Position numbers and translations under genes: made by a program. The notes beneath the pieces were generated by a model. The model searched no databases, was not told where the DNA came from, and saw only the letters and a program-made list of their open reading frames with translations. From Cryptosporangium arvum DSM 44712 (GTDB taxonomy: Bacteria > Actinomycetota > Actinomycetes > Mycobacteriales > Cryptosporangiaceae), in assembly GCF_000585375.1 (NCBI RefSeq), contig NZ_KK073874.1, positions 8,591,913 to 8,655,912 of the forward strand: a DNA stretch of 64,000 bases, read 5' to 3'. Positions 1 through 64,000 of the stretch are shown one piece after another. Position 1 is the first letter of the stretch. Every line of letters starts with the position of its first letter.

Positions 1-1109
1 AGGTTCGGCAGCCGGCTGTGCAGCCGGTCGAGCTCGCCGGCGACGACTTGGTCGGCGCGGGCACGCAGCGCGACCACGGTGGGAGCGACCTCCCCGGCCC
101 GCTGCCAGGCCGCGAACGCCTGCACCTCGGACTCGATGATCGCCTTCGCCTGATCGACCGAGGCCGAGGCCGGCGCGTCGGCCAGCGCGACGGTGAGCGC
201 CTCGATGTCGAGCACGACGACGCCCGGCAGCATGTCGACCGCCCGCTCGGTGTCGCGGGGTACCGCCAGGTCGAGGACGACCAGGTCGGGCGCCGACGGG
301 CCGCGGACCGTCATGGCCGCGGACACGTCCTGGTAGGTGAGCACGGGTTCGGTGGAGCCGGTGGCGCTGACGATGACGTCGGCCTCGGCGAGCGCGTCGC
401 GCAGGCCGGTCAGGTCGCCGCCCCGTCCACCCACACCGGCGGCGACGCGGTGCGCGGTGTCGGCCGTGCGGTTGAGCACCGTGATCTGCCCGACGCCCTC
501 ACGCTGCAGCGTCGCGGCGGCCAGCGCCCCCAGCGAACCGGCGCCGACGACGAGCGCGCGGCGCCCGGCCAACGGGCCCACCCGCTCGGCGCCCAGCCGC
601 AGCGCGGCGGTGACGACCGACTGCCCGGCGTGATCGATGTCGGTGTCGGTGTGGACGCGCTTGCCGACCCGCAGCGCCTGCTGCATCACCTCGTGCAGCA
701 CCCGGCCGGGGGCACCGTGGCCGTCGGCGGCGTTGTACGCGTCGCGGAGCTGGCCGAGGATCTGCGGCTCGCCGACCACGAGCGAATCGAGCCCGGAGAC
801 GACCGAGAAGACGTGGCGGACGGCGGCGTCGGAGTAGTGGACGTAGAGGTGGTCGGCCAACTCGGCGATGTGGACGCCGGTGCGGTTGGAGAGCACCTGA
901 CCGATCTCGTGGAGCGCGCCGTGGAACGTGTTGACCGCGGCGTACACCTCCACCCGGTTGCAGGTGGAGAGGAGGACGGCCTCGGCCACGTTGGCGCCGC
1001 CGATGAGCTCGGCGAGCACACCACCGAGCTGGGGCGACGGCACCGACGCCCGCTCCAGCAGGCGGACGGGTGCGGTGCGGTGGTTCAGACCGACGACGAC
1101 GACGCTCAT
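1..1109 (-). CDS. hemA: Glutamyl-tRNA reductase (C-terminus cut by window edge)
   Basis: Reduces glutamyl-tRNA(Glu) to glutamate-1-semialdehyde with NADPH, the first committed step of C5-pathway tetrapyrrole synthesis in the cytoplasm. The frame starts at the ATG at 1109 and is open to base 1, so about 369 residues are visible and the dimerisation end is missing. The N-terminus has the family motif GLNHRTAPV and LSTCNRVEVY, with the catalytic Cys at residue 50, its usual place. VVGEPQILGQ and the Rossmann motif VVGAGSLGAL (around residues 185-195) follow. It lies 43 bp downstream of rex in the same direction, matching the known actinobacterial rex-hemA arrangement, so heme synthesis is probably co-transcribed with the NADH sensor and controlled by the Rex operator upstream of rex. 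Identity is essentially certain. Confidence 0.96.
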   Translation of the reverse strand, partial: MSVVVVGLNHRTAPVRLLERASVPSPQLGGVLAELIGGANVAEAVLLSTCNRVEVYAAVNTFHGALHEIGQVLSNRTGVHIAELADHLYVHYSDAAVRHVFSVVSGLDSLVVGEPQILGQLRDAYNAADGHGAPGRVLHEVMQQALRVGKRVHTDTDIDHAGQSVVTAALRLGAERVGPLAGRRALVVGAGSLGALAAATLQREGVGQITVLNRTADTAHRVAAGVGGRGGDLTGLRDALAEADVIVSATGSTEPVLTYQDVSAAMTVRGPSAPDLVVLDLAVPRDTERAVDMLPGVVVLDIEALTVALADAPASASVDQAKAIIESEVQAFAAWQRAGEVAPTVVALRARADQVVAGELDRLHSRLPN

Positions 1110-1152
1110 GCCTGGTGCACGCTCCGCTCGGTGCTCCCGGTTCGATACCCGT

Positions 1153-1884
1153 TCACTGGCCGACGACCTCCCGGGCGTCGACGTGTGAAGCCGGCAGTGG
1201 GGTAACCGTTCCGGCGCTGTCGGCCTTCCGCTGCTCGTGGAACGAGAGGATCTGCAGTTCCAGCGCGAGATCGACCTTGCGGACGTCGACACCGTCCGGA
1301 ACCTGCAGGACGCACGGGGCGAAGTTGAGGATGCTCGTGACCCCGGCCTCGACCAGCCGATCGGCCACTTCCTGAGCCGCGTCGGCCGGCGTGGAGATCA
1401 CCCCGATGGACACCTGCTCCTCGGCGACGACCCGGTCGAGGTCGTCGATGTGCCGGATGTCCTGGCCCGCGATGCGCTCGCCGACGCGCTCGGCGTCGGC
1501 GTCGAAGAGGGCGGCGATCCGGAACCCGCGGGACGCGAAGCCGGCATAACCGGCGAGCGCGTGACCGAGATTTCCGACGCCGACGAGTACCACGGCCCAG
1601 CGCTGGGTGAGACCGAGCGCCCGGGAGATCTGGTCGACGAGGAGCGCGACCTCGTACCCGACCCCGCGCGTGCCGTACGAGCCGAGGTGGGAGAGGTCCT
1701 TGCGCAGCTTGGCCGAGTTGACGCCGGCCGCCACCGCGAGTTCCTCGGAGGACACCGTGTCGTGACCGGCGTCGGCGAGGGCGTGCAGCGCGCGCAAGTA
1801 GACCGGTAGCCGGGCGACCGTCGCTTCGGGCACACCGCGGGGTCTCCCCGCGGCGCGGATGCGCGGACGATTTCCGGACGACAT
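1153..1884 (-). CDS. rex: Redox-sensing transcriptional repressor Rex
   Basis: A 243-aa protein of normal Rex length. Rex dimers bind DNA when the NADH/NAD+ ratio is low and release it when NADH binds, derepressing respiratory genes. An N-terminal winged helix (about 15-85, with SSEELAVAAGVNSAKLRKD) is followed by a Rossmann NADH domain with VLVGVGNLGHAL. VISTPADAAQ and the conserved end region ILNFAPCVLQVP are also present. The first 20 residues are basic and Arg/Pro-rich. Start is the ATG at 1884. It is first in a probable rex-hemA operon, and a very good Rex-type operator lies 122 bp upstream (2006-2024), suggesting autoregulation as described in Streptomyces coelicolor. Confidence 0.96.
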   Translation of the reverse strand: MSSGNRPRIRAAGRPRGVPEATVARLPVYLRALHALADAGHDTVSSEELAVAAGVNSAKLRKDLSHLGSYGTRGVGYEVALLVDQISRALGLTQRWAVVLVGVGNLGHALAGYAGFASRGFRIAALFDADAERVGERIAGQDIRHIDDLDRVVAEEQVSIGVISTPADAAQEVADRLVEAGVTSILNFAPCVLQVPDGVDVRKVDLALELQILSFHEQRKADSAGTVTPLPASHVDAREVVGQ

Positions 1885-2005
1885 CGGTCTCCTCGACGGT
1901 GCGGACGCCGACTGAATGGTCGCGCTGTCTCGCCCCGCCGGGTACCGGGAAAACCCCTAGGGCCCTGTCCAGTGGCGTTCAGCGCTCGACGTTCACCGTA
2001 GCCGC

Positions 2006-2024
2006 TTGTGAACGCTTGCACAAA
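2006..2024. promoter_or_regulatory. Rex operator (ROP)-like palindrome
   Basis: The + strand reads TTGTGAACGCTTGCACAAA: TTGTG and CACAA half-sites around an 8-bp centre. It differs at only a couple of central positions from the ROP described for S. coelicolor (TTGTGAANNNNTTCACAA type). It sits between rex and the glutaredoxin-like gene, within the probable rex promoter. Inference: Rex autoregulation and redox control of hemA. Confidence 0.85.
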
Positions 2025-2122
2025 GTCGACACCGCAGGCCAGGGGCTCGGTGACGAGCGACACAAATACCGTTGGTGTTCTTCCCGTCACAACCCGCCCG
2101 TTAACCTGCCGGTCATCTCGAT

Positions 2123-2371
2123 TCAGCGCGCGAGGTCGCGCCGCAGCCGCGATTCCTCCACCCGCCAGAACCCGTGCTCCTTGCCGTCGAGCAGAACGAC
2201 CGGCACCCGGTCGCCGTACTCGTAGGCCAGCTCCGGGTCCGCGTCGACGTCCACCTCGTTCCAGGCGACGCCGGTGTCCGCGGCGATTCGCGCCATCACG
2301 TCCTTGGCGTCGTCGCAGAGATGACAGCCGACGCGCGTCAGCAATGTCACGGCGTGATCGGAGGCGGCCAT
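2123..2371 (-). CDS. Glutaredoxin-like protein (DUF836 family)
   Basis: An 82-aa thioredoxin-fold protein. The N-terminus has the beta strand VTLLTRVG followed by the redox motif CHLC (residues 17-20). VPVVLLDGKEHGFWRV contains the cis-Pro region typical of small glutaredoxin-like proteins. Family knowledge: this corresponds to the Rv0508-type protein near hemA in mycobacteria. Substrate is unknown; thiol-disulfide exchange is inferred from the CxxC. It starts at the ATG at 2371, is transcribed like rex/hemA, and ends about 240 bp before the rex start, a gap that holds the Rex operator. Confidence 0.85.
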   Translation of the reverse strand: MAASDHAVTLLTRVGCHLCDDAKDVMARIAADTGVAWNEVDVDADPELAYEYGDRVPVVLLDGKEHGFWRVEESRLRRDLAR

Positions 2372-2762
2372 GACAAAAGTTTGCCACCCCCGGAGTCCGA
2401 CGCTTGTCCGTCACGAGAGGGATGGCTGAGTCCGATGCGTTCCGAGGGACGTTCGGGGGCCAATCACGGGCATGTTGGCGCGCCGCTGTCCCCAGTACGG
2501 GGGCGGTCACTACTTTTTGCAACTCTGAGTGGTGCGGCAGTGCCAGGATGTGCCGCAGTGCACGACAAGGGGGCCGGAATGGAAGAAATGTCGTGGTGTG
2601 TGCGTCCCCAACGCGGCGAGAGCCTGGGGGAAAGTATGATCTCTCCGTTACTAGATACGTACATTCAGTAATCGGTCCGCCCGGACACCGTCCAACCGCT
2701 CAACCGAAGCCGTTGCTCGCGGCTTCTCCGACGATCGCGGCGGGCCATTTGGGGGGACGGTC
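2372..2762. other. 391-bp intergenic region, divergent promoters of the glutaredoxin-like and bldN-like genes
   Basis: I see no convincing coding frame here. The right half becomes locally AT-rich. It holds an imperfect dyad TTACT (2648-2652) / AGTAA (2667-2671) around a TACGTA palindrome (2656-2661). A purine-rich GGGGGGA just before 2763 can serve as the ribosome binding site of the sigma factor gene. The length and dyad suggest a regulated, long-leader promoter for the sigma factor, which is inference. Confidence 0.5.
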
Positions 2763-3896
2763 ATGATCGGCGGGACGGTGGGGTACGGCGCGTTGCCGGG
2801 GGGCATCGAGCTGGACCTCGACCTATCCGACCTGCGGAAAGCGCTGGTCGACCTGCGCAACCGCACCACGCTGGCCAGCCGGGCCGGCTTGTCCGGGCTC
2901 GCGCCCGGCCTACGCTGCTTCACCGGCCGGCGGGAGGGCGCACGGATCCCGTGGGCTCGCGGTGCCATGTCGGTTCCGCGTGCGGACGGCGATGCCGACA
3001 GCACGCCGACCGCCGCGCTGCCGCTACCCGCGCTCCCGGCGAGCGGCACCGGCACCGGCACCGCACCGACGCTCCCGGCCCAGCCGGGCGCGGAACCCGA
3101 CGTGCCCGGCGCCGAGCCGCACCGCGCCGACCCGCGCCCCACCCGGCCGGGCCGGCCGAGCTCGCGTGCGCTGCGCAACCCGGCTCCCCGCCGGCCGGTC
3201 GACGCGGAGACCACGGGTGGCGTCGCCATCGGTACCGGGCCGGGCCCGGAGGATCCCGAGCAGCGCAATCACGTCCCCCGCCCGACCCGTAGCACCGGCC
3301 GCGGCCAGGCCCCGGTCACCGCACCCGACCTCGACGGCGAGGACGTCTGGGAGCTGGTGCGGCAGGCGCAGGCCGGTGACCCCCAGGCGTTCGCCCGGAT
3401 CTACGACAGGTACTTCGACACGGTCTACCGGTACATCTCGTACCGGATCGGTTCCCGCACCGTGGCCGAGGACCTGACCAGTGAGGTCTGGCTGCGCGCG
3501 CTGCGGCGCATCGGCAGCGTCACCTGGCAGGGACGCGATCTGGGCGCCTGGCTGGTCACCATCGCCCGCAATCTGATCGCCGACCACTACAAGTCCGCGC
3601 GCGCCCGCCTGGAAGTCACCACGGCGGACATGCTCGAGGCCGACGACGAGGCCCCGGGGCCCGAGGGCCGCCCGGAAGCCGAGGTGCTCACCCGGCTCGA
3701 CAACGCCACGCTGCTCGACGCCGTCCGCCGCCTCAACCCCGAACAGCAGGAGTGCATCACCTTGCGTTTCCTCCAAGGGCTCTCGGTCACCGAGACCGCC
3801 CAGATCATGGGCAAGAACGACGGCGCCATCAAGGCACTCCAGTACCGGGCGGTGAGAACGCTCGGCCGCCTGCTCCCGGAGGGATTCACGCCGTGA
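2763..3896 (+). CDS. bldN: ECF RNA polymerase sigma factor, BldN/AdsA type, with long N-terminal extension
   Basis: A 377-aa sigma factor. Region 2 lies at about residues 197-265 (QAQAGDPQAFARIYDRYF, then VAEDLTSEVWLRAL). Region 4 lies at about 316-370 (LNPEQQECITLRFLQGLSV, then the helix-turn-helix with TETAQIMGKNDGAIKALQYRA). Both resemble BldN, the developmental ECF sigma of Streptomyces. About 195 residues precede region 2: a conserved-looking start, then a low-complexity Pro/Ala/Thr/Arg linker. BldN also has an N-terminal extension, reported to be processed, but a shorter one. ATG 2763 has GGGGGGA upstream. The next gene encodes an RsbN-like membrane anti-sigma, which supports the assignment. 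The symbol is by similarity and context. Confidence 0.85.
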   Translation: MIGGTVGYGALPGGIELDLDLSDLRKALVDLRNRTTLASRAGLSGLAPGLRCFTGRREGARIPWARGAMSVPRADGDADSTPTAALPLPALPASGTGTGTAPTLPAQPGAEPDVPGAEPHRADPRPTRPGRPSSRALRNPAPRRPVDAETTGGVAIGTGPGPEDPEQRNHVPRPTRSTGRGQAPVTAPDLDGEDVWELVRQAQAGDPQAFARIYDRYFDTVYRYISYRIGSRTVAEDLTSEVWLRALRRIGSVTWQGRDLGAWLVTIARNLIADHYKSARARLEVTTADMLEADDEAPGPEGRPEAEVLTRLDNATLLDAVRRLNPEQQECITLRFLQGLSVTETAQIMGKNDGAIKALQYRAVRTLGRLLPEGFTP

Positions 3897-4011
3897 CCCC
3901 CGTCGCCCCCGTAACCCGCGGACGGCGCGCCGCGTTATCCGGGGTGCCGAGGCGATCGGTTCCTCGGTCCGGTGATGCCGGTTCGTGGGGGGCGGAGAGG
4001 AGGTGCCCACG

Positions 4012-5277
4012 GTGATGTTGAGCCCAGCGGAACGCCGTCGGGCGCGGGACTTCAACGCTCGGACGTCGACGCGCCGAGGCGCTCGGGCGATCGACCACCC
4101 CGGGCGCTCGCGACATACCGGTCAGCACGCGGCGCCTGCGCACTCAGTGGGGGCTCACCGCGCCGCCGAGGACGTCACCGACCTCGTGCGGCTGGCCGAG
4201 CGGCTCTCGAGCGCAGGCTCCCAGGTGCGGCCGGACGAGGAGTTCCGCGACCGGCTGCGCCAGCGGCTGATCGCCGTGGCGTCCGTCCACGGCATCAACG
4301 CCGAACCGGGCTTCCGCCCGCCTCCGCCGGTCGACGCCGAGCCCGCCCTGCTCCATCCGTTCCCCGGCGCCCGCCGCCGGGTTCCGCGCCGCGTGACGGT
4401 AATCAGCGGCACGCTCGCCGGGCTGGTCGCGCTCTCCGGGGTCGGGTTCGCCAGCTCGGCCGCCAACCCCGGTGACGCGCTCTACGGCGTCAAACGGAGC
4501 CGGGAGACCGCTCAGCTCACGTTGGCCCGCTCGGCCGTCGCTCGCGGCCAGCTCCACCTCGAGTTCGCGCGCAACCGCCTCGCCGAGGCCGCGGCCGCCA
4601 CCCGTGACCAGCGCCAGCTCGACCTGCTGCTCAACGACATGGACAGCGACACCAGGCTCGGCATGAAAGACCTGGGCACCGCCGCCGCCACCCAGCACCA
4701 CCCCGCGCCGCTCGACCTCGTCGACGACTTCGCGCGCGCCCAGCACCGCGAGCTCAGCGCGCTGGCCGGTACCGCCGGTACGCCGCCGCTGGCCCTGCAG
4801 CGCATCCGGACCTCGCTCGCGCTCGTCGACCAGGTCGGCAAACGCTCGACCGACCTGCGTGGCGTCCTGCGCTGCGCCGAGCCCTACCCCGGTGACGCGC
4901 TCGGCCCGGTCGCGCGGGAGTGTCCCGATCCGCCGGCCGAGGAGACGACGACGCCCTCGGACGAGCCGACGACGCCGTGGCCGACCCGGCCGCGCTCCGA
5001 CAGCTCAAAGCGGACGTCGGAAGCACCCACCGCCGCCACCCCGACCGGCAGCGCCGCGGGCACCACCGCGGGCTCACCCAGCAGCACCGTTCGCCGGCCA
5101 TCCGACTCCGACGAGGACTTCGACCCCACCAGCGCGGGTCAGCGGATGGTTCCGCAGTCCGGCACCACGGTCCCGACGCCGATGTCGGGCTCGCCGATCA
5201 CTCCACTCGTCGGGTCCGCGGACGACACCTTCGGCAGCGTCGTCGTCAGCCCCTTCGTGAGCGAAGCCACGGACTAG
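4012..5277 (+). CDS. rsbN: RsbN-like anti-sigma factor, single-pass membrane protein (DUF5667)
   Basis: About 421 aa from GTG 4012, chosen because GAGAGGAGGTG (3995-4005) sits at ideal distance. A cytoplasmic N-terminal domain of about 125 residues includes VTDLVRLAERLSS and DEEFRDRLRQRL. One membrane helix follows at about 128-152, then an extracytoplasmic DUF5667 region beginning NPGDALYGVKRSRE, and a long Thr/Ser/Pro-rich C-terminal tail (about 300-420). In Streptomyces the gene directly after bldN encodes RsbN, a membrane anti-sigma that holds BldN, and this gene has the same place and topology. The extended extracytoplasmic tail could act in sensing or wall contact, which is inference. 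No zinc-binding HxxxCxxC motif is present. Confidence 0.8.
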   Translation: MMLSPAERRRARDFNARTSTRRGARAIDHPGRSRHTGQHAAPAHSVGAHRAAEDVTDLVRLAERLSSAGSQVRPDEEFRDRLRQRLIAVASVHGINAEPGFRPPPPVDAEPALLHPFPGARRRVPRRVTVISGTLAGLVALSGVGFASSAANPGDALYGVKRSRETAQLTLARSAVARGQLHLEFARNRLAEAAAATRDQRQLDLLLNDMDSDTRLGMKDLGTAAATQHHPAPLDLVDDFARAQHRELSALAGTAGTPPLALQRIRTSLALVDQVGKRSTDLRGVLRCAEPYPGDALGPVARECPDPPAEETTTPSDEPTTPWPTRPRSDSSKRTSEAPTAATPTGSAAGTTAGSPSSTVRRPSDSDEDFDPTSAGQRMVPQSGTTVPTPMSGSPITPLVGSADDTFGSVVVSPFVSEATD

Positions 5278-5445
5278 CCGGTTCGCCCCGGGCGTTCACG
5301 CAGTGGGCGTACACGCCTCACGTTCTGTTGCCCCGGTCGGCACAGAGCGGGGTACGACGCCGCCTCTACACTGGGGTCGGCTGCCCCGTTCGCGCGCGCC
5401 CCGGGGTCGAACAAGCGCGTTTCTGCACGTCAGTGGAGGTAGCGA

Positions 5446-6327
5446 GTGATCACGCTCACCCGACGCGGCCGCGACCGCCAGGACGCTCTCGCCGTGGTGG
5501 CCGGTGCGGCGAGCGCAGCTGCCGCGGAGGTCGAAGCTCCGACGGAAGTCACACCCGATCTGAGCGCCGCCGCGTTCTTCGACGTGGACAACACGATGAT
5601 CGCGGGTGCGTCGATCTACCACTTCGCCCGCGGCATGGCCGCACGCAAGTACTTCAGCAGCCGGGATCTGCTCGGGTTCGCCTTCCAGCAGGTGAAGTTC
5701 CGGATGTCCGGGGTCGAGGACGCGGCCAACATGGTGACCGCGCGCCAGGCCGCCCTCTCGTTCGTCGCCGGCCGGGAGGTCGACGAGATCGTCGGCCACG
5801 CGGAGGAGATCTACGACGAGGTGATGGCCAAGCGGATCTGGTCGGGCACGCGTGCGCTCGCCCAGATGCACCTGGACGCCGGTCAGCGGGTCTGGCTGGT
5901 CACCGCCACGCCGGTCGAGCTGGCGAACATCATCGCGCACCGGCTCGGGCTCACCGGGGCGCTGGGCACCGTCTCCGAGGTCGTCGACGGCAAGTACACC
6001 GGCCGGCTGGTCGGTGAGCCGCTGCACGGCCCGGCGAAGGCCGAGGCCGTGCTGTCGCTGGCTCGCCGCGAGGGCCTCGAGCTGCCCCGCTGCACCGCTT
6101 ACAGCGACTCGGTGAACGACGTCCCGATGCTCAGCACCGTCGGTACCGGGGTCGCGATCAACCCCGACTCGGCGCTCCGGCGCGAGGCGCGTGAGCGCGG
6201 CTGGCAGGTGCGCGACTACCGCACGGCGCGCAAGGCCGCCAAGGTCGGTGCGCCCGCCGTGGCCGCCGCCGGCGTGATCGCCGGCGGCGTGGCGGGCACC
6301 CTGGCGGTCCGCCGCAAGATCGCCTAG
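5446..6327 (+). CDS. HAD-IB family phosphatase (SerB/Rv0505c-like)
   Basis: A 293-aa HAD-superfamily phosphohydrolase of subfamily IB. Motif I is FFDVDNTMI (about residue 45), motif II TATPVE, and the motif III/IV region runs GPAKAEAV to [11 protein letters not shown]. The all-helical cap between motifs I and II ([15 protein letters not shown]...) is typical of the actinobacterial SerB1/Rv0505c-like group. Annotated relatives include phosphoserine phosphatase and lysophospholipid-like phosphatases, so the substrate cannot be fixed here. The C-terminus has an Ala/Gly-rich hydrophobic segment that may associate with the membrane. GTG 5446 follows GGAGG at good spacing. Its stop overlaps the stop of the convergent small gene. 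Proximity to a PlsC-like acyltransferase hints at a lipid role. Confidence 0.85.
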
Positions 6328-6527
6328 AGGCCGGTCGGGCCCTGGTCGCCGGTGTCGGGCGTGGGACGCTCGTCGGCCGGGGCTCCCTCGGGTCGGTCGG
6401 CGCCCCGGGCCTGCCAGACCTCGGCCAGCGCGTCGCCGCCGGTCGCGTCGTCGCCCTGACCGTCGCCCGAATAGGTTGCCATGGCCTGGCGACGCTCTTC
6501 CTCGGTCACGTTCGTGTTCTCACTCAT
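6324..6527 (-). CDS. Small acidic protein of unknown function
   Basis: A 67-aa frame from ATG 6527, ending in a stop that overlaps the stop of the convergent HAD gene. The sequence is hydrophilic, rich in Glu/Asp/Gly/Pro/Thr and probably disordered, beginning [16 protein letters not shown]. It lies 10 bp after the stop of the PlsC-like acyltransferase in the same direction, so it is probably the last gene of that operon. I do not recognise a family. The tight spacing and normal codon use argue that it is real. Confidence 0.6.
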
Positions 6528-6537
6528 GCCGGTCCGG

Positions 6538-7770
6538 TTACCCAAAGACCGACGGCCGACGCATCAGCAACTGGTACAGCATCTGCTGGATTCGCTCGCG
6601 GACCTGATCGGTCAGGTTGAACACCTGCATCGGGTCGTCCGCCCCCGCGGCCAGGTCCGACGTCTCGATCGGCTCGCCGAACTCGATGTACCACTTCGAC
6701 GGCAGCGGCACCGCGCCCAACGGCCCGAGCCACGGGAACGTCGGCGTGAGCGGGAAGTACGGCAGCCCGAACATCCGCGCGATGACCTTCGCGTCCCCGA
6801 TCTTCGGGTAGATCTCCTCGGCACCGACGATCGCGCACGGGATGATCGGCGCCTTCGTCGCGAGCGCGGCCGACACGAACCCGCCACGCCCGAACCGCTG
6901 CAGCTTGTACCGCTCGCTGAACGGCTTCCCGACGCCCTTGAAGCCTTCCGGGAACACCCCCACGAGCTCACCCGACGACAGCAGCCGCTCGGCGTCGGGC
7001 TGGCAGGCCAGCGTGCTGCCGGATTTGCGCGCCAGCTCCCCCACGAACGGCATCTGGAAGACCAGATCGGCGGCGAGCAGCCGCAGTTTGCGCTGGGCCG
7101 GGTGGTGGTCGAGCAACCCGAGCTGGAGCATCGTCGCGTCCACCGGGATCGTGCCGGAGTGGTTCGCGACCACGAGCGCTCCGCCGGTGTCGCTGACGTG
7201 CTCGAGCCCGGAGATCTCCACCCGGAACCACTTCTCGTACAGCGGGCGGAGCGCCGGGGCGAGCACGGACTCGGAGAACTCCGGGTCGTACCCGAACTCG
7301 TCGGTCTCGTACTCGCCGGTCAGCCGGCGCCGGAAGAACGCGAGCGCCCCGGCCACCCGCCGGTCCCACACGTCCTCCGCGCCACCGCCGTCGGCCGCGC
7401 TCTTTCCCACTGCCTCGGCCGACGCCGGGCGAGCCGCGGCCGAGCGAGCCGCGGCCGAGCGAGCCGCGGCGGGGCCGCGGAGCTTCCCGGGCGCCGCGGG
7501 CTTCTCCGCAGGTGCGTTCGCAGCCTTCTTCACGGCTTTCTTCGCGACCTTCTTGGCCGCGACCTTCTTCGCCGGGGTCTTCTTCGCTGGGGTCTTCTTC
7601 GCCGGAGCCGTGGTGGCCGCGTCGGCCGGGGTGACCTCCACGGTCACCGTCTCGTCCGCCGACTCGCGGGCGGTGCCGGCCTCCGCGTTGGCGGTCACGC
7701 CCTGGTCCGTGGTGACCACGGGCTCAGCCTTGTTGCCGCCGTCGAAGGGGATGATCTGCGCGTCGGGCAT
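6538..7770 (-). CDS. Lysophospholipid acyltransferase family protein (PlsC/Rv0502-like) with lysine-rich N-terminal tail
   Basis: A 410-aa protein. The C-terminal two thirds is an LPLAT acyltransferase domain: the HX4D motif appears as NHSGTIPVD (about residue 205), and the glycerol-phosphate site as VFPEGFKGVGKP. The family moves acyl groups onto lysophospholipids or related lipids at the inner membrane face; the acceptor here is unknown. The first about 155 residues are low complexity, with a PAKKTPAKK-type Lys/Ala/Pro stretch (about 65-95) and an AARSAAARSA repeat before the enzyme domain. Start ATG 7770 has AAGGAG upstream. It follows the SDR gene, as in mycobacteria (Rv0501-Rv0502 order), and precedes a 67-aa protein. 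The basic tail resembles histone-H1-like or HupB-type tails. Confidence 0.88.
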   Translation of the reverse strand: MPDAQIIPFDGGNKAEPVVTTDQGVTANAEAGTARESADETVTVEVTPADAATTAPAKKTPAKKTPAKKVAAKKVAKKAVKKAANAPAEKPAAPGKLRGPAAARSAAARSAAARPASAEAVGKSAADGGGAEDVWDRRVAGALAFFRRRLTGEYETDEFGYDPEFSESVLAPALRPLYEKWFRVEISGLEHVSDTGGALVVANHSGTIPVDATMLQLGLLDHHPAQRKLRLLAADLVFQMPFVGELARKSGSTLACQPDAERLLSSGELVGVFPEGFKGVGKPFSERYKLQRFGRGGFVSAALATKAPIIPCAIVGAEEIYPKIGDAKVIARMFGLPYFPLTPTFPWLGPLGAVPLPSKWYIEFGEPIETSDLAAGADDPMQVFNLTDQVRERIQQMLYQLLMRRPSVFG

Positions 7771-7802
7771 GTTGCGGCACTCCTTGCCGAGCGGGGGTCT
7801 AT

Positions 7803-8894
7803 CTACCGGGACGCGCGAACCGACTCGACCAGGCGCCGGGCCGCCGACCAGCGCGTCCTGATCGCGCGCTCGACCGCGTCGAGGTTGTCGGCCGACAGCA
7901 CGGAGGCCAGATCACTGCCCCGGACGAAGTCGTCGAACGCGCCCTCGGTGGTGTAGGCGGGGGTCAGGCCGAACTCCTGCCGCAACCGGGTGATGTCCAC
8001 GACCCGCCCGTAGGTGAGCAGACGGATCTGCTCGGGCGAGAAGTCGATCGAACCGGCCTGACGCACGACCAGGCCCAGGTAGGGGGCGGTGATCGACGGC
8101 ACGGGCACCGGCACCCGCCCGGCCCGGCGGATCGCCTGCGAGAGCAGCAGCGACCCCGGACCGGCGACGTTGAACGTGCCCGGATGGTCCTCGCTCACGG
8201 CCGCGTACAGCGCGTCCAGGCCGTCCTCGACGTGCAGGAACTGCAGGCGGGCGTCGAAGCCCAGCACGGTGGGCACCACCGGCAGCGCGAAGTAGCGCGC
8301 CAGCGGCGTGTCGATCCGCGGGCTGAGCATGTTCGCCAGCCGCAGCGTGGTGACGATGACGTCGGGGCGACGCCGGGCGAAGCCGCGGACGTAGCCCTCG
8401 ACCTCGGTGGCGTCCTTCGCGTACCCGCTCGGCGGGCTCTGCTTGGCCTGGATGCTCTCGGTGAACACCGCCGGGTCACGCGGAGAGGCCCCGTAGACCG
8501 CCGTGGACGAGCGCACGACCAGCTTGCGGACCGTCGGGGCCTTCTGGCACGCGGCGAGCAGCTGCATCGAGCCGATGACGTTCAGCTCTTTCATCGACGC
8601 CCGACCGCCCAGGCCGGCCGGGGTCGCGAGCACGCTCATATGGACGACGGTGTCGACACCGGCGTCCGCGATGACTTTCGCGATCAACGGGTTACGGATG
8701 TCGGCTCGCACGAATTCCGTGCGGCCGATCCGCTCGGCGGTGTCCGCATCGGGCGCCACCGTGTCGACCCCGAGTACCCGTTCGATACCCGGGTCGGCCG
8801 CGAGACGAGCGGCCAGCCGACTCCCGAAGTACCGGCTCACGCCGGTGACCAGGACAACCCGGGGCAGCCCCGGCGATTTTTCCTCGACCGGCAT
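7803..8894 (-). CDS. SDR-type NAD-dependent epimerase/dehydratase family protein (Rv0501-like)
   Basis: A 363-aa extended short-chain dehydrogenase/reductase-fold protein. The nucleotide-binding motif near residues 14-27 reads VTGVSRYFGSRL, a variant of GxxGxxG. SSTAVYGASP matches the SDR Ser region. The expected YxxxK is not present in canonical spacing (GYAKDATE offers Y and K two residues apart), so catalysis may be altered or absent. It heads the operon with the PlsC-like acyltransferase and lies 21 bp after the 32-aa basic protein. The mycobacterial orthologue is annotated galE2, but epimerase activity should not be assumed. Confidence 0.85.
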   Translation of the reverse strand: MPVEEKSPGLPRVVLVTGVSRYFGSRLAARLAADPGIERVLGVDTVAPDADTAERIGRTEFVRADIRNPLIAKVIADAGVDTVVHMSVLATPAGLGGRASMKELNVIGSMQLLAACQKAPTVRKLVVRSSTAVYGASPRDPAVFTESIQAKQSPPSGYAKDATEVEGYVRGFARRRPDVIVTTLRLANMLSPRIDTPLARYFALPVVPTVLGFDARLQFLHVEDGLDALYAAVSEDHPGTFNVAGPGSLLLSQAIRRAGRVPVPVPSITAPYLGLVVRQAGSIDFSPEQIRLLTYGRVVDITRLRQEFGLTPAYTTEGAFDDFVRGSDLASVLSADNLDAVERAIRTRWSAARRLVESVRASR

Positions 8895-8914
8895 GCTGCC
8901 TCCCCGGGTGCGGC

Positions 8915-9013
8915 CTACTTCTTGTTGCGACGCTGGACGCGGGTCCGCTTCAGGAGCTTGCGGTGCTTCTTCTTCGCCATCCGCTTGCGGCGCTTCTTGA
9001 TGACCGAACCCAT
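8915..9013 (-). CDS. 32-aa highly basic protein (AURKAIP1/COX24-domain, bS22/Rv0500B-like ribosomal protein)
   Basis: A 32-residue frame from ATG 9013, too short for most gene callers: it starts [18 protein letters not shown] and ends RVQRRNKK. Nearly half the residues are Lys or Arg. The [14 protein letters not shown] core is the signature of the actinobacterial AURKAIP1/COX24-domain proteins, described in mycobacteria as a small ribosomal subunit protein (bS22). Gene order (HTH protein, this gene, SDR protein) matches Rv0500A-Rv0500B-Rv0501, which makes the call secure despite the length. Confidence 0.9.
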
Positions 9014-9135
9014 ACGACTTCCTCAGTTCACGACGACGACAGTAAGACGGACCCCCACCCTATCCCGACCCGCAGCACCAGGCCCGCCCGGGCTGGCTTG
9101 TCGAGCGCCGCCAGGCGCGAGCGCTTGAACCTGGA

Positions 9136-9234
9136 GCCCGCCCAGGGCGGCGCTGCCAGTCGAGCGCGGATCCGCCGCGTACAGGTGCGTACTCAAGGGT
9201 CCGCGCTCGCCTGGCAGCGTCGTCCTGGGCGGGC
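9136..9234. repeat. Long inverted repeat: 38-bp arms, 23-nt loop
   Basis: The left arm (9136-9173) and the reverse complement of the right arm (9197-9234) agree at 34 of 38 positions. In RNA three of the four differences become G-U wobbles, leaving one mismatch. Both arms contain GCCCGCCCAGG at the base, CGCTGCCAG in the middle and CGAGCGCGGA near the loop. The loop contains two GTAC tetramers. It is far longer than a normal intrinsic terminator. It could be a MITE-like or REP-like element, or a structured RNA. Confidence 0.8.
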
Positions 9235-9309
9235 CGCCCACCGGAAAAACGAAAAAAGCCGGGCGGTTGAGGGAAAGGGGGTCCCTCGTACGCCACGGCT
9301 CTTCTCGTG

Positions 9310-9339
9310 GGTGGTGCGCACCACCACTGGTGGTGCACC
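9310..9339. repeat. Three overlapping GGTG/CACC palindromes
   Basis: GGTGGTGCGCACCACC (9310-9325) is a perfect 16-bp palindrome. It overlaps CACCAC-TG-GTGGTG (9322-9335), which overlaps the perfect GGTGCACC (9332-9339). The same bases can therefore form mutually exclusive hairpins, or serve as an array of dimer-binding sites. Function is unknown. Confidence 0.7.
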
Positions 9340-9429
9340 TCACCCGGTCAGGTCAGGTCCTCTACCCGGAGCGGAGGAAGCAACGGACTCCCCGGCCGCT
9401 GCGTGCCCCTCTCCGGGCTGAAGCCGTCT

Positions 9430-9636
9430 CTAGGCGGTGTCGGTGAACGCGTCGCGAAGATACTCGTGAACAGCACGCTCGGGCACACGGAACGAGCGCC
9501 CGACCCGTACTGCGTTCAGCTCGCCGGAATGCACGAGCCGGTACACGGTCATCTTCGAGACTCGCATCAACGTCGCCACCTCAGCGACGGTGAGAAACCT
9601 GACGTCGGACAGATTGGACGGTCCTGCTACTGCCAT
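9430..9636 (-). CDS. Helix-turn-helix protein, excisionase/MerR-like (Rv0500A-type)
   Basis: A 68-aa DNA-binding protein from ATG 9636; an upstream in-frame start at 9762 would add an unconserved leader. Nearly the whole protein is a winged helix-turn-helix: FLTVAEVATLMRVSKMTVYR (about 12-31), then GELNAVRVGRSFRVPERAV. The excisionase family name reflects the fold only; there is no phage context. It is the mycobacterial Rv0500A-type regulator that always sits between proC and the 32-aa basic protein. It resembles BldC in size and fold but has a different recognition helix. A 7-bp dyad lies 119 bp upstream (9755-9783) and may be an operator. Confidence 0.88.
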   Translation of the reverse strand: MAVAGPSNLSDVRFLTVAEVATLMRVSKMTVYRLVHSGELNAVRVGRSFRVPERAVHEYLRDAFTDTA

Positions 9637-9930
9637 ACGACCCACCTCACCCGGGCACGTATCGGGTGCCGGCTTCCCCTCCGGCACGGTGGTCACGCAC
9701 GTGCTCTTAGTAGAGTAACGGTGCAAGTGGGAGCGAGCGACACTCTCAGCAACTCTGTCCATGCTGATCGCAACATTGGACAGTCATTCGCCCGAGTATG
9801 CCCCACTTTAGACCGACGCGATTCATGTTTTGTCACGTCCCGGGCAGCTCAATCCGTCCCACCATTTGCACACGGCGCCCGCCAATCGGACCCCAGCGCC
9901 CCCGCGAACCCCACCAGAAACGGGTTGGCG
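9637..9930. other. 294-bp intergenic region, promoter of the HTH gene
   Basis: No gene is seen. The stretch is less GC-rich than its surroundings around 9700-9840. It contains the dyad CTGTCCA (9755-9761) / TGGACAG (9777-9783). It must hold the leftward promoter of the HTH gene and the 3' end of the proC transcript; no clear intrinsic terminator was recognised. Confidence 0.45.
9755..9783. promoter_or_regulatory. 7-bp dyad, candidate operator upstream of the HTH gene
   Basis: Perfect inverted 7-mers CTGTCCA and TGGACAG are separated by 15 bp, so the half-site centres are 22 bp apart, about two helical turns. That spacing suits a dimeric or tetrameric regulator bound to one DNA face. Autoregulation by the adjacent 68-aa HTH protein is a guess. 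Confidence 0.4.
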
Positions 9931-10734
9931 TCAGTACAGCTGTCCAAGTTCGACCGACCGATCGCGGGCGGCTTCGATCGCGTCGAGCAGCGCCGCGCGC
10001 ACACCGTGGCGCTCCAGTTCGCGGATCGCCGCGATCGTCGTTCCACCCGGCGACGTAACGGCTTCGCGCAACTGCACCGGATGTGTTCCGGCCTCGCTGA
10101 GCATCTTCGCGGCGCCGAGTGCACTCTGGACGATCAGGTCGGCCGCGACGTCACGCGGGATGCCGAGCAGGATCCCGGCGTCGATCATCGCCTCGACGAG
10201 GAAGAAGAAGTACGCCGGCCCCGACCCGGAGAGCGCGGTGACCGCGTCCTGTTGCGACTCCGGCAGCCTGCGCACCTTCCCGACCGGCTGCAGCAGCGCC
10301 TCGGCCGCGGCCAGGTGCTTCTCCTCGGCGTGCGCGCCACCCGAGACGACGCTCATCGCCTCGTCGACGAGCGCCGGAGTGTTCGGCATGACCCGGATGA
10401 CCGGGACTCCGTCGGCCAGCCGGGCCTCGTAGTACTGCGTCGGGATACCCGCGGCCACCGACACCACCAGGTGGTCGGGGGTCACCAGCGGTGCCAGCGA
10501 ATCCAGCAGCACCCCGACGTCCTGCGGCTTGACCGCAACGATGAGCGTGCCCGCGTGCGCCACGGCCTCGGCCGGCGTCACCGCACGCACCTGGTACTTC
10601 TCGAGCAGGAACGCCGCCCGTTCCTCGTACCGCTCGACGATGACGATCTCGTCCGGGGTGCGCCCGGCCCGCCGGAGACCGGAGAGCAGCGCTTCGCCCA
10701 GCTTGCCGGCGCCAAAGATCGCCAATGAATTCAC
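9931..10734 (-). CDS. proC: Pyrroline-5-carboxylate reductase
   Basis: A 267-aa enzyme catalysing the last step of proline synthesis, P5C plus NAD(P)H to proline. The N-terminal dinucleotide motif is IFGAGKLGEAL. VSVAAGIPTQ and MPNTPALVDEAMS match the family, and the C-terminal signature ALSGSGPAYFFF is followed by TSPGGTTIAAIREL. Length is normal. Start ATG 10734 lies 12 bp after the stop of the proline dehydrogenase gene, so one transcript probably carries both the catabolic and the biosynthetic enzyme. This is an unusual pairing. Confidence 0.96.
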   Translation of the reverse strand: MNSLAIFGAGKLGEALLSGLRRAGRTPDEIVIVERYEERAAFLLEKYQVRAVTPAEAVAHAGTLIVAVKPQDVGVLLDSLAPLVTPDHLVVSVAAGIPTQYYEARLADGVPVIRVMPNTPALVDEAMSVVSGGAHAEEKHLAAAEALLQPVGKVRRLPESQQDAVTALSGSGPAYFFFLVEAMIDAGILLGIPRDVAADLIVQSALGAAKMLSEAGTHPVQLREAVTSPGGTTIAAIRELERHGVRAALLDAIEAARDRSVELGQLY

Positions 10735-10746
10735 GGGTACTGCCTT

Positions 10747-11667
10747 TCAGCGGGAAGAGACCAACGACCGGGCGAAGAGCGCCAGGTAGGCCGGGCGCTC
10801 GGCCAGGCGGCGCATCAGGTACGGGTACCAGTCGCGCCCGTACGGCAGGTAGATGCGAACCGTGTAACCGGCCTGCGCCAGGCGACGCTGCTCGTCGGGC
10901 CGCACCCCGTGCAGCATCTGGAACTCGAACGTGTCGGGCGTGCGGTCGTACCAGCGCGCCCGCTCCTCGCCGATCGCGACCAGGCGGGGGTCGTGCGTGG
11001 CCAGCATCGGGTAGCCGTCCCCGGCCATCAGGACGTTCAGGCACCGGACGTACGACCGATCGACGTCGAGCGCGGTCTCGAATCCGACCGACTCCGGCTC
11101 GGCGTACGCGCCCTTGCACAGCCGCACCCGCGAGCCCGCGTGCGCCAGGTCCCGGCAGTCGGTCTCGGTGCGCCGCAGGTAGGCCTGGAGGACGGCGCCG
11201 GTGTCGGGGTAGTCGCGGCGCAGCGAGGCCAGCGTGTCCAGCGTGTGGTCGGTGGTGGTGTGGTCCTCCATGTCGAGCGTCACGGTGGTGCCCACCGCCG
11301 CGGCCGACTGGCAGATCTTCCTGGCGTTCTCGGTCGCCAGCTGCGGGTCGAGACGCTGGCCCACCGCGGACAGCTTCACGCTGACCTCGGCCGGCGGCGC
11401 GAGCCCGGCCGCGGCGAGCGCGTCGAGCAGCGCGCAGTACGCGGCCGTCGTCTCCGCGGCCGCGGCCTCGTGCTCGACGTCCTCACCGAGGTGGTCGAGC
11501 GTGACGGCCAACCCGTCGGCGATCAGGTCCCGGCTGACCCGGACCGCATCGGCGACTTCATCACCCGCGACGTACCTCGCCACCAGGTTCCGGGCCACCG
11601 ACGCGTTGGTGAGCAGGCGTTCGAGGGCCGGGGTGCGGGCCGCCGCGAGAATCGCCGTTCGAAGCAT
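10747..11667 (-). CDS. Proline dehydrogenase (monofunctional PRODH)
   Basis: A 306-aa FAD-dependent proline dehydrogenase. It oxidises proline to P5C and passes electrons to the membrane quinone pool. VSVKLSAVGQRLD, TLDMEDHTTTD, QAYLRRTETD and VRLCKGAYAEPE are PRODH barrel motifs. The C-terminal helix has QMLHGVRPDEQRRL and RIYLPYGRDWYPYLMRRL, whose Arg pair binds the proline carboxylate. It lacks the P5C dehydrogenase and DNA-binding parts of large PutA proteins. It is directly followed by proC, so the P5C it makes could be reduced back to proline (a proline-P5C redox shuttle) unless a P5C dehydrogenase elsewhere competes. Confidence 0.94.
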   Translation of the reverse strand: MLRTAILAAARTPALERLLTNASVARNLVARYVAGDEVADAVRVSRDLIADGLAVTLDHLGEDVEHEAAAAETTAAYCALLDALAAAGLAPPAEVSVKLSAVGQRLDPQLATENARKICQSAAAVGTTVTLDMEDHTTTDHTLDTLASLRRDYPDTGAVLQAYLRRTETDCRDLAHAGSRVRLCKGAYAEPESVGFETALDVDRSYVRCLNVLMAGDGYPMLATHDPRLVAIGEERARWYDRTPDTFEFQMLHGVRPDEQRRLAQAGYTVRIYLPYGRDWYPYLMRRLAERPAYLALFARSLVSSR

Positions 11668-11712
11668 GGCTGGAGCCTAACGTGGGCCCGCCGTGGGGCA
11701 CGGAAAGACCAA

Positions 11713-11749
11713 CGCCCCCGGACGGGCGGGTTGTCCCGGTCCGGAGGCG
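11713..11749. terminator. Candidate hairpin between the isomerase-like and PRODH genes
   Basis: CGCCCCCGGAC (11713-11723) can pair imperfectly with GTCCGGAGGCG (11739-11749) across a 15-nt loop. It lies about 100 bp after the leftward isomerase-like gene and before PRODH. There is no clear U-tract, so it is a weak intrinsic terminator at best. Confidence 0.4.
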
Positions 11750-11852
11750 AGGTTGGGGGCGCCTTGGTGAGGCTCCCCGAAAAGAGTACGAGCGTCCTAC
11801 GTCACTCGCATCCGATCGGGGTTCATTGTCGCAATATGTGAGACGCGCTGAC

Positions 11853-12701
11853 TCAAACCGCCCCGAGATGGGCAGCGGGCGCGGCCGGCGCGGCCAGATG
11901 GAGCCGCGCGAACGCCAGCGACTCGGCCAGGTCGGCCTCCCGGCCCTCCCGGTCGAGGCCCCGGGTCGTCACCTCGACCACCACCGAGCCGTCGAAGCCC
12001 CGGGCGGCCAAGCGCTCGAGCACCACCGCGCACGGCTGGTCGCCCCGGCCCGGCACCATGTGCTCGTCCTTGAACAACCCGCTGCCGTCGGCGAGGTGCA
12101 GGTGCGCGAGCCGATCGCCCATCCGGTCGAGCAGGGCCAGCGCGTCGGTGCGGGCGACCGCGGTGTGCGACGTGTCCAGCGTGAAGTGCCGGTAGTCCCC
12201 CGACGTCGGATCCCAGTGCGGCGCGTACGGGATGAACGCCCGGCCCCGCGCGCGCAGCGGGAACATGTTCTCGACCGCGAACTTCACCGCGGTGTCGTCA
12301 CCCAGCTTCGCGATGCCGTCGACGAACGTGCGCGCGTACTCGCGCTGCCAGCGGAACGGCGGGTGGACGACGACGGTGTCCGCGCCCAGCCTCTCGGCGG
12401 CCTCCCGGGACCGCCGGAGCCGTTCCCACGGGTCAGGGCTCCAGACGCGCTGGGTGATGATGAGGCAGGGTGCGTGGACCGAGAGCACCGGCATGCCGTA
12501 CTTCTGCTGCAGATCGCGGAGGGCGTCCACGTCCTGGCTGATCGGATCGTTCCAGACCATGACTTCGACACCGTCATAGCCCAGCGCGGCAGCGAGCTCG
12601 AACGCCGCCGGGGCAGTCTCTGGGTACACCGAGGCCGTGGAGAGCCCGACTTTCGCGGCCGGGACCCGAACCGTCTGCGGTGTGTCGCCTTCCCTGGTCA
12701 C
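11853..12701 (-). CDS. Sugar phosphate isomerase/epimerase family protein (Rv0498-like TIM barrel)
   Basis: A 282-aa AP-endonuclease-2/xylose-isomerase-like TIM barrel. Features are [13 protein letters not shown] on the first strands, [26 protein letters not shown] with a metal-ligand Glu, [11 protein letters not shown], and [10 protein letters not shown] near the C-terminus. This fold binds a divalent metal in sugar isomerases, but the substrate is unknown. Its place between the Ppx/GppA phosphatase and the proline genes matches the mycobacterial ppx-Rv0497-Rv0498-proC order, without the Rv0497 membrane protein. Start ATG 12701 lies 48 bp after the phosphatase stop. Confidence 0.85.
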
Positions 12702-12749
12702 TCCATCCAGAGTAGCCCCCGGTCACGACGACCGACCGCCCCGTGCCGC

Positions 12750-13736
12750 TCAGGCGTTGGCGGCCTCCTGATCAGGTAGGACCTCCGGAAGCGACGGGTC
12801 CTGGATCCCGGAGTCGAGCCAGTCGAGACGTTGCAGGATCACGCCTTCGCGCAACGCCCAGGGACAGATCTCGACCTCGATCAGCCCGAGCCGGCGCATC
12901 GTCGCCTCGGCCACCACGGCACCGGCGAGCAACTGGTGCGCGCGGCCGGCGCTGACCCCTTCGAGCTCGGCGAGGTCGGTGGCCGGGATCCGGGAGATGA
13001 ACTCGGTGATCTGACGCAGGCCGTCGATCGTCAACGTGCGGCGGACCCGCGACCCGGCCGCGGACGGCGCGGCCCCGGAGAGGCGGGCCAGCGTCCGGAA
13101 CGTCTTGGACGTGGCCACCGCCCGGTCGATCTCCCCGGCCCGCTCCACGCCGTCGGCCACGCCGTCGAGCACGCTGTCGGCGTAGTCACGCAGCTCGGTG
13201 ACCTGCTTGCGTTTCGGCGGATCGTCGGACAGCCACTCCCGGGTCAGCCGACCGGCTCCCAGCGGCACCGACAGCGCCAGCTCCGGGCTCTCGTCGATGC
13301 CCACCGCGATCTCCAGCGAGCCGCCCCCGATGTCGAGGCACAGCAACCGCCCGGCCGACCAGCCGAACCAGCGCCGGACGGCGAGGAACGTCAGCCGCGC
13401 CTCGTCCTCGCCGGAGAGCACGGACAGACCGACGCCGGTCTCCTTCCGCACCTTCTCCAGTACCTTCTCGCCGTTGCGCGCTTCGCGGATGGCCGACGTG
13501 GCGAACGCGAGCAGGTGATCGACGTCGAGCCGGAGGGCGGCGTCCTTGGCCGAGACCACGGCGTCGAGCAGAGCGTTGGCGCCTTTGTCGGAGAGCTTGC
13601 CGCTGTTGTTCACCGCCTCGGCCAGCCGCAGCACCGACTTCTCGGAGTAGGCCGGGGTGGGATGCCCGCCTCGGCGGGCGTCGACCACCAGTAGATGAAC
13701 GGTGTTCGACCCGACGTCCAAAACCCCCAACCGCAT
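12750..13736 (-). CDS. ppx: Ppx/GppA phosphatase family protein (exopolyphosphatase-like)
   Basis: About 328 aa from ATG 13736, where the phosphate-binding motif begins at once: MRLGVLDVGSNTVHLLVVD. An upstream in-frame start at 13781 would add a poorly supported leader. The second ASKHA nucleotide motif is LCLDIGGGSLEIAVG, and SAIREARNGE matches the family. Enzymes of this family hydrolyse polyphosphate and/or pppGpp; short actinobacterial forms such as Rv0496 are exopolyphosphatases preferring short chains. The nearby senX3-regX3-phoU genes give a phosphate-metabolism context. Confidence 0.9.
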   Translation of the reverse strand: MRLGVLDVGSNTVHLLVVDARRGGHPTPAYSEKSVLRLAEAVNNSGKLSDKGANALLDAVVSAKDAALRLDVDHLLAFATSAIREARNGEKVLEKVRKETGVGLSVLSGEDEARLTFLAVRRWFGWSAGRLLCLDIGGGSLEIAVGIDESPELALSVPLGAGRLTREWLSDDPPKRKQVTELRDYADSVLDGVADGVERAGEIDRAVATSKTFRTLARLSGAAPSAAGSRVRRTLTIDGLRQITEFISRIPATDLAELEGVSAGRAHQLLAGAVVAEATMRRLGLIEVEICPWALREGVILQRLDWLDSGIQDPSLPEVLPDQEAANA

Positions 13737-13812
13737 ACTCGAACGGTACGCCCTGATTCGTGTCGACTCCGACCTCGTCACCCACTGTTCACCAGGGTCG
13801 TAGGCTGGCGGC

Positions 13813-14625
13813 GTGACTCATACGGTGGCACTCCCGATGCCCCGGCCGCGCGACGCGGAGGTCGGGCTCGACTTCCCGCGGGAGTGGCTGGAAATCACCG
13901 ATCCGGCCGACCCGGAGCACGTGATCAAGGCCGACCTGACCTGGCTGCTCTCCGACTGGACGTGCATCTACGGCGCCGGCTGCCACGGGGTGGTGGAGGG
14001 CAGGGCGGAGACCGGCTGCTGCAGCCACGGGGCGTTCTTCACCGATGACGACGACGTCGCGCGCGTCGCGTCGTACGTGAAGCGGTTGACCCCGGCGGAC
14101 TGGCAGTTCTACCGCAAGAGCGCGCCGAAACACTGGACCGAGCGGGACTCGGTCGGCGACGAGGACGACCGGCTGCGCACCGCGGTGGTGGACGGCGCGT
14201 GCCTGTTCCACAACCGCGAGGGGTTCCCGGGCGGCGCCGGGTGCGCGCTGCACGCGCTCGCGCTGCGGGAAGGGCGTCACCCGCTGGAGACCAAGCCCGA
14301 CGTCTGCTGGCAACTGCCGGTGCGCCGGGAGCAGGAGTGGGTGACGCGCACCGACGGCAGCCAGGTGCTCGTCGACACGCTCGGGGAGTTCGATCGACGC
14401 GGGTGGGGTGAGGGCGGGCACGATCTGCACTGGTGGTGCACGTCCGCGCCCGAGGCGCACGTCGGCGCGGAGCCGCTCTACCGGACGTACGCGCCCGAGT
14501 TGATCGCGCTGATCGGCGAGAGCGCCTACACCGAGCTGGCCCGGCTGTGCGACGCCCGCGCCGCCCGCGGCCTGATCGCGCCGCACCCCGCCACCGTAGA
14601 AGCCACCCGCGCCGCCGGCGCCTGA
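13813..14625 (+). CDS. Conserved cysteine-rich protein of unknown function (Rv0495c-like)
   Basis: A 270-aa cytoplasmic protein with no signal peptide. Conserved-looking Cys/His clusters are spread along it: [41 protein letters not shown] and [10 protein letters not shown]. This resembles YkgJ/DUF3109-type zinc- or iron-cluster proteins and the mycobacterial Rv0495c family, which sits in the same gene neighbourhood. The pattern suggests a bound metal or cluster; the activity is unknown. It starts at GTG 13813, is divergent from the ppx-like gene (77-bp shared promoter region), and converges on the GlxA-type regulator. Confidence 0.75.
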
Positions 14626-14664
14626 GGGCGGCGCCCGCTCCACGTTCGAGCCACTATGCGACTG

Positions 14665-15639
14665 CTAGGCGGCGCCTTCGTCCGGGCACTCCTCCGAGGC
14701 GGCGCGGAACGCGCGGCGGTAGTCGCGGGGCGGTACGCCGCGGCGGCGGACGAACTGGTCGCGGAGTGCGGCCGCGGTGCCGAAGCCGACCCGCTTCGCG
14801 ACCTCCTCCACCGGCAGGTCGCCGCCCTCGAGCAGCTCCTCGGCCCGATGCAGCCGCTGCGCGAGCAGCCAGGCCCGTGGCGTGGTGCCGGTGGCGGCCC
14901 GGAAGTGACGCGCGAAGCTGCGCGGGCTCATCAGTGCCTTCGCCGCCAGCACCTCGACGGTGAGCGACTCGTGCAGGTTCGACCGCATCCAGGCGAGCAC
15001 CTCGACCAGCCGGTCGGAGTCACCGGCCTCCGGCAGCGGCGAGACGATGTACTGGGCCTGCCCACCGTCACGGTGCGGCGGGATCACCACCGACCGCGCC
15101 AACGCGTTCGCCACCCGCGCGCCGTACTCCCGGCGCACCCAGTGCAGGCAGAGGTCGAGCCCGGCGGCGCTACCGGCGCCGGTGAGCACCCGCCCCTCGT
15201 CGACGTAGAGCACGTCCGCGTCCATCGTGACGCCGGGGAACGCCCGGGAGATGAACTCGCAGTTCTGCCAGTGCGTCGTCGCCTTGCGTCCCTCGAGCAG
15301 GCCGGCCGCGGCCAGCACGAAGGTGCCGGAGCAGAAGCCCATCAGCGTGGCGCCGCGGGCGTAGGCGCGGCGCAGTGCGTCCAGGTACTCGGCCGGCGGC
15401 TGGGTGAAATCCTCCCAGGGCATCACGAGCACGAGGTCGGACACGTCGATGCGGCTGAAGTCACCGTCGAGCTGGATGGTGGCGCCGTACCGGGTGCGGA
15501 TCGGCCCCTCCTCGGCGGGGACGATCGCGAAGTCGAACTCGGGAAGGCCGATGTCGGTTCGGTCGTAGCCGAAGACCTCGGTGACGATGCCGAAGGTCAG
15601 CGCGCCGATCATGCGCGGGGTGACGCCGGTGACGATCAT
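14665..15639 (-). CDS. GlxA/FtrA-type AraC family regulator with DJ-1/PfpI domain
   Basis: A 324-aa regulator. The N-terminal half is a class-I glutamine-amidotransferase-like DJ-1/PfpI domain with the nucleophile elbow GFCSGTFVLAAAGLL. The C-terminal half carries the two AraC helix-turn-helix motifs: LTVEVLAAKALMSPRSFARH and LPVEEVAKRVGFGTAAALRD. Members sense small metabolites and usually act next to their targets. The divergent neighbour, 117 bp away, is a 60-aa Cys/His protein that is the natural candidate target. The gene is absent from the corresponding mycobacterial neighbourhood, so it is probably an insertion. Confidence 0.9.
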   Translation of the reverse strand: MIVTGVTPRMIGALTFGIVTEVFGYDRTDIGLPEFDFAIVPAEEGPIRTRYGATIQLDGDFSRIDVSDLVLVMPWEDFTQPPAEYLDALRRAYARGATLMGFCSGTFVLAAAGLLEGRKATTHWQNCEFISRAFPGVTMDADVLYVDEGRVLTGAGSAAGLDLCLHWVRREYGARVANALARSVVIPPHRDGGQAQYIVSPLPEAGDSDRLVEVLAWMRSNLHESLTVEVLAAKALMSPRSFARHFRAATGTTPRAWLLAQRLHRAEELLEGGDLPVEEVAKRVGFGTAAALRDQFVRRRGVPPRDYRRAFRAASEECPDEGAA

Positions 15640-15756
15640 GCCGCCATCATGGCAGCTTTCTTGCGCTCAGAGGAACCCTGTCATTGGCAGTTTTCTTGGC
15701 ATGGTGGTCCCGTTTGCCACTCACGCCCGAGGTGCCGTCGGCGAGACGCTTTTCGC

Positions 15757-23812: not shown

Positions 23813-25432
23813 TCAAACCCGGGCCCCGTCCCCCGAAGGGTCCCCCGAGGGTTCCTCCGCAGCGTCGTCCGGCTCCGACGGTTCCGTCCCAGCGGCGTCC
23901 GCGCCGCTAGCCTGCTGGCGCCGCGGCAGGAACAGCAGCGCGACGATCGCGCCGAGCCACGCGACCACCGCCGAGCCCACCGCGGTCAGATGCATGGCGT
24001 CCACGAACGCGTCCTTGGCCGCGTCGACGAGCGCCAGCGCGTCCCGGGCCGACGACGGGGCGGAAGCGACCAGACGACCGGCCGCTTCGAGCGCGCCGCC
24101 GATCGACTCCCCCGCGTCGTCGCGGGCGGCCGCGGGGAGCACGTCGACGGCGTCGCCCAGGTGCGAGCGGTAGGACGCCGAGAGCAGCGACCCCATGATC
24201 GCGACGCCGAGCGCGCCACCGACCATCCGGACCGTGTTGTTCACCGCCGAGCCCGCCCCGGCCCGGTCCCGCGGCACCGCCGACATCACCGCCTCGGTGG
24301 CCGGCGCCATCGCGTTGCCCATGCCGAAGCCGAGCGCGAACACGATGATCTCGATGACCCAGATCGGGGTGTCGCGGCCGACGAACGTGTACGCGCCGAG
24401 GGCGGCGCCGACGAGCGTCATGCCGAACGCGACCACGATCCGGGTGCCGTAGCGCTGCGCCATCGTGGCCGAGCGGGGCGCGGCCAGCGCGATGCCCACC
24501 GCGACCGGCACCACGAGCAGACCGGCCTGCAGCGGCGAGTAGTCGCGCACCGCCTGCCAGAAGTAGGCCAGGAAGAACGTCGCGCCCTGCATGGCGAAGA
24601 AGACCAGGCCGATGCTGACCGCCCCGGCCGAGAACGCGGCGTTGCGGAACAGCGTGACGTCGAGCGACGGGTGGCTGCTGCGTGCCTCGACGAACACGAA
24701 CAGCGCGACGAGCGCGATGCCGCCCAGGATCGGCCCGAGAACGGCCGGCGACCCCCACTCGGTCGTCTCACCGCCGTGGATGATGCCGTAGACCAGCAGC
24801 GACAGACCAGCGATCGAGAGCAGCACCCCGAACGGGTCGATCCGCCCCGGTGAGGGGTCCTTCGACTCCGGCACCACGAGCGCGATCGCGACGACGCCCA
24901 CCAGCACGAACGGCACGTTGACCAGGAAGACCGAGCCCCACCAGAAGTGCTCGAGCAGCAGCCCTCCGGTGACCGGGCCGATCGCGATGCCGATGCCGGA
25001 GAAGCTCGCCCAGATGCCGATCGCCTTGCCGCGCTCGGACGGGTCGAACACGTTCGTGATGACCGAGAGCGTCTGCGGCTGCACCAGCGCCGCGCCGATC
25101 CCCATCAGCGCGCGGGTGCCGATCAGCTGGCCGGGCGTCGAGGCGAACGCGGAGGCCACCGAGGCCAGACCGAACACCACCATGCCGACGACGAGGAACA
25201 GCCGGCGCCCGAACCGGTCCCCGAGCACACCGGCGCTGAACATCAGCCCGGCGAAGACCAGCGTGTACGAGTTGATCGCCCATTCCATCTGGGACTGGGT
25301 GGCGCCCAGATCGGCCTGGATGGTCTTCAGGGCGACGTTGAGGATCGTGTTGTCGAGAATGACGACGAGCAGGCACACCACCAGCACGGCGAGGATCAGC
25401 CAACGGCGGCGATGCACGGTCTGAGCGTCCAC
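23813..25432 (-). CDS. DHA2-family MFS transporter (EmrB/QacA-type drug exporter)
   Basis: A 539-aa inner-membrane protein with 14 predicted helices, the DHA2 pattern. Motif A appears as GVLGDRFGRRLF after helix 2, and the antiporter motif C region as GIGIAIGPVTGGLLLEHFWW in helix 5. The N-terminal DNTILNVALKTI segment is typical of EmrB/QacA proteins. It probably exports cationic or amphipathic compounds using the proton gradient; the substrate is unknown. The C-terminal about 40 residues are hydrophilic and Asp/Glu/Pro-rich. GTG 25432. It separates the YbjN-like gene from the gpmA side of the conserved backbone, so it is probably an insertion. Confidence 0.92.
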   Translation of the reverse strand: MDAQTVHRRRWLILAVLVVCLLVVILDNTILNVALKTIQADLGATQSQMEWAINSYTLVFAGLMFSAGVLGDRFGRRLFLVVGMVVFGLASVASAFASTPGQLIGTRALMGIGAALVQPQTLSVITNVFDPSERGKAIGIWASFSGIGIAIGPVTGGLLLEHFWWGSVFLVNVPFVLVGVVAIALVVPESKDPSPGRIDPFGVLLSIAGLSLLVYGIIHGGETTEWGSPAVLGPILGGIALVALFVFVEARSSHPSLDVTLFRNAAFSAGAVSIGLVFFAMQGATFFLAYFWQAVRDYSPLQAGLLVVPVAVGIALAAPRSATMAQRYGTRIVVAFGMTLVGAALGAYTFVGRDTPIWVIEIIVFALGFGMGNAMAPATEAVMSAVPRDRAGAGSAVNNTVRMVGGALGVAIMGSLLSASYRSHLGDAVDVLPAAARDDAGESIGGALEAAGRLVASAPSSARDALALVDAAKDAFVDAMHLTAVGSAVVAWLGAIVALLFLPRRQQASGADAAGTEPSEPDDAAEEPSGDPSGDGARV

Positions 25433-25469
25433 GGGCCGGACGCTACTGCGCGTTTCTTGTGTCCTGCAA

Positions 25470-25961
25470 CTAGTTGCCGGCCCAGTCGGCGAACGCCTCC
25501 AGGTTCTGCAGCGACTCGCCCCGCTTCACGCGCCAGGCCCACTCACGCCGGATAGCACTGGGAAATCCGATTTCGAGCATCGAATTGAAGCTGTTGTCGG
25601 AGTACTCCAGCACCGCTCCAAGGATGCGGTCGAGCTCGTCCTCGGTGATCGAGGCCAGCGGCAGGCGCCCGGTGAGATATACGTCACCGGCCTTGTCGAT
25701 GCTCCACGAAACCCCGTACATCCGGGCGTTCTTCGTGAGCAGGTAGGAATACAACTCCTCGCGGTTCTCGTCCGGGTGCCGCATGACGAACGCTTCCACG
25801 CGCAGCGAGTGGTCGCCGATCACGAGGTTCGCCAGCGTCTTCTGCTTGCGCGTCCCCGGCAGCGTCACGACGAAATCGCCGCCGGGCGTGCGTTCGTAGT
25901 CGGCTTCCCGGTCCTTCAAGAACGCTTCGAGGACCGCGGTCAGCTCTTCTTTCGTCGCCAC
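25470..25961 (-). CDS. YbjN domain-containing protein (Rv0487-like)
   Basis: A 163-aa protein of the YbjN/type III secretion chaperone-like fold. The N-terminal helix TAVLEAFLKDREADYER is followed by strands with GDFVVTLPG and VEAFVMRHPDENREELYSYL, then LTGRLPLASITEDELDRILG. The molecular role is unknown; in actinobacteria it is always next to mshA, here with only 9 bp between the mshA stop and this gene's start. Probably co-transcribed with or near mycothiol synthesis in other species. Confidence 0.85.
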   Translation of the reverse strand: MATKEELTAVLEAFLKDREADYERTPGGDFVVTLPGTRKQKTLANLVIGDHSLRVEAFVMRHPDENREELYSYLLTKNARMYGVSWSIDKAGDVYLTGRLPLASITEDELDRILGAVLEYSDNSFNSMLEIGFPSAIRREWAWRVKRGESLQNLEAFADWAGN

Positions 25962-25970
25962 GCAACCTCC

Positions 25971-27269
25971 CTAGACGGGGGTCAGATCACCCCGGCGTTG
26001 CCGCATTGCGGCACGGTACCCGTCCAGAAGGCCGTCAGCCGTGCGCTGCCAGGAGAATCGTGCGGCGTGCACCACACCTCCCCGGCCGAGCGCGGCGCGG
26101 TAACGGGGCTCGGCGATCAGCCGGCCGAGCACGCGGGCGTAGTCGCCGGGGTCGTGCGAGCCGACCAGGACGCCGGACACCCCGTCGGCCACCGCGGTCC
26201 TTAAACCGCCGACCGACGCGGCGACGACCGGCGTGCCACAGGCCTGCGACTCGACCGCGACCAGCCCGAACGACTCGTTGTGGCTCGGCACGACGGTGAC
26301 GTCGGCGGCGCGGTAGAGCTGCCCCAGCTCGTCGGGCGGGATCGGCGCGAGGAAGCGGATCAGGTCGCTGACGCCGAGCGACGACGCGAGCCGCCGCAGC
26401 GCCGCGGGCTCGCCCATGCCGTTGCCGCTGGCCCCGCCGCACACGACGACGGTCAGCGACCGGCGCAGCGACGGGTCGGCCGCGACCAGTTCGGCGGCGG
26501 ACCGCACCAGGATGTCCGGTGCCTTCAGCGGCTGGATGCGCCCCACGAACAGCAGCACGGTGCCGTCCTCGGGCAGGCCGAAGTGCCGCCGGGCCACCCG
26601 CCGGTCACCCGGCTGGAACCGCCCCAGGTCGACGCCGGGCGACACTGTCGCGACGCGGGCGGCGTCGGCGCCGTAGAGGTCGACGAGCTGGCGCGCCTCG
26701 GCCGGGGTGTTGGCCACCAACAGGTCGGAGTCGGCGACGACCTGCTCCTCGCCGAGCACCCGGCTGGCGGGTTCCGGGCGGTCGCCGTCGGCCAGCGCCG
26801 CGTTCTTCACCTTGGCGAGCGTGTGCGCCGAGTGCACGAGCGGCACGCCCCACCGCATCCGGGCGAGCGCGCCCACCTGCCCCGAGAGCCAGTAGTGCGA
26901 GTGCACGAGGTCGTACCAGCCGGGTTCCTGGTGCGCTTCGGCCTCCAGCACCGCGCCGGAGAACGCGCACAGCTGGCCGGGTAGTTCGTCGCGCCCGAGC
27001 CCCTCGTACGGGCCGGCCGGAACGTGCCGGACCAGCACTCCGGGCGTCATCTCGACGACCGGGGGCAGGTCGGACGAGGTGGCCCTGGTGAAGATCTCGA
27101 CCTGGACACCGGCACCGGCCAGGCGCCGGGAGACCTCCGCGACGTAGACGTTCAGCCCGCCGGCGTCGCCGGTTCCTGGTTGGTCTAGCGGAGAGGTATG
27201 GAGTGTGATCGTCGCGACCCGGCGTGGCAACTCTCGTCCGTCCCGTTGCCGGCGAGTCGAAAACGACAC
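25971..27269 (-). CDS. mshA: D-inositol-3-phosphate glycosyltransferase (mycothiol synthesis)
   Basis: About 432 aa from GTG 27269, chosen because GGGGAGAG lies just upstream; in-frame starts up to 27359 would give a longer leader. It transfers GlcNAc from UDP-GlcNAc to 1-D-myo-inositol 3-phosphate, the first step of mycothiol synthesis. It is a GT-B (GT4) fold: N-terminal [27 protein letters not shown], linker strand [13 protein letters not shown], and C-terminal nucleotide-sugar site [20 protein letters not shown]. Family, length and the YbjN-like neighbour all agree. Divergent from the SDR gene at 27383. Confidence 0.95.
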
Positions 27270-27382
27270 CCCGCACTCTCCCCTCGACACATCCGGTCCG
27301 ACACTACGTAACACTCTCGCCTTCAAGCATCTTCCTGCCCGGGCCGTGACGCACCGCACCGGGCATGCGGCAGGATCGAGTC

Positions 27383-28144
27383 ATGAGTAACCCGAGGCCG
27401 GTTGCGGTAGTCACCGGCGCCAGCAGTGGAATCGGAGCCGCGAGCGCCCGGCGGCTGGCCGCCGAGGGCTATCAGGTCGCGCTCGGGGCGCGACGACGGG
27501 ACCGGCTGGACGCGCTCGCCGCCGAGATCGACGGGGTCGCGCTCACGCTCGACGTCACCGACGAGGCCTCGGTCGCCGCGTTCGCCGAGGCCGTCGAGGC
27601 CCTCCCCGGCCCGCTCGAAGTGCTGCTCAACAACGCCGGCGGGGCGAAGGGCCAGGAGCCGATCGAGGTCACCGACCCGGCCGACTGGCAGTGGATGTAC
27701 GAGGTCAACGTGATCGGCACACTGCGGGTCACCAAGGCGCTGCTGCCCGCGCTGAAGGCCGCAGAGTCCGCGCACGTCGTGCTGATGTCGTCGACCGCCG
27801 GGCACGGCGTCTACGAGGGCGGCGCCGGCTACACCGGGGCCAAGCACGCGATAAATGCGTTCTCCGAGACGCTGCGGCTGGAGCTGAACGGGCTGCCGAT
27901 CCGGGTGACCGAGATCGCACCCGGCATGGTTCGCACGGACGAGTTCTCGAAGGTCCGGTTCGGCGGCGACGAGGCCCGCGCCGAGAAGGTGTACGAGGGG
28001 GTCGCGGAGCCGCTGACCGCGGAGGACGTCGCCGACGTCGTCGGGTGGGCGGTGACCCGGCCGCGTCACGTCGACATCGACCTGGTGGTGGTCCGGCCGG
28101 TCGCGCAGGCGGCCAATCACAAGGTGCACCGGGTCAAACCGTGA
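27383..28144 (+). CDS. SDR family oxidoreductase (Rv0484c-like)
   Basis: A 253-aa classical short-chain dehydrogenase. The N-terminal cofactor motif is VTGASSGIGAASA, followed by LLNNAGG. Catalytic Ser and Tyr-x-x-x-Lys appear in VLMSSTAGHG and GYTGAKHAIN. An Arg-rich patch after strand 2 (GARRRDRL) favours NADP(H). The substrate is unknown. Start ATG 27383. The stop TGA overlaps the GTG start of the downstream methyltransferase-like gene, so translation is probably coupled. Divergent from mshA with about 113 bp between starts. Confidence 0.92.
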   Translation: MSNPRPVAVVTGASSGIGAASARRLAAEGYQVALGARRRDRLDALAAEIDGVALTLDVTDEASVAAFAEAVEALPGPLEVLLNNAGGAKGQEPIEVTDPADWQWMYEVNVIGTLRVTKALLPALKAAESAHVVLMSSTAGHGVYEGGAGYTGAKHAINAFSETLRLELNGLPIRVTEIAPGMVRTDEFSKVRFGGDEARAEKVYEGVAEPLTAEDVADVVGWAVTRPRHVDIDLVVVRPVAQAANHKVHRVKP

Positions 28145-28956
28145 AACGGGCTCCGCGGCTGGCGGCCGGGCGCGCTCGCGCGCTGGGTCTGCCCACCCGG
28201 GGCACCACGAACCCCAACCGGCTGCGCCGGATGGACCGGTGGCTCGTCGACACCCAGCCGCTACCGCCGTCCCCGCTGGTGGTCGACCTGGGATACGGCT
28301 CGTCGCCGGTGACGACCGTGGAGCTCTACGGTCGGCTGCGTGCGCGCAGGCCCGACGTCCGGGTCGTCGGGCTGGAGCTGGACGGCGAGCGGGTCGCCGC
28401 GGCGGCGGACGCGGCCGAGCCGCCGGCGTTGACGTTCCGGCGCGGCGGTTTCGAGCTGGCCGGGCTGCGGCCCGCGGTGGTGCGTGCGGCGAACGTCCTG
28501 CGTCAGTACGAGGAGGCGGCCGCAGCCGACGCGTGGCGGACGCTGTGCGGCGGCCTGGCGCCCGGCGGGCTGCTGATCGACGGGACCTGCGACGAGCTGG
28601 GGCGGATCGGCGGCTGGGTCGCGCTCGGGCCGGAGGGACCGCGCACGCTGACGTTCGCGGTGCGGGTGGCCTCGCTGGACCGGCCGTCGACGCTGGCCGA
28701 GCGGCTGCCCAAAGCGCTGATCCACCGGAACGTGCCCGGTGAGCGGGTGCACGCGCTGCTCGTCGCGTTCGACGCCGCCTGGGACGCCGCCGCCCCGATG
28801 GCCCCGTTCGGCCCCCGCCAGCGCTGGATCGACGCGGTGTCCCGGCTGGCCGCCGACGGCTGGCCGGTGCTGGACAGCGTCCGCCGGTGGCGGCTGGGCG
28901 AACTCACGCTCCCGTGGGAGTCAGTAGCGCCCCTTGCCGAGCTCGACGCCGACTAG
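28141..28956 (+). CDS. Class I SAM-dependent methyltransferase-like protein
   Basis: A 271-aa Rossmann-type protein. Motif I is VVDLGYGSSPVTTVEL, the acidic residue at the end of strand 2 is in VVGLELDGERV, and GGLAPGGLLIDGTCDEL is the strand-4 region. The motif I glycines fit SAM binding, but the usual substrate-side motifs cannot be matched to a known methyltransferase. It begins at GTG 28141, overlapping the SDR stop codon. The last 36 bp overlap the 3' end of the convergent murB gene. Function unknown; coupling to the SDR suggests a shared pathway. Confidence 0.75.
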   Translation: MKRAPRLAAGRARALGLPTRGTTNPNRLRRMDRWLVDTQPLPPSPLVVDLGYGSSPVTTVELYGRLRARRPDVRVVGLELDGERVAAAADAAEPPALTFRRGGFELAGLRPAVVRAANVLRQYEEAAAADAWRTLCGGLAPGGLLIDGTCDELGRIGGWVALGPEGPRTLTFAVRVASLDRPSTLAERLPKALIHRNVPGERVHALLVAFDAAWDAAAPMAPFGPRQRWIDAVSRLAADGWPVLDSVRRWRLGELTLPWESVAPLAELDAD

Positions 28957-29970
28957 GTGGGGTTCGGGCACGAGCGTCACGCCGTAGGCGCCCTGGACGC
29001 CGGCGACGATCTCCTCGGCGAGGTCGAGCAGCGCCGCGGTGGTGCCGTCGCCGCGGTTGGTGAGCGCGAGCGTGTGCTTCGTCGAGATGCCGACGCCGTC
29101 GCGTCCGTAGCCGCGCCGGAACCCCGCGCGCTCGATCAGCCAGGCCGCCGACGTCTTCACCCGGCCGCCGGGCGCGTCCCATCGCGGCGGGGCCTCCGGC
29201 GCCCGGATCTCCAGGTCGGCGAACACCTCGGGGTCGAGCACGGGGTTGGTGAAGAACGAACCCACGCTGCGGGTGTCGGGGTCGTCGGGGTCGAGCACCA
29301 TGCCCTTGCTCCGGCGCAGCCCGAGAACGGCGTCGCGGACGTCCCCGAGCGGAGCCACGCCACCGGCGGGCACACCGAGCACCCGGGTCAGCTCCCCGTA
29401 CCGCAGCGGACGTGATTCCAGGCTCGGCCGCAGGCGGAACCGCACCGAGAGCACCACGTACTGCTCGGTCTGCTTGAACGTGGAGTGCCGGTAGCCGAAC
29501 CCGCACTCCTCCGCCGAGAGCTGCACGATCTCGCCCTGCACCCGGTCGTACGCGGTGACGTCGATGAGCACCTCGGAGATCTCGGCCCCGTACGCCCCGA
29601 CGTTCTGGATCGGCGTCGCGCCGGTCGAGCCGGGGATGCCGGAGAGGCATTCGAGCCCCGACCACCCCTCGACGACGCTCTGCTCGACGAGCGCGTCCCA
29701 GTCGTGCCCGGCCTGCACGGTGAGCTCGATGTCGTCACCACGCCGGGTGGCCACCACGCCGTCCGACCGCACCAGGACGACCGTCCCGGCGAACCCCTCG
29801 TCGGCGATCACGACGTTGCTGCCCCCGGCCAGCACGAGCAGCGGCCGTCCGGTGGCGTCGGCCAGGCGGACCGACTCGGCGATCTCGGAGGCGTCAGCGG
29901 CCGTGACGAGGGTGGCTGCCGGACCGCCCAGACCGATAGTGGTCAGGGGAGCCAGGGAAGGGTCGCTCAC
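28921..29970 (-). CDS. murB: UDP-N-acetylenolpyruvoylglucosamine reductase
   Basis: About 349 aa from GTG 29970 (GVSDPSLAPLTTIGLGG is the natural N-terminus; a start at 30078 would add an unsupported leader). It reduces the enolpyruvyl group to form UDP-MurNAc, an early peptidoglycan step, using FAD and NADPH. The FAD-domain motifs are VLAGGSNVVIADEG and SGIPGSTGATPIQNVGAYG, the latter with the conserved Tyr. The C-terminal catalytic region has GSFFTNPVL (active-site Ser) and the terminal Glu in LVPEPHLVGVELG. The insertion pattern fits type I MurB. Confidence 0.95.
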   Translation of the reverse strand: MSDPSLAPLTTIGLGGPAATLVTAADASEIAESVRLADATGRPLLVLAGGSNVVIADEGFAGTVVLVRSDGVVATRRGDDIELTVQAGHDWDALVEQSVVEGWSGLECLSGIPGSTGATPIQNVGAYGAEISEVLIDVTAYDRVQGEIVQLSAEECGFGYRHSTFKQTEQYVVLSVRFRLRPSLESRPLRYGELTRVLGVPAGGVAPLGDVRDAVLGLRRSKGMVLDPDDPDTRSVGSFFTNPVLDPEVFADLEIRAPEAPPRWDAPGGRVKTSAAWLIERAGFRRGYGRDGVGISTKHTLALTNRGDGTTAALLDLAEEIVAGVQGAYGVTLVPEPHLVGVELGKGRY

Positions 29971-30076
29971 GCCTGGAACGATACGGCTCGACCACGGATT
30001 GTCGACGGCCCGCCCGGGGTATCGGATCGGCGGACACCTACGCTTGTCCCAAGTACCCACCACGACAGGACGCGAC

Positions 30077-30841
30077 ATGAGCGACAGCCGCCCGAACGCG
30101 GAGTTCTGGCTGGACAGTCTGCGGCGCGAAGGCGCTGCTTTCCGCGCGGCGCTGACCCCGGAGACGCTCGACTCGCCGGTGCCGTCCTGTCCGGAGTGGA
30201 ACGTGGGTCAGCTGGTGGCGCACCTCGGCGCCGTCTACCGGCGTCACGGGGCCCACGTGGGGCGCGGCGTCACGTCGGACCCCGGCGGGTCGATCGACAC
30301 CGGGGCCGCCCCGGCCGGCCCGGCCGTCATCGAATGGTGGGACGAATCGTTCCGGCTGATCCTGGCCGCGCTCGAGGCGACCGATCCCGGTTCTCCGGCG
30401 TGGAACTGGTCGATCGTGCAGGACAAGACCGCGAAGTTCTGGTTCCGCCGGATGGCGCAGGAGACCGCCGTGCACCGCTGGGACGCCCAACTCGGGGCGG
30501 GCGCCGCGTTGACCGAGCCGATCGAGACCCGGCTGGCGGTCGACGGCGTCGACGAGGTGCTCGACACGTGGCTGCCGTCCAAGCACGACTGGGACCCCGA
30601 AGGCCAGCGCGGGGTCGTGACCCTTCGCACCACCGACGCCGACGCGCACTGGGCCGTGCGGCTGCGTGGCGTCGGGATCTCGCTGCTCGACACCGGCACG
30701 GTGTTCGACGACTCGCCGCACGCCCAGAGCGCGGTGAGCGGCTCGGCCAGCGACCTGCTGCTCGCGCTGTGGGGCCGGGTGCCGTTCTCGGTGCTCACGG
30801 TCGAGGGCAACCCCGAGCTACCCCAGGTGCTGATCCGCTAG
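30077..30841 (+). CDS. Maleylpyruvate isomerase family mycothiol-dependent enzyme (MDMPI, DinB fold)
   Basis: A 254-aa protein of the TIGR03083/MDMPI group. SCPEWNVGQLVAHLGAVYR and RRMAQETAVHRWDAQ supply the His and the Glu/His that ligate the metal in the DinB-like four-helix bundle. The C-terminal half is the second MDMPI domain, starting near VDGVDEVLDTWLPS. Such enzymes use mycothiol as thiol cofactor for isomerisation or S-transfer; the specific substrate is unknown. ATG 30077 is divergent from murB. The last 24 bp overlap the convergent Lrp gene. Confidence 0.85.
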   Translation: MSDSRPNAEFWLDSLRREGAAFRAALTPETLDSPVPSCPEWNVGQLVAHLGAVYRRHGAHVGRGVTSDPGGSIDTGAAPAGPAVIEWWDESFRLILAALEATDPGSPAWNWSIVQDKTAKFWFRRMAQETAVHRWDAQLGAGAALTEPIETRLAVDGVDEVLDTWLPSKHDWDPEGQRGVVTLRTTDADAHWAVRLRGVGISLLDTGTVFDDSPHAQSAVSGSASDLLLALWGRVPFSVLTVEGNPELPQVLIR

Positions 30842-31288
30842 CGGGGTGATGACCGGGTTGCGGGTGTGCTGGTAGATCACCGAACTGTTGAAGCCGACGA
30901 CCTCCCGGCGTCCGCTGAGCCGGTCCATCAGGAAGTTGTGCATCGCGTCGACGTCGGGCACGGCGACGTGGAGCAGGAAATCGTCGCGGCCGGCGACCAC
31001 GTAGACCGAGAGCACCTCCGGTAGCGCCGCCGCGTAGCTCTTGAAGCCCTCGATGACGCCGCGGTTGAGCGGCCGCACCTGCACCGAGATCAACGCCTGG
31101 ACGTGCCGGTTGAGCGCGGCCAGGTCGACCCCGGCGTGGAAGCCGGTGAGCACGCCGGACGCGCGGAGCGCACGGACCCGCTCCAGGCACGTCGACGGCG
31201 CGATGCCGACCGCGGCGGCGAGCTCGCGGTTGGTCTGCCGTGCGTCGCGCTGCAGATGGGCCAGGATCGCCGAATCGAGTTCGTCCAC
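30818..31288 (-). CDS. Lrp/AsnC family transcriptional regulator
   Basis: A 156-aa regulator. An N-terminal helix-turn-helix (LDSAILAHLQRDARQTNREL, then AAVGIAPSTCLERVRAL) is followed by an RAM ligand-binding domain (SVYVVAGRDDFLLHVAVPD) that senses amino acids and forms octamers. It is divergent from the valine/leucine dehydrogenase gene with 77 bp between, the classic arrangement of a BkdR/Lrp-type activator and its amino-acid catabolic target. The operator-like repeats at 31310-31349 support direct control. Confidence 0.93.
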   Translation of the reverse strand: MDELDSAILAHLQRDARQTNRELAAAVGIAPSTCLERVRALRASGVLTGFHAGVDLAALNRHVQALISVQVRPLNRGVIEGFKSYAAALPEVLSVYVVAGRDDFLLHVAVPDVDAMHNFLMDRLSGRREVVGFNSSVIYQHTRNPVITPLADQHLG

Positions 31289-31309
31289 GACCGGGATTCT
31301 GCCTCAAAG

Positions 31310-31349
31310 CCGAATTTCGTTCGGCGAATCGGTTCGAAGCCCGTTCGAA
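31310..31349. promoter_or_regulatory. Candidate Lrp operator between lrp and the dehydrogenase
   Basis: The 77-bp divergent region contains CCGAA-N5-TTCGG (31310-31324) and two TTCGAA palindromes whose starts are 11 bp apart (31333-31338, 31344-31349). Helically phased AT-richer repeats are typical of Lrp sites. The match is by pattern, not to a known consensus. Confidence 0.5.
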
Positions 31350-31365
31350 CGCCTAGCTTCGTCGC

Positions 31366-32388
31366 ATGTTCACGCATGAAGAACTCCACGTGCGGGCCGG
31401 TCGGCGCACCGGGCTCCCGATCGTCGTCGCGATCCACTCCACCGCGCTGGGCCAGGCGCTCGGCGGCTGCCGGCTCTGGCACTACGACGACTGGCGCGAC
31501 GGCGTCGAGGACGCGCTGCGCCTCTCGGCCGCGATGACCGCGAAGAACGCGCTGGCCGGGCTGGCCAACGGTGGCGGCAAGACCGTCGTGCCGCTGCCGC
31601 CGGGGCTGACCCTCGACGCCGGGGCCCGACGCGACCTCCTCCATGACGTGGGGGACGCGGTCGCGGCGCTCGACGGGCGCTACGGCACCGGACCGGACGT
31701 CGGCACCGGCGCGGACGACATGGTGGTGATCGGCGAGCGCACCCCGCACGTGTTCTGCCGGCCGGTCGCGCACGGGGGTAGCGGCAGCTCGTCCCCCGGA
31801 ACGGCGGCCGGTGTGATCGCGGCGCTGCGGGCCACGGTCGCTCGCCTCGACGGCCGGGCCGACCTGGGTGGACACACGTTCGCGGTGGTCGGCCTCGGGT
31901 CGGTCGGCGCCGACGTCGCCCGGCGCCTCGCCGCCGCCGGAGCCCACCTCGTGGTGTCCGACGTCCGCACCGAGGCGAAAGCGCTGGCCGACGAGCTCGG
32001 AGCGAGCTGGACCTCCCCCGAGGACGCGCTCACCGCCGAGGTGGACGTCGTGACCCCCGCGGCGCTGGGCGGCGTGCTGACGCCGGACCTGGTGCCGCGC
32101 CTACGCTGCCGGGCGATCGTCGGGCCGGCGAACAACCAGCTCTCGTCGCCGGAGGTCGCCGGGCTGCTGCACGAGCGGGGTGTCCTCTGGGCCCCGGACT
32201 ACGTCGCCAGCGCCGGCGGCATCGTCCACGCGATCGCGTCGGAGCTCTACGGCGAGTCGCCGGACGTGGTCGCGCGGCGGATCGATCGCATCGAGGCCAC
32301 GCTCGGACAGATCTACACGCTCCCCGGCACACCCGCGGAGGCGGCCGAGCGGCTCGTGGCCGACCGGCTCAGCTCAGGAACTCACTGA
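31366..32388 (+). CDS. Glu/Leu/Phe/Val dehydrogenase (valine or leucine dehydrogenase type)
   Basis: A 340-aa amino-acid dehydrogenase, the short (leucine/valine/phenylalanine) class. Substrate-binding and catalytic Lys residues lie in AAMTAKNALAGL and NGGGKTVVPLP, and the catalytic Asp in GTGADDMVV. The NAD domain has VVGLGSVGADVARRL. It deaminates branched-chain or aromatic amino acids to 2-oxo acids with NAD+. The 2-oxo acids feed branched-chain fatty acids or catabolism. The divergent Lrp regulator supports amino-acid-induced expression. The final 20 bp overlap the convergent hydrolase gene. Confidence 0.92.
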   Translation: MFTHEELHVRAGRRTGLPIVVAIHSTALGQALGGCRLWHYDDWRDGVEDALRLSAAMTAKNALAGLANGGGKTVVPLPPGLTLDAGARRDLLHDVGDAVAALDGRYGTGPDVGTGADDMVVIGERTPHVFCRPVAHGGSGSSSPGTAAGVIAALRATVARLDGRADLGGHTFAVVGLGSVGADVARRLAAAGAHLVVSDVRTEAKALADELGASWTSPEDALTAEVDVVTPAALGGVLTPDLVPRLRCRAIVGPANNQLSSPEVAGLLHERGVLWAPDYVASAGGIVHAIASELYGESPDVVARRIDRIEATLGQIYTLPGTPAEAAERLVADRLSSGTH

Positions 32389-33106
32389 TCCGGCGGCGGA
32401 GGTCGGCGCGCTGGTTCCAGAGCGGCCCGGGCCGGGGGTAGACGTGCAACGTCGAGTTCGGCAGCGCGCCGGCCAACTCCTCGGCGACGGTCGAGGGGTG
32501 CAGCGGATCATCCATCGCTCCGATGACCAGCACCGGCGCACGCACGGCGCGCAGGACGTCGGCCGACGGCACGGCGGTCAACCCGGGCAGGCGCCGCAGT
32601 GCCGCGGCGATGCCGGGAGCGCGCAGCGCGATCGACCGCTGGCGGACGTAGGTGCGTGCCGCCGCGGTGTCGGCCAGCCCGTCGGGCACCTCGAGCGCCA
32701 CCACCGACGCCAGCCGGTCCTCGTCGCCGGCGTCGAGCGCGTCGGCAAGCGCGACGAACCGGCCGCGGGCCTCGACCGCACGCGGCCGGTCGAGCACCGC
32801 GGGCAGGAACAGCACGAGACGCTCGAAGCGTTCGGGGTCGTCGGCGACGAGCCTGGTCAGCGCACCGGCACCGAGGCTGGCGCCGACCGCGCGGGTGGCG
32901 CCGTGCGGATCGGCAACCCGGCGGACGTCGTCCGCGAGCGTGCCGTAGTCCCAGCCGGGCGGCAGCGGGCCCGACGTGCCGTGCCCGCGGAACGCGAGGA
33001 ACAGCCGGGACCCGGCGACACCCGACCCGAGCGGCCGGGTGTCGCTGATTCCGCCGCCGAACCCGTGTGCGAACACCGTGACCGGGCTGCCGCTGCCGGT
33101 GACCAT
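32369..33106 (-). CDS. Alpha/beta hydrolase fold protein, catalytic His not evident
   Basis: A 245-aa alpha/beta hydrolase. HGFGG near the N-terminus is the oxyanion loop, GASLGAGAL the nucleophile elbow with Ser, and IGAMDDPLHPS holds the acid Asp. The C-terminal segment where the catalytic His normally sits reads VYPRPGPLWNQRADLR, with no His in the expected place, so activity may be lost or another residue may act. The substrate is unknown. It follows the DUF2516 gene by 29 bp in the same direction. Confidence 0.82.
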   Translation of the reverse strand: MVTGSGSPVTVFAHGFGGGISDTRPLGSGVAGSRLFLAFRGHGTSGPLPPGWDYGTLADDVRRVADPHGATRAVGASLGAGALTRLVADDPERFERLVLFLPAVLDRPRAVEARGRFVALADALDAGDEDRLASVVALEVPDGLADTAAARTYVRQRSIALRAPGIAAALRRLPGLTAVPSADVLRAVRAPVLVIGAMDDPLHPSTVAEELAGALPNSTLHVYPRPGPLWNQRADLRRRISEFLS

Positions 33107-33135
33107 CCAGTCGAGGTCACCGGCGCGGCCGACGC

Positions 33136-33438
33136 CTACCAGCGGCTACCGCCCCCGCTGATCTCGCGGATACGCGGCCGGACGTCGAGCAGGTACACGA
33201 GGGCGGCGATCAACGCGATCATCGCGAAGAGCATGCCGAAGGCGAAGAACAGCAGGGACGCGAGCATCGTGCCGCCGATCAGCGCCAGCCAGACACCTTT
33301 CTGAAGCGTCTCGACGGCCGGGAACGCCTCTGCTTTCTGCATCAGCGCATGCACGAACGCCCAAGCCTCGAGACCGAGGCTGACTACCAGGACCACCAAA
33401 TTGATGACCTGGATGACTTGGCCTACCCATCCACCCAC
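33136..33438 (-). CDS. DUF2516 family membrane protein
   Basis: A 100-aa protein with three predicted membrane segments: VIQVINLVVLVVSLGLEAW, KGVWLALIGGTMLASLLF, and MIALIAALVYLLDVRP ending in a basic, cytoplasmic tail. DUF2516 is a small actinobacterial family of unknown function. Start ATG 33438 is 19 bp after the DUF4352 gene stop, so the two probably share a transcript with the downstream hydrolase. Confidence 0.85.
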   Translation of the reverse strand: MGGWVGQVIQVINLVVLVVSLGLEAWAFVHALMQKAEAFPAVETLQKGVWLALIGGTMLASLLFFAFGMLFAMIALIAALVYLLDVRPRIREISGGGSRW

Positions 33439-33457
33439 GTATTCAGCCTACAGGCCG

Positions 33458-34459
33458 CTACTTGAGCGAGATCAGGATCTCGTCGGAGTAGTCGCCGACC
33501 GGGTTCATCTTCAGCTCCGCGGGCTTCTGGTCGGCCGGGATGTCGAAGACGATGATGCCGACCGCGTTCTTGCCCGGGTAGATGTTCTCGAACAGCGGCT
33601 GCTTGCCGTCGGGGTTCGCCTTGTACGAGGAGAAGTCGACGTAGGTCTCGCCGCCCTGCTCGTCGATCAGGTACGTCCCGAAGTCCTTCGGCTTGAGCGC
33701 CTTTTTACCGGTGTTCTCGAACTTGAGGTCGACCAGGCAGAACTGGCCCTTCTGGCTCTCGTAGACGCCGTAGCCCTCGCCGACCGTCTTGACCCCGCAG
33801 CGCGGAGGGCCGGTGACCGTGATCACCAGGTCGCCCTGGCGGATCGGCTTGCCGATCGAACCCTTGCCGCTGGTGGGAGCGGTGGAGTCGGTGGAGGGGT
33901 CCGAGCCGGCGTCGCTGTCGCTCTGCGGAGCGCCACCGCTCGGGGCGGCGTCGCTGATCGAGACCGTCGGGTCGTCGGACGGCTCGTCGCGGTTCGAGAT
34001 GAACACCGCGGCGATGACGCCGCCCGCGATCATGATCAACACGACCGCCGCGACGATCGCGCCGACGATCAGGCCGACGTTGCGGTTCGGACCCTGCGGG
34101 CCCGACGGGGGCGGCGCAGGAGGCCCTCCGAAGCCGGAGTTGCCGCCGTAACCGGGGGGCGGCCCGTACGCGGGGTTGCCGGTGAAGCCGGGCGCCCCGG
34201 AGCTCGGCGCACCGGGGTAGGTGGCGTTCGGGTCGCCGTAGCCCGGAGCGCCGCCGGAACTCGGGGCCGGGGGGAAGCCGGGGGCGCCGGAGCTCGGGGC
34301 TCCGGGATAGCCGGGGGCGCCGGAACTGGGGGCTGGATAGCCGGGGGCGCCGGAGTTGGGGGCTCCGGTATTGGGGGCTCCGCCGTAGCCGGGGTTGGCG
34401 CCGTAGCTCGGGTTGCCCCCGTAGCCGGGTTGGTATCCGGGTGCCTCGGGCTGACCCAT
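33458..34459 (-). CDS. DUF4352 domain protein with Pro/Gly/Tyr-rich N-terminal region
   Basis: A 333-aa membrane-anchored protein. Residues 1-125 are repeats of SSGAPGYPGAP and GYGGNP type. One membrane helix follows (about 128-152, VGLIVGAIVAAVVLIMIAGG), then a Ser/Asp/Thr linker, and an extracytoplasmic DUF4352 immunoglobulin-like domain (about 205-333) with CLVDLKFENTGKKAL and AVGIIVFDIPAD. Two Cys (GPPRCGVK and GQFCLVDL) may form a disulfide. DUF4352 proteins are often lipoprotein or membrane-tethered and of unknown role. The architecture, a disordered cytoplasmic tail then one helix then an outside domain, mirrors the glycosidase at 20330-23563. Confidence 0.85.
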   Translation of the reverse strand: MGQPEAPGYQPGYGGNPSYGANPGYGGAPNTGAPNSGAPGYPAPSSGAPGYPGAPSSGAPGFPPAPSSGGAPGYGDPNATYPGAPSSGAPGFTGNPAYGPPPGYGGNSGFGGPPAPPPSGPQGPNRNVGLIVGAIVAAVVLIMIAGGVIAAVFISNRDEPSDDPTVSISDAAPSGGAPQSDSDAGSDPSTDSTAPTSGKGSIGKPIRQGDLVITVTGPPRCGVKTVGEGYGVYESQKGQFCLVDLKFENTGKKALKPKDFGTYLIDEQGGETYVDFSSYKANPDGKQPLFENIYPGKNAVGIIVFDIPADQKPAELKMNPVGDYSDEILISLK

Positions 34460-34515
34460 CGCGAAAACTCCAGTTCCCCGTTAACTCACACGTGACCGTG
34501 GAATCCAATCACGCG

Positions 34516-34531
34516 TTCGCCACCAGGCGAA
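34516..34531 (-). terminator. Short hairpin after the EAL-CBS-GGDEF gene
   Basis: TTCGCC-ACCA-GGCGAA lies 17 bp past the stop of the EAL-like gene, before the DUF4352 start. The stem is only 6 bp, without a clear U-tract, so termination is uncertain. Confidence 0.35.
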
Positions 34532-34547
34532 GGGGCTTGAGAAGGGC

Positions 34548-36179
34548 TTAAGCCTGGCCCGGGCCGGTACCTGTAAGTACCGGGCGACTCGCGTACGGAA
34601 CGCGAATTCCCGGCTCCGCTGCGGAGCCGGCGGTCCAGGCCGTGCCCCCCAATTGGTGGGCATGACGCATCAGCTCGGCCAGCCGGAGCGAGAGACCGTT
34701 GACGTCAGCGGCCGCCGACGCCGGCGGGCAGTCGAGCGTCGCCACCGTAAGGTCCACCGGGCGTCCGTAACGATCCTCCGGACGGACGTCGAGCAGGGAG
34801 CGGATCGTCCGATCCACCGCTGTCCGATCGGTGAGAAGCACGAACGCTCCGGCCCCGAAGTGACCTAGCCAACAACCGCCGCCCATCGACGCGGCCACCC
34901 GGCGCAGGACGGCCGCGGCCTCGACGATCAGCGCGTTGCCGGCCAGGAAACCCTCGGCCTCGACCACCGACTGCCGGTCGACCTCGACCCAGGAGATCGC
35001 GACGCCACCCGGGTCGCGCAGCCGGCGGCGGACGGTGTCCTCGACGACCTTGCCGCTGGGCAGCTCGGTGACCGGATCCAGCGAGATCGCGACGTCCACC
35101 TGGTTGCGCTGCGACGCGGTCAGCAGGTCGGCGACCCGGACGATGCCGACACAGCGGCCGTCCCGGTCGGCGACGACGAGGTCGTCGTAGACCCGACTGC
35201 GCGAGCGGGACGTGACCAGCCGGATCGCCTCCGACACCGGCGTGTCGGCCGCGACCAACCGGGGCTGCACCGCGTGCTGGAGCACCCCGCGCCGGGCGTG
35301 CAGCGCGTGGCCGAACGGCCCGCTGGCCGCCAGCATGAACGTGCCCCGCGGGACGACCCCGGCGATGTGGCCGGACTCGTCCAGCAGGACGACGGTCAGC
35401 AGGTCCTCGTCCAGGCCGAACACGTCGCGGATCTCGTCGCCGGAGGCCTCGACCGAAGCGACCATGGCCCGGCGCAGCAGCTCCCGGATGGTCTGGCCCT
35501 CGAACGCGTCGCCGGCGCGGTCGTCGGCGCCGACCCCAGGGCGGTCGGTGGCGAGCAGCGGCGGAACCGCGACGACGTCACGCCACTGCACGTCGACGCC
35601 GCCGAGCGCCGCGCCCTGGCCGTACGCGACGCCGAGCGAGCGCAGCGCGGTGACGGTGGCGTCCGACTCGACGCCGGTGGCGGTGAGCGTCGCGCCGATC
35701 TTGCGGGCGAAGACCACGATCGCCTCGATGACCGCGGAGGCTTCCGGGTACTCGGCGACCGAGCCGACCAGCGTGTGGTGGACCTTGACCACCTGCGGGT
35801 GGATCGCGGCCAGCACGGAGAGCGAACCGTGCAGCGCACCGACGTCGTCGACGCCGATCGTGAAGCCGTGGCGGCGGAGCGCGGCGCACCGGCGGCGCAG
35901 GCTGACCACGTCGGTCATGCAGTAGCGCTCGGCGAGCAGCACGGTGACGGTGTCGGGCGCGCGCCGGGTGGCGGCGCAGCGCTCGGCCAGCGCATCGGGC
36001 AACCCGGGGTCACGCAGCAGCGCGTCGGGGTGGAGCGGTAGGTGCAGCGGCGTCGGTAGCCCCGCCGCCAACTCGACCATCCGGAGCGGGTGGACGCCCC
36101 GCCCCGCGGTCAGCTCGTGGGCCGGTACCCGGCCGCTGAACAGGTCAACGACGGCTCTGTACTGGATCGATTCCCCCAC
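34548..36179 (-). CDS. Degenerate EAL - CBS pair - degenerate GGDEF protein
   Basis: About 543 aa from GTG 36179 (GTG 36209 is also possible). An EAL-like domain (about 1-225) begins YRAVVDLFSGRVPAHELTAG, but the signature Glu-Ala-Leu reads ELT. The DDFG motif reads DDVG, KID reads KVH, and the EGVE motif reads TGVES. Several metal ligands of active phosphodiesterases are therefore lost. Two CBS motifs follow (about 230-360; VVLLDESGHIAGVVPRGTF and VVADRDGRCVGIVRVADLL). A GGDEF-like domain (about 370-520) starts DPVTELPSG and has FGAGAF at the active-site loop instead of GGDEF. It is likely a c-di-GMP or adenosine-nucleotide effector rather than an enzyme. No membrane segment. Confidence 0.78.
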   Translation of the reverse strand: MGESIQYRAVVDLFSGRVPAHELTAGRGVHPLRMVELAAGLPTPLHLPLHPDALLRDPGLPDALAERCAATRRAPDTVTVLLAERYCMTDVVSLRRRCAALRRHGFTIGVDDVGALHGSLSVLAAIHPQVVKVHHTLVGSVAEYPEASAVIEAIVVFARKIGATLTATGVESDATVTALRSLGVAYGQGAALGGVDVQWRDVVAVPPLLATDRPGVGADDRAGDAFEGQTIRELLRRAMVASVEASGDEIRDVFGLDEDLLTVVLLDESGHIAGVVPRGTFMLAASGPFGHALHARRGVLQHAVQPRLVAADTPVSEAIRLVTSRSRSRVYDDLVVADRDGRCVGIVRVADLLTASQRNQVDVAISLDPVTELPSGKVVEDTVRRRLRDPGGVAISWVEVDRQSVVEAEGFLAGNALIVEAAAVLRRVAASMGGGCWLGHFGAGAFVLLTDRTAVDRTIRSLLDVRPEDRYGRPVDLTVATLDCPPASAAADVNGLSLRLAELMRHAHQLGGTAWTAGSAAEPGIRVPYASRPVLTGTGPGQA

Positions 36180-36219
36180 GCCACCAGTATTCAGCGGCTC
36201 CGGAGCCACCCGAGCCGCG

Positions 36220-36573
36220 TTAACGAGGGGTCCGCCGAATGTTCACCGAACAGAGCCACCCGATCACGATGCCGACACAATCCGCAACAACGTCGAGCGG
36301 GTCGGAGGACCGGCCGAGCGCGGGCACCGACTGCACGATCTCGGACCCGACCGCGTAGACCACGAGCGCCGCGACCAGCCAGCGCGCCCGCGCGCCGGCC
36401 CGATGTCCGGTCAGTGCGAGCGCAGCAAAAAGCGCACTATGAACCACCTTGTCGGTTCCAGGAGGGAAGCCGGAGGGAACATCATCATTAGGAAGAAAAA
36501 GAACGAAAACGCTGATTATGACGACAATGCCGAATGACACCCGCCAAGTTCGCTTCACGGGCGCCCGCTGCAT
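36220..36573 (-). CDS. VanZ-like family membrane protein
   Basis: About 117 aa from ATG 36573 (in-frame starts up to 36636 exist). There are four short hydrophobic segments. The VanZ signature includes GTDKVVHSALFAALAL and GSEIVQSVPALGRSSDPLDV, with the polar Asp/Glu residues between helices. The family is related to the teicoplanin-resistance VanZ, but most chromosomal members are of unknown function. It is upstream of and co-directional with the EAL-like gene. Confidence 0.8.
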   Translation of the reverse strand: MQRAPVKRTWRVSFGIVVIISVFVLFLPNDDVPSGFPPGTDKVVHSALFAALALTGHRAGARARWLVAALVVYAVGSEIVQSVPALGRSSDPLDVVADCVGIVIGWLCSVNIRRTPR

Positions 36574-36647
36574 TGCGCCGCAGAGCGTGTACCTAGCATC
36601 TTCACGCAGTACAAGTTTCCGACACCTCGACGTCACCAGGGGTTCAC

Positions 36648-37274
36648 GTGCGCTTCCGGCTCCGCCCCACCGAGACCGCGTTCTACGATTTCTTCAGCCA
36701 GGCTGCCGACAATCTGGTGAAGGGCGCGGAGATCCTCGAAGAGCTCAGCCTGCCCACACCCGACTTCCAATCGATCTCCGATCGGATGAAGGACGTCGAG
36801 CACGCCAACGACGAGGTTACGCACGCTCTGCTGCGCAAGCTGAACAGCACGTTCGTGACGCCGTTCGACCGCGAGGACATCTACCAGCTGGGCTCGCTGC
36901 TCGACGACGTCATGGACCACATGGAGGCCGCGGGCAACCTCATCTACCTGTACGGGTTGTCGACGCTCCCCGCGCTGCCCCGGGAGATGCACGAGCTGAT
37001 CGACACGCTCAGCCGGGCGGCGAAGCTCACCGCGTCGGCGATGCCGCGCCTGCAGTCGCTCAAGGACCTCGAGGCGTACTGGATCGAGGCCAACCAGATC
37101 GAGAACGAGGGCGACCACGCCTACCGGATGCTGCTGGTCCGGCTGTTCAGCGGCGAGTACGACACGTTGACGGTGATGAAGCTCAAGGAGGTCGCCGACG
37201 AGCTCGAGGCGGCCGCCGACGCGTTCGAGCACGTCGCGAACACGGTCGAGACGATCGCGGTCAAGGAGTCCTGA
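36648..37274 (+). CDS. DUF47 (PhoU-like) family protein, Pit-associated
   Basis: A 208-aa all-helical PhoU relative. ETAFYDFFSQAADNLVKGAEIL at the N-terminus and EHANDEVTHALLRKLNSTFV are hallmark DUF47 segments, with metal-binding Glu/Asp patterns in EANQIENEGDHAYR. GTG 36648 has AGGGG upstream. It ends 3 bp before pit, the usual pairing. DUF47 proteins are thought to regulate or assist the Pit transporter. It is the fourth PhoU-fold protein in this window. Confidence 0.92.
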   Translation: MRFRLRPTETAFYDFFSQAADNLVKGAEILEELSLPTPDFQSISDRMKDVEHANDEVTHALLRKLNSTFVTPFDREDIYQLGSLLDDVMDHMEAAGNLIYLYGLSTLPALPREMHELIDTLSRAAKLTASAMPRLQSLKDLEAYWIEANQIENEGDHAYRMLLVRLFSGEYDTLTVMKLKEVADELEAAADAFEHVANTVETIAVKES

Positions 37275-37277
37275 CCG

Positions 37278-38273
37278 GTGGAACTCCTCCCGGTCATCGC
37301 GATCATCGTCATCGCGCTGGCGTTCGACTACACCAACGGCTTCCACGACGCGGCGAACGCGATCGCCACGTCGGTCTCCACCCGGGCCCTGACCCCGCGC
37401 GCCGCCCTGATCCTGGCCGCGGTCGCCAACCTGGCCGGTGCGTTGCTCGGCACCGACGTCGCGAAGACCGTCGGCGAGGGCATCGTCTCCGCGCCGAACG
37501 GCGGTGAGGGCCTGCTGCTGGTCTTCTGCGCGTTGTTCGGCGCGATCGTCTGGAACCTCATCACCTGGTACTTCGGGTTGCCCTCGTCGTCCTCGCACGC
37601 GCTGATCGGCGGTCTGGTCGGGGCGGCCCTCTCGTCCGACGCGATCGTCAAGTGGGCCGGCGTCGTCGACAAGGTCGTCATCCCGATGGTGCTCTCGCCG
37701 ATCGTCGGGTTCGGCCTCGGCTACCTGCTGATGCTCGCGATCCTCTGGGCGTTCCGCCGCGCGCACCCGGCGAAGATGAGCCGCGGGTTCCGGTACGCGC
37801 AGACCGCGTCGGCCGCGGCGATGGCGCTCGGGCACGGCCTGCAGGACGCCCAGAAGACGATGGGCGTGATCGTGCTGGCGCTCGTCGTCGGCGGGTACCA
37901 CACCGGCTTCGACGTGCCGCTGTGGGTGATCCTGGCGGTGGCGCTGGCGCTCGCGGCCGGAACGTACGCCGGCGGCTGGCGGATCATGCGCACGCTCGGG
38001 CGACGGATCATCCACCTCGACCCGCCGCGCGGGTTCGCGGCCGAGACCGCGGCCGCCGCGGTGCTCTACACGACCGCCTACGTGTTCCACGTGCCGATCT
38101 CGACGACGCACACGATCACGTCGTCGGTGATGGGCGTCGGCGCGACGAAGCGGCTCTCCGCGGTGCGCTGGGGCGTGGCCACGAACATCGTCACGGCCTG
38201 GGTGCTCACGATCCCGGCCGCCGCGCTGGTGGCCGCCGCGCTGGAGTCGGTGCTCCACGCGATCATGTTCTAG
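37278..38273 (+). CDS. pit: Low-affinity inorganic phosphate transporter (Pit family)
   Basis: A 331-aa membrane protein with about ten helices. The duplicated Pit signatures are DYTNGFHDAANAIATSVSTR near the N-terminus and FHVPISTTHTITSSVMGVG near the C-terminus, with GLPSSSSHALIGGLVG between. Pit carriers import metal-phosphate with protons, constitutively and at lower affinity than Pst. It is coupled to the DUF47 gene. Its stop overlaps the stop of convergent phoU (copy 2), so low- and high-affinity phosphate systems meet tail to tail. Confidence 0.94.
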   Translation: MELLPVIAIIVIALAFDYTNGFHDAANAIATSVSTRALTPRAALILAAVANLAGALLGTDVAKTVGEGIVSAPNGGEGLLLVFCALFGAIVWNLITWYFGLPSSSSHALIGGLVGAALSSDAIVKWAGVVDKVVIPMVLSPIVGFGLGYLLMLAILWAFRRAHPAKMSRGFRYAQTASAAAMALGHGLQDAQKTMGVIVLALVVGGYHTGFDVPLWVILAVALALAAGTYAGGWRIMRTLGRRIIHLDPPRGFAAETAAAAVLYTTAYVFHVPISTTHTITSSVMGVGATKRLSAVRWGVATNIVTAWVLTIPAAALVAAALESVLHAIMF

Positions 38274-38917
38274 AGCTCCTTCGGGAGCTCTCCGGTGACC
38301 AGGTAGACGACGCCGTCGGCGATCGCGACCGCGTGGTCGGCGAACCGCTCGTAGTAGCGGCCGAGCAGCGCCATGTCGATCGCCGACTCGACGCCGTACG
38401 GCCAGCTATCGAGCAACGTGCGGAACAACGCCCGGCGCAGGCCGTCCATCGCGTCGTCGTCGATCGCGAGGCGCCCGGCGTCCGCGGCGTCGGTGGAGTG
38501 CAGCACGGCGCCTGCGCTCTGGGCCATCCGGACGGCGACGTCGCCCATCTTCCGGATCAGCGGGAACAGCTCGTCCGGCACGGCGTACCCCGGGTGGCGC
38601 CGCACCGCGACCTTCGCGACGTGCTGGGCCAGCGTCCCCATGCGATGGATGTCCCCGCCGACCTTGATCGCCATGACCATCGTCCGCAGATCGCTGGCGA
38701 CCGGCTGCTGCAGTGCGAGCACCTCGTACGTCTGGTCCTCGACCACCCGCCGGGCCGCGTCGAGCCGAGTGGCCTGTTCGCTCACGCCCTCGGCGACCGC
38801 CAGGTCGGCACCGAGCAGCGCGACGGTGGCCCGCTCCATCGCGGTCGCCGCGGTGTCGGTCATGTCGGCCAGCGCACCGCGAATCGCCGTCAGCTGGCCG
38901 TGAAATCCCTCGCGCAC
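38270..38917 (-). CDS. phoU: PhoU phosphate signalling protein (copy 2)
   Basis: About 215 aa from GTG 38917, preceded by GAGGGG; the frame extends upstream to 39205 but without PhoU similarity. First-bundle motif is MVMAIKVGGDIHRMGTLAQH, second is LLGRYYERFADHAVAIADG. It is the last gene of the pst operon, after another PhoU. Within the family it regulates Pst activity and signals to SenX3. A strong hairpin (38952-38995) separates it from the preceding phoU, so its level may be lower. Confidence 0.92.
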   Translation of the reverse strand: MREGFHGQLTAIRGALADMTDTAATAMERATVALLGADLAVAEGVSEQATRLDAARRVVEDQTYEVLALQQPVASDLRTMVMAIKVGGDIHRMGTLAQHVAKVAVRRHPGYAVPDELFPLIRKMGDVAVRMAQSAGAVLHSTDAADAGRLAIDDDAMDGLRRALFRTLLDSWPYGVESAIDMALLGRYYERFADHAVAIADGVVYLVTGELPKEL

Positions 38918-38951
38918 CCCGCTACCCCTCGCCCCAGGTCCGGCGAACATA

Positions 38952-38995
38952 CCCGGGCCCGGCCCGCCGAACCAGCTGGGCGGACCGGGCCCGGG
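38952..38995 (-). terminator. Strong 17-bp-stem hairpin between the two pst-operon phoU genes
   Basis: CCCGGGCCCGG (38952) continues to a 17-nt arm that pairs with 38979-38995 with a single mismatch and a 10-nt loop. It lies 7 bp past the stop of phoU copy 3 and just upstream of phoU copy 2. It may be a terminator, an attenuator or an mRNA-stabilising stem. Confidence 0.7.
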
Positions 38996-39002
38996 ACGGG
39001 AA

Positions 39003-39647
39003 CTACTCCGCGTCCGCCTCGGTGTACACACCGGTGACCAGGTACACCACCGCGTCGGCGATGGCGACCGCGTGGTCGGCGAACCGCTCGTAGTACCGGC
39101 CGGCCAGCGCCACGTCGGCAGCGGTCTCGGCACCGTACGGCCACTCGCCGGCGATCTGGCCGAACAGCTCCAGCCGGAGCCGGTCGACGGTGTCGTCGTC
39201 GTCATCGAGGCGGGCCGCGTCCGCGGTGTCCCGCGAGCGCAGCGCGGCGCCGGCGTCGATCGCCATCTGCTGGGCGACCTCGCCCATCTGCCGGAAGATC
39301 GGCGTCAGCGGCTCCGGAATCACGCTGCCGCGCTTCGCGGTCTCGGCGATGTGGGCCGCGAGCGAGCCCATCCGCTCGACGTCGGCGCCCAGCCGGACCA
39401 CCGTGACCAGGACCCGGAGGTCCGAGGCCACCGGCGCCTGGAGCGCCAGCAGGTTGTAGGCGTTGTTCTCGAGCTCGGTCAGGCGCGTCCGCAGCGTCTG
39501 GTTCTGCTGCAGCGAGTTCTCCGCGGCATCCTTGTCCGCGTCGAGCAGCGCCACGGTCGCCTGGGCGATCGCGTCCGCGGCGAGGTCGGCCAGTTCGGCC
39601 AGGGTGTCCTCGGCCGTCGCGAGCGCACGACGGAATTCATCCCGCAC
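39003..39647 (-). CDS. phoU: PhoU phosphate signalling protein (copy 3)
   Basis: A 214-aa PhoU beginning MRDEFRRALATAEDTLAELA. The bundle motifs are VTVVRLGADVERMGSLAAHI and ALAGRYYERFADHAVAIADA. It lies 30 bp after pstB, the classical pstSCAB-phoU position, so it is the canonical transporter-linked PhoU. Its second-bundle motif is nearly the same as that of copy 2 (YYERFADHAVAIAD), suggesting local duplication; the first halves have diverged. Confidence 0.93.
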   Translation of the reverse strand: MRDEFRRALATAEDTLAELADLAADAIAQATVALLDADKDAAENSLQQNQTLRTRLTELENNAYNLLALQAPVASDLRVLVTVVRLGADVERMGSLAAHIAETAKRGSVIPEPLTPIFRQMGEVAQQMAIDAGAALRSRDTADAARLDDDDDTVDRLRLELFGQIAGEWPYGAETAADVALAGRYYERFADHAVAIADAVVYLVTGVYTEADAE

Positions 39648-39677
39648 GGGGGTCTCCTGTTGAAAGAGGGGGGACGG

Positions 39678-40454
39678 TCAGCCGAAGCGGCCGGTGATGT
39701 AGTCCTCGGTGCGCTTGTCGGTCGGGTTGGTGAAGATCTTCTGGGTGTCGTCCATCTCGACGAGCTTGCCGGGCTTGCCGACGGCCGAGAGGTTGAAGAA
39801 CCCGGTGCGCTCGCTCACCCGCGCGGCCTGCTGCATGTTGTGGGTGACGATCACGATCGTGTACTCGGTCTTGAGCTGCTGGATCAGGTCCTCGATGGCG
39901 AGCGTCGAGATCGGGTCCAGCGCCGAGCACGGCTCGTCCATCAGCAGGACGTCGGGCTCGACCGCGATCGCGCGGGCGATGCACAGGCGCTGCTGCTGAC
40001 CACCGGAGAGGCCGGAGCCGGGCTTCTTGAGCCGGTCCTTGACCTCGTTCCAGAGGTTCGCGCCCTGGAGCGAACGCTCGACGGTCTCGTCGAGCGTGCT
40101 CTTCTTCTGCCGGCCCTGGAGCTTCAGACCGGCGATGACGTTGTCGTAGATCGACATCGTCGGGAACGGGTTCGGGCGCTGGAACACCATGCCGATCGTG
40201 CGGCGGACGTTCACCGGGTCGACCGAGTTGCCGTAGATGTCCTCGCCCTCGAGCAGCACCTTGCCCTCGACGCGCGCACCCGGGATGACCTCGTGCATGC
40301 GGTTGAGCGTGCGGAGCACGGTGGACTTACCGCAGCCGGACGGGCCGATGAACGCGGTGACCGACCGCGGCTCGATCGACATCGACACTCCCTCGACCGC
40401 GAGGAAGCTGCCGTAGTAGATGTTCAGGTCCTTGACTTCGAGTCCCTTGGACAT
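39678..40454 (-). CDS. pstB: Phosphate ABC transporter ATP-binding protein
   Basis: A 258-aa ABC ATPase. Walker A is GPSGCGKST, the signature LSGGQQQRL, Walker [14 protein letters not shown], and the switch His is in [30 protein letters not shown]-type and [11 protein letters not shown] motifs are specific to PstB. It powers high-affinity phosphate import with PstA and PstC. ATG 40454 is 39 bp after pstA. Confidence 0.97.
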
Positions 40455-40493
40455 GGTTCACGCCTTTCGAAGATGAGGGGATTGGTGCGGGAC

Positions 40494-41567
40494 TCAGCCG
40501 CGGGCCCGGGTGAACCGCCCGACGAACCGGGCGAGCAGGTTGAAGAGCATGATGATCGCGATGAGCGTGACGGCCGCGCCCCACGCACGCGCGGTGCCGG
40601 GAGCGTCGGGGTTACCGGCCGCGGAGCCGAGCTGCGAGTAGATGAACGTCGGCAGCGTCGAGATCGGGTCGTTGAACGGGTCCATGTTGATCTTGGCCTG
40701 GACACCGACGAGCAGCAGCAGCGGCGCGGTCTCACCCATCGCGCGGGCGATCGCCAGCATGACGCCGGTGACGATGCCGCTGAACGCGGTCGGCAGGACG
40801 ATCTTGACGATCGTCTTCCACTTCGGAACGCCGAGTGCGTAGGACGCCTCGCGCAGCTCGTGCGGTACCAGCCGCAGGATCTCCTCCGTCGAGCGGACGA
40901 TGACCGGCAGCATCAGGATCACCAGCGAGAGCGCGCCGGCGAAACCGGACTTCTGGAAGCCGAGCGTGAGCAGCCAGAACGTGAAGATGAACAGACCCGC
41001 GACGATCGACGGGATACCGGTCATGACGTCGACGAAGAAGCTGACGGCCTTGGCGAACCGCTTCCCCTCGCCGTACTCGACCAGGTAGACCGCGGTCAGC
41101 ACACCGATCGGCACGGCGAAGACGGCCGCGATCGCGGTGACGATGAGCGTGCCGACGATCGCGTGGTACGCACCGCCGCCGAAGCTGTCCTCGGAGATCG
41201 TGAACATCGAGTGGGTCAGGAAGCCACCGTCGATGACGCCGAGACCCTGCGACAGCGTGTAGTAGATGATCGAGAACAGCGGCGCGATCGCGAGCACGAA
41301 CGCCGAGTAGACGAACGTCGTGAACAGCCGGTCGACGGCCTGCCTGCGGCCTTCGACCGCGAAGCTGGCGCTGGTGAGCAGCACGATGAACAGCAGCGCG
41401 GCGAGCACGGCGAACCGCGCCTTGTTGAAGCTGTCACCGGTCAGGCCGAAGATCAGCCCGCTGACGACGATCGAGCCGACGCCGATCGCCCAGGGCGCCC
41501 AGTTGGGGAGCTTCTGCCCGCGCAGATTGCTCGCGACGTCGGACGGGGAAGCCTGGAGAGTAGCCAT
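40494..41567 (-). CDS. pstA: Phosphate ABC transporter permease PstA
   Basis: A 357-aa membrane permease with MetI-like fold. Hydrophobic segments begin at about residue 25, and the transporter core runs from about 95 with HAIVGTLIVTAIAAVFAVPI. The EAA cytoplasmic loop contacting PstB is ELREASYALGVPKWKTIVKI. The start at 41567 immediately follows the pstC stop, so translation is coupled. An extra N-terminal hydrophobic region (two helices, about 25-75) precedes the core, as in many actinobacterial PstA proteins. Confidence 0.95.
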   Translation of the reverse strand: MATLQASPSDVASNLRGQKLPNWAPWAIGVGSIVVSGLIFGLTGDSFNKARFAVLAALLFIVLLTSASFAVEGRRQAVDRLFTTFVYSAFVLAIAPLFSIIYYTLSQGLGVIDGGFLTHSMFTISEDSFGGGAYHAIVGTLIVTAIAAVFAVPIGVLTAVYLVEYGEGKRFAKAVSFFVDVMTGIPSIVAGLFIFTFWLLTLGFQKSGFAGALSLVILMLPVIVRSTEEILRLVPHELREASYALGVPKWKTIVKIVLPTAFSGIVTGVMLAIARAMGETAPLLLLVGVQAKINMDPFNDPISTLPTFIYSQLGSAAGNPDAPGTARAWGAAVTLIAIIMLFNLLARFVGRFTRARG

Positions 41568-41568
41568 G

Positions 41569-42603
41569 TCAGGACACCTTCTTGCGGCGCACGATCAGCT
41601 GCGACAGCGAGTTGACGACGAGCGTGATGACGAACAGGCAGAGACCGGAGGCGATGAGCGCGCTGGTTCCGATCGTTCCGGCCTCGTCGTACTTGTTCGC
41701 GATGTTCGAGGCGAACGTGACGCCGCCGTTCTCGGTGATGTGGATGCTCACGTTGTAGGCGCTGGCCAGGATGATCGTGACCGCGAGCGTCTCGCCGAGC
41801 GCGCGGCCCAGGCCGAGGATCGCGGCCGAGACCATGCCGGCGCGGCCGAACGGCAGCACCGAGAGCCGGATCATCTCCCAGCGGGTCGCCCCCAGGGCCA
41901 GCGCACCCTCCACGTTGGCCGGCGGAACCTGGCGGAACACCTCACGGGTGATCGCGGCGACGATCGGCAGGATCATGACCGCGAGCACGATGCCGACGGT
42001 GAAGTCGGACCGGTTACCGGGGATGTCGTCCGGGCGGTACGCGAACAGCGGGATCCAGCCGAGGTACTTGTCGAGGAAGAGCGTCAGACCGGTCATGTTC
42101 GGCACCAGGAGGAACAGACCCCAGAGGCCGTAGACGACCGACGGCACCGCGGCGAGCAGGTCGACCAGGTAGGCCAGCCCCTGCGAGAGGCGGCGCGGCG
42201 CGTAGAACGTGATGAACAGCGCGATGCCGACCGCGACCGGGACCGCGATGATCATCGCGATCAGACCGGTGACGACGGTGTGGAACGTCAGCGCCGCGAT
42301 ACCGAAGACCGACGGGCCGCCCTGCGTGGCCGGGTCGGGGTTCCACTCCTGCGTCGTGAAGAAGTTGCCGTCGTTGTTGGTGAAGGCGTCGATCGACTTG
42401 TAGATCAGGAAGACCGCGATCGCGGCCATGATCGCGAGCAGGACGGCCCCGGCGCCCGTCGAGATGAACTTGAAGACCGCGTCGCCACCCCGGGTGGACT
42501 TCTGCCCGCTCAGGCCGGACCTGCCCGGGGTGGACGGCCGGCTCCCCGGCGGAGCGGGAGTGGTGGCAGTGGCGGTGGCTGGTTTCGTGGAGGGGTCAGC
42601 CAT
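41569..42603 (-). CDS. pstC: Phosphate ABC transporter permease PstC
   Basis: About 344 aa from ATG 42603 (MADPSTKPATATATTPAPP). The Thr/Ala/Pro-rich cytoplasmic tail of about 45 residues is followed by a first helix, AVLLAIMAAIAVFLIYKS, and the MetI-type core. EAA-loop equivalent is VEGALALGATRWEMIRLSVL. It forms the membrane channel with PstA. The long NNDGNFFTTQEWNPDP loop after helix 1 is typical of PstC. It is separated from pstS by 133 bp containing a strong stem-loop. Confidence 0.95.
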   Translation of the reverse strand: MADPSTKPATATATTPAPPGSRPSTPGRSGLSGQKSTRGGDAVFKFISTGAGAVLLAIMAAIAVFLIYKSIDAFTNNDGNFFTTQEWNPDPATQGGPSVFGIAALTFHTVVTGLIAMIIAVPVAVGIALFITFYAPRRLSQGLAYLVDLLAAVPSVVYGLWGLFLLVPNMTGLTLFLDKYLGWIPLFAYRPDDIPGNRSDFTVGIVLAVMILPIVAAITREVFRQVPPANVEGALALGATRWEMIRLSVLPFGRAGMVSAAILGLGRALGETLAVTIILASAYNVSIHITENGGVTFASNIANKYDEAGTIGTSALIASGLCLFVITLVVNSLSQLIVRRKKVS

Positions 42604-42668
42604 GACGAACTTCCTCTGACTCGTGCGGGGCACCGGAGGCCCGGGCGGGAGAAGGTCTGCACGCGCCC

Positions 42669-42704
42669 GGGCCGGGCGTGGACATTGGTGTCCTCACCCG
42701 GCCC
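42669..42704 (-). terminator. Intercistronic stem-loop between pstS and pstC
   Basis: GGGCCGGG (42669-42676) pairs with CCCGGCCC (42697-42704) and an inner GGACA/TGTCC stem extends it. It lies 33 bp past the pstS stop. Probably a partial terminator or 3' stabiliser that gives more PstS than permease, as commonly seen in pst operons; this is inference. Confidence 0.65.
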
Positions 42705-42736
42705 AGACCGACGGACTACTCGTGCGAACTAGCTGG

Positions 42737-43843
42737 TCAGGCGATGGCGGCGGCGGCAGCCTGCGCCTTGGTCAGCAGCTCGGCCGGCAGCTTCGAGTAA
42801 CCGGCGTCGGCGGCAGCGGTCTGACCGGCGTCGCTGAGCACGTAGCCCAGGAAGCCCTTGGTCAGCGCGACCTGGTCCGAAGTGAGGCCCTTCTCGCAGG
42901 TGATCTCGTAGGTCACCAGCACGGCCGGGTAAGCACCGGCCTCCTTGAGGCCGTAGTTCAGCTTCAGCTTCAGGTTGTTGCCGTCGAAGTCCTGCTCGGC
43001 CGCGGCGATGGCCTTGCCGACGGTGTCGTCGGAGATCTCGACCGCGCCGTTGCCGGTGTCGATCCCGGCCGACTTCAGGTTGTTCTTCTTGGCGTCGGGG
43101 GCGTCGACGTAGGCGATCGAGCCGTCCTTGCCGGTCACGGCCGAGACGACGCCGGCCGAGTCGGGCGCACCGGTGCCGGTCTTGCCCTTCCAGCCCTTAC
43201 CGGTGCCGAGCTTCCAGGTCTCCGGCGTCTGCGCGTCGAGGAACTTGGTGAAGTTGTCGGTGGTGCCCGAGTCCTTCGACCGGAAGACGACGGAGATCGC
43301 GGTCGCCGGCAGCGTCGCGCCCGAGTTGGTCTTGGCGATCGCCGGGTCGTTCCACTTGGTGATCTGACCCTGGAAGATCTTCGAGATCGTGCTCGGGTCG
43401 AGCGCCAACTTGTCGACACCGTTCACGTTGAACACGATGGCGACGGCAGTGGCGATGCCCGGGATGTTGATGGCCTTGCCGGTCTTGCAGCGGGTGTCGC
43501 CCGCGGTCTGCTCGTCGTCCTTGAGCGACGAGTCCGACCCGGCGAACGCGACCTTGCCCGAGTTGAAGTCGGTGACACCGGCGCCCGACCCGGTGGCGGC
43601 GTAGTTGATCTGCGCGCCGCAGTCCTTGGCGTACGCCGTCGTCCAGGCGTTCATGGCCGTCTTCTGGGCCGAAGACCCGGAGGCCGAGATCTGACCCTCG
43701 GCGCAGTTCGGGTTCTTGCTGCTGCCCCCGCTGGAGTCGGAGCTCGCCGAGTCGACGTTGTCCGATCCACAAGCGGAAACAGCGAGCAGGCTGGCCAGCG
43801 CGATCCCGGCGAAGGCGCCAGTGCGGTACAGCTTCACGTTCAA
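42737..43843 (-). CDS. pstS: Phosphate-binding lipoprotein PstS
   Basis: A 368-aa solute-binding lipoprotein. The signal peptide ends in the lipobox LAVSAC at about residue 25, followed by a Ser/Asp/Gly linker. The phosphate-binding domain shows ASGSSAQKTAMNAW (phosphate loop) and FAGSDSSLKDDE, with FRSKDSGTTDNFTKFL later, as in PstS/SphX proteins. It is anchored outside the membrane and delivers phosphate to PstC/PstA. It is the first gene of the pst operon, preceded by a PHO-box-type repeat at 43937-43958. Confidence 0.96.
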   Translation of the reverse strand: MNVKLYRTGAFAGIALASLLAVSACGSDNVDSASSDSSGGSSKNPNCAEGQISASGSSAQKTAMNAWTTAYAKDCGAQINYAATGSGAGVTDFNSGKVAFAGSDSSLKDDEQTAGDTRCKTGKAINIPGIATAVAIVFNVNGVDKLALDPSTISKIFQGQITKWNDPAIAKTNSGATLPATAISVVFRSKDSGTTDNFTKFLDAQTPETWKLGTGKGWKGKTGTGAPDSAGVVSAVTGKDGSIAYVDAPDAKKNNLKSAGIDTGNGAVEISDDTVGKAIAAAEQDFDGNNLKLKLNYGLKEAGAYPAVLVTYEITCEKGLTSDQVALTKGFLGYVLSDAGQTAAADAGYSKLPAELLTKAQAAAAAIA

Positions 43844-43936
43844 GTCCCTCCGAGGGGTACAGACCCAGACCTCTGGGGCCGGCTACCTCGCCGGTCGTTC
43901 GGAACGCTAGGTAGCGAAAGTGACGCGCTCCCCGGG

Positions 43937-43958
43937 GCCAAATGAACGGACGGTGAAC
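43937..43958 (-). promoter_or_regulatory. PHO box (RegX3/PhoP direct repeat) upstream of pstS
   Basis: Read on the minus strand, GTTCACCGTCC is followed immediately by GTTCATTTGGC: two adjacent 11-bp direct repeats, matching the Streptomyces PHO-box form (GTTCACC/GTTCATT, 11-bp period). A third half-site GTTCACCCAAT lies further upstream (44003-44013). The position 94-115 bp before the pstS start fits an activator site. It supports control by the SenX3-RegX3 pair encoded at 15943-18020. Confidence 0.85.
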
Positions 43959-44052
43959 ACCGCAAGTTGCCGGATAAACCGTCTCTGCACAGGTGGGTGG
44001 CCATTGGGTGAACGAGATCACGCCCCGCGATCACGATCCCGCATCAGCCGGA

Positions 44053-44083
44053 CTTTAGTGACACTCTGTAACTTGCACTAAAG
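44053..44083. promoter_or_regulatory. 8-bp perfect dyad between the pilus operon and pstS
   Basis: CTTTAGTG (44053-44060) and CACTAAAG (44076-44083) are perfect inverted repeats 15 bp apart, in a locally AT-rich patch 5 bp beyond the prepilin peptidase stop. Half-site centres are 23 bp apart. It could be an operator for pstS or a weak terminator of the pilus operon. Confidence 0.5.
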
Positions 44084-44088
44084 GGCGC

Positions 44089-44691
44089 TCAACCGCCCAA
44101 AAGGGCTAGTGTCGTCACCGCTCCGACGAGCATCGCCGGTCCGTGCGGCAGCTGTCCGCGGCGCCCGATCCGCTTGGTGACGAGCAGCACAATCGTCAGC
44201 AGGCCGTGCAGCAGGAAGCCCGAAGCCACCCCCAGCAGCGCCACGACGCCGCCCCACCAGCCGAGCGCGAGCCCGAGGGGGAACGCGAGCTTCACGTCAC
44301 CGAGCCCCATTCCGGCCGGCATCACGAACGCCAGCACGAGGTACCAGGCGGCGGCCGCGAGACCGCAGAGCACCGCGCGACCGAGCCGGGCCGGCTCCCC
44401 CTCGGCCGCGAGCAGCACGAACACCCCCGCGGCCGCGGCACCGGTCCACGGGTTCGGCAACCGCTGCACCGCAACGTCGACGAAGGCCAGCACGACGCCG
44501 CACAACACCAGCCAGGACGCGGCGAGCTGCACCCAGATCGAGGCCCGTGCGAGCCCCCAGGCGACGAGCACCAGCCCGAGCGCCGCCGCCACCTCGACCA
44601 CGCCGAACCGGGGCCGCACCGCGTAGCGGGCGATCCCCGCCCGGAGCAGCGGACCGCACCCGAGCCCGACGACGGCGGCGACGATCACCAC
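44089..44691 (-). CDS. tadV: Prepilin peptidase (A24 family, TadV/CpaA-like)
   Basis: A 200-aa polytopic membrane aspartic protease. The two catalytic Asp residues lie in LAFVDVAVQRLPN and MGLGDVKLAFPLG (the conserved GxGDVK). There are six to seven hydrophobic segments, and it lacks the N-terminal methyltransferase Cys domain of PilD, like other TadV/CpaA forms. It cleaves the Flp prepilins encoded at the start of this operon. The start overlaps the tadC stop by 7 bp. Confidence 0.9.
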   Translation of the reverse strand: MVIVAAVVGLGCGPLLRAGIARYAVRPRFGVVEVAAALGLVLVAWGLARASIWVQLAASWLVLCGVVLAFVDVAVQRLPNPWTGAAAAGVFVLLAAEGEPARLGRAVLCGLAAAAWYLVLAFVMPAGMGLGDVKLAFPLGLALGWWGGVVALLGVASGFLLHGLLTIVLLVTKRIGRRGQLPHGPAMLVGAVTTLALLGG

Positions 44692-45599
44692 TGAATGTTG
44701 GCGATCCTCACCACTGCCGGCCCCATGACGACCATGAACAGGGCCGGGAACAGGCAGAAGATCACCGGGAGCAGGATCTTGACCGGCACCTTCTGGGCTG
44801 CTTCCTCCGCCCGCTGACGTCGCTGCAAGCGCATCTCGTGCGCCTGTTCACGCAGCACCCCGGCGATCGGGATACCCCGGTCGGTGGCCTGCACGACCGC
44901 GCGGACGAACGTGTGGATCTCCACCACCGTCGTGCGTGCCGCCATCGCGCGGAGCGCCTCCGACCGCGAGCGCCCCAGCTGCAGCTCCTGCAGCACGCGC
45001 ACGATCTCGCGGACGAACGGCCCCCGCCCGTTCGCGGCGACCTGGGCCAGCGCGGCGTCGAACCCGAGGCCGGCCTCGACGCTGATCACCATCGTGTCGA
45101 GCACGTCGGTGAGCGTGTTCTGCAGGTTCGCCTGGTGCTTCGTCCCGGCGTTGTAAACGAGCAGATTCGGCAGCAGGAAACCGCCGATCGGGCCGAGGAT
45201 CAACCCGAGGACCGCCCCGCTGCCGCCGCCGAACGCGTTGCCGAAGAACGGCCCCAGGAACAGCCCGACGATCGCCACGGCGCCCTTCGCCGCGATCACC
45301 CGGTCCATCGGCCAGTCCAGCGGGTTACCGGCGTACGAGAGCTGCTTGCTCAGCCTGGCCTCGGAGTTCGGCAGCATGAGGGCCTTGCCGAGGATGCCGC
45401 ACTGCCGGCGCGCGACGATCCGGATCCGTTCGGCCAGCGACCGCTGCGCGACCGGCACCGCACCGCGGCGCACCATCTCGAACGCCTCGAGCGAGCGGAG
45501 CAGCTTCTCGCCCGGCCGCAGCGTGACGGTCAACGACCAGGCCATTACCATCACCGCGGCCATCACCGCGGCGAGCGAAACCAGCAGGACGAAGGTCAC
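44685..45599 (-). CDS. tadC: Tad pilus assembly protein TadC (type II secretion F family)
   Basis: About 304 aa from GTG 45599, immediately after the tadB stop. The GspF-type domain has hydrophobic pairs at both ends and the cytoplasmic helical part with LGFDAALAQVAANGRG and VREIVRVLQELQLGRSR. The REQAHEMRLQRRQRAEEAAQ segment near the end precedes the last helices, as in TadC. It forms, with TadB, the inner-membrane platform on which the TadA ATPase works. Confidence 0.92.
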   Translation of the reverse strand: MTFVLLVSLAAVMAAVMVMAWSLTVTLRPGEKLLRSLEAFEMVRRGAVPVAQRSLAERIRIVARRQCGILGKALMLPNSEARLSKQLSYAGNPLDWPMDRVIAAKGAVAIVGLFLGPFFGNAFGGGSGAVLGLILGPIGGFLLPNLLVYNAGTKHQANLQNTLTDVLDTMVISVEAGLGFDAALAQVAANGRGPFVREIVRVLQELQLGRSRSEALRAMAARTTVVEIHTFVRAVVQATDRGIPIAGVLREQAHEMRLQRRQRAEEAAQKVPVKILLPVIFCLFPALFMVVMGPAVVRIANIQW

Positions 45600-45601
45600 C
45601 G

Positions 45602-47524
45602 CTACACCTCCACCTTGACCAGCTTCCGGATCCACGCCGCTCCGACGACCATGAGCAGGGCCGCGGACGCCAGGATGATGATTCCGACCGTCGTCGTGTA
45701 GAGCGGTCGCACGTATTCACGGCGGATGAGGAACAGGAATCCGCCGACACCGATCGGCAGGGCGAGCAGGAGGTTGCCGGACAGCCGTCCCTCGGCCGAG
45801 AGCGCCCTGACGTGCCGTTCGAGGCGGCCGCGCTCACGCATCGTCTCCACCGTCGTCTCCACGACCTCCGCCAGCGAACCGCCGACGTCGCTCTGGATCC
45901 GCAGCGCCATGACCAGCCAGGTGATGTCCCGGCTGTTGTTCCGCTCGGCGACCCGTTCCAGAGCTTCCTCGAGGTCGCCGCCGAGCCGGATCTCGGCCAG
46001 CGCACGCCGGAACTCCGCCGCCACCGGGCCGTCGCCCTCCGTGGCCACCGAGTCGATCGCCTGGTGCAGCGAGAAGCCCGAGCGCAGCGAACCGACGACG
46101 ATGCGCAGCGAGTCCGGGAGCTGTTCGGCGAACGCGCGAGCACGCCGGGCCGCGCGGAACCGCAGCCAGGTGCGGGTGCCGAGCACCCCACCGACGAGGC
46201 CGAGCAGGAGGCCGGGGAGCAGCCCGAACATCAGCGCCAGCACGACGACCAGCCCGACGCAGATCGCGATCCGGAGCGCGACCCACTGGTCCGGCGTCAT
46301 CGAGCTGCCCGCACGCTCGAGCGAGAGCTCGATCTTCGCCCGCCGCGCCGGGTTGGTGAGCACCTTGCTGACGGCGTCCGCCGCCTGGCCCGAGAGCGTC
46401 ACGACCGAGAAGCGCGACCGGCGTTTGCCGCCACGTGGGTGTTCTAGGATCCGCTGGAGCCGGGCCATCGCACGGCGGCCCTCGTTGCCGGCCAGCGCGG
46501 GCGCGAGCACCCGGACCGCGAACCAGACCAGGAGCGCGCTCACCGCGGTCAGACCGACGAGCAGGCTCCAGATCGACCCGCCGGTCGCCGACGCCGGGAC
46601 CGGGGCGGCGCCGATCGCGTCCGGGTCGACCGCGAACTTCACCGGCGTGGCCTTGGTCGTGAGGTTTCCCCCGGTGACGCTCAGCTCGGCGGTGCGCCCG
46701 GACAACGTGTACGGCACGGCCGCACGCACCAGCACGGCGGCGGCGAGCTCAGCCGAGGCCCGGTCGAGCGCACCCCGGACGCCGCTCGCCGATCCGGACG
46801 TCCGGATCGAACCGCCGGTGGCGGCGACGAGCGTGGTCACCGACTCCGGCGGCGTCCCGACCGTCACCGCGTCGAGCGGCCGCCCACCGGCCGCCATCCG
46901 GGCGCCGATGGTGCCCGCGGTCGCGACCTCCGGGGCGTCGCCGCTGGTCACGACCAGGATGCGGCGGTCGCGGTACTGCTCGGCGCCGGGCGCGCCGACG
47001 AGCATCGCGTCGGCTTGGGCCACCGCCCCGGGCAGGTCGCCGGACGTGGCCCCGGCGCTGCGGGCCAGCGCGGCCAGGAAGTCGTTCCGGTCGGTGGTCG
47101 GCGCGATCAGGTTCACCGGGCGCTCGCCGATCGCCACCAGCCCGATCGCGACGCCGTCGGGCGCGTTCACCGCGTACCGGGCGATCGCCGCGCGCAACGT
47201 GTCGACGTCGGCGCCGGCGCGCAGCACCACCACGACGGCGCGGTTGGGGTCGGCGGACGACTCCGGGAGCTCGCCCGTCGTCGCGGCGAGCCCACCCTCG
47301 TCCTTCGCGGTCACGACCGGGTCGGAGAGGTCCGGCGTGGTCGCGAAACCGTCGGGGTGGAGCACGAACTCCACCTCGCCCGGCAGCGTCCGGAACCCGC
47401 TGACCTGCAGGGCGGGGCCACCGACGCGGATGGGCTCCAGCGGCTGCGGTGACGGAGCGGCGACGGCCGGCGTGGCGGCACCGAGCAGAGCGATCACCGC
47501 GGTGGTCGCCAGCCACCGTTTCAC
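45602..47524 (-). CDS. tadB: TadB platform protein fused to a signal peptide and exported VWA-like domain
   Basis: A 640-aa fusion. Residues 1-23 are a signal peptide (AVIALLGAATPAVAA). About 25-300 form an exported domain with an alternating strand/helix pattern like von Willebrand factor A (AVVVVLRAGADVDTLRAAIA, RRILVVTSGDAPEVATA), though a complete MIDAS DxSxS is not seen. A membrane helix follows at about 315-340 (SLLVGLTAVSALLVWFAVR). The C-terminal half is a normal TadB/GspF domain (AEQLPDSLRIVVGSLRSGFS, EIRLGGDLEEALERVAERNN). The ATG overlaps the tadA stop. The exported part could sense or contact the growing pilus; inference. Confidence 0.88.
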   Translation of the reverse strand: MKRWLATTAVIALLGAATPAVAAPSPQPLEPIRVGGPALQVSGFRTLPGEVEFVLHPDGFATTPDLSDPVVTAKDEGGLAATTGELPESSADPNRAVVVVLRAGADVDTLRAAIARYAVNAPDGVAIGLVAIGERPVNLIAPTTDRNDFLAALARSAGATSGDLPGAVAQADAMLVGAPGAEQYRDRRILVVTSGDAPEVATAGTIGARMAAGGRPLDAVTVGTPPESVTTLVAATGGSIRTSGSASGVRGALDRASAELAAAVLVRAAVPYTLSGRTAELSVTGGNLTTKATPVKFAVDPDAIGAAPVPASATGGSIWSLLVGLTAVSALLVWFAVRVLAPALAGNEGRRAMARLQRILEHPRGGKRRSRFSVVTLSGQAADAVSKVLTNPARRAKIELSLERAGSSMTPDQWVALRIAICVGLVVVLALMFGLLPGLLLGLVGGVLGTRTWLRFRAARRARAFAEQLPDSLRIVVGSLRSGFSLHQAIDSVATEGDGPVAAEFRRALAEIRLGGDLEEALERVAERNNSRDITWLVMALRIQSDVGGSLAEVVETTVETMRERGRLERHVRALSAEGRLSGNLLLALPIGVGGFLFLIRREYVRPLYTTTVGIIILASAALLMVVGAAWIRKLVKVEV

Positions 47525-49017
47525 CGGCCGCGCCCCGGTGTCGCGAACAGGTCCGGTGGGAGCTTCACGCCGTGGGCGGCGAGCTCGTCCATGAACCCCG
47601 GGCGCAGACCGGTGGACTGCAGCGTGCCGAGGAACTTGCCCTTCCCGTCCGTGCCGGCGTTGTAGTCGAACAGGAACAGGTCCTGCATCGTGACGACCTC
47701 GCCCTCCATGCCCGCCACCTCGGTGATGTGGGTGACCTTGCGGCTCCCGTCACGCAGGCGGCTGACCTGGATGATCAGGTGCACGGCCGAGACGACCTGG
47801 TCGCGGATGGCCCGCATCGGCAGGTCCATGCCGGCCATCAGCACCATCGTCTCCAGGCGCGCGAGCGCGTCCCGGGGCGTGTTCGAGTGCAGCGTGGTCA
47901 GCGAACCGTCGTGGCCGGTGTTCATCGCCTGCAGCATGTCCAGCGCGGCGCCGTCACGGACCTCACCGACGATGATGCGGTCCGGGCGCATCCGCAGCGC
48001 GTTCTTCACCAGGTCGCGGGCCGAGACCGTGCCGCGTCCCTCCACGTTGGCCGGCCGGGACTCCAGGCGCACGACGTGGTCCTGGTTGAGCTGGAGCTCG
48101 GCGGCGTCCTCGACCGTGACGATTCGTTCGTCGTGCGGCACGAAACTCGAGAGCACGTTGAGCATCGTCGTCTTACCGGAGCCGGTACCGCCGCTGACCA
48201 CGATGTTCAGCCGGCCGCGCACGCAGGCCGAGAGCAGGTCGGCGGTCTGGCGGGTGAGCGTCCCGAAGTCGATGAGCGAGTCGATCGTCAGCCGGTCGAC
48301 GGCGAACTTCCGGATCGTCAGCGTGGAGCCGTCCAACGCGATCGGCGGGACGATCGCGTTGACGCGGCTGCCGTCGGGGAGACGGGCGTCCACCATCGGG
48401 CTGGACTCGTCCACCCGGCGGCCGACGCGCGACACGATCCGGTCGATGACCCGGCGCAGGTGCGCCTCGTCGCTGAACTCCGCGTCGGTGATCTCCAACC
48501 GCCCGCGGCGCTCGACGTAGACCTTGTGCGGCCCGTTGACCATCACCTCGCTGACGCTCGGATCACGCAGCAGCGGCTCGATCGGACCGTGCCCGAGCAC
48601 CTCGTCGGTGACCTCTCGGATGATCCGGGCCCGGTCGATGCCGGTCAGCGGCGTCTCTTCGCGCGCGAGCAGGTCGCTGACCGTGTCCCGGACGCGCAGG
48701 TCGAGATCCTCGGCGCCGTGCTCGTAGAGCTTCGGGCCGAGCATCTCGGCGAGCGTCCGCTGGACCCGGTGCCGCACCTCGGTGATCGGGTCGATCATCT
48801 GCCGCCCGGCCTCGCGGTAGCGCGAGGCCGCGTCGAGCCGGTTCCCGTCGGCCGACGTCGTGCGCCTGCTCTTCGCGGCGAGCCGGCGGCTCTCGATCGG
48901 CAGCATCGCCGGTTCCGCCGAGAGCGACGGCGGGGGCGGCGGCTCGACCTCGACTTCGTCCAGGTCGGCCTCGGCCTGTTTCTGCTGCTTGGCGAGGAGA
49001 CGATCGGCGAGGCCCAT
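47521..49017 (-). CDS. tadA: Tad pilus secretion ATPase TadA/CpaF
   Basis: A 498-aa hexameric ATPase that powers Flp pilus assembly. The Walker A is GGTGSGKTTMLNVL, the Asp box is around IVTVEDAAELQL, Walker B IIVGEVRDGAALDML, and the His box GHDGSLTTLHSNTPRDAL. The N-terminal domain contains PLLRDPSVSEVMVNGP, characteristic of CpaF. The first about 70 residues form a charged, Pro-containing linker. The start lies 2 bp after tadZ. Confidence 0.96.
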   Translation of the reverse strand: MGLADRLLAKQQKQAEADLDEVEVEPPPPPSLSAEPAMLPIESRRLAAKSRRTTSADGNRLDAASRYREAGRQMIDPITEVRHRVQRTLAEMLGPKLYEHGAEDLDLRVRDTVSDLLAREETPLTGIDRARIIREVTDEVLGHGPIEPLLRDPSVSEVMVNGPHKVYVERRGRLEITDAEFSDEAHLRRVIDRIVSRVGRRVDESSPMVDARLPDGSRVNAIVPPIALDGSTLTIRKFAVDRLTIDSLIDFGTLTRQTADLLSACVRGRLNIVVSGGTGSGKTTMLNVLSSFVPHDERIVTVEDAAELQLNQDHVVRLESRPANVEGRGTVSARDLVKNALRMRPDRIIVGEVRDGAALDMLQAMNTGHDGSLTTLHSNTPRDALARLETMVLMAGMDLPMRAIRDQVVSAVHLIIQVSRLRDGSRKVTHITEVAGMEGEVVTMQDLFLFDYNAGTDGKGKFLGTLQSTGLRPGFMDELAAHGVKLPPDLFATPGRGR

Positions 49018-49019
49018 GG

Positions 49020-50198
49020 CTATCTCCTCCGGCCGAAGATCGGCACCCGGCGCTTGACCTCGACCGGCGTCGTCCCCTCGTCCACGTCGGCGCAGCGGTT
49101 CGCCAGATGGCGGATCGCCTGGCTGACGGGGTTGTTCGGGTCGTCGAGGGCGATCGGCACGCCCTTGTTGATCGACACCGGCACGTCACGTGAGGACGGC
49201 ATGTGCACCGCCATCGGGGTGCCGACCGCTTCCTCCACGTCCGCGATCGTGAGACCGACCTGGGAGTTCGCCCGGTTGAGCAGCGCCAGGCGCCGGTCCC
49301 GCGGGTACTCGAGGACATCGAACATGTCGAGCGTCAAGCGGACGCTCTTGAGCGTCGGCAGGTCCGGGGTGACCACCGGCACGTAGAGGTCGGACACGTC
49401 GAGCGCGGAGAGCACCTGGTCGGAGAAGAACGGCGGTGTGTCGATGACGACGAAGTCGAAGAGCGACTTGGCGACGTTGATGAGCTCGGTGACCAGGTCA
49501 CGCGTGACGTGCTCGCCCTCGGCCGGCCCGGCGGGCGCCAAGGCGACGTCCACGCCGGGGCAGTACCGGGTGAGCAGCGAGCGCAGGCCCGGTTCGTCGA
49601 GTCGCCCGGCCATCCCGATCGCGTCCGCGATGCTCCGGACCGGCGTGAGCTGCAGCATGATCGCCACGTCGCCGAACTGCAGGTCCAGGTCGATCAGGCA
49701 GACCCGGCGGCTGCCGCCGGCCGCGAGCGCCACGGCGAGGTTCGTCGCGACCGTGCTCTTCCCGCAGCCGCCCTTGCCGGAGAAGATCGTGACGACCTTG
49801 CCCTCGGCCGAACTGGAGTCGCGGTTGCTCTGGACGGCGCTGCGCAGCGCGCGGGACACCTCGAGGGCCCGGGTGCACGCCGCCTTGATCGCGGCCGGGT
49901 CGTCCAGGTCGGCCACCTCACGGATGCCCGCGCGCATGGCGTCGGCCAGCATCTGGGGTGTGACCTGCCGGCGGAGCAGGACGACGCCCATCGCCGGGCT
50001 CTTGACCCGCTGGTAGGCGGCGAACTCGACGGCCGCACCGAACTCGACCCCGGCGCCGAGCACCACCAGCAGCGTCCCCGGATGGCGCTCGAGGTGACCG
50101 GTGAGCTTCTTCCAGGAGTTGACCAGCGTGAATCCGGCAGCGGCGATGTTCGCCGGGGTGTCGATGATGTTTTCCGCGGAAGGTTCGAGGTAGATCAT
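49020..50198 (-). CDS. tadZ: Tad pilus localisation ATPase TadZ/CpaE-like
   Basis: About 392 aa from ATG 50198. The N-terminal part is an atypical receiver-like domain (about 1-130). The C-terminal part is a MinD/ParA-like ATPase with the deviant Walker A FSGKGGCGKSTVATNL and CLIDLDLQFGDVAIML, VVIDTPPFFSD. TadZ proteins recruit the Tad machinery to a cell pole or site. It is located between cpaB and tadA as in other actinobacterial Tad operons. Confidence 0.92.
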   Translation of the reverse strand: MIYLEPSAENIIDTPANIAAAGFTLVNSWKKLTGHLERHPGTLLVVLGAGVEFGAAVEFAAYQRVKSPAMGVVLLRRQVTPQMLADAMRAGIREVADLDDPAAIKAACTRALEVSRALRSAVQSNRDSSSAEGKVVTIFSGKGGCGKSTVATNLAVALAAGGSRRVCLIDLDLQFGDVAIMLQLTPVRSIADAIGMAGRLDEPGLRSLLTRYCPGVDVALAPAGPAEGEHVTRDLVTELINVAKSLFDFVVIDTPPFFSDQVLSALDVSDLYVPVVTPDLPTLKSVRLTLDMFDVLEYPRDRRLALLNRANSQVGLTIADVEEAVGTPMAVHMPSSRDVPVSINKGVPIALDDPNNPVSQAIRHLANRCADVDEGTTPVEVKRRVPIFGRRR

Positions 50199-50214
50199 GG
50201 GGCTCTCCTGTCGC

Positions 50215-50958
50215 CTACCGGAAGAGGGTTTCGGTGTCGACACCGCTACCCGGCTCGACCGTGACCGCGTCGTCGAGCAGCCCCAGCGAGAGGGTTCCGG
50301 TCTGCGACGCCTGAACCAGCCGCTCCGCGTCCGACTGGCTGGCCGCGAGCGTGACGCTCACCGTGCTGGTGTTGGAGCTCGAACTGGTCTCGGTCTTCTT
50401 CTCCCCGATCGCCAGGACCTGCGCCCGCGACAGCAACACCCGGGTCGCGGTGATCTGCTGGGACGAGGACACCGCCGCGCCGTTCTCGGAGTCCGGGATC
50501 GGCTGGTAGGTGTAGAAGACCGCGACCTCGGAGCCACGCTGGACGTACCCGGCCACGCGGGAGGCGGCGGTCATGTCGACGCTGACCGCGAGCTTGCCGG
50601 CCGGGATCGTCAGGCCGCCGGTGCTGGTCTGCTTCTGCCCCAGGGCGCCGCGCATCAGCAACTGGCTCGGCTGGACGTCGGCGGTGAGCGCGAGGTTGTC
50701 CAGGCCGGACGGGATCGAGCCCAGCGCGTCCTTCGGCACGGTCTCGGCGGGCATCTGAACGGTCTTCACCTTGCCGCTGTTGCGCAGCTCGGCGCCGGTC
50801 GTGCCGGCCGGGAGGAGCGCGGTGGCGACCAGCACCGATACCGGCTCCTTGCCGGCCACCGCGCGTTCGTCCGCCCCGCCGACGTAGGCGAGGATGCCTA
50901 CGCAGCCCAGCAGCGCGAGCACGAACGCGAGCGCCAGCGCGAGTAGTCGACGTCTCAT
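50215..50958 (-). CDS. cpaB: Flp pilus assembly protein CpaB/RcpC-like
   Basis: About 247 aa from ATG 50958. An N-terminal membrane anchor (LLALALAFVLALLGCVGILAY) is followed by a SAF-like domain (VLVATALLPAGTTGAELRNS, then AVSVDMTAASRVAGYVQRG). In Gram-negatives CpaB contacts the secretin and wall; Gram-positives lack the secretin, so here it probably guides the pilus through the wall. It lies in the middle of the operon. Confidence 0.85.
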   Translation of the reverse strand: MRRRLLALALAFVLALLGCVGILAYVGGADERAVAGKEPVSVLVATALLPAGTTGAELRNSGKVKTVQMPAETVPKDALGSIPSGLDNLALTADVQPSQLLMRGALGQKQTSTGGLTIPAGKLAVSVDMTAASRVAGYVQRGSEVAVFYTYQPIPDSENGAAVSSSQQITATRVLLSRAQVLAIGEKKTETSSSSNTSTVSVTLAASQSDAERLVQASQTGTLSLGLLDDAVTVEPGSGVDTETLFR

Positions 50959-51004
50959 CCCGGTTAGGCCATTCCTCAAGAGCTACTGGTCAGCTCCCTA
51001 TCGG

Positions 51005-52273
51005 CTACCCGACGCGGGTTATGAGTGAGACCCCGTAGTCGGTGGTGCCGAGGCTGCCGATGGTGACCGACGGAGCCGGGATGATCGCCTGGGTGAAGTA
51101 ACCGTTGAGGCAGTAGTCGACGATGATCGTGCACGTCGGCCCGCCGGAGACGTCGAGCAGCGAGCCGACGGTCTTCAGCACGCCGTTGAGCAGACCCAGC
51201 TGGTAACCACGCACGACGAACGCCGCGAACCCCGCGATCCGCACGGTGTACGCGCTGAGGTTGATCACCGGGTTCCACTGGTAGTCGTAGATCGGGATCA
51301 GGATCGGCGCCCCGCTGGTCACCGCGTTCTGCAGCGGGGTCAGGCAGTTCACCGGAGCCAGGACGCCGAGGTCGCTGGCCGGGAGGACGTCCCCGACGGC
51401 GACGGTCTGCACGCAGTTGGCGTCGTTGTAGGCGCCGGAGAGGAACCCGAAGCCGTTACCGCCGGTCCACGGCGGCGGCGCGGCCGGCGCCCCGGCGTTG
51501 CAGGCCGGGTTCGTCGTGACCTTGCCGATCGTGTCGTGGATGAAGACCAGCTGCCCGCCGGTGACCGGCGGCGTGACGCCGAGCAGCCCGGCGACCGCCG
51601 TGCCGGTGTCGCCGAGGAGGCCGGTGAGCAGCCCACCGACGCTGCTGACCAAGTTGTAGACCAGGCCGGAGTTGGTCATGTTCAGGAACTCGCACCGACC
51701 GATACCGACGGCGAGCACGGTGGCGGTGTTCGGGATACCCCAGGCGACGCGGGAGCACGCGCCCACCGAGGAGCCGGTGTTCGAGCTGTTCAGCAGGTTC
51801 GCGAAGACCGGTGGCACCTTCGTCGTGCCGTCGGCTTCCTTCGTCGACGTCTGCACCTGGAGGTAGTTGGCCGTCGCCGGCGGGGAGCCCACGCAGTCCG
51901 AGAGCTTCGCGGTCTGGGCTCCGCACGCACTCAAGCCGGTGAACCGCCCGCAGATCGAGCTGATGTTCGTCGCGGAATCCTTGGCGTTACTGCCGGCGAG
52001 CGTGGCTGCGAGCGCGGCCTGGGCCCCGCACTGCGCCCTGGTCGCCGCCGTGACGCACCGTTTGGCGAGCGCCCAGGACGCGAGGTCGGCGCCGCTCTGC
52101 AGCTGCTCGCGCTCGTCGTAGAGCTTGCCGACGTCGACGACGAGCGCGCCCATGCCGAACAGCAGGCCGCCGCCCATCACGGCGGCGGCGATGATCGCGA
52201 CCGCGCCGCGCTCGCCGGACGGACGCCGGGCGAGGATCCGGTCCCACCAGTGCCGGCGGGTCAGCCGACGCAT
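51005..52273 (-). CDS. TadG-like pilus-associated protein
   Basis: A 422-aa protein. A class III pseudopilin-like N-terminus (RGAVAIIAAAVMGGGLLFG, then VVDVGKLYDEREQLQSGAD) marks the TadE/TadG-like Tad domain. The large outside region has about 12 Cys (CGAQAA, CGRFTGLSACG, CTIIVDYCLNGY) that could form disulfides, plus Val/Leu/Gly-rich segments. It may be a minor pilin or tip component. The start overlaps the tadE stop by 13 bp. Confidence 0.82.
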   Translation of the reverse strand: MRRLTRRHWWDRILARRPSGERGAVAIIAAAVMGGGLLFGMGALVVDVGKLYDEREQLQSGADLASWALAKRCVTAATRAQCGAQAALAATLAGSNAKDSATNISSICGRFTGLSACGAQTAKLSDCVGSPPATANYLQVQTSTKEADGTTKVPPVFANLLNSSNTGSSVGACSRVAWGIPNTATVLAVGIGRCEFLNMTNSGLVYNLVSSVGGLLTGLLGDTGTAVAGLLGVTPPVTGGQLVFIHDTIGKVTTNPACNAGAPAAPPPWTGGNGFGFLSGAYNDANCVQTVAVGDVLPASDLGVLAPVNCLTPLQNAVTSGAPILIPIYDYQWNPVINLSAYTVRIAGFAAFVVRGYQLGLLNGVLKTVGSLLDVSGGPTCTIIVDYCLNGYFTQAIIPAPSVTIGSLGTTDYGVSLITRVG

Positions 52274-52662
52274 GCCATCACCCCGGTCGACTTGAGCGTG
52301 CGGGTCGATCCGGCGGTGCCGAGCAGGCCCATGATCGGCGTGATGTAGGTGTAGGTCTGCTTGAGCGTGACCGAGGCCGTGTTGGCGACGGTCGCACCGG
52401 TCGCGGGGCAGGGCACCGACACGTCGACGCTCGTGGTGGCGTCCCCGGTGATCAGCTGCGCCCGGATGAGTGCGTTCGCCGGGGTCTGGCCGAACGCGTA
52501 GGCGCGAGCGGCCTCGCGCGAGGCCTCGGTGAGCGCCATCTGGGTGTTGATGATCCGCCCGAAGTCGATGATGCCGAAGATCATCACGAGCAGGATCGGG
52601 AGGATGATCGCGAGCTCGATCGCGGCGGCGCCGCGGTCGTCGTGATCGGTGGGCCGGCCCAT
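52261..52662 (-). CDS. tadE: TadE-like pseudopilin
   Basis: A 133-aa minor pilin. Short basic leader, then RGAAAIELAIILPILLVMIFG with the conserved Glu after the presumed prepilin cleavage at Gly. EASREAARAYAFGQTP is the usual TadE continuation. Processed by the prepilin peptidase at the end of the operon and probably part of the assembly machine. Two bp separate it from the nearest Flp pilin gene. Confidence 0.92.
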   Translation of the reverse strand: MGRPTDHDDRGAAAIELAIILPILLVMIFGIIDFGRIINTQMALTEASREAARAYAFGQTPANALIRAQLITGDATTSVDVSVPCPATGATVANTASVTLKQTYTYITPIMGLLGTAGSTRTLKSTGVMACVG

Positions 52663-52664
52663 GG

Positions 52665-52856
52665 TCAGGGCAGGTGGCTCGAGACCGTCGAGAAGGCGGA
52701 GTTGATCTTCCCGCCGAGCGTCACGACGGTCGCGACGATGACGGCGGCGATCAGCGCCGCCAGGAGCCCGTACTCGACGGCGGTCGCGCCGCGGTCGGAT
52801 CGGGCCCGGAGTGCGGAGGCACGGCTGACCACTGCCGTGTAGAGGTGCAGGAACAT
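52665..52856 (-). CDS. flp: Flp/Fap-type pilin (copy 1)
   Basis: A 63-aa prepilin. The leader MFLHLYTAVVSRASALRAR is followed by RSDRG, cleavage presumably after Gly, then ATAVEYGLLAALIAA with the conserved Glu5-Tyr6 pair of Flp pilins. It ends in Ser/His-rich HLP. It is the most divergent of three tandem pilins in its leader and C-terminus. Confidence 0.95.
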   Translation of the reverse strand: MFLHLYTAVVSRASALRARSDRGATAVEYGLLAALIAAVIVATVVTLGGKINSAFSTVSSHLP

Positions 52857-52951
52857 CGGTCCTCGCTAGGTCTTCGGTCTGCCCATCCGTGGGCCGACCG
52901 GGCCAACGGCGAAATCGGGGACGGCGGCCGGGCCGCCGTCCCCGCTCGAGA

Positions 52952-53146
52952 TCAGGGGAGCTTGCTGGAGATCGTGTTGAACGCGGTGTTGATCTTCCCG
53001 CCGAGCGTCACGACGGTCGCGACGATGACGGCGGCGATCAGCGCCGCCAGGAGGCCGTACTCGACGGCGGTCGCACCCCGGTCGTTGGCACGATCCTTGA
53101 GTGCGACGGCGCGCTCGGCGATTGCGGTGTAGGCGTAAAGGAACAT
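52952..53146 (-). CDS. flp: Flp/Fap-type pilin (copy 2)
   Basis: A 64-aa prepilin from ATG 53146. The mature part begins ATAVEYGLLAALIAAVIV, same as its neighbours. It differs from copy 3 in only a few residues (ALKD vs ALKA; NTISS vs ATIST). A 95-bp gap separates it from copy 1, enough for a separate ribosome binding site. It is probably a major pilus subunit together with copy 3. Confidence 0.95.
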   Translation of the reverse strand: MFLYAYTAIAERAVALKDRANDRGATAVEYGLLAALIAAVIVATVVTLGGKINTAFNTISSKLP

Positions 53147-53249
53147 CGATCCTCGCTTAGGTCGGTCGGTCCATCCGTGGGCCGGCCACCGGCATTCGGT
53201 GTCGGTCAATCTGTTCGTCGGCAGCTGGCGCGCCGACGTGAGGAGTACG

Positions 53250-53444
53250 TCAGGGCAGCTTGGTGGAGATCGTCGCGAACGCCGTGTTGATCTTCCCGCC
53301 GAGCGTCACGACGGTGGCGACGATGACCGCGGCGATGAGCGCGGCGAGCAGGCCGTACTCGACGGCAGTGGCGCCCCGGTCGTTGGCACGAGCCTTCAGC
53401 GCGACGGCGCGCTCGGCGATTGCGGTGTAGGCGTACAGGAACAT
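53250..53444 (-). CDS. flp: Flp/Fap-type pilin (copy 3, first gene of the operon)
   Basis: A 64-aa prepilin with the same cleavage-site region (NDRG then ATAVEYGLLAA). It is promoter-proximal and therefore likely the most highly expressed pilin. The promoter must be in the 199-bp gap up to the gamma-glutamyltransferase stop. Nucleotide identity to copy 2 across the pilin core is very high, indicating recent duplication or gene conversion. Confidence 0.95.
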   Translation of the reverse strand: MFLYAYTAIAERAVALKARANDRGATAVEYGLLAALIAAVIVATVVTLGGKINTAFATISTKLP

Positions 53445-53557
53445 TCGGGCCCCCTCGGTGTGGGGCTCGGTTGCCCCTGTGCCCTACTCATCGACACCCG
53501 GGCCCACTCCAGGAGAGCGGGCCCGGTGCACCTCGGGCGCAGGAAGGTTGCGGGGCG

Positions 53558-53574
53558 GCCCGCCCAGGGCGGGC
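53558..53574 (-). terminator. Perfect 8-bp palindromic hairpin after the gamma-glutamyltransferase gene
   Basis: GCCCGCCC-A-GGGCGGGC is a perfect inverted repeat with a 1-nt centre, 70 bp beyond the ggt stop and before the flp promoter. It probably terminates ggt transcription. Its minus-strand flank, ACCTGGAGCCCGCCC, also occurs at 9129-9143. Confidence 0.6.
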
Positions 53575-53580
53575 TCCAGG

Positions 53581-53650
53581 TCAGTGGGTCAGTGGGTCAG
53601 TGGGTCAGGGCGTCGGGCGTCAGGGCGTCAGGGCGTCAGGGCGTCAGCGG
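53581..53650. repeat. Tandem octamer array overlapping the ggt stop codon
   Basis: Three TCAGTGGG units (53581-53604) are followed by TCAGGGCG-type units (53605-53643, one of 7 bp). The ggt stop codon is the reverse complement of the TCA at 53644, the start of the last degenerate unit. A simple slippage-prone array. Confidence 0.85.
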
Positions 53651-55383
53651 ACGGTTCCGGCGGAGCCGCCGCCGCGGCGGGTGGGTTCGGCGGCGGCCAG
53701 GAAGCGGCCGTCGCGGAGGAACTCGATGGCCGCGACGGCGCCGATCTCCTCGACGGTCGAGAACTTCCAGCCGAGCGTCGTCAGCGCGGCCTGGTCGAAC
53801 GCCGGTTCGGCCTCCACCGCGGCGCCGTTGCGGGCCGACGCCCGCGGCGCGGCGATCGCCTGCGGCAGGCTCAGCCCCCGCGCGAAGCGGCCGAGCAGCA
53901 CCTGCAGCACGGTCGTGATGATCGTGGCCCCGCCCGGCGAGCCGAGCGCGAGCACCGGCTCGCCGTTCTTCAGCACGATCGTCGGCGCCATCGAGCTACG
54001 CGGACGCTTGCCGGGACCGGGCAGGTTCGGGTCCGGAACACCGGCCGTGACCGGCACGAAGTTGAAGTCGGTGAGCTCGTTGTTGAGCAGGAAACCACGG
54101 CCGGGCACGGTGATCCCCGACCCGCCGGTCTGCTCGATAGTCAGCGTGTACGCGACGACGTTGCCCCACTTGTCGGCCACCGTGAGGTGGGTCGTCGACG
54201 GCCCTTCGTACGGCGTGGCGGACGCGGCGCCGGCCGGAACCTCGCAGCCGGCGCCCGCAGCGCGGGGATCGGCCGGCGGCTGCGGGGTGGTCAGCGCCTT
54301 CTTCGGGTCGATCAGGCAGGCGCGGCTCGCGGCGAACCGGTCCGACAACAGCTCGCGGACCGGCACCTCGCCGGTGTCGCCCACCCAGCGGTTGCGGTCG
54401 GCGAACGACAACGTGCTGGCGGCCAGGTAGTTGTGGTCGCTCGCACCGGTCTTCTCGAGGATGTTGAGCGCCTCCCCCACCGTCGTTCCGCCGGAGGACG
54501 GCGGCGCCATGCTGTAGACGTCGAGACCGCGGAACCCGGTGCGGGTCGGCGCCCGGAACGGAGCCGTGTACTTCGCGAGGTCGGCCTTCGTGATCTGGCC
54601 CTTGCGCACCTTCCGGGTCACCGCCGGATCGACCGGCGGGTTCTGCGCGGTCTTCACGATGTCCGCACCGATCGGGCCGGTGTAGATCTCCTCGACGCCG
54701 TTGCGGGCGAGCTGCTCGTAGGTGCGCGCCAGGTCGGGGTTCTTCAGCGTGCTGCCGACGGTCGGCGGCTGACCGCCGGGCAGGAACAGCGCCTTGGTCG
54801 CCGGGAACTCGGCGAACCGCTCGGCGTTGTCCGCGGTCTGGTCCCGGAACGTCGCGTCGACCACGAACCCCTTCTTCGCCAGGGCGGTGGCCGGCGCGAG
54901 CGACTGCGCGAGCGAGCGGGTGCCCCAGGTGTCCAGCGCGTGTTCCCAGGTCATCGGAGTGCCGGGGACACCGACCGAGAGCCCGCTGGTGACCACGTCA
55001 GCGAACGGGATCGCTTTCCCGTTCTCGGTGAACACGGTCGACGTGAAGCTCGCCGGCGCGGTCTCGCGGCCGTCGATCGTGCTGATCTTGTTCTTCTTGG
55101 CGTCGTAGTAGACGAAGAAGCCGCCCCCGCCGATTCCGGCGGAGTACGGCTCGGTGACCCCGAGAGCGGCGGCGGTGGCCACCGCCGCGTCGACGGCGTT
55201 GCCGCCCCGGCGGAGGACGTCGAGGCCGATCGCGGTCGCGTCCGGGTCGACCGAGGAGACCGCACCGCCGTTCCCGACCGCGGTGGGGCGGCTCGGTGGT
55301 GGGGTGGCCGCCACGGCCGGGGTAGTGGTCGCGACCAGCACGGCCACTACCCCTGCGGACAGGACACTGAGCTTCTTCGCCAC
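53644..55383 (-). CDS. ggt: Secreted gamma-glutamyltransferase (glutathione hydrolase family)
   Basis: A 579-aa Ntn-hydrolase precursor with signal peptide (LSVLSAGVVAVLVATTTPAVAA). The proenzyme cleaves itself before the catalytic Thr in PSTTHLTVADKWGN (about residue 398). The small subunit has GRGFLLNNELTDFNF, RPRSSMAPTIVL and LGSPGGATIITTVLQVL. The large subunit shows GGNAVDAAVATA and DGRETAPA with the gamma-glutamyl-binding Arg. It hydrolyses or transfers gamma-glutamyl groups outside the cell. Since actinobacteria use mycothiol rather than glutathione, the natural substrate is probably other gamma-glutamyl peptides. Confidence 0.95.
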   Translation of the reverse strand: MAKKLSVLSAGVVAVLVATTTPAVAATPPPSRPTAVGNGGAVSSVDPDATAIGLDVLRRGGNAVDAAVATAAALGVTEPYSAGIGGGGFFVYYDAKKNKISTIDGRETAPASFTSTVFTENGKAIPFADVVTSGLSVGVPGTPMTWEHALDTWGTRSLAQSLAPATALAKKGFVVDATFRDQTADNAERFAEFPATKALFLPGGQPPTVGSTLKNPDLARTYEQLARNGVEEIYTGPIGADIVKTAQNPPVDPAVTRKVRKGQITKADLAKYTAPFRAPTRTGFRGLDVYSMAPPSSGGTTVGEALNILEKTGASDHNYLAASTLSFADRNRWVGDTGEVPVRELLSDRFAASRACLIDPKKALTTPQPPADPRAAGAGCEVPAGAASATPYEGPSTTHLTVADKWGNVVAYTLTIEQTGGSGITVPGRGFLLNNELTDFNFVPVTAGVPDPNLPGPGKRPRSSMAPTIVLKNGEPVLALGSPGGATIITTVLQVLLGRFARGLSLPQAIAAPRASARNGAAVEAEPAFDQAALTTLGWKFSTVEEIGAVAAIEFLRDGRFLAAAEPTRRGGGSAGTVR

Positions 55384-55458
55384 GGGGGCCTCCCCAGTCC
55401 TTTGGGGAGTGTCGTTTCCCGTTCGAACGCGGATCTAACCCGGGTAGCCCATCGTTTC

Positions 55459-58400
55459 TCAGGCACCCCGGCGGCGCAGGGCGTCCTGCAGGTCGGGATG
55501 CCAGCCCTGACCGATCACCTGGGGCTCCGGGTGCGGCATCGCGTGGCGGCCGCGCCGGGCCGGTGCGGGAACCGGGCCGCGCCGTACCGCCTGCCGGGCG
55601 GCGATGCCGGCGAACAGCAGCAGCGCGCCGATCAGCCCCGCGGCGAGGTTCTGCGGCGAGGTGGTGGCCAGCGTGTTGCGTGGCGAGGCCACGTTGCTGT
55701 TCGACATCGACGCGGAGAGCTGACGGGTGGAGCCGCCCGCGGCGTTGGTGCCGCCGTAGGTGTATTCGCTCGTCGCGACGCCACCGCCGGTGATCACGTG
55801 CACGACGCTGGTGCCCGCGGTGCAGCGCGGCGCGGTGAAGGTGAGCGACGTGGCGTTGCTGTTCACCGCGACCGCGTTGGCGGCGACCTTGGCGTTGCAG
55901 ATGACGACCGCGGTGTCGGCGCCGCCGAGGTTCGCTCCGGTGATCGTGATCGGTGTGCCGCCGTCGGCCGGGCCGCGGGCGGGCGTCAGCGAGGTGATCG
56001 TCGGGGTGGCCTTGGCGGCCGCGCGGGGGTCGGCCGCCGCGGCGGTGAGGTTCGGTGGGCGCAGGCCGGTGGCGGGTGCGCGGTCGAAGAACAGCGGGGC
56101 CGCGGCGGCGGTGAGGCGCTGGGGCAGGACGGCCACTGGGGCCGCGGCCGGCGCGATGAGCAGCGGGTTCGCCGCTGCGGGCGCGATGGCTTCTGCGACC
56201 GGAAGCGCGTCGGGTGCCTCGATCGCGACGTCGGGCACGGCCACCGGCCCGATCACGCCTGCTTCCGCTCCCGTTCCACCCGCCCCGCTCGTGTCCGGGA
56301 CGACGCTGTCCGGCACCGCGTTGTCCGGAACGGTGCTGCCCGGGGTTGTGCTGCCCGGGGTGGTGGTGCCCGGGGCGGTGGTGCCTGGGGCGGTGCTGAC
56401 CGGGGCGGTGTCGGTCGGGGTTGTTACCGCTGGGGCCGCGGTGGCCGGGTCGATCGCGACCGGGTCCGTGATCGCCGGGACCGTGATCGCCGGGGCCGTG
56501 ATCGCCGGGGCCGTCGCGGCCGGGACGGAGGTGGCCGGGGCGACCACACCGGGGATCGTGGTGGTCGGGGCCGTCACCGCCGGGCTCGTGAGGGTCGGGT
56601 TCGTGCCCGTCAGCACCGGGTCCACCAGCGCCGGATCCGTGATCGCCGGAGCCGACGTGCCGGGGACCAGTTCCGCGGGAGACGAAGTGCCGGGGACCGT
56701 CCCCGCGGGAACCGAGGTTCCGGGAGTCGTCCCGACCGGGGCCGCAGCGGCCGGATCGATCGTGGCCGGGTTGGGCGTCGCCTCGGTCGGGGTGGTGTCG
56801 GTGGGAGTGGTCGCGGTGGGGGTGAGCGCGGCCGGGACGCAGGAGGCGGTGGCCAGGCGGATCGTGCCGAGATCCACCGACACCTCGTCGGCACCGATCG
56901 CGGAGATCCGCGCCTCGACCGCGGCGTGCGCTCCCCCGGCGTCGACCGCCGCGGTTTTCTGCAGTTCGACGCCGAGCTGGACCCCGCCGACCGGCACCGT
57001 CACCGGAGCGCCGCCGACCTCGGCGGGAGCGCCGGCGACCAGGAGCCCGGACACGTCGGTCTCCGCGACCGGCTCCGCCGAGCCACCCGGCGGGCAACTC
57101 ACCTGGGCCTCGACCCGGTCCGCGCTCACCAGCGGCGTCCCGAGCGCGGTCAGCTCGAACCGCCCGAGCCGGGCGGCGGCGTCCGAGCCGGTCTCCTGAC
57201 GCTCGGCGCGCACCTCGGTGGCCACGCCGTGCGCGGCGAGTCCGCCCGTGTCCACGCTCACCGGGACCCCGGCCAGCGCCGTGTCCCCGCTCTTCGGCGC
57301 GACCGCGGTGACCCCGTCCCGGCTCAACGCCGTGAACTCCACCGACTCCCCGGACTCCGCGCTGCCACCACCACCCGAGGTTTCGCCCTCGGACAGCTCG
57401 ACCGGCAGCGTCTCGACGCCCGAGGAACCGGCTGCGGACCCCATGTCAGCCGAAGAATCCTCCAACGGAACCTCCGCCGCCGGAGAATCCTCGGCGGCCG
57501 GAACACCCTCCGTGCCCGGAACACCCTCGGCGGCCGGAACGTCCTCCGCGGCCGGCACCAGCGCGTTCACCGTGGCAGCGCGCAGATCGACGCTCATCAC
57601 CTGCGCCGATGCCTCACCGGCCGACGTCACGAGCCGAGCCCCGCTCGACGCGTGCACGAACGCGGGCGACACCAGCGGAGCTCCGGACACCACGCTCGCG
57701 CTCGCGGGCCGCTCCGCCACCGCCAGCACCAGCGCCGCCGCGCACGGCACCGCGACAAGCACCGCTCGGAGCCCGGTCGAACCCATCATCCGGGTCCGGG
57801 GCCGGGGCCGTGCGTGCCCCTTCCGCGTCGTACGCATCTTCCGACCCCTCGCAGTCGTCGAGTAAGGCGTGCCCATCGGCACCGTGAGCCCGCGGGCCCC
57901 CCACACGCACCCGGCGCCGAGCACCAGCAGCACGATGCCGCCGAGCGCCAGACCGTCGATGCCGAAGCCGGTCACGTCGGTGCCGGTGGTCGGCAACCAG
58001 TTCGAGGTGCCGGTCCGGTTCCCGCCGCTGGTGTACCGGGTCCCGCCGGTGGACACCTTCTTGCCGTCCGCCGGCTTCGACGCCGACGCGGCGGCGAATT
58101 CGACCTCCGCGTCGGTGCTACCGCCGGCGGTGGTCAGCTTGATCGTCTGCTTGCCGGCCTTGCAGGCCGGCGCCCGGAACGTGGCCGTCGTCCCGCCGAG
58201 CCCGACGATCACCTGGGAGGCGGGGATCGTGTACCCGCAGATCGTGACCGTTGTTCCGTTGATGACGAAGTTCTCGCCGGTCACCGTGATCAGTCCGCCG
58301 CTGCCGACCTTGAGCTTGGCCGGCTTCACCGAGCTGTCCACCGGCGGCTTCTTGGGCTTCGGCGTGGTCGGCCCGCCCGGCGTCCCGTCGTCCGGGTCCT

Positions 58401-61400
58401 CGGTGCCCGGGTCGGTGCCGGGATCGGTTCCGGGGTCCGGGTCCGGGCCGGGGCCGGGGCCGGGGCCCGGGTTGCCTCCGCCGGTCGTGTAGTACGTGTA
58501 GCTCAGCGGCTGAGCCGGGATGTTGTCGGTGGTCACGACCACGAACACCGATCCGGCCGCGTGCGCGGGCACCACCGCGGTGAGCGTCGTGGCCGACTGC
58601 ACGGTCACGTTCGTCGCCGCGATGCCGTCGAACGTCACGGTGGTCCCGGGGTTGAACCCGCTGCCGGTGATCGTGACGGTCTGCCCGCCCGAGGTCGGGC
58701 CCGTGGTCGGGGTCATGCCGTCCGCCGACGGACCCGCGGCGTAGAACACGTCGTTCGTCGACGCCGCGTCCTCACCCGGAAGGATCACGCTGACGTCCGC
58801 GAGCGTGCCGTTCGGACGCGCCGGCGCCTTCGCGACCACCTGCGAGTTCGGTGTCGCGGCGGCGATCCGCCCGGTCCGGCGCCCGGCGGGCTCGGTCCGG
58901 CGCTCCCCGGACGTCGAGGAGACCGGCTGCACGGCCGCCGCGCGCACCGACGCGGTACCGGCCATCGTCTTCGCCGACAGCAGCTCGCCGTCGACGCCGT
59001 CGAACGTCACCCGGACCGCGTTCTGCAGGTTGACGCCGTTGATCGTCACGAGCGTGCCACCGGTGATGTTCGCGTACGGCGGCACGACCGACGTGATCGC
59101 CGGCGGCGTGTACTCGATCGTGCCGAACGGCTTCGTGCTGTTGTCCGAGAACACCAGCACGATCGCCTTGGTGCCCTGCTCGTGCGGCGGCGACGTGACC
59201 GTCACCTGCGTGGCGCTGGCCGAGACGTTGGTGCCCGGCAGCGCGTCGAAGTTGACGCCGGTGACCGCGGCCAGGCCGGTACCCGTGATCGTGACGGTGG
59301 AGCCGCCGTACGTCGGGATCTGCGCCGGCGTGAGCGACGTCGGCGTCGCGCCGCTGGAGATCGGGGGCACGGTCGCCGGCACGTAGGTGTAGCCACCGCT
59401 CGACTGGGCGTCCGCGCCGGGCAGCGTCACGACCACGTCGACCGCACCGGCGGCGTGCGTCGGAGTGGTGACGGTGATCGACCGGCCGTCGGGCGCGACG
59501 ACCATGCCGGTGCCGGCCAGTCCGTCGAACCGGACGGCGACGGCCTGGGCGAGCCCGGTGCCGGTGATCGTCACCGAGGTGCCGCCGTTGACCGGCCCGG
59601 TGGCCGGGACGATCGAGGTGATCGTCGGCGCGACGTAGTTCAGCGTGCCGATGTTCTTCTGCCCGGCGGCGAACTCCAGCCGGACGATCGGCGAACCGGC
59701 GGTCTCGCTGGCCGGGATCTTCGCGGTCAGCGCGGTGCCGGCGGGGTTGATCACCACACCGACCGCCGCGGTGGAGCCGACGTAGACGCGTGACACGTAG
59801 GACAGGCCCGTGCCGAAGATCGTCAGCGTGTCGCCACCGGCGGTCGGCGAGTCGGCCGCGGACAGCACCGCGGTCGTGGAGCTGCCGTCGGCGAGGTACG
59901 TGAACTTCGCCGCGGCCGGCGACTGGCCCGGCTCCTCGACCGTGATGCTCGCGTCGCCGACCGTCCCGGCCGGGGTCACGAACGTGATCGTGGTGCCGTC
60001 CGGACTGGCCGAGAACGTGACCGGGCGGCCGTTGATCTTGACCGCGGACGCGGCGGCCAGGCCGGTGCCCTTCAGCGTGACCTGGGTGCCGCCCGACTCC
60101 GCCCCGGTCTGCGGCGTCACCGCGGTGATCACCGGCGTGGCGTAGGCGATGGTGCCGCCGTCGATCTTCCCGGCCGGGAAGCCGACCTCGACCTTCGCGG
60201 TGTTGTCGCTGGACGGCGGCGAGGTGACGGTCATCGTGCTGCCGTCGGGGGCCTTGTTCGTGATCGTGCCGGGCACCCCGTCGAACGTCACCTGGGTGGC
60301 GTCGTTGAGGCCGGTGCCGGTGAACGTCACGGTTCCGCCGGAGGCCGGGAGCGACGCCGGGTCGGCGCTCGTGACGCTGGCCCCGGTGCCGTCGGCGATG
60401 TAGGTGAACGTCTGCGCCGGCGGTGAGGCCGCGCTGTAGGTCAGCTTCACGTCCGCCGGGCCGGGCGTGCCGGTCGGCGTCGTGAACGTCATCCGGGTGC
60501 CGCTGGCGTTGACCGTCGGCGTGACCTGGACGTCGTCCACGGTGACGCTCTGGACGCCGCTGAGCGCGAACCCGTCGATCGTCACCTCGGTGCCACCGGC
60601 GGCCGGGCCGCTCGACGGCGACATGCTGGAGATCGTCGGCCCGGCGTAGTAGTAGCCGCGGGGAACCGTGCTCGTCGCGTTCGGGGTGCTCAGCACCACC
60701 TGCACGGCGCCGGACTGGGCCCGCGGCGGCACGGTCACGACGATCTCGTTGTTCCCGGCGCTCACGATCTGCGCGAGGTCTCCGGCGAACGTCACCGTGA
60801 CGACGTCAGCCAGGTTGTCACCGGTGATCGACACCGTCGTCGGCGTGTTCGTCGGGCCGAACGCGGGCGTGATCGCGGTGACCGTCGGCGCGGCCGGCAC
60901 GAGGTAGGCGAAGCCGCCCGCCTGCGTCGCGTCCCGGCCGGGAAGGACCACGGCGACGTCGACGACGCCGGCGCCGTTCGGGGCCTGCGGGGTGCGCGCG
61001 GTGAGCGTGCTCCCGGAGCCGCCGACCACCACGTCGGTCGCGGGCGCACCGTCGAACGTCACCTGGGTGGCGCCGGTGAACCCGATGCCGGTGAGCGTGA
61101 CCAGGGTGTCTCCGGCCACCGGGCCCTGTGACGGGTACACGGTGTAGATCGCCGGGGCGACGTAGTTGATCGTGCCGGCCTCGAAGTTGCCGCCCGGGAA
61201 CCAGACCAGCACCGTCACCGGGCCGGAGTTCTCGGTCGGCGGGGCGGTCACGGTGATCCTGGTGCCGTTCGGGTCGACCGTGAGGTCGTCGCCGGCCTTG
61301 CCGCCGAACGTCACCGCGGTCGCGCCGGTGAAGTTCGTGCCCTGCATGGTGACGGTGCCCCCCGCGGTCGGGATGCTCGACGGGCTCAGGCTGGTGACCG

Positions 61401-64000
61401 AGGTGTTGGTGCCGTCCGGCACGTACCGGTAGGCGGCCCGCTTCACCGCGTCCATGCCCGGCAGCGTCACGACGACGTCGACCGTCCCGGGCCCGTGCGC
61501 CGGGGTCTTGACGACGACCGCCGAACCGGCCGGGTCACGGCTGGTGATGTCGGCCGCGACCCCGTCGAACGTCACGGCCGTGGCCTGGTCGAGGCCGCTG
61601 CCCTGGATCACGACCGAGTTGCCGCCGGAGTCCGATCCGGACGCGGGGTCGAGCGCCCGGATCTCGGGGGCGACGTACTTCAGCTGGGTGGCCGAGAGCG
61701 CCGCGCCGTTCGGCGTGACCACGGCGACGTCCACCGCGGTGTCGGTCTCGGACGCCGGGACCAGCGCGCGGACCTGGGTGTCGGTCGGCGTGCCCTGGAT
61801 GTCGGCGGACTTGCCGCCGATCGTCACCGACGTCGCCCCGCTCAGGTTGGTGCCGGTGATCGTGATGACTTCGCCGCCGTCGGTGGAGCTCGTCGTCGGC
61901 GAGATGCCGCTGATCGCCGGCGGCGGCAGCGGTGAGTACGTGAAGCCGCCGACCGCGGTGGCGTCCGCACCCGGCAGCACCACCAGCACGTCCACCGCAC
62001 CGGCCGCGTGGGCCGGGACGGTCGCGGTGACGACGCCGTTCTGGTCGACCGCGAAGTCGGTCGTCGGCTTGCCGTCCACGGTCACCGCGGTCGCGCCGGC
62101 CAGCCCGGTACCGGAGATCCGGATGCGCGTGCCGCCGTCGACGTAACCGCGGTCCGGTGCGACGGTCCTGATCGTCGGTGCGACGTACGCGGCCGTGCCA
62201 CCGCGGTAGGTGCCCAGCGGGAACGTGATCTCGACCGGTGCCGGGCCGGCGTTCTCGCGCGCCGGAGCGTTCGCGGTCAGCGTCGTGCCGTCCTGGCTCA
62301 CCGAGACGACCGAGCCCGGCAGCCCGCCGAACGTGATGCCGTTCGCGCCGGTCAGGTTGGTGCCGGTGACCGTGACCTGCCCACCGGCGGTGGCGACCGA
62401 GGGCGCCACGTTCGTCACCGACGAGTTCGAACCGTCCGCGACGTAGGTGTAGGTCAGCGGCTGTGGGTCGGGGCCGGTGAAGTCGACGACGACCGGCGCG
62501 TCACCGGCGACGCCGGCGGGGGTCGTGAACGTGATCGTCGTGGTGGTCGTGGCGAACGCGGTGACCCCGACCCCGCCGACCTTGACGCTCAGCGCGTTCT
62601 TGAGCTGGGTGCCGGTGAGCGTGACCGACGTTCCCCCGGCGACCGCGCCGCTGGCCGGGGAGATCCCGGTGAGCGTCGGACCCTGGTAGGTGTACCCGTT
62701 CGGGAGGATGCCGGTGCCGGCCGGGCTGGTGACCGCGATCGCGACCGGGCCGACGTCGTTGGACGCCGGTGTGGTGACGGTCAGGCTGGTGTCCGAGCTG
62801 ACCAGCAGGTCGGTGGCCGGCACGCCGTTGAACGTGACCTGGTTGACGTTCGTGAAGTTCGTGCCGGTCAGCGTCACGCTGGTGCCGCCGCTGCTCGGGC
62901 CCTGCGGCACCGAGACGTTCGTGATGGTCGGCGCGCCCGGGGCCACGTAGGCGAAGCCGTTGTTCGCCCGCGCGTCCGCGCCGGGGAGCTCGACGACGAC
63001 GTTCACCGCACCCGGGTTGTTGCCGGCCGGGGTCCGGACGGTCAGCCCGGTGGCGGTGACCGTCAGGTCGGTCGCGGGTGTGCCGCCGAACAGCACCCGG
63101 GTCGCCGCGCTCAGCCCGGTACCGGTGATCGTCACGACGTCGCCACCGGCGACGGCGCCCTGCGCGGGCTGGATCGACGTGATGGCCGGAGCCACGTACG
63201 TGAGGTCACCGGCGTTGACCGTGCCGCTCGGGAACCGCAGCGCCACCGGGACGCTGCCCGGGGTCTCGGTCGGCGGTGCGGTCACCGTGATCTTCGTTCC
63301 GTTCGGGTCCACCACCAGGTTCGTGCCGGGGACGCCGTCGAACAGGACGGCCGTGGCCGCGGCGAGGTTCGACCCGGTGATCGTCACCGTGCCACCGGCG
63401 GCCGGGACCGAGCGCGGGTCGATCGCGGTGATCTGCGAGGCCGAGCCGTCGTCCTGGTAGGTGTAGGCGCTCACCGCCTTGGCGTCCGCGCCGGGCACCA
63501 CCACGGTCACGTCGACGACGCCCGGCGCGTGCGGTGGCACGGTCACGTTGACCTTGGTGCCGGCCGGGTTCACGGTCACGCCGGTCGCCTCGGCGTCGCC
63601 GAAGCGCACGGCGGTCGCGCCGGTGAGCCCGGTGCCGATGATCTCGACCGCGTTGGTGCCCGCGGCCGGTCCGCTGACCGGCGTCACGCTGGTGATCGTC
63701 GGCGCCTCGTAGGTGATCGAGCCACCGTCCGCGGAGCCGGCCGGGAACTTGATCGAGACCGCGGCCGCGCCCGCGGTCTCGGTGGCGGGCGCGGTGACCG
63801 TGATCGCCGTGCTGTTCACGGTCAGGTTCGTGCCGGGCACGCCGGCGAACGTCACGCCGGTGGCGCCGGTGAAGTTCGTGCCGGTGATCGTGACCCGGCG
63901 TCCCGAGGTCGGGATCGGGCTCGGGTTGATGGTGCTGACCGTGGTCTGGGAACCGTCGTACTCGTACGTGTACTTGATCGGGTCCGGGTCGTTGCCGGTG
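55459..64000 (-). CDS. Giant surface protein of IPT/TIG repeats with mid-protein LPTTG signal and second signal peptide (5' end beyond window)
   Basis: At least 2,846 residues; the frame is open to base 64000, where it still encodes an IPT repeat, so the true start is outside. From 64000 to about 58500 it is a chain of about 21 IPT/TIG Ig-like domains of 80-90 residues (typical GGTSVTITGTGL). One has an inserted Ser/Arg/Ala-rich segment near 58850-58960. Then come a Pro/Gly/Asp linker, a last atypical repeat, LPTTG (about 57982-57996), a membrane helix and a basic stretch. In the same frame follow a second signal-like segment ending PASAS (about 57700), a choice-of-anchor-like domain, a Thr/Pro/Ala stalk (about 56250-56830), one more IPT domain, a final helix and a basic tail. 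It is a probable adhesin or wall-spanning protein, and possibly two fused genes. Confidence 0.8.
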   Translation of the reverse strand, partial: TGNDPDPIKYTYEYDGSQTTVSTINPSPIPTSGRRVTITGTNFTGATGVTFAGVPGTNLTVNSTAITVTAPATETAGAAAVSIKFPAGSADGGSITYEAPTITSVTPVSGPAAGTNAVEIIGTGLTGATAVRFGDAEATGVTVNPAGTKVNVTVPPHAPGVVDVTVVVPGADAKAVSAYTYQDDGSASQITAIDPRSVPAAGGTVTITGSNLAAATAVLFDGVPGTNLVVDPNGTKITVTAPPTETPGSVPVALRFPSGTVNAGDLTYVAPAITSIQPAQGAVAGGDVVTITGTGLSAATRVLFGGTPATDLTVTATGLTVRTPAGNNPGAVNVVVELPGADARANNGFAYVAPGAPTITNVSVPQGPSSGGTSVTLTGTNFTNVNQVTFNGVPATDLLVSSDTSLTVTTPASNDVGPVAIAVTSPAGTGILPNGYTYQGPTLTGISPASGAVAGGTSVTLTGTQLKNALSVKVGGVGVTAFATTTTTITFTTPAGVAGDAPVVVDFTGPDPQPLTYTYVADGSNSSVTNVAPSVATAGGQVTVTGTNLTGANGITFGGLPGSVVSVSQDGTTLTANAPARENAGPAPVEITFPLGTYRGGTAAYVAPTIRTVAPDRGYVDGGTRIRISGTGLAGATAVTVDGKPTTDFAVDQNGVVTATVPAHAAGAVDVLVVLPGADATAVGGFTYSPLPPPAISGISPTTSSTDGGEVITITGTNLSGATSVTIGGKSADIQGTPTDTQVRALVPASETDTAVDVAVVTPNGAALSATQLKYVAPEIRALDPASGSDSGGNSVVIQGSGLDQATAVTFDGVAADITSRDPAGSAVVVKTPAHGPGTVDVVVTLPGMDAVKRAAYRYVPDGTNTSVTSLSPSSIPTAGGTVTMQGTNFTGATAVTFGGKAGDDLTVDPNGTRITVTAPPTENSGPVTVLVWFPGGNFEAGTINYVAPAIYTVYPSQGPVAGDTLVTLTGIGFTGATQVTFDGAPATDVVVGGSGSTLTARTPQAPNGAGVVDVAVVLPGRDATQAGGFAYLVPAAPTVTAITPAFGPTNTPTTVSITGDNLADVVTVTFAGDLAQIVSAGNNEIVVTVPPRAQSGAVQVVLSTPNATSTVPRGYYYAGPTISSMSPSSGPAAGGTEVTIDGFALSGVQSVTVDDVQVTPTVNASGTRMTFTTPTGTPGPADVKLTYSAASPPAQTFTYIADGTGASVTSADPASLPASGGTVTFTGTGLNDATQVTFDGVPGTITNKAPDGSTMTVTSPPSSDNTAKVEVGFPAGKIDGGTIAYATPVITAVTPQTGAESGGTQVTLKGTGLAAASAVKINGRPVTFSASPDGTTITFVTPAGTVGDASITVEEPGQSPAAAKFTYLADGSSTTAVLSAADSPTAGGDTLTIFGTGLSYVSRVYVGSTAAVGVVINPAGTALTAKIPASETAGSPIVRLEFAAGQKNIGTLNYVAPTITSIVPATGPVNGGTSVTITGTGLAQAVAVRFDGLAGTGMVVAPDGRSITVTTPTHAAGAVDVVVTLPGADAQSSGGYTYVPATVPPISSGATPTSLTPAQIPTYGGSTVTITGTGLAAVTGVNFDALPGTNVSASATQVTVTSPPHEQGTKAIVLVFSDNSTKPFGTIEYTPPAITSVVPPYANITGGTLVTINGVNLQNAVRVTFDGVDGELLSAKTMAGTASVRAAAVQPVSSTSGERRTEPAGRRTGRIAAATPNSQVVAKAPARPNGTLADVSVILPGEDAASTNDVFYAAGPSADGMTPTTGPTSGGQTVTITGSGFNPGTTVTFDGIAATNVTVQSATTLTAVVPAHAAGSVFVVVTTDNIPAQPLSYTYYTTGGGNPGPGPGPGPDPDPGTDPGTDPGTEDPDDGTPGGPTTPKPKKPPVDSSVKPAKLKVGSGGLITVTGENFVINGTTVTICGYTIPASQVIVGLGGTTATFRAPACKAGKQTIKLTTAGGSTDAEVEFAAASASKPADGKKVSTGGTRYTSGGNRTGTSNWLPTTGTDVTGFGIDGLALGGIVLLVLGAGCVWGARGLTVPMGTPYSTTARGRKMRTTRKGHARPRPRTRMMGSTGLRAVLVAVPCAAALVLAVAERPASASVVSGAPLVSPAFVHASSGARLVTSAGEASAQVMSVDLRAATVNALVPAAEDVPAAEGVPGTEGVPAAEDSPAAEVPLEDSSADMGSAAGSSGVETLPVELSEGETSGGGGSAESGESVEFTALSRDGVTAVAPKSGDTALAGVPVSVDTGGLAAHGVATEVRAERQETGSDAAARLGRFELTALGTPLVSADRVEAQVSCPPGGSAEPVAETDVSGLLVAGAPAEVGGAPVTVPVGGVQLGVELQKTAAVDAGGAHAAVEARISAIGADEVSVDLGTIRLATASCVPAALTPTATTPTDTTPTEATPNPATIDPAAAAPVGTTPGTSVPAGTVPGTSSPAELVPGTSAPAITDPALVDPVLTGTNPTLTSPAVTAPTTTIPGVVAPATSVPAATAPAITAPAITVPAITDPVAIDPATAAPAVTTPTDTAPVSTAPGTTAPGTTTPGSTTPGSTVPDNAVPDSVVPDTSGAGGTGAEAGVIGPVAVPDVAIEAPDALPVAEAIAPAAANPLLIAPAAAPVAVLPQRLTAAAAPLFFDRAPATGLRPPNLTAAAADPRAAAKATPTITSLTPARGPADGGTPITITGANLGGADTAVVICNAKVAANAVAVNSNATSLTFTAPRCTAGTSVVHVITGGGVATSEYTYGGTNAAGGSTRQLSASMSNSNVASPRNTLATTSPQNLAAGLIGALLLFAGIAARQAVRRGPVPAPARRGRHAMPHPEPQVIGQGWHPDLQDALRRRGA
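56250..56830 (-). repeat. In-gene Thr/Pro/Ala-rich pentapeptide-like stalk repeats
   Basis: This part encodes degenerate units of TTAPG, TTTPG, STTPG, STVPD and AITVPAITDP type. At 56330-56410 the DNA is almost a 15-bp tandem repeat. The composition suits an extended, possibly O-mannosylated wall-spanning stalk between the choice-of-anchor-like domain and the terminal IPT domain. Confidence 0.8.
57835..57850 (-). other. Candidate internal ribosome binding site and ATG within the giant IPT gene
   Basis: On the minus strand GAGGGG (57850-57845) lies 7 nt before an in-frame ATG (57837-57835). Starting here would make a 792-aa protein with basic leader MRTTRKGHARPRPRTR and hydrophobic core LRAVLVAVPCAAALVLAVA, a normal signal peptide. 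It supports the idea of an independent downstream gene that lost the stop codon separating it from the upstream gene. Confidence 0.6.
59884..63951 (-). repeat. About 1-kb super-repeat of four IPT domains
   Basis: An (A)DG(S/T) linker marker recurs at about 63951, 63446, 62431, 61411, 60388 and 59884. The spacings are about 505, 1015, 1020, 1023 and 504 bp. The chain therefore consists of three four-domain units flanked by half units, implying expansion by duplication of multi-domain blocks rather than single domains. Confidence 0.75.

Follow-up and report, generated by a model that had tools for sequence, protein, structure and literature searches.

A mid-chain LPTTG sorting signal joins two paralogous TIG surface proteins in one open frame, possibly a sortase-processed polyprotein

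We describe a single open frame on the (-) strand in which one surface protein-like sequence, ending in an LPTTG sorting signal, continues directly into a second, paralogous one. The reading that we favour, with confidence somewhat better than even, is that the frame encodes a polyprotein in which two paralogous surface proteins are linked; sortase and signal peptidase would cut at the join, and the second half is probably also started internally. Coordinates are positions in the window, the 64,000-nucleotide stretch of DNA that was analysed. Its source, the high-GC bacterial genome G000, comprises 9.2 Mb in a single contig.

The frame extends from stop to stop over 55459-66009 (-). Its likely start is an ATG at 65988, which yields a protein of 3509 residues; this ATG sits 2 kb past the edge of the window, which the giant frame thus exceeds (Table 1). 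As originally predicted, and at the predicted positions, the frame passes without a stop through LPTTG, a membrane helix (helix 1), a basic tail and a new signal peptide-like segment. The further remark that no minus frame stops over the first tens of codons after the helix holds for that distance only, as the other two frames stop after 33 and 90 codons. The domain order is signal peptide, N-domain, 27 TIG domains, LPTTG, helix 1, basic linker, second signal peptide, paralogous N-domain, one TIG domain and a final helix, with 27 of the 28 TIG matches (PF01833) located upstream of the join and 1 downstream. The sorting signal is not C-terminal: past LPTTG, the frame extends for about 840 codons in G000, and the same applies to G001, a second species of the genus.

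The N-domains of the two halves align with an hhalign probability of 96.5 (E 7.9e-10, 166 columns), and neither is named by Pfam or NCBIfam. Judged by their sequences, the two halves are paralogues built on a common plan of signal peptide, N-domain, TIG and membrane helix. The downstream half had been predicted to carry a C-terminal anchor of its own. The C-terminal helix and tail are present, but there is no LPXTG in the sequence of this half, and its anchor therefore looks like a plain membrane helix. Within the giant half, an Arg/Ala/Ser-rich insertion at 58995-58830 (-) (about SAKTMAGTASVRAAAV to NSQVV) breaks one of the last TIG domains; a shorter, different insertion is found at this point in G001.

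Table 1. Features of the giant frame, listed from its 5' to its 3' end after the two rows for its overall extent.
Feature	Position	Strand	Description
In-window portion of the single open frame	55459..64000	(-)	Stop at 55459
Giant first half	57982..64000	(-)	From within the TIG array through LPTTG; rest outside the window
Signal peptide and N-domain of the giant half	65988-65260	(-)	Outside the window
LPTTG sorting motif	57982..57996	(-)	Codons 2665-2669; part of a 41-codon block 40/41 identical in G001
Helix 1, membrane helix of the sorting signal	57889..57954	(-)	Codons 2679-2700; hydropathy peak 2.17; conserved; retained in G003
Basic linker	57766..57894	(-)	43 residues; net charge +12; acidic residues 0
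Shine-Dalgarno-like stretch with GAGGGG	57838..57857	(-)	Duplex energy -8.3 kcal/mol
Candidate internal start ATG	57835..57837	(-)	Codon 2718
Second signal peptide-like segment	57697..57777	(-)	Codons 2738-2764; ends in PASA; hydropathy peak 2.38; 25/27 identical in G001
N-domain of the downstream half	56839..57342	(-)	Paralogous to the N-domain of the giant half
Single TIG domain of the downstream half	55750..56004	(-)	Pfam match
C-terminal membrane helix of the downstream half, then basic tail	55597..55650	(-)	Codons 3447-3464; hydropathy peak

The same fused frame, of 3586 residues, is found in G001. A third species, G003, has a frame of 693 codons without everything up to and including LPTTG; it starts with the residues that follow this motif and comprises helix 1, the linker, the signal peptide and the downstream protein, in this order and all in frame. 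In a fourth species, G002, only the signal peptide and the downstream protein are present, with no Pfam TIG match. Two separate genes, an arrangement that the original prediction had envisaged in relatives, thus occur at this locus in 0 of the 3 relatives, one being fused and two being without the long half. The fusion in G001 also excludes a strain-specific loss of the stop. Two runs of repeated units were observed in these relatives: near-identical VDGAG units that follow the second signal peptide in G001 (around 8113-8154 of L036), and PGRAADV-type units in the G002 protein (ORF 8092-9750 of L038).

A search with the downstream half matched 16 of 61 genomes. Four of these are the genus members; in the other 12, the matches are confined to the Thr/Pro-rich or TIG part of the query. 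Within the family, 4 of 5 genomes were matched. Across the order, a search with the join matched 14 of 397 genomes. Three of these are genus members, G002 not being among them, and the remaining 11 matches are weak (E 2.4e-4 to 9.9e-4). Two pattern scans of GTDB r220 contigs (50 and 449 matches), a set that may lack genomes close to the window, gave no relative by tblastn.

The four genus members share a gene order of regulator, GNAT-type gene, locus and gamma-glutamyltransferase-type gene; we take the regulator, two genes upstream of the locus, to be OmpR-like, and the types of the other two neighbours are likewise presumed. A promoter-like sequence precedes the frame in 4 of 4 members, consisting of TTAACA (TTACCG in G001), 18 bases, TACGTT (TACCTT in G003), 6-7 bases and the ATG, and looks leaderless. 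With a similar promoter-like sequence in all four, the giant half was therefore either lost from, or inserted behind, one promoter, and loss is favoured because helix 1 is kept in G003. In the rpoB tree, G000 and G001 are paired with a support of 95 (85 without G004), and G002 and G003 are weakly paired (55, or 59 without G004). Two flanking proteins both pair G002 with G003 (87% and 84% identity). The gamma-glutamyltransferase-type protein contradicts rpoB, G000 being 82% identical to G002 and 81% to G003 but 76% to G001. Under the rpoB tree, a single event within one clade may account for the fusion, whereas on the relations of the gamma-glutamyltransferase-type protein it would be ancestral and later lost.

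Upstream of the ATG of the giant (L007, about 65989-66063, beyond the window), the promoter-like sequence is preceded by a direct repeat with an 11-base period, CTGCACCCGAATTGCACC. G001 and G003 retain this repeat; in G002 its first copy is altered. At two mismatches the repeat has 11 further matches in the genome, versus 3 for a reversed control; a regulon was ruled out, the genome holding one exact copy. Elsewhere in the window, two TTCACC-type pairs resembling PHO boxes occur at 43941-44012 (-), a pattern with 7 matches in the window versus 2.45 expected, and the gene downstream of them (42737-43843) is presumably phosphate-binding-protein-like. Three tandem short ORFs (52665-52856, 52952-53209 and 53250-53444, all (-)) have nearly the same core, RGATAVEYGLLAALIAAVIVATVVTLGGKIN, and are presumably Flp-pilin-like.

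Conservation around the join differs from segment to segment. Between G000 and G001, the block of LPTTG and helix 1 is identical at 40 of 41 positions (0.98; pN 0.012, pS 0.44) and the second signal peptide at 25 of 27 (0.93; pN 0.063, pS 0.30). Identity is 13 of 35 in the linker (0.37; dN 0.68, dS 0.47), 0.49 and 0.50 in the N-domains and 0.63-0.72 in the TIG stretches, and pS is 0.3-0.6 across the region. The helix-1 segment ranks 1 of the 3637 segments of 41 columns in the G000-G001 alignment. Helix 1 does not stand alone when segments of 27 columns are used: it has 0.96, a TIG stretch at codon 2296 has 1.00, and 58 of 3651 segments attain the 0.93 of the signal peptide. In comparisons with G003, helix 1 is the top segment for G001 (22/26 identical, 310 segments) and ties with the top one for G000 (20/26, 320 segments), and the signal peptide is less conserved (16-17/27).

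The linker has a net charge of +12 in G000, +12 in G001 and +10 in G003, with no acidic residue in any of them, which suits a cytoplasmic loop. Conserved membrane segments connected by a linker that keeps only its charge point to selection on both segments, as would fit a hairpin whose loop lies inside. For a sorting helix that is simply discarded, such retention of residues would not be expected. For helix 1 in G003, a recent loss of the giant half could also be the explanation. The open linker as proof of selection was rejected as weak, the probability of a stop-free linker under neutral substitution being 0.37-0.68; the linker may be open neutrally and appears to evolve freely at the residue level. 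The degree of residue identity in helix 1 and in the second signal peptide, on either side of the join, is by contrast remarkable.

Both fused species, G000 and G001, have an AGGGG preceding an ATG in the linker. The Shine-Dalgarno (SD) duplex energy in G000, -8.3 kcal/mol, ranks 5 of 196 candidate starts and 3 of 18 ATGs, and that in G001, -11.3 kcal/mol, ranks 1 of 171; at the corresponding ATG of G003, which is without the giant half, the SD energy is -1.7. When the amino acids are kept and synonyms resampled, the chance of an SD as strong is 0.096 in G000 and 0.008 in G001. The rare codon AGG is present in 3 copies in the G000 ORF and 4 in that of G001, of which 1 and 2, respectively, lie within four codons before the ATG. 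The internal ATGs are located 20 and 23 codons before the signal peptide TGL, three alignment columns apart, and would correspond only if the alignment gap is moved; our confidence in the polyprotein, a little above even, takes account of this difference. At the ATG, mRNA structure in G000 is weak (4.4% of positions are no stronger), and in G001 it is ordinary (31%).

Codon usage also shifts at the join. The strongest amino-acid-corrected drop in C-ending codons of each ORF has a z of -4.36 in G000 (60 codons from 2700) and -5.68 in G001 (from 2712), and the lowest amino-acid-corrected C3 segment overlaps the internal ATG in both. Among 44 gene-like ORFs of the window, a set that includes the giant ORF and in which some starts may be called too early, z falls below -3 in 2 of 242 inner segments and in 7 of 44 first-60 segments. 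Extending from about 30-75 codons upstream of the ATG to about 165 downstream, the dip is broad and thus marks a separate origin or a 5' end but does not prove initiation. Translation from the ATG at 57835 probably also yields the downstream half on its own. This internal start, part of the original prediction, is supported, short of proof, by the shift in codon usage and by the presence of an ATG with an SD-like AGGGG in G000 and G001 alike.

A sortase gene had been expected outside the window and was found there. It is the sole PF04203 match in the G000 genome and belongs to class E by NCBIfam (227 bits, cut-off 160). In G001, G002 and G003, the class E search gave one match each above the cut-off. 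Class E sortases prefer LAXTG over LPXTG, which speaks mildly against LPTTG as a substrate. The giant frame contains the pattern of LPXTG followed by a hydrophobic helix and then basic residues, and the G000 genome encodes two other proteins, with LPVTG and ordinary ends (L059 and L060). PF00746 was discarded as a substrate finder, its 9 genome matches at E up to 1 not including the giant locus; L059 is among these matches, and in five others that were inspected no LPXTG was seen beside the match.

In the polyprotein that we favour, two tandem paralogous surface-protein genes form one reading frame. The first signal peptide would export the long product until helix 1 stops transfer, so that the basic linker remains inside, and the second signal peptide would restart export for the downstream half. 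Cleavage of LPTT|G by the class E sortase would link the 27-TIG half to the wall, and cleavage after PASA by signal peptidase would release the downstream half, which would be retained by its own C-terminal helix. A two-helix hairpin of 96 residues would be left in the membrane. We infer this topology, both cuts and the use of the internal start; the basis for the cuts is the presence of the signals and of one class E sortase. Loss of the stop would have cost little, because the part after LPTTG is cut away and the next protein has its own export signal. The original prediction had opposed a polypeptide cut by sortase to a lost stop with an internal start; the evidence fits a combination of both. 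More speculatively, there might be three products, namely a giant TIG protein anchored to the wall, a paralogue held in the membrane and, left behind by the two cuts, a conserved two-helix hairpin with a role of its own, for example in reporting the anchoring of the giant. Such a role, to which we assign a low probability, would explain the conservation rank of helix 1 and the presence of helix, linker and signal peptide in G003.

The locus might instead be effectively two ordinary genes, which we regard as possible though not probable. The stop would have been lost in the ancestor of the fused pair, harmlessly because sortase discards what follows LPTTG; synthesis of the downstream protein would begin mainly at the internal start, and a copy made by read-through would have no role. 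The linker shows no visible residue constraint apart from its charge, and its neutral chance of being stop-free (0.37-0.68), the SD-like stretch and the codon shift at the join are all consistent with two genes, as is the rpoB pairing of G000 with G001, by which the fusion may be a single event. However, two ordinary genes leave unexplained both the rank of helix 1 as the most conserved 41-column segment and the in-frame helix and linker of G003 without LPTTG, and the SD in G000 is only moderately beyond chance.

That the protein is never cut, its hydrophobic segments forming a permanent two-helix hairpin that joins two outer domains, appears unlikely. Both segments are highly conserved and G003 retains the pair without LPTTG, which favours such a hairpin, but LPTTG and the cleavage-type ending PASA are both kept in G001 and the genome encodes a sortase. 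An artefact of sequencing or assembly that joined two genes is very improbable. Apart from G-rich sequence near the join, nothing was found in its favour, and the same continuous frame in the separately assembled G001, with pS 0.3-0.6 across the region, contradicts the sequencing error near the join that had been considered with the original prediction.

The giant half shares with LPXTG sortase substrates a signal peptide, extracellular repeats, LPXTG, a membrane helix and basic residues. It differs from them in that the sorting signal, usually described as a C-terminal tag, is mid-chain and followed by a whole second surface protein, and in that the basic part doubles as the start of a second signal peptide. 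Cleavage at an internal signal sequence is known from bacterial polyproteins such as FbcH (cytochrome b/c1) of Bradyrhizobium. FbcH and the present frame have in common one chain, an internal export signal and an expected signal peptidase cut between two products; here, a sortase site also precedes the join and an internal start is likely. TIG repeats are shared with TIG/IPT repeat surface proteins (PF01833), but here two paralogous TIG proteins are joined through a sorting signal. The streptococcal C-pep is described as the part of LPXTG adhesins that remains in the membrane, where a two-component system senses it (PMC7763024, PMC11502775); in the system of the latter study, C-peptide removal had no effect (PMC11502775). 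By comparison with C-pep as so described, a membrane remnant would exist here too after sortase cleavage, but it would be a two-helix hairpin that is also cut by signal peptidase. A literature search returned nothing on sortase substrates with an internal sorting signal or internal LPXTG and, judged from the search results alone, nothing on LPXTG polyproteins or fused sortase substrates.

At a locus of this kind, gene calling would yield a single giant protein and thereby hide the second surface protein and its start. From a conserved mid-chain sorting signal it would follow that sortase can serve as an enzyme of polyprotein processing, that a sorting signal need not be followed by a stop, and that strong selection can act on a discarded helix.
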